Assembly: GCA_018667205.1 (NCBI GenBank) | Contig: JABIVN010000491.1 | Location: 1-17,283 of the forward strand | Reading direction: 5' to 3' | Source: Gammaproteobacteria bacterium | GTDB lineage: Bacteria > Pseudomonadota > Gammaproteobacteria > Pseudomonadales > Azotimanducaceae | Length of the DNA stretch: 17,283 nucleotides | The notes under the pieces: generated by a model | Database searches by the model: none | The model's input: only the letters and a program-made list of their open reading frames with translations | What the model was told of the DNA's origin: nothing | Translations under genes and position numbers: made by a program | Shown here: positions 1-17,283 of the stretch, piece after piece | Numbering within the stretch: the first letter of the stretch is position 1 | How the letters are laid out: each line of letters starts with the position of its first letter

Positions 1-2463
1 ATGCCGGACGAGTTGCGCAGCCAGATAGCGCCTATTCACGACATCATTAGATTGATGGGATTACCCATCTTAGTGGTAGACGAGGTCGAGGCAGATGACG
101 TCATAGGAACACTTGCTACCCAGGCGACAAAAAAGAAAATGTCTGTGCTAGTGTCAACGGGGGACAAGGATATGGCACAACTGGTGACACCCCACGTCAC
201 CTTGATTAATACCATGACGGGTATCTTTATGGATGGACCCGGAGTGGAAGCAAAGTTCGGCGTTCGTCCTGACCAGATCATTGACTATTTGGCGTTAGTG
301 GGTGACACCTCCGATAATATTCCTGGCGTCCCCAAGTGTGGTCCTAAAACCGCAGTAAAGTGGTTGCAGGCCTTTGACTCCCTGAATGGCGTGATGGCGA
401 ATGCCGCATCGGTGAAAGGTAAAGTTGGCGAATATCTCCGTGATTCACTGGAATTCCTGCCGATGTCCTACGAACTCGCGACGATCAAGAAAGACCTGGA
501 GCTTGAGTATCGTGTTGATGAACTTGCGCCTTCGGCGCCTGACGAAGATGGGCTACTAACCGTCTTTACGGAGCTTGAGTTTAGGCCCTGGGTCAATGAG
601 ATAAATATCGATGCCCCGCGTGAAGCTAACGAAAGCAACCTCATCCCCACCCTTGTGACTGATTACGAGACGGTATTTGACGAAGCTCAACTAAATATTT
701 GGGTGGAAAAACTGTCGAGCGCTGATACATTTGCTTTTGACACCGAAACAACGGCAATCGACTACATGGAAGCCAAACTTGTTGGCGTGTCATTTTGTTG
801 TGAAGCTGGAAAAGCGGCTTACGTGCCATTGGCACACGACTATCTTGGTGCACCCGTACAACTTCCTATGGATCTGGTGCTGGCGAAGCTAAGACCATTA
901 CTTGAGAATCCAGAACAAACAATCATAGGCCAAAATCTTAAGTACGATATCAGCGTAATGGCCAGGCATGGCGTGAGCATTAAGGCGAAGATCATCGACA
1001 CGATGCTGGAATCATACGTACTGAATTCTGTCGCGTCGCGCCACAATATGGACGATCTTGCACTCAACTATCTTGGCATCTCGACGGTACATTTTGAAGA
1101 CATCGCCGGCAAGGGCGCTAAGCAACTGACCTTTAACCAGATTGACCTAGCCAAGGCTGGACAGTATGCGGCGGAAGACGCTGACATAACCTTCCGGCTG
1201 CATCATGTTTTATGGCCAAAACTTCAGGCGGAAAGCAGATTGGCATCGGTCTATCAGGATATTGAAATACCTCTCGTGCCCATTCTCTCAGATGTGGAAC
1301 TCGGTGGTGTGTTGCTGGACGAGGAACAGTTGAATCTGCAAAGCAGGGAGCTGGAGAAACGCTTGTCAGAACTTGAGCAGGAAGCCTTTGGCCTGGCTGG
1401 AGAAGCATTCAACCTGGGTTCTCCAAAACAGTTGCAGGAGATTTTCTTTGAAAAATTAGGTTTGCCGATCATCAAAAAGACGCCCAAGGGCCAGCCTTCC
1501 ACTGCAGAACCGGTGTTACAGGAATTGGCGCTCGATTATCCTTTGCCCAAGGTGATTATGGAGTATCGCGGGCTGTCCAAGCTTAAATCAACCTATACGG
1601 ACCAGCTGCCTAAACAGATAGCGCGAAGCACGGGTCGAATACATACTTCTTATCATCAGGCCGTGACAGCGACGGGGCGACTTTCAAGCTCGAATCCTAA
1701 CTTGCAGAATATTCCCATCAGGACTCAGGAAGGCCGTCGCGTAAGGAGGGCCTTTATTGCACCAGAGGGGTGCAAGATAATGGCGGCTGACTACTCGCAG
1801 ATCGAGTTACGGATTATGGCTCACCTTTCGCAGGATGATGGTCTGATTCACGCATTTAACAACGGTCTCGATATTCATAAGGCGACAGCAGCGGAAGTAT
1901 TCGGAGTCGCCTTGTCGCAGGTATCTGACGATCATAGGAGAAGTGCTAAGGCGATTAACTTTGGCTTGATCTACGGTATGTCTGCATTTGGATTGGCGCG
2001 ACAGTTGGATATTTCCCGCGGTGCAGCACAGGACTATATCGATTTGTATTTTAACCGATACCCAGGTGTGAAGCATTACATGGACCAAACGCGTGCACTC
2101 GCTTCGGAGCAAGGCTATGTGGAAACTATTTTTGGGCGAAGGCTATATCTACCCGAAATCAAAGCTAGTAACTTTCAGCGCCGACAGGCCGCGGAGCGGA
2201 CTGCGATTAATGCGCCAATGCAGGGAACAGCGGCAGACATCATCAAGATGGCGATGATCACGGTACATAATTGGCTGGCTTCATCACACCTTGGCACACG
2301 TATGACCATGCAGGTTCATGATGAACTGGTTCTGGAAGTTCCCGAAGGCAATGTCCGTGAGGTCGCGAAAGGTGTTGAAGGCTTGATGTCCGGTGCGGTG
2401 GAGCTTTGTATTCCTTTAGTTGTTGAGGTCGGGATTGGGGACAACTGGGATGAGGCTCATTAG
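1..2463 (+). CDS. polA: DNA polymerase I, 5'-truncated by the window edge
   Basis: Repair and Okazaki-fragment polymerase with 5'-3' exonuclease, 3'-5' exonuclease and polymerase domains. The 820 visible residues begin at a Met that aligns with about residue 84 of the 928-residue E. coli protein, so roughly 83 N-terminal residues lie outside the window; base 1 is not the true start. The rest of the flap/5' nuclease domain (acidic VEADD, STGDKD, GDTSDNIPGV) occupies about 1-200. The proofreading domain has an intact DTET at 247-250 and AAEDADIT near 390, so it should be active. Polymerase motif A (DYSQIELR, D597), the O-helix (RRSAKAINFGLIYG, 646-659) and motif C (VHDEL, 772-776) are all present. 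The stop TAG at 2461 is followed by a strong terminator. Identity is clear. Confidence 0.98.
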   Translation: MPDELRSQIAPIHDIIRLMGLPILVVDEVEADDVIGTLATQATKKKMSVLVSTGDKDMAQLVTPHVTLINTMTGIFMDGPGVEAKFGVRPDQIIDYLALVGDTSDNIPGVPKCGPKTAVKWLQAFDSLNGVMANAASVKGKVGEYLRDSLEFLPMSYELATIKKDLELEYRVDELAPSAPDEDGLLTVFTELEFRPWVNEINIDAPREANESNLIPTLVTDYETVFDEAQLNIWVEKLSSADTFAFDTETTAIDYMEAKLVGVSFCCEAGKAAYVPLAHDYLGAPVQLPMDLVLAKLRPLLENPEQTIIGQNLKYDISVMARHGVSIKAKIIDTMLESYVLNSVASRHNMDDLALNYLGISTVHFEDIAGKGAKQLTFNQIDLAKAGQYAAEDADITFRLHHVLWPKLQAESRLASVYQDIEIPLVPILSDVELGGVLLDEEQLNLQSRELEKRLSELEQEAFGLAGEAFNLGSPKQLQEIFFEKLGLPIIKKTPKGQPSTAEPVLQELALDYPLPKVIMEYRGLSKLKSTYTDQLPKQIARSTGRIHTSYHQAVTATGRLSSSNPNLQNIPIRTQEGRRVRRAFIAPEGCKIMAADYSQIELRIMAHLSQDDGLIHAFNNGLDIHKATAAEVFGVALSQVSDDHRRSAKAINFGLIYGMSAFGLARQLDISRGAAQDYIDLYFNRYPGVKHYMDQTRALASEQGYVETIFGRRLYLPEIKASNFQRRQAAERTAINAPMQGTAADIIKMAMITVHNWLASSHLGTRMTMQVHDELVLEVPEGNVREVAKGVEGLMSGAVELCIPLVVEVGIGDNWDEAH

Positions 2464-2502
2464 CGCGAGCAATGACTGGTACTCCGATTTTACTTTTTTT
2501 TT

Positions 2503-2530
2503 AAAAGTGGAGTAACCTCCACTTTTGTTT
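2503..2530 (+). terminator. Intrinsic terminator after polA
   Basis: A perfect 10-bp stem, AAAAGTGGAG (2503-2512) with CTCCACTTTT (2517-2526), closes a TAAC loop and runs into TTTTGTTTTTG. It lies 40 bp after the polA stop on the same strand. The T-tract lies only on the plus-strand 3' side, so it should act on polA transcription. Confidence 0.85.
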
Positions 2531-2567
2531 TTGAACTTTGCTGTAATTAGCTGGTCATAGTAAATGT

Positions 2568-2704
2568 AAGCAATAACTTCGGTGATTTTCCCCCAAAAAG
2601 AACCGAAGTGTGGGCCCTGGTCGCACTCCCCCCTAGGGTGATCAGGGCCCACTTCACTTAGGTTGTAGGCTTTTTTTTCCGGGAATTTCCCCCCGGGATT
2701 TTTT
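2568..2704 (+). ncRNA. Candidate small regulatory RNA in the polA-engB gap (Spot 42/ErsA locus)
   Basis: No gene is visible here, but the plus strand folds into three consecutive hairpins. Hairpin 1 (2576-2609) has the 8-bp stem ACTTCGGT/ACCGAAGT, a tandem G-A mismatch (GA 2584-2585 facing GA 2600-2601), four more A-U pairs and a CCCCCA loop. Hairpin 2 (2610-2652) has GTGGGCCCTG/CAGGGCCCAC extended by five more pairs (two G-U) and loop ACTCCCCCCTAGG. A U-rich linker (2653-2676) follows, then terminator hairpin 3 (2677-2704). The polA terminator precedes the unit, so it would need its own promoter; TTGAAC (2531-2536) with CATAGT (2556-2561) is a weak candidate with a long 19-bp spacer. The position matches spf (Spot 42) in enterobacteria. 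I see no primary-sequence match to Spot 42. The 5' end is a guess, and the alternative is simply structured trailer sequence. Confidence 0.55.
2677..2704 (+). terminator. Intrinsic terminator of the candidate small RNA
   Basis: TTCCGGG (2677-2683) pairs with CCCGGGA (2692-2698, one G-U pair) around an AATTTCCC loop, followed by TTTTTT (2699-2704). It is a plus-strand intrinsic terminator with no coding gene directly upstream. It cannot serve engB, whose 3' end arrives on the other strand, and polA already has its own terminator 150 bp earlier. This implies an independent transcript. Confidence 0.7.
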
Positions 2705-2705
2705 A

Positions 2706-2776
2706 CAGCCTTAAATTTCCAGCGTTTAAATCTCCAGCCTTATGTTTCCAAAATTAGGTGTCCAAATCTAGGTTTT
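2706..2776. repeat. Degenerate 14-bp tandem array next to the engB stop
   Basis: Five units follow in register: CAGCCTTAAATTTC (2706-2719), CAGCGTTTAAATCTC (2720-2734, one base longer), CAGCCTTATGTTTC (2735-2748), CAAAATTAGGTGTC (2749-2762) and CAAATCTAGGTTTT (2763-2776). The first three are close; the last two share the leading CA and the T-rich end. The array fills the gap between the small-RNA terminator and the engB stop codon, which overlaps its last bases. Function unknown. Confidence 0.5.
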
Positions 2777-3371
2777 AAGGCCCAAGAGGTTCAAGCCACT
2801 CCGTCAGACTCTTTTCAAGTACTTTAATTCCCAGTTTCTTGGTTGCAGAGAATATCTGGACCGTTATTTCAGGTGGTAGATGTTTCCGAAGGCTTAAAAG
2901 ACCGTTCTGTTGACCTCCTCGTTTTAGCTTGTCGGCCTTGGTTAAAAGGATGTGTAACGGCAAACCACCATCCATCGACCATTCAATCATCATTTTGTCG
3001 AATTCCTTCAAGGGATGCCTAATATCCATCAACAGCACCATACCTCGGAGGCTTTTTCGGTCACGCAGATACTCATCCAGATGACGGTGCCAGTGCTCTT
3101 TTACAGAAATAGGAACTTTCGCATAACCGTATCCGGGTAAATCCACTAATTTGGTCTCGTCATCGAGGGTAAAAAAGTTGATCAACTGGGTTCGGCCCGG
3201 CGTCTTGCTGGTTCTCGCCAGCCCTTTCTGGTCGGTCAGTGCATTAATAGCGCTGGATTTACCTGCGTTCGAGCGCCCGCAAAAAGCGATCTCGGCTCCC
3301 TCATCTGCGGGACACTGAGACAGCGTCGCGGCGCTGGTGACAAATTTCGCTGTTTTGAACTTAATTGACAT
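2775..3371 (-). CDS. engB: Ribosome biogenesis GTP-binding protein EngB/YsxC
   Basis: Essential TrmE-Era-class GTPase that assists late assembly of the large ribosomal subunit. The 198 residues carry the whole G-motif set: P-loop GRSNAGKS (32-39), SKTPGRTQ switch I (55-62), DLPGYGYA (77-84), TKAD (144-147) and SATK (175-178). The ATG at 3371 was chosen because [14 protein letters not shown] matches the start of the family. The reading frame stays open for 52 codons upstream, but that stretch has no family similarity and would run into the cytochrome c4 promoter. No strong Shine-Dalgarno sequence is visible. It lies opposite polA across the non-coding 2464-2774 stretch and is divergent from cytochrome c4, a neighbourhood typical of pseudomonads. 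Confidence 0.95.
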
Positions 3372-3388
3372 TTTTGATCGTATTATCC

Positions 3389-3414
3389 CAACTGCAGTTG
3401 CTTTGTTATATAAT
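3389..3414 (+). promoter_or_regulatory. Putative cytochrome c4 promoter with overlapping palindrome
   Basis: A perfect -10 hexamer TATAAT lies at 3409-3414, about 95 bp before the cytochrome c4 start. A 12-bp perfect palindrome, CAACTGCAGTTG (3389-3400), covers most of the region where the -35 element would be; no good -35 is seen. This could be an operator or activator site serving both divergent genes (engB starts at 3371). No regulator can be named. Confidence 0.4.
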
Positions 3415-3510
3415 GCGACCCGCATTCTAGCACCCTCTTTACGATTAGAGCGTGCCTGGTGACACCAACAGTTGCCTTCACACAGAAAAGTGGACTTAAG
3501 AAGTGACGCT

Positions 3511-4113
3511 ATGAAAAAAATTATCATGTTTGCAGTACTCGCCCTTTTGGCGCCAATGACTTACGCAGAAGGTAACGCAGCGAAAGGCAAGGATCTTGCC
3601 GGAACCTGCCTTGCCTGCCATGGAGAAGTCGGCAACAGCCCCGCGCCAAGTTTCCCCAATTTAGCAGGTCAACACGCTAGTTACCTTCTTAAGCAATTAA
3701 TTGAAATTCAAAATGGTAAGCGGGAAGTGCTCACCATGACTGGCATTCTGGACAATTTATCTGAAAGCGATCTTTCAGATCTCGCAGCCTACTATGCAGG
3801 CCAACCGCGAAACCAAGGTGCGGCGAAAGAGGGTCTTGTCGAGTTGGGTGAAGCGATTTATCGGGCAGGTATACCGCGGAAGGATATCGCTGCCTGTACC
3901 GCTTGCCATTCGCCGACGGGTAACGGTAACGGTCCAGCGGTATTTCCTGCACTTGCAGGTCAATGGCCTGAATATATCGTTGCTCAGCTAAAAAACTTTC
4001 AGACTGGAGTGCGGCATAACGACGGAGATTCCAAGATGATGCGGACGACAGCGATGGATATGAACGAAAAGGAAATGACGGCTGTTGCCTCCTACCTCTA
4101 CGGACTTAAATAG
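3511..4113 (+). CDS. cc4: Di-heme cytochrome c4
   Basis: Periplasmic electron carrier with two cytochrome c domains in tandem, commonly passing electrons towards terminal oxidases. The 200-residue precursor starts with a Sec signal peptide (KK, hydrophobic core about 4-16, likely cleavage after TYA at residue 19). Heme-attachment motifs are CLACH at 33-37 and CTACH at 129-133, with candidate axial Met ligands at M76 and in the MMRTTAM stretch near the C terminus. The ATG at 3511 is preceded by TAAGAAG about 8 bases upstream; a longer frame from a TTG at 3472 would spoil the signal peptide. Length and duplicated-domain layout fit the family. dsbA follows on the same strand but is separated by a likely terminator, so the two need not be one operon. 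Confidence 0.95.
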
Positions 4114-4145
4114 TCCCTGAACATTGTAAAATAGTTCCTGAACAT
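4108..4145 (+). repeat. 17-bp direct repeat spanning the cytochrome c4 stop codon
   Basis: AAATAGTCCCTGAACAT (4108-4124) recurs as AAATAGTTCCTGAACAT (4129-4145): one mismatch in 17, period 21 bp. The first copy contains the TAG stop codon of cytochrome c4, so the second looks like a duplicated gene end. Confidence 0.75.
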
Positions 4146-4151
4146 AGGATG

Positions 4152-4180
4152 AAGGGCAGCACTTACGGCCCTTTTATTAT
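4152..4180 (+). terminator. Probable intrinsic terminator after cytochrome c4
   Basis: AAGGGC (4152-4157) pairs with GCCCTT (4168-4173) over a 10-base loop, followed by the T-rich TTATTAT. The stem is short, so it may leak into dsbA. Confidence 0.55.
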
Positions 4181-4232
4181 CCCTCCTGGAATGTCAGGAT
4201 TAGACGGTAATAACTAACGAACGGGATAGCAG

Positions 4233-4255
4233 GCTGCGGCGCAACGCTTCGCAGC
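4233..4255 (+). promoter_or_regulatory. Stable hairpin in the dsbA leader
   Basis: GCTGCG (4233-4238) plus GCG (4239-4241) pair with CGC (4245-4247) and CGCAGC (4250-4255) around a CAA triloop with a two-base TT bulge: nine G/C-rich pairs ending 35 bases before the dsbA start codon. No T-tract follows, so it is not a terminator. It could stabilise or regulate the dsbA message. Confidence 0.45.
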
Positions 4256-4290
4256 ACGTATCACAAGTAATATTAGAAAAGAGGTAAAAT

Positions 4291-4965
4291 ATGGTTCTCA
4301 AATTGATGACGAATGGACTGCTGGTGCTTGCTTTGTTGCTATCTTCGTTAGTTTGGGCGGAAGGCTTTCAATATGAAGAAGGCACCCACTATGTGCGACT
4401 GGACGTACCCGTAAAAACCCGTAATACGAACGTTGTCGAGGTTACCGAATACTTTTCCTACGGCTGCCCGCACTGTTATCGCTTCGAACCGCTGATTCAG
4501 CAATGGAAAAATGACCTTCCTGTAGACGTCGAATTTAACCGCACACCGGCTATTTGGAGTGTTACGGGGTATGAATTGTATGCCCGAACCTACTATACGG
4601 CGCAGGCACTGGGTGTACTCGACAAAATCCATTACCCGCTGTTCCAAGCAATACATGAAGACAGACGTTCGCTACTTGATCTTAAATCGATGACCACCTT
4701 CATGGCCGAACACGGCGTTGAGCCGGAGACCTTTGTAAAAACATATTCCGACTCCTTCGGTGTTAAGGCGATGTACCAGCAGGCTGCAGCGCGGCAACGG
4801 ATATATCAATCAAACGGCGTGCCAGCGATTATAGTCAACGGCAAATACCGTGTTGAAGCGGGAATGGTAGGCAACAGTAATACAGGGATGTTGCAGGTGG
4901 TTAACTATCTTGTTGAAAAGGAACGCGAATTGATGAGCGCCGGGGCGGGTTCAGCAGGAGCATAA
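4291..4965 (+). CDS. dsbA: Thiol:disulfide interchange protein DsbA
   Basis: Periplasmic thioredoxin-fold oxidase that forms disulfide bonds in exported proteins and is re-oxidised by DsbB. The 224-residue precursor has a signal peptide (hydrophobic 9-21, likely cleavage after VWA at 23). The catalytic CPHC lies at 59-62, in the sequence FSYGCPHCYRFEP, and the cis-proline loop is GVPAIIVNGKYRV near the C terminus. The helical insertion between these landmarks has the usual length. AGAGG lies about 8 bases upstream of the ATG, giving a convincing ribosome-binding site. It is convergent with ihfB, with only 27 bp between the stop codons and no obvious terminator. It follows cytochrome c4, as in Pseudomonas. 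No dsbB is in the window. Confidence 0.96.
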   Translation: MVLKLMTNGLLVLALLLSSLVWAEGFQYEEGTHYVRLDVPVKTRNTNVVEVTEYFSYGCPHCYRFEPLIQQWKNDLPVDVEFNRTPAIWSVTGYELYARTYYTAQALGVLDKIHYPLFQAIHEDRRSLLDLKSMTTFMAEHGVEPETFVKTYSDSFGVKAMYQQAAARQRIYQSNGVPAIIVNGKYRVEAGMVGNSNTGMLQVVNYLVEKERELMSAGAGSAGA

Positions 4966-4992
4966 AGGCTTGAGCTTGGTTTTGGCTGACCC

Positions 4993-5307
4993 TTAGGACG
5001 CTAGTTTATTATTTTCTTCGGCATAAGATATGTCCACGCGTTTTCGCAGTTCCTTGCCAGGCTTGAAGTGCGGCACGAACTTGCCAGGTTTGTGAATACC
5101 GACCTCGCCTGTCTTTGGATTACGAACAGTCCGAGGTTTACGAAAATGATTCGAAAACGTACCGAAACCACGGATTTCTATACGCCCACCTGAAGCAAGG
5201 TTATCAGACATAATTTCAATCAGCGTGTGAACTGCCAGGTCAACGTCTCTGTTGCTTAACTGGTCGAGTTTGTCCGACATCCGTTCGATGAGTTCCGACT
5301 TTTTCAT
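4993..5307 (-). CDS. ihfB: Integration host factor subunit beta
   Basis: Nucleoid-associated DNA-bending protein, acting as a heterodimer with IHF alpha; needed at many sigma-54 promoters and in recombination. The 104 residues begin [10 protein letters not shown] and contain the DNA-binding arm and signature [25 protein letters not shown], written here as [10 protein letters not shown] followed by RNPKTGE, and [11 protein letters not shown]. The beta-type arm and ending favour IhfB over IhfA or HU. The ATG at 5307 matches the family start and has AGGGCGA upstream; an in-frame ATG at 5337 would add ten unconserved residues. A C-terminal tail of about ten residues (ending AEENNKLAS) extends beyond the E. 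coli protein. In many gammaproteobacteria ihfB follows rpsA, but here it stands alone, with TATAAA on the minus strand (5350-5355) as a possible -10. Confidence 0.93.
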
Positions 5308-5657
5308 TTGGGTCGCCCTGATTGTCACATCAGCCATCTTACTAAAATATTTATACGTTTCAATGTGTTATGGGAATTCACTAAGGTGATCAATTGCAAC
5401 CGAGTTTAGCCCCGATGGGTTTAATATGCGAAAATAGCCGTTCCAGGCATTTACGACGTTGAATCGAGTGCAGCGATCAACTAGAATTCGCCATGGCGCG
5501 ATACTACCTCCTCTGGGCTAAATGCCTTGCTTTTGCAGTAAGTGATTACTCACGTAGCTGCCTGCATCCAACCCTGCGCCAACTAACCAATTATTCCTAT
5601 CTGACGACGGATTATCGTTCGCCGTCTCAACTTTGTTGTGCCCGTACGGAGAGCTGA
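5308..5657. other. Divergent ihfB-guaB intergenic region, no gene seen
   Basis: I find no convincing gene in these 350 bases. They must hold the promoters of both flanking genes. TATAAA on the minus strand (5350-5355) may serve ihfB. Upstream of guaB there is a nested inverted repeat, GCAG (5535-5538) and GTGA (5542-5545) facing TCAC (5550-5553) and CTGC (5558-5561). A small hairpin, GACGG (5606-5610) with CCGTC (5622-5626), lies about 30 bases before the guaB start. Confidence 0.45.
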
Positions 5658-7193
5658 ATGGCAACGATTTTAGAAGGTGTGTCACGTACTTTTGCGGAAT
5701 TCCTGCTAATTCCCAGGTTAACCAGAAAAGACCAAAAACCAGATCAAGTTGATTTATCGACGCCACTATCGGCTATCGAACCTAACCAAACACCGCGGTT
5801 CAAGATCAATACGCCGGTGGTATCTGCCGCGATGCAGTCTGTATCAGGGTCGCGCTTAGCGATTGCTCTGGCGCGACAAGGCGGCCTAGGCTTCGTTTTT
5901 TGCTCACAGGATATTGCCAGCCAGTCTGAAATGGTCCATCAGGTTAAAGCCCATAAAGCAGGGTTTGTGTCCAGTGACTCAAATGCGAAGTCCGATACCA
6001 CGCTGCTCGAGGTTATCGAATTGATGAAACGAACAGGTCATTCCACGGTTCCCGTCACTGACGACGGTACTGGTAGCGGAAAGCTGCTTGGTCTGATTAC
6101 GGATCAGGATTTTTGGGTATACGAGGACGACTTGTCAAATACGGTCGGTCAGCATATGACTGCCATGGAAAAAGTGATCTTTGGAGCCGAAGGCCTCACG
6201 CTAAAAGAGGCGAATCGGCTACTTCACCAACACAAAAAGAATTGTCTACCAATATTGGATACTCATGGTCACCTGACTTCATTGGTGTTCAAGAAGGATT
6301 ACGAAGATCACATGCGCCACCCCTATGAGTTGCTGGATAGCTCAAAACGGTTGTGCGTAGGTGCGGCTATTAATACTCATGATTATAGGGACAGAGTCCC
6401 TGCGCTGATCAAGGCGGGCGCTGATGCGCTGTGTTTCGACTCATCAGATGGGTTTACGGAGTTCCAGAAGGAGGGCATAGAATGGATTAGGAACCAGTAC
6501 GGTCAGAACATCGTTATCGGCGGTGGTAATGTCGTTTCCGCTGAAGGTTTCGACTATCTCGTTGAAGACGGTGGTGTGGACTTCGTCAAAGTTGGTATGG
6601 GCGGTGGATCTATTTGCATCACACGAGAGCAGAAAGGGGTTGGCCGAGGACAGGCGTCAGCTCTCATGGATGTCGTCCAGCGTCGCGATGAATATCTCTC
6701 TGAGACGGGCCGTTATATACCGATCTGCTCCGATGGTGGCCTGGCTAACGATACACAGATTGTTATTGCGCTGGCGATGGGCGCCGATTTCGTCATGATG
6801 GGCCGGTATTTCGCCATGACAGAAGAGAGCCCAACCCCAAAGACCTCCATCAATGGGCAGATGTATAAACCATACTGGGGAGAAGGGACGAATCGTGCGC
6901 AGAACTGGCAGCGATATGCGGAAGATATGTCCACTCCAGAAATGGTTTTCGAAGAGGGGGTTGATGCCTACGTGCCGCTCGTTGGCAGTGTGGCTGAAGT
7001 GCTGAAAACGACACTCTATAAACTGCGATCCACGATGGTCAACGTCGGTGCTGATGGCCTCTCGGAATTCCGGGAACGTTCGATATTAACGCTGGTCTCC
7101 GAACAATCAGTGATTGAAGCCGGTACTTCCAGTGTGTTCCAGTTTAGTGCCACCAGAGATATCGAAGAATCAAACTGGGGCGGTAAGAGTTAA
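5658..7193 (+). CDS. guaB: IMP dehydrogenase, Tritrichomonas-like type
   Basis: Oxidises IMP to XMP with NAD+, the first committed step of guanine nucleotide synthesis. The 511 residues form the TIM barrel with an inserted pair of CBS domains (about 103-222). The active-site loop GGGSICITREQKG (315-327) carries catalytic Cys320, the mobile flap ends NWQRY with Arg419-Tyr420, and DSSDG at 261-265 fits the NAD site. From memory, the sequence tracks the protozoan T. foetus enzyme nearly motif by motif (SAAMQSVSG, GFVSSDSN, INTHDYRDRVPALI, WGEGTNRAQNWQRY), with active-site numbering shifted by only one. That resemblance is closer than to E. coli GuaB. GGAG lies 6 bases before the ATG. No guaA is adjacent. 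GMP reductase was considered and rejected because of the CBS pair and the complete flap. Confidence 0.93.
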   Translation: MATILEGVSRTFAEFLLIPRLTRKDQKPDQVDLSTPLSAIEPNQTPRFKINTPVVSAAMQSVSGSRLAIALARQGGLGFVFCSQDIASQSEMVHQVKAHKAGFVSSDSNAKSDTTLLEVIELMKRTGHSTVPVTDDGTGSGKLLGLITDQDFWVYEDDLSNTVGQHMTAMEKVIFGAEGLTLKEANRLLHQHKKNCLPILDTHGHLTSLVFKKDYEDHMRHPYELLDSSKRLCVGAAINTHDYRDRVPALIKAGADALCFDSSDGFTEFQKEGIEWIRNQYGQNIVIGGGNVVSAEGFDYLVEDGGVDFVKVGMGGGSICITREQKGVGRGQASALMDVVQRRDEYLSETGRYIPICSDGGLANDTQIVIALAMGADFVMMGRYFAMTEESPTPKTSINGQMYKPYWGEGTNRAQNWQRYAEDMSTPEMVFEEGVDAYVPLVGSVAEVLKTTLYKLRSTMVNVGADGLSEFRERSILTLVSEQSVIEAGTSSVFQFSATRDIEESNWGGKS

Positions 7194-7214
7194 TCGGGCT
7201 GTTAACTGTTCAGG

Positions 7215-7242
7215 TAGTCAACAGCTACCGGTTCGGTATAAT
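7215..7242 (+). promoter_or_regulatory. Putative cytochrome c5 promoter
   Basis: A perfect TATAAT (7237-7242) sits about 30 bp before the cytochrome c5 start. The -35 region is poor (TAGTCA, 7215-7220, 16-bp spacing), so an activator may be involved. The short leader contains the AAGAGAG ribosome-binding site. Confidence 0.45.
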
Positions 7243-7271
7243 GCCCTTCGAATAGAAAGAGAGTGTATAGA

Positions 7272-7685
7272 GTGACTAAGTATAAAGTTTTGGTATCCGT
7301 GGTCAGTATCATCATCGCCGGCCTAGCCATTGCCAGTAGCGGTGACATTGCTGAAAGAATAAAAAGAGTGGGTGATGTCTGCATAGAAGGCGCGGACTGC
7401 GCGTCTACGAGTGCGCTAACGATGGTTGCCGCCAGCGGTGGCGCCAGTGTCGAAGCCAACTTCAACAAAAGCTGCGCTACTTGTCACAATGTAGGTGTCG
7501 CTGGAGCTCCCAAGTTTGCCGATGCAACGGCTTGGGCGCCAAGGATAGCCAAGGGCATGGATACGTTGTACGCGAGTACTATTAATGGACTGCCACCTGC
7601 CATGCCCCAGAAGGGCATGTGCTTTAGCTGCAGTGACGATGATCTTAAAGCGTTGGTTGATTATATGGTAGCAGCGGCGAAGTAG
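7272..7685 (+). CDS. Cytochrome c5 family mono-heme protein
   Basis: Small periplasmic or membrane-anchored electron carrier. The 137 residues have a hydrophobic N-terminal segment (VLVSVVSIIIAGLAIAS) that may be a signal peptide or an uncleaved anchor, then IKRVGDVCIEGADC, a CATCH heme motif, AGAPKFADATAW, and the ending MPQKGMCFSCSDDDLKALVDYM. The last carries the axial Met and the cysteine pair typical of c5 cytochromes. Start: GTG at 7272 has AGAGAG eight bases upstream; a GTG at 7263 is in frame but overlaps that site and is less likely. It is convergent with comM, with 22 bp between stops and no terminator visible. An own promoter is probable just upstream, separating it from guaB. Confidence 0.92.
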   Translation: MTKYKVLVSVVSIIIAGLAIASSGDIAERIKRVGDVCIEGADCASTSALTMVAASGGASVEANFNKSCATCHNVGVAGAPKFADATAWAPRIAKGMDTLYASTINGLPPAMPQKGMCFSCSDDDLKALVDYMVAAAK

Positions 7686-7707
7686 GACGTCACCTGATCA
7701 CCCATTG

Positions 7708-9213
7708 TTACGGCGGCCGGTTTAGTTTTCGATAGCCAATTGCCTCAACTAAGTGAGGGGTCGTAATGCGGCCCATGCCGGATAAATCTGCAATAGTGCG
7801 TGCCACTTTTAAGATCTTAAAGTAGCCCCGAGCGGAAACTCCAAGCTGGTTCACCGAGTCATCCAGGATTCTTGTATCGCCCGCGGACAGCGCGCAGTGC
7901 CTGGCGATTTGCTCGTTATTAAGTTTGCTGTTCAAGATCCCCTGGCGCGCTAACATCAACGTTCGTGTCGTCGCTATTGTTACCTTCAATTCCAAAGGTT
8001 TTCCCTCTGTTCTGATCTCGTCGCTTAAGGTGCCGGCTGGCAAGGGCGGTACCTCAACGTGTAGGTCAATCCGGTCCAGCAGTGGCCCGGATAAACGAGA
8101 CCTGTATCGATGTATCTGTTGTGCAGAACAGTCACACTGCCGAGTGCCATCACCAAAGTAACCGCATGGGCAGGGGTTCATTGCTGCAATTAATTGAAAC
8201 TGCGCTGGATATCTAACCTGCCGTGCGGCTCGACTGATCCAGATTTCACCAGATTCCATAGGTTCACGGAGCACTTCGAGTACTTGGCGTGAATACTCGG
8301 GAACCTCATCGAGAAACAGCACGCCATTATGCGCAAGCGAAATCTCGCCCGGTTTCGGTGGGTTACTACCGCCAACCATAGCGACTGCGCTTGCTGTGTG
8401 GTGGGGTCTACGAAATGGCCTTTGTCTCCATCTCCTGTAGTCGAATAGTTGTCCCGAAACGGAGGCGATAGACGCAACTTGCAGGGATTCTTCCAGGCTC
8501 ATCTGAGGGATGAGTAACGGAAGCCTGCTAGCGAGCATCGTCTTCCCTGTACCGGGCGGCCCGACCATTAGCAGGTTGTGGCCACCAGCCGCGGCGATGG
8601 TCAGCGCTCGCTTTGCCGAGGCCTGGCCTTTCACATCGGCGAGTGAACTTGTCAGCATATCCTCTGGATCTGCCTGCGGTTCAATCGGCCTTGCGAGTGG
8701 CTTGCACGTAGCCAGATGCACCAGCACCTCGTGTAGGCTTGAGGCAACGTATAGATCTTCTGATTCCGCCAGTGCTGCCTCCAGCTCGCAAACTTTTGGT
8801 ACTACGAGTCGCCTGCCCTGGCCTTTATTGCGAAGCGCGGTGGGTAATATCCCGTGGACTGCTCGAAGGGAACCCGTCAGCGACAGTTCCCCGAGGAACT
8901 CATAACCGTCTATGCAGTCACCCGGGATCTGGTTGGATGCCGCTAGAATTGATACCGCGATAGCGAGATCATATCGACCGGTGGATTTGGGTAGGTCAGC
9001 TGGCGCTAGATTTACGGTTATCCTCCTTGATGGGTATTCGAAGCCGCTGCTCGTGATTGCAGCCTTTACTCGGTCCTTGCTTTCCCTTACCGCGGTTTCA
9101 GCGAGCCCAACAATTAGCGTTTTGGGTAAACCGGAAGACACAACTGCTTCAACGGTAACCAATGGCGCATCAATGCCTAGTTCAGCGCTAGAAAAAGTGG
9201 TTGCGACTGTCAT
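7708..9213 (-). CDS. comM: ComM/YifB family Mg-chelatase-like AAA+ ATPase
   Basis: ComM is a hexameric AAA+ helicase that promotes branch migration when single-stranded DNA is integrated during natural transformation; it is widespread even in species not known to be competent. The 501 residues have an N-terminal Lon-protease-like domain (about 1-170; NLAPADLPK at 68-76), an AAA+ core with Walker A GPPGTGKT (218-225) and Walker B VLFLDE (298-303), and a C-terminal chelatase-type domain ending KVARTIADLSG. Four cysteines, CPCG (348-351) and CDC (360-362), form a probable metal site that E. coli YifB lacks (NPSPTG there). The ATG at 9213 matches the family start; the Shine-Dalgarno sequence is weak. 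The ubiK gene often found just upstream is absent. Divergent from glnK. Confidence 0.95.
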   Translation of the reverse strand: MTVATTFSSAELGIDAPLVTVEAVVSSGLPKTLIVGLAETAVRESKDRVKAAITSSGFEYPSRRITVNLAPADLPKSTGRYDLAIAVSILAASNQIPGDCIDGYEFLGELSLTGSLRAVHGILPTALRNKGQGRRLVVPKVCELEAALAESEDLYVASSLHEVLVHLATCKPLARPIEPQADPEDMLTSSLADVKGQASAKRALTIAAAGGHNLLMVGPPGTGKTMLASRLPLLIPQMSLEESLQVASIASVSGQLFDYRRWRQRPFRRPHHTASAVAMVGGSNPPKPGEISLAHNGVLFLDEVPEYSRQVLEVLREPMESGEIWISRAARQVRYPAQFQLIAAMNPCPCGYFGDGTRQCDCSAQQIHRYRSRLSGPLLDRIDLHVEVPPLPAGTLSDEIRTEGKPLELKVTIATTRTLMLARQGILNSKLNNEQIARHCALSAGDTRILDDSVNQLGVSARGYFKILKVARTIADLSGMGRITTPHLVEAIGYRKLNRPP

Positions 9214-9292
9214 CAGCTCATTGTACTTGTGCGGTCCTGCTAAGCTCTGAGCTTTGGGCCCCTAAAGGCGTAAGCGTTTGGCGCCCAGTGCT

Positions 9293-9307
9293 GCCCAACT
9301 CTGGTGC
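9293..9307 (+). promoter_or_regulatory. NtrC-like enhancer half-conserved site
   Basis: GCCC-N7-GTGC (9293-9296 and 9304-9307) differs by one base from the NtrC core GCAC-N7-GTGC. Its centre is 43 bp, about four helical turns, from the better site downstream, a spacing suited to cooperative NtrC binding. Confidence 0.4.
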
Positions 9308-9333
9308 GGCGACAGCTTTTAGTCGTCGCTCTA

Positions 9334-9352
9334 TCGCACCATGCTAGTGCGA
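9334..9352 (+). promoter_or_regulatory. NtrC-like enhancer site
   Basis: TCGCAC (9334-9339) and GTGCGA (9347-9352) are perfect inverted arms around seven bases, matching the NtrC core GCAC-N7-GTGC. The site is centred about 100 bp upstream of the expected sigma-54 start point, a usual distance for an NtrC enhancer. Confidence 0.6.
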
Positions 9353-9413
9353 ACCCAGTGCCGTACTCTATCAAAAATACTCTATCCCATTGATTATAAT
9401 CAATTTATATAAG

Positions 9414-9430
9414 TTGGCACGGTCAGTGCT
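9414..9430 (+). promoter_or_regulatory. Sigma-54 (RpoN) promoter for glnK
   Basis: TTGGCACGGTCAGTGCT matches the sigma-54 consensus YTGGCACGNNNNTTGCW at all but one of the conserved bases. The -24 GG (9416-9417) and -12 GC (9428-9429) are exactly ten bases apart. Transcription would start near 9440 and give a leader of about 240 bases before glnK. With the NtrC-like sites upstream this points to nitrogen-limitation control. Confidence 0.75.
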
Positions 9431-9661
9431 TTATATGAGCCGACACCAAATGATCCATACCGTTAGATCAGCGTTGTTGAACCCACTTGATCGGTTGGAG
9501 TTGGTCATATTGGGAACGATTAACGCCGAGCTCGAGGGATCGACATTGATGACACAGAATGACGTATGTATGACCATTCGCAACGTACGAAAGGCCTCTT
9601 GGCCCAGAATGGGGCTATCATCGACTCTGTAAATTCGTTACATTGCCTAAGTTCTAGGTGA

Positions 9662-10021
<360 letters not shown>

Positions 10022-10042
10022 CGTGTGAGGTTGACGTTTTAT

Positions 10043-10062
10043 GGGGGTGGTTAACACCCGCC
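10043..10062 (+). terminator. Possible weak terminator between glnK and thrC
   Basis: GGGGGTG (10043-10049) pairs with CACCC and CC (10055-10062, one bulged G) around GTTAA. It lies 21 bp after the glnK stop, but no T-tract follows, so termination is uncertain; it may be an mRNA-end or attenuating structure. Confidence 0.35.
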
Positions 10063-10146
10063 CACATAATCCCTTTGTTAATCGGGTCCCCGAAAGACAA
10101 AATTCCCCTATAATACCCCCTTTGAGCATGACCCCATGGAGTCAGT

Positions 10147-11532
10147 ATGCGATACGTGAGTACACGTGGTGGAGTTCAAGGCCTGTCCTTTTGTGATGCT
10201 GTGATGATGGGCCTGGCGGATGATGGTGGATTGCTGGTGCCAGAGACGATTCCCAATGTCAGTGCCGATTTGCCGCACCTTGCCGGTAAGGGTTATCTGG
10301 ATCTAGCGGCCTATGTCATGGGTCAATTTATTGACGACATTCCCGCCGCCGAACTACGCTCAATAATTGAGCGTAGCTATGGGACTTTCGACAGTCCAAC
10401 AGTAACGCCACTTGTCGACGTTGGCGGTGTTCATGTCCTAGAGTTGTTCCATGGTCCGACACTGGCTTTCAAGGATGTTGCGTTGCAGTTTCTTGGTAAT
10501 GTCTTTGAATATGTACTCAATAAACGCGGCGGCCGATTGAATATCTTGGGCGCGACCAGCGGAGACACGGGCAGTGCTGCGATTGCAGGCGTTCGAGGCA
10601 AACAAAACATCAATATTTTCATCATGTTTCCCGAGGGCAGGACGAGCCCACTCCAGGAAAAACAGATGACCACCGTTTTGGATGCTAATGTGCAGAACCT
10701 TGCCATTGAGGGAAGCTTTGATGACTGTCAGTCGATCTTGAAGAGTATTTTTAACGACCTGGCATTCAAGGATGCCTACGATCTTGGCGCCGTCAATTCC
10801 GTTAACTGGGCTCGAGTTCTCGCTCAGGTTGTTTACTACTTTTCAGCTTACGTGCAGCTTGGGTTACCAGCGCGATTTGAGGTTGCCGTACCAACGGGTA
10901 ATTTCGGCAACATATTTGCGGGTTACATTGCCCGACGTATGGGGTTACCTATCGATACGTTGATCCTGGCCACCAACCAGAATGATATATTGCATCGATT
11001 TTTTACGACTGGTCGTTACGAGAGGGGTGAAGTTCACCTCTCCCATAGTCCAGCAATGGACATCCAGGTTGCCAGTAATTTTGAACGATACCTCTATTTT
11101 GAATTTGGCCAATCACCGGAAAAAGTCAAAACTTTCATGAGCGACTTTTCAAGTACCGGAGCGGCTACCACTAACCTCGACTCACTGGATACCAACGCCG
11201 CTTTTACGTCAGGTCGCGTGTCCGACGAAGATACGCTGGCGACGATTGCCAGGGTATTTGAGGAGTCCGGGTACCTTCTTGATCCACATACGGCTGTTGG
11301 GGTTCAAATTGGTCTAGCTAATCGGCGATCCAAAGTCCCCCTGGTCTGCTTAGCGACCGCACATCCTTCTAAGTTTGATGACGTTATTGCGCAGGCGATC
11401 CCAGGTATTGAAGCCAGCCACCCAACGCTTGAGTTACTAAAGGACCTACCGGTGCGAAAGACTTTACTCGAGGGAGAGGTCCGCATAATCAAAGACTTTA
11501 TTTCGACTTTTAACGACCAACAAGTTTCTTGA
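10147..11532 (+). CDS. thrC: Threonine synthase
   Basis: PLP enzyme converting O-phosphohomoserine to threonine, the last step of threonine synthesis, in the cytoplasm. The 461 residues open MRYVSTRGG and include LFHGPTLAFKDVALQ, with the PLP-binding lysine at 109, the phosphate-binding ATSGDTGSAA, and PTGNFGN. This is the longer enterobacterial/Pseudomonas class. GGAG (10138-10141) lies 5 bases before the ATG, and a TATAAT (10109-10114) with no clear -35 lies just upstream. thrA/hom and thrB are not adjacent. The last 23 bp overlap the 3' end of the convergent HAD gene. Confidence 0.96.
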   Translation: MRYVSTRGGVQGLSFCDAVMMGLADDGGLLVPETIPNVSADLPHLAGKGYLDLAAYVMGQFIDDIPAAELRSIIERSYGTFDSPTVTPLVDVGGVHVLELFHGPTLAFKDVALQFLGNVFEYVLNKRGGRLNILGATSGDTGSAAIAGVRGKQNINIFIMFPEGRTSPLQEKQMTTVLDANVQNLAIEGSFDDCQSILKSIFNDLAFKDAYDLGAVNSVNWARVLAQVVYYFSAYVQLGLPARFEVAVPTGNFGNIFAGYIARRMGLPIDTLILATNQNDILHRFFTTGRYERGEVHLSHSPAMDIQVASNFERYLYFEFGQSPEKVKTFMSDFSSTGAATTNLDSLDTNAAFTSGRVSDEDTLATIARVFEESGYLLDPHTAVGVQIGLANRRSKVPLVCLATAHPSKFDDVIAQAIPGIEASHPTLELLKDLPVRKTLLEGEVRIIKDFISTFNDQQVS

Positions 11533-12202
11533 TTGCACCAGGAAGCTCTCTTATATCGTTTATAATCTCATCGGGGCTTGATTCGCCTTCGACAGGTTTA
11601 CTTTTGGGCCTGAGCCACACGGTGTGCAACCCTACTTGATTGGCTGCATCCACATCTTTGATGGCGTCGTCCCCTACGTAGACCATTTGCGCGGGCTCAC
11701 AACCCGTATGTGCTAGCGCTGCCTGAAACAGGTCTGGAGCCGGTTTAGGAGCACCTACCTGCTCCGCGGAAAAAGCAAAGCTAAAACAGCTATTCAACCC
11801 AAGCCTATTAATGTCCGCGTTACCATTTGTCAGGGCACCCAGCTGAAAAGAGCCCGTTAGTTCTCTAAGTGTCTCCAGGGCTCCTTCAAAAAACTCCACG
11901 TCGTTTCGTGCTGTCAAAAATATTTCCATTGCGCCTTCTGCACAAGAGGCAGCACTTTCCTGATCAAGATGGGGTGCAAGGGATATTTCAATGAGTCTTT
12001 GCCTGAACGCGGTAAGTCTGTGACCCAACGTGGGGTCTTCGCGAAGCAGTGTTTCTCTAATCGGCATCAGTTTGGCTGGCTCATAGCGGTATTCTGGTAC
12101 TTCTTTCTCTAACCAATGCGCCAGAATTGACTCTGCCCGCCTAATGACAGGACCAACTTCCCAGAGCGTGTCGTCCAGATCGAAAGCGATGACTTTAATC
12201 AT
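11510..12202 (-). CDS. yigB: HAD-superfamily phosphatase, YigB-like
   Basis: Haloacid dehalogenase-type hydrolase, 230 residues. Motif I is DLDDT with nucleophile Asp8 and Asp10, motif II is LTNGN (Thr125), the motif III lysine is K153 in APKPAPD, and motif IV is VGDDAIKD (Asp178/179, Asp183). All catalytic residues are present. A helical cap (about 15-100) fits subfamily I. Gene order immediately after xerC matches E. coli yigB, described as dephosphorylating FMN and the riboflavin-pathway ribitylamino-uracil phosphate; the substrate here is inferred, not shown. Its ATG overlaps the xerC stop by four bases (ATGA), indicating translational coupling. It is last in the operon and its 3' end overlaps thrC. 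Confidence 0.88.
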   Translation of the reverse strand: MIKVIAFDLDDTLWEVGPVIRRAESILAHWLEKEVPEYRYEPAKLMPIRETLLREDPTLGHRLTAFRQRLIEISLAPHLDQESAASCAEGAMEIFLTARNDVEFFEGALETLRELTGSFQLGALTNGNADINRLGLNSCFSFAFSAEQVGAPKPAPDLFQAALAHTGCEPAQMVYVGDDAIKDVDAANQVGLHTVWLRPKSKPVEGESSPDEIINDIRELPGAIKKLVGR

Positions 12203-13122
12203 TTATCAGTTACCTTTTGAGCCCTTGGATGAGCTTTATCGTAGACCTCCGCCAGGTGTTGAAAGTCGAGGTGTGTATAGATCTGCGTCGTTGAGATGTC
12301 GGCATGCCCTAATAATTCCTGAACTGCCCGGAGGTCCTGACTCGACTCGAGAAGATGACTGGCAAAAGAATGCCGGAGTGTATGTGGGTGAATACGACCT
12401 GAGATACCAAGCCGAAGGCTCCATTTTTTTACTCGTTCCTGCACGCTTCGAGGGCTTATTCGTCTACCCCGCTCACTGAGAAAGAGCGCTGATTCATCTT
12501 CGAGTTTGCCTTTCGGCAGCTCTTGACGAACCCTCAGCCAGCTATTAATAGCCGTGATTGCTTTTGAGCCAACGGGCAGCACTCGGTCTTTGCCCCCCTT
12601 GCCTCGGACTTTCATTGAACAGTCATCAAAGGATATATCACCTATGTTGCCTCCGACCAGTTCCGCAAGCCGTAACCCTGACGAATAAAATAGTTCTAAC
12701 ATAGCTCTGTCCCTTAGCCCATGCCAGTCAGAGGTTTCGATCTCTAGCAGCCTGCTCATTTGGTCGGTGTCTATCGTCACTGGTAAGCGAGAGTCCGATT
12801 TTGGCGCGGAAAACGCCATCGCCGGATTCGTCGTGCAGATGCCTTCGCGTGCCAAGTAGTTAAAAAAGGTTCGAGCCGCAGAAAGTCGCCTTTGCAAAGT
12901 CCTCCCTGAACGCCCCTGCCTCTTTCCCGCGCTGATATAGGTGCGCAGATGATGCGCGCGTACGTCTGGCCAGGCCGCAATAGCCTGCTCATCAAGGTCT
13001 TTTCTCAGCGCCGCCAGGTCTCTGCTGTAGCCATCAACCGTATGTGGAGATAATTGCCGTTCATTTGAAAGATGCAGGATGAATGCTGAGACTAGCGGTT
13101 GCAGTGGGCTATTGACGTTCAT
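12199..13122 (-). CDS. xerC: Tyrosine recombinase XerC
   Basis: Site-specific recombinase acting with XerD at dif to resolve chromosome dimers at division. The 307 residues have an N-terminal SAM-like domain (about 1-100) and a catalytic domain with the full set R151 (SSGLRLAEL), K175 (GKGGKDR), H247 and R250 (HTLRHSFASH), H273 (LGHADI) and nucleophile Tyr282. Gene neighbours identify it as XerC rather than XerD: in both E. coli and Pseudomonas xerC sits downstream of dapF and a DUF484 gene. Only three bases separate its ATG from the DUF484 stop. No dif-like site was noticed in the window. It is a housekeeping enzyme and no sign of a mobile element accompanies it. Confidence 0.96.
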   Translation of the reverse strand: MNVNSPLQPLVSAFILHLSNERQLSPHTVDGYSRDLAALRKDLDEQAIAAWPDVRAHHLRTYISAGKRQGRSGRTLQRRLSAARTFFNYLAREGICTTNPAMAFSAPKSDSRLPVTIDTDQMSRLLEIETSDWHGLRDRAMLELFYSSGLRLAELVGGNIGDISFDDCSMKVRGKGGKDRVLPVGSKAITAINSWLRVRQELPKGKLEDESALFLSERGRRISPRSVQERVKKWSLRLGISGRIHPHTLRHSFASHLLESSQDLRAVQELLGHADISTTQIYTHLDFQHLAEVYDKAHPRAQKVTDK

Positions 13123-13125
13123 CAG

Positions 13126-13797
13126 CTATTTGGGCAAATGTTGCGGTAAGAGCTTTCCCAGGGTCTCGGCAATGAAGCTAATAAAAAGGACGTCCATGTC
13201 TGGCGTGAAGTATTCACTGTCGCTGCTACCGATCGCGAGCATACCAAGGCTTTTGTTTTTATCACGAATGGGTAAAACAGCGGCGGATTTAACTTTTTCA
13301 CTCTGCGCTTGAAACAGGAAATCCTGTTCCCTGGGGCGCAGCATTCCGAGGGTTGGCACCTGGCTCCCCAGCAACGGCCCCACGTACTTTCTTGCAGACG
13401 CTGCGGGCAGTCGTGAAGTAAAATGGTTAATCTGTTTGGACTCTCCAAAAACTATCAGGGAATTCACCTTGCAACGAAAATCTCGTTTGAGTCCCTTTTC
13501 GAGCGCCGCAAAGAATTCCGAGCTTTTTTTCGCCGCCATCATGCTGAGAATCAACTTTCGACTCTTATCAAAGATTTCCTTGTTGCGTTCTGCATTCTCA
13601 ACGAAAACCTTGAGTTGCCGTTTAGTCTCTTTTTGTCGATCCCGAATGACATCCAACTGTTTTTCCACCAGAGAGATGGTCCCTTTGCTTTTATGAGGAA
13701 CCTGAATCTTTAGTAACAGGCTGTCTCTGTCGACAAAAAAATCTGGATTTGCCAACAGATAGGCAGCGACGTCCTTGTCGATCAGTTCTTTGCTCAT
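13126..13797 (-). CDS. DUF484 family protein (YigA-like)
   Basis: Protein of unknown function found between dapF and xerC in many proteobacteria. The 223 residues begin MSKELIDKDVAAYLLANPDFF, typical of the family. A charged, probably coiled-coil stretch follows (about 45-85: SLVEKQLDVIRDRQ and onward), then a C-terminal half resembling a GAF domain (AAVLPIRDKNKSLGMLAIGS near 170-190). No catalytic motif is visible. The ATG at 13797 was chosen from this conserved start; an in-frame ATG at 13833 would overlap dapF by 23 bp and add unconserved residues. GGA lies about 8 bases upstream, a weak ribosome-binding site. It is translationally coupled to xerC, which suggests, but does not prove, a related role. 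Confidence 0.85.
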   Translation of the reverse strand: MSKELIDKDVAAYLLANPDFFVDRDSLLLKIQVPHKSKGTISLVEKQLDVIRDRQKETKRQLKVFVENAERNKEIFDKSRKLILSMMAAKKSSEFFAALEKGLKRDFRCKVNSLIVFGESKQINHFTSRLPAASARKYVGPLLGSQVPTLGMLRPREQDFLFQAQSEKVKSAAVLPIRDKNKSLGMLAIGSSDSEYFTPDMDVLFISFIAETLGKLLPQHLPK

Positions 13798-13810
13798 AAA
13801 ATATCCATTC

Positions 13811-14650
13811 TCATATTTGTAATCGGCCTTCATAAACTTTGCAGGCCGGGCCTGTCATCTTAATAGTGTCGTTGTCTCCACCCCAGGTAACGTTAAGTTG
13901 GCCGCCCGTGAGTTCTACCTCAACAGTCTCATCCAAAAGACCCTGTAATCTTCCGGCCACAACGGCAGCGCAGGCACCTGTGCCGCAAGCCTTGGTTTCG
14001 CCAACGCCTCGCTCAAACACACGAAGCCTTATCTTCTTTCGGGTCACGATCTCCATAAAGCCCACGTTAACACCCTCAGGGAATCGTGGGTGGCGTTCAA
14101 CAAGCGGACCTACTTCCAACACCGGTGCGCTGTTTACCGAAGGTACGGTGATGACGGCATGGGGATTCCCCACGTTCACGGCTGATATTAAAAATGTATC
14201 GGCTCGCTCGGGCGCAAGATGTAAGTTGTAGTTGATCTGTGAGGTGTCGGCGATAAAGGGAATTTCCACCGGTTGTAGTGCCGGCTTACCCATATCCACC
14301 GTAATATTGGCGTCCTTCTCTAGCTTGCACGTGATATTGCCACTGCTGGTTTCAAGTCGAATAGTAGATTTGGTGGTGAGCCCTTCGTCTCTGACGAACC
14401 GCAGAAAACATCTAGCGCCGTTCCCGCACTGTTCTGCTTCGCTACCATCAGCGTTATAGATACTATAACGAAAATCACTCTCTGGCTCGGCAGGGGGTCG
14501 AACAGTCAGCAACTGATCGAAGCCTATGCCGAAGCGGCGATCGGATAGCTTCCTGATCAAATCAGGATTAAGCATGACCTGTTGGGAAATGAGATCGACC
14601 ATCATGAAGTCGTTCCCAAGTCCGTGCATTTTGGTAAATCGTAGTAGCAT
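13811..14650 (-). CDS. dapF: Diaminopimelate epimerase
   Basis: Interconverts LL- and meso-diaminopimelate, giving the direct precursor of lysine and the cross-linking residue of peptidoglycan; a PLP-independent two-cysteine racemase. The 279 residues start MLLRFTKMHGLGNDFMMVD. The catalytic cysteines are C75 (EQCGNGARC) and C222 (KACGTGACAA). The ATG at 14650 fits the family start; the frame extends to a TTG at 14680 but the extra residues are unconserved. The Shine-Dalgarno sequence is poor, consistent with reliance on transcription and translation from lysA, whose stop is 36 bases upstream. Next in the operon is the DUF484 gene, after 13 bases. Confidence 0.95.
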   Translation of the reverse strand: MLLRFTKMHGLGNDFMMVDLISQQVMLNPDLIRKLSDRRFGIGFDQLLTVRPPAEPESDFRYSIYNADGSEAEQCGNGARCFLRFVRDEGLTTKSTIRLETSSGNITCKLEKDANITVDMGKPALQPVEIPFIADTSQINYNLHLAPERADTFLISAVNVGNPHAVITVPSVNSAPVLEVGPLVERHPRFPEGVNVGFMEIVTRKKIRLRVFERGVGETKACGTGACAAVVAGRLQGLLDETVEVELTGGQLNVTWGGDNDTIKMTGPACKVYEGRLQI

Positions 14651-14686
14651 TTTTTCTAATTTACTCGGGAAAACCGGCAATGCAAC

Positions 14687-15940
14687 TTAAGAGCGGGGCT
14701 TCATTGACTCCAGGGCGAACAGATCTTCAATCGTCTCCCGCCTGCGAACGCAGTAGTGCGTTTGTCCGGAAACCAGAACTTCAGCAGACCGAGGTCGGGA
14801 ATTGTAGTTTGAACTCATGACAAACCCATAGGCACCTGCTGACAATATGGCCAATAAGTCATCTTCTTCCAATGAAAGCGCCCGGTCTTTGGCCAGGAAA
14901 TCGCCTGTCTCACAGATTGGACCGACGATATCCCAGTTTCTTTCAATGCTAGCACCGTCAACTTTGAACGACACGGGGGTTACTTCCTGCCAGGCGCTAT
15001 ACAGTGCAGGGCGAATTAAATCGTTCATAGCAGCATCCACGACCGCGAAGTTCTTCTCATCGTTGCCTTTTAAGGTATTCACCGTGGTAAGCAATACACC
15101 GGCATTGGCGACGATCATGCGCCCCGGTTCAAACATCAGAGACTGTGACCGACCGCTCATGGCTTGCTCAATTTCGCTGGCGAAATCGCCAATTTCTATC
15201 GGCACCTCGTCTCGGTACTGAACACCGATACCACCACCCAGGTCGATGTGTTCCAACGTGATGGACTGGTCTTCAAGCTTATCGACTAGCGAAAGCACTC
15301 TTGTAAGTGCATCGAGGAAGGGCCTTAACTCCGTGATCTGGGAGCCAATGTGGCAGTCGACACCAACAATCTTCAGTGAGTCGAGCTCGGTGGCTTCCTG
15401 GTACAACGTCAACGCCTCTTCAACAGAGACACCGAATTTGTTTTCTTTTAAACCAGTGGAAATATAGGGGTGAGTATCAGGATCGACGTCGGGATTGACT
15501 CGGATGGAAATTGGCGCAATGGCGTCTTTCTCGGCAGCTAGTCGAGCAATCCTGCGCATCTCTGAAGCCGACTCCACATTAAAGCAACCTATAGGTTGCT
15601 CCAGCGCAAATAAAATCTCCCAGTCTTGTTTGCCAACGCCTGAAAAAACGACTGAACCTGGATCACCACCAGCTTTTAGCACCCGCGCGAGTTCACCGCC
15701 TGAAACGATGTCGAAACCTGACCCCAGAGCAGCCAATGTCTGAAGAATAGCGAGGTTCGAGTTGGCCTTCACGGCATAGCAGATTCGGTGTGGATGCAGG
15801 GAGAACGCATTGTGAAAAGCCTGATAAGCAGACGTGATGAGACCCTCAGAGTAAACGAAACAAGGTGTTCCATGGGTTTCGGCAATTTCTCGAAGCGACA
15901 CTTGCTCCATGTAAAGATCGCCGTCAATGCGGTGTAACAC
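14687..15940 (-). CDS. lysA: Diaminopimelate decarboxylase, GTG start
   Basis: PLP enzyme (fold III, alanine racemase-like barrel) that decarboxylates meso-diaminopimelate to lysine. It has 417 residues from the GTG at 15940. The PLP lysine is K58 in CYAVKANSN; other family motifs are FDIVSGGEL, VDCHIGSQI, DLGGGIGV, EPGR and the active-site Cys in GPICETGD. The GTG lies two bases after the lptM stop, with AGGA in the end of lptM as ribosome-binding site, and gives a protein that begins like Pseudomonas LysA. The frame extends upstream to a TTG at 15976, but that would overlap lptM. DapF, one step earlier in the pathway, is downstream. LysR is not adjacent, so regulation cannot be told. Confidence 0.93.
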   Translation of the reverse strand: MLHRIDGDLYMEQVSLREIAETHGTPCFVYSEGLITSAYQAFHNAFSLHPHRICYAVKANSNLAILQTLAALGSGFDIVSGGELARVLKAGGDPGSVVFSGVGKQDWEILFALEQPIGCFNVESASEMRRIARLAAEKDAIAPISIRVNPDVDPDTHPYISTGLKENKFGVSVEEALTLYQEATELDSLKIVGVDCHIGSQITELRPFLDALTRVLSLVDKLEDQSITLEHIDLGGGIGVQYRDEVPIEIGDFASEIEQAMSGRSQSLMFEPGRMIVANAGVLLTTVNTLKGNDEKNFAVVDAAMNDLIRPALYSAWQEVTPVSFKVDGASIERNWDIVGPICETGDFLAKDRALSLEEDDLLAILSAGAYGFVMSSNYNSRPRSAEVLVSGQTHYCVRRRETIEDLFALESMKPRS

Positions 15941-15942
15941 GA

Positions 15943-16116
15943 CTATTTTTCCTGTTGAGTTATGGGCTGGTTCCAATTATCCGTTATCTGGGCATCACTG
16001 CCTTCTTGCACTTTGGATGAGACCCCAGGATCTTCATCCTGTGGCAGGTAAAGTGCTCCTTTCTGGCCGCAGGCCTGCAGCAAAAAAAGAACGATGATAA
16101 GAGTCGTGATGCGCAT
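15943..16116 (-). CDS. lptM: LPS assembly lipoprotein LptM (YifL)
   Basis: A 57-residue lipoprotein: MRITTLIIVLFLLQ followed by AC at 15-16, a lipobox (LQAC) with the lipidated Cys16. The start of the mature part, CGQKGALYLPQDE, matches the E. coli LptM/YifL CGLKGPLYFP signature; the rest is polar and probably disordered. In E. coli LptM binds the LptD-LptE translocon and helps LptD reach its correct disulfide state, which fits the dsbA seen elsewhere in the window, though not adjacent. It is first in the operon and its stop is two bases before lysA. The Shine-Dalgarno sequence is not obvious. Position before lysA and opposite cyaY is the standard gammaproteobacterial order. Confidence 0.9.
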   Translation of the reverse strand: MRITTLIIVLFLLQACGQKGALYLPQDEDPGVSSKVQEGSDAQITDNWNQPITQQEK

Positions 16117-16237
16117 GTTGTGTCAATCAAACTTTCGAAGGGTGCAGTATACTTGAGCCTGGCAAAATCGAGAACTATCCAAAATAGCCTTGGCTAAACC
16201 CTACTAAACCCGTAATACAGATGAAGGAACCTTCCCC
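16117..16237. promoter_or_regulatory. Divergent lptM / cyaY promoter region
   Basis: On the minus strand TATACT (plus-strand 16146-16151) is a good -10 for the lptM-lysA-dapF operon, about 30 bp before the lptM start, with a poor -35. On the plus strand TTGGCT (16190-16195) and TAATAC (16213-16218), 17 bp apart, may drive cyaY but match the consensus weakly. No operator is recognised. Confidence 0.4.
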
Positions 16238-16546
16238 TTGGATGACAGTGAGTTTCAGGAAATCGTGGATGACGAATTCGTCCGAATTGAAGATCGTGTG
16301 GACGAACTCGAACTCGACGTCGATATCGACGCTTCGGGTGGTGTGCTGGCTTTCACGCTGGACAGTGGTTCCAGCATTATCCTGAGCAGACAGGTGACTA
16401 ACCATGAGATCTGGGTCGCGGCAAAGTCAGGTGGGTTCCACCTTAAAAGAGTGGATAGCGAGTGGTTCTGCCAAAACACCGAGGAGAGTCTTGAACAGCT
16501 ATTAAATAGAGTGTTTAGTGAGCAGGCAGGCGTAATGCTGTTTTAG
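16238..16546 (+). CDS. cyaY: Frataxin homologue CyaY, TTG start
   Basis: Small acidic iron-binding protein that modulates iron-sulfur cluster assembly on IscS/IscU. The 102 residues begin MDDSEFQEIVDDEF, an acidic first helix with many Asp and Glu, followed by the frataxin sheet: GGVLAFTLDSGSSIILSRQ, IWVAAKSGGFH and EWFCQ. Start choice: the only start giving the family N terminus is TTG at 16238, with AAGGA (16224-16228) nine bases upstream. ATGs at 16221 and 16242 are in other frames. A TTG start suggests low translation. Length fits the family (E. coli 106). It is convergent with argH across a stretch with a 13-bp tandem repeat. Confidence 0.93.
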   Translation: MDDSEFQEIVDDEFVRIEDRVDELELDVDIDASGGVLAFTLDSGSSIILSRQVTNHEIWVAAKSGGFHLKRVDSEWFCQNTEESLEQLLNRVFSEQAGVMLF

Positions 16547-16608
16547 GAAACATGTGAATAATGTCGAAAAGCCTTGTCGCCCTTGTGACGATGGCCGGAC
16601 TGAATCCG

Positions 16609-16660
16609 TGCTCTGAAACCATGCTCTGAACCCATGCTCTGAACCCATGCTCTGAACCTC
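16609..16660 (+). repeat. 13-bp tandem repeat, four copies
   Basis: Four contiguous units: TGCTCTGAAACCA (16609-16621), TGCTCTGAACCCA (16622-16634), the same again (16635-16647), and TGCTCTGAACCTC (16648-16660). A decayed fifth unit may precede at 16596-16608. A palindrome CTCGCGAG (16658-16665) abuts the last unit. It lies in the 203-bp gap between the convergent genes cyaY and argH; 13 is not a multiple of three, so it is not coding. Confidence 0.9.
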
Positions 16661-16749
16661 GCGAGCTTAAGGCCTGCTTCGTTTTTCTGTGTGCAAGGCG
16701 CCTGCTCGCCATCAAAAAAGCGCGATGGGTCAGGCGTGTCCTGCAAGGA

Positions 16750-17283
16750 TCAGCCCAACCTTGAGCGAGCCCGCTCGATTGCCAGCTTAACTTGTGCTGG
16801 CGCTGTACCACCATGATGGTTTCTGGCCGCGAGAGAACCCTCGAGCGTCAATACGCCGAACACATCCTTTTCTATCAGGCTGGACATTGAAGCGAACTGC
16901 TGAAGAGATAGCTCAGACAGGTCCACGTCTTGTTCCAGCGCAACAGCAACCAGTCGACCCACAACATCGTGAGCGTCCCTGAAAGGCAAGCCTTTTTTGA
17001 CTAGATAATCAGCCAAGTCAGTTGCTGTCGCAAAACCTTTCAGCGTCGCCAAGCGCATTTGTTCGCGCTGCGGCTCTATCGCCGGAATCATGTCTGAGAA
17101 TGCTGTCAGACAATCCAGAACTGTATTGACCGTATCGAACAGGGGTTCCTTATCCTCTTGGTTGTCTTTGTTATAAGCGAGAGGCTGGCCCTTCATTACG
17201 GTGAGCAGGGCAATGAGGGAGCCAAATACCCGTCCTGTCTTTCCTCTGACAAGTTCAGGTACATCGGGGTTTTTCTTCTGAGG
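16750..17283 (-). CDS. argH: Argininosuccinate lyase, C-terminal part only
   Basis: Cleaves argininosuccinate to arginine and fumarate, the last step of arginine synthesis. The 177 codons run from the window edge to TGA at 16750-16752. The visible part starts inside the signature loop (PQKKNPD; the catalytic serine of the loop lies just outside), continues [39 protein letters not shown] and ends IERARSRLG, all as in the E. coli enzyme. An internal ATG at 17196 is not the start; the frame is open to the edge. The N-terminal two thirds are missing only because the window ends. It is convergent with cyaY. No terminator is evident at its 3' end. Confidence 0.95.

Follow-up and report, generated by a model that had tools for sequence, protein, structure and literature searches.

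A predicted small RNA gene between polA and engB in an Azotimanducaceae genome, probably related to Pseudomonas ErsA

Does the 311-base gap between polA and engB in this gammaproteobacterial genome hold a small RNA gene of its own and, if so, to which known RNA is it related? The gap belongs to a stretch of 17,283 nucleotides (hereafter the window) from an assembly that is 69% complete and split into 614 contigs. It contains the polA terminator, two abutting hairpins, a U-rich linker and a second terminator (Table 1). An original prediction, made from the letters of the sequence, had read these elements as a small RNA placed like Spot 42 of enterobacteria. Its structural claims were recovered throughout. 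The polA terminator that it placed at 2503-2530 corresponds to a plus-strand terminator-like site at 2502-2527 with a T-run, and the one placed at 2677-2704 to a site at 2677-2698 with a T-run up to 2704; the two strong hairpins lie end to end at 2576-2609 and 2610-2652, and the U-rich linker is present as well. No gene had been seen between the terminators, and the four ORFs of at least 20 aa that touch 2540-2775 are indeed all on the minus strand.

Table 1. Coordinates of the features in and around the polA-engB gap (window numbering).
Feature	Position	Strand	Basis or remark
polA (DNA polymerase I), 3' part	1..2463	+	ORF of 820 aa; upstream neighbour
polA intrinsic terminator	2502..2530	+	hairpin 2502-2527 then T-run
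-35 element GAACTT of sigmaE/AlgU-type promoter motif	2533..2538	+	motif shared with family copies and ErsA loci
-10 element TCATA of sigmaE/AlgU-type promoter motif	2555..2559	+	motif comparison
Predicted small RNA, about 139 nt	2566..2704	+	folding, covariation, model R1; start (2565-2567) inferred from promoter
Hairpin 1, C-rich apical loop (CCCCC)	2576..2609	+	arms 2576-2589/2596-2609
Hairpin 2, C-rich loop (CUCCCCCC)	2610..2652	+	arms 2610-2627/2635-2652; intrinsic terminator in nearest relatives
Place of hairpin 2 U-tract	2650..2655	+	CACTTC in window; TTTTTT or TTCTTT in loci L002-L005
Further terminator, loop with UUUCCC	2677..2704	+	hairpin 2677-2698, T-run to 2704
engB (yihA), convergent neighbour	2775..3371	-	downstream of predicted small RNA

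The folding of this stretch is far from random. The span 2569-2704 folds better than 200 of 200 dinucleotide shuffles (z -4.75), and so does the core 2566-2657 (z -6.9; 0/200 as good). The number of terminators alone is weak evidence, since three plus-strand terminator-like sites were found in 2300-3600 against a mean of 1.4 (sd 1.5) in shuffles. Between the downstream terminator and engB (2706-2750) there is also a 16-nt near-repeat (CAGCCTTAAATTTCCA / CAGCCTTATGTTTCCA), in a stretch that by eye is absent from the nearest relatives.

Two features add to the original prediction: hairpin 2 is a terminator in nine relatives, as discussed below, and a motif GAACTT-N16-TCATA, of a form that we take to be that of sigmaE/AlgU promoters, occupies 2533-2559 immediately 3' of the polA terminator. 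Transcription from this motif would be expected to begin at about 2565-2567, in agreement with the start near 2568 that had been proposed. Of 30 family copies (with L006 included and L216, only 75 bases from a contig end, left out), all 30 are preceded by a relaxed form of the motif and 27 by the strict form, against shuffle means of 0.99 and 0.04; none was found on the other strand. Likewise, the twelve Pseudomonas ErsA loci gave 12/12 relaxed and 11/12 strict matches upstream and none on the other strand (shuffle means 0.39 and 0.02). We also scanned 80 named polA loci fetched by PolA alignment, thus picked by PolA and not by RNA, of which 52 have a convergent EngB and 47 a gap of 80-1100 nt. 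In these 47 gaps, which are not mutually independent, the strict motif was present on the polA strand in 27 and on the other strand in none (shuffle mean 0.11). Thirteen of the 27 are Pseudomonas or Pseudomonadaceae records, one (L066) is named Pantoea but looks alike, and the 13 others include Chromatiales, Sedimenticola, Methylococcaceae and Piscirickettsiaceae. As a side remark, the L066 record has a Pseudomonas-type promoter after polA, and L059, labelled Klebsiella pneumoniae, looks hisA-like by eye; both names may be wrong, because the regions after polA do not resemble those genera.

DNA homologues were found in 10 of 37 relatives (own genome excluded). Among 11 loci (L002-L012), nine have both neighbours and lie between polA and engB, while two are cut by contig ends and retain one neighbour each. 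With a covariance model built from 11 sequences of the window's family only (R1) and E values up to 1, the RNA was detected in 19 of 61 genomes of the family, counting the window's own. In 17 of these 19 it lies downstream of polA, 16 times on the polA strand and once (G700) on the opposite one; in G706 the RNA is 1 kb away, in G691 it is on a separate contig, and G690 has no polA match. Among 40 further family regions (G704 among them), 15 have less than 100 nt between polA and engB, and seven carry the strict motif.

Covariation of the stems in relatives, which had been set as one of the tests of the idea, is clearly present. We aligned with MAFFT the 30 of 50 model matches that belong to the window's family, leaving out the truncated L006, two L222 matches that repeat L214, the antisense matches in L206 and L010, the second L218 match and the non-family matches (ErsA loci, L029, L036-L038). 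For the 18 named pairs, 96.3% of the cells are paired, against 48.7% or less in slid-partner controls, which preserve the relatedness of the rows. Changes on both sides occurred in 12 of the 18 pairs (5.2 by shuffling) and in 37 cells (8.1 by shuffling), and 0 of 500 shuffles reached either value, a count that is not a probability, given that the rows share ancestry and were collected with a model that takes structure into account. Hairpin 1 contributes three of its seven pairs and hairpin 2 nine of its 11, and the loops remain C-rich although the stems vary. An earlier alignment of 11 rows had merely 2 of 23 pairs covarying, and it was the 30-row alignment that settled the question. Covariation, promoter motif and the loci of relatives thus bring comparative support to the proposal that the polA-engB gap contains a small RNA gene, and these sequence comparisons make it very probable that the predicted stretch encodes a genuine small regulatory RNA.

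The gene has also been multiplied. Tandem copies, each with its own promoter motif, are present in G704 (three; L246, 222-790), G715 (two; L214, 1501-1886) and G689 (two; L253, 317-813), the last being missed by the family-wide R1 search under its stricter filters. Further tandem pairs were seen in the genome of L028 (by RF01719), in L218 (by R1) and in L045 (by eye). At L036 and L037 (family f39) and L213 (G700), the RNA stands beside engB or polA on an unusual strand, and since these loci carry it on the opposite strand the gene seems to have been flipped in some lineages.

These data bear on whether the hairpins could instead be a 3' UTR product, with no promoter of their own, that forms the tail of the polA transcript and stabilises or terminates it. 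Such a reading would fit their position downstream of polA on the same strand, with the -35 element directly after the polA terminator. However, polA possesses its own terminator, the motif stands upstream of every one of the 30 family copies, and each tandem copy retains promoter plus hairpins. Moreover, 19 loci of the anti-hemB type (RF02837, discussed below) have EngB, convergent in all 19, and seven of them show no PolA in the available flank. We therefore regard a polA tail as improbable and proceed with an independent gene.

To which known RNA is this gene related? No Rfam family reaches its gathering score in the window, and weak matches (6C, anti-hemB, ErsA) were interpreted only alongside place, promoter and reciprocal models. 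The 6C match, at 29.4 bits against a cut-off of 47, was dismissed as a resemblance between RNAs with two C-loop hairpins. The original prediction had named ErsA at the same place, and ErsA is indeed located in the polA-engB gap according to PMC8575079; moreover, it appears to be related to the RNA of the window. Like ErsA (Pseudomon-1, RF01719), the predicted RNA lies between polA and the convergent engB on the polA strand and has a hairpin followed by a C-rich-loop hairpin in the same order. ErsA expression depends on sigma22, as stated in PMC7565897; for this sigma22 (AlgU) promoter the window offers a counterpart in its sequence, GAACTT-N16-TCATA. As for the covariance-model comparison with ErsA that had been proposed, RF01719 gives a full-length but weak alignment to 2551-2663, at 20.2 bits (E 0.082 in 321 bases), below its gathering score of 50. 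At E 0.01 it found no match in the window's own genome under stricter filters, and none in the 12 searched genomes of the window's family. Across the 293 genomes of the order it matched 26, 12 of them over the cut-off and all 12 in family f21, presumably the Pseudomonadaceae.

The reciprocal search is more telling. R1, which contains no f21 sequence, finds 11 of the 12 strong ErsA loci (not L023) at the ErsA coordinates, with 24-34 bits and E values of 6e-6 to 1e-3 over 78 kb; in the order as a whole it matched 13 of 293 genomes, own included. Six weak R1 matches (L039-L044, 27-35 bits) have neither polA nor engB within 1.5 kb; they may be fortuitous, or they may be additional copies of the RNA at other genomic sites. 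Both closing hairpins of the ErsA type align in the window, the last being the terminator in near relatives, with termination moved downstream in the window. In contrast to ErsA, the window lacks most of the 5' domain, including the GUGUUAAGUGUUGGCA-like stretch, so that only about 10 nt precede hairpin 1, and has an additional terminator hairpin. The spacing from promoter to model start is accordingly 9 nt in the window, 51-53 nt in 11 of 12 ErsA loci and 9-67 nt in the family. The RNA thus matches ErsA in place, strand, promoter motif and paired core, but not in the 5' domain. Because a model built from the window's family alone recovers 11 of the 12 ErsA loci, we consider it a divergent relative of ErsA, though not an ErsA as defined by Rfam, whose cut-off it does not reach. 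An independent small RNA gene related to Pseudomonas ErsA, acting by the sigmaE/C-loop mechanism proposed below, is in our judgement very likely to be the best explanation.

Spot 42 (RF00021) of enterobacteria and vibrios occupies the same gap, and follows polA in an Edwardsiella locus (L083, 125.6 bits). The window's RNA might accordingly be its positional counterpart or a diverged Spot 42, that is, a CRP-regulated RNA of carbon metabolism. The original prediction had already judged the sequence to be unlike Spot 42, and rightly so: Spot 42 is not among the 15 weak Rfam matches at 2460-2780 (E up to 10). In addition, a sigmaE-type promoter motif and two C-loop hairpins are unlike Spot 42, whose promoter class and structure differ from those of the window's RNA. 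We give this reading hardly any credence and retain kinship with ErsA. Two other RNAs are comparable by their description in PMC3771888. sX13 of Xanthomonas lies downstream of polA and uses C-rich-loop hairpins, which it requires, against G-rich mRNA sites; unlike the window's RNA, it is reported with three loops and Hfq-independent action. The alpha-r7 RNAs of alpha-proteobacteria share the polA locus and apical C-rich motifs but are reported with three stem-loops. The polA locus common to sX13, Spot 42 and alpha-r7 RNAs, as well as the C-rich loops of sX13 and alpha-r7 RNAs, had already been remarked in PMC3771888.

How far does such an RNA extend beyond the family? The C-terminal 200 aa of PolA have matches in 353 of 370 genomes of the class. 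We surveyed 80 regions, one per family, among about 155 listed PolA places; these were ranked by similarity to the window's PolA, towards which the sample leans. At Rfam cut-offs, anti-hemB RNA was found in five regions (L134, L147, L159, L177, L194), always downstream of polA and on its strand. Other matches were a c-di-GMP-I riboswitch (L177) and a TwoAYGGAY element (L152), and neither Spot 42 nor ErsA reached its cut-off in any of the 80. In the 370 genomes, the anti-hemB model RF02837 matched 198 at E 0.01 and 22 over the cut-off; the latter is the safer figure, and the former includes chance or unrelated matches, because 4 of 14 control genomes also match at E 0.01 (none over the cut-off). 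With R1, matches were obtained in 22 of the 80 at E 1 and in 16 at E 0.01; 21 of the 22 are on the polA strand.

Anti-hemB RNA of Burkholderia resembles the window's RNA in its C-rich-loop hairpins and terminator, and 24 of the 30 returned class loci (L272-L301) have PolA and/or a convergent EngB within 1.5 kb, the other six having neither. The RNA that Rfam calls 'anti-hemB' thus often resembles a small RNA adjacent to engB or polA, and its name, we presume, may only mirror the gene order in Burkholderia. The window scores 23.8 bits (E 0.0014) against RF02837, below the cut-off of 49.5, and unlike anti-hemB RNA it has no counterpart of the extra first hairpin with its CCUCCC loop. Leaving aside L281 and the six loci that have neither neighbour, we used the remaining 23 to build a second model (R2), which holds just 11 pairs because the middle hairpin aligned poorly. 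On the 80 regions R2 gave 34 matches at E 0.01, five of them in genomes of its own training set, and 33 of the 34 lie downstream of polA on its strand. Agreement in strand acts as a control, being invisible to the models, and it favours a real family. Among these 33 copies, 26 have the relaxed motif (shuffle mean 0.83) and seven do not; in 23 of the 26 it stands 18-31 nt before the model start, in three at an odd distance. The strict motif is present in 14 of the 80 regions. R2 also matched the strong ErsA loci given to it, 7/7 (of 12), at 19.6-23.4 bits (E 5e-4 to 5e-3). In G044, which carries a strong ErsA, RF02837 gave nothing at E 0.01. Within the window's family, only three of 20 sources (L253, L035, L246) had an R2 match at E 0.01; the window itself scored 16.8 bits (E 0.026), with its register shifted. 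Any connection between the window and the anti-hemB-like group would run through ErsA and R1, and this class-wide link is weaker than that with ErsA.

It is about an even call whether ErsA, anti-hemB RNA, many unnamed RNAs and perhaps sX13 form one old family of C-rich-loop RNAs with a sigmaE-type promoter. Such a family would be ancestral at the polA-engB place in the class and would have been repeatedly tandem-duplicated, flipped, shortened or lost, with Spot 42 replacing or joining it in some orders and the window showing one such remodelling, the transfer of termination to a new hairpin. In Alteromonas gracilis (L113, 3211-3470), we observed a Spot-42-like RNA of 22.9 bits, below the cut-off, where the anti-hemB model gives 25.0. 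Further along that gap come GAACTT-N16-TCTAT and a second hairpin, which has a T-run; these are perhaps two adjacent RNAs. As far as open-access papers show, no earlier work has joined ErsA and anti-hemB RNA under a common sigmaE-type promoter. Among those papers we found none naming sX13 together with ErsA, and a small RNA 'downstream of polA' only for sX13 (PMC3771888); the papers found on anti-hemB name the RNA in tables only, in the parts that were available.

The window departs from its nearest relatives at the 3' end. In nine of them (L002-L005 and L007-L011), a T-rich run follows hairpin 2, which serves as the terminator (L006 ends there), and no terminator like that at 2677-2704 was seen in these nine. 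In the window, CACTTC replaces the T-run and lengthens the stem of hairpin 2; without a U-tract, termination must pass to 2677-2704. The RNA should then be about 139 nt long, against about 95 nt in the nearest relatives. The loop of the downstream terminator supplies a third UUUCCC. As to its origin, a dispersed repeat was rejected, since 2658-2800 is single-copy in its own (69% complete) genome (best second match 21 bases, E 0.4); derivation by partial duplication from the start of the RNA itself (30 nt at 70% identity) is possible but weak. One might also suppose that the locus is decaying in this species, the RNA having been ruined by loss of the U-tract that the nine nearest readable relatives keep. 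The downstream terminator would then be a product of chance, of which one or two are expected per 1.3 kb, and the leader is short. Yet the promoter motif, the two stems and the two C loops have all been preserved, and only 25 nt further on stands a terminator with six consecutive T, which makes decay very improbable. Among the 30 aligned rows, L219 also has a poor U-tract.

What might such an RNA do? The conserved promoter motif suggests that envelope stress would release a sigmaE/AlgU-type sigma factor, which would drive transcription from GAACTT-N16-TCATA; the small RNA is thus apparently switched on by envelope stress. The transcript would fold into stable hairpins, a structure backed by covariation, that present C-rich loops (UCCCCC, CUCCCC) at their tips. 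By analogy with ErsA and sX13, these loops may base-pair with the G-rich Shine-Dalgarno regions of the mRNAs that the RNA targets and so reduce their translation, Hfq probably taking part. The targets would most likely be mRNAs of outer-membrane and envelope proteins, although C-rich loops by themselves specify no particular one. In the species of the window, transcription would stop at the downstream hairpin. The own genome encodes Hfq over the cut-off, and RpoE is represented by two fragments, which lie on different contigs and both score below the cut-off. ErsA with Hfq represses oprD translation, according to PMC7264166. Loop pairing is not the sole recorded mode of action, since in PMC8575079 ErsA is reported also to act via a U-rich domain and to activate anr.

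Our survey adds a shared sigmaE-type promoter motif to the polA-linked RNAs of many families of the class, and links polA-adjacent regulators of gammaproteobacteria that have mostly been described separately. If ErsA and anti-hemB RNA are one family, what is learned in Pseudomonas would also apply in Burkholderia and in uncultured marine groups, and genomic place would allow an envelope-stress small RNA to be predicted.
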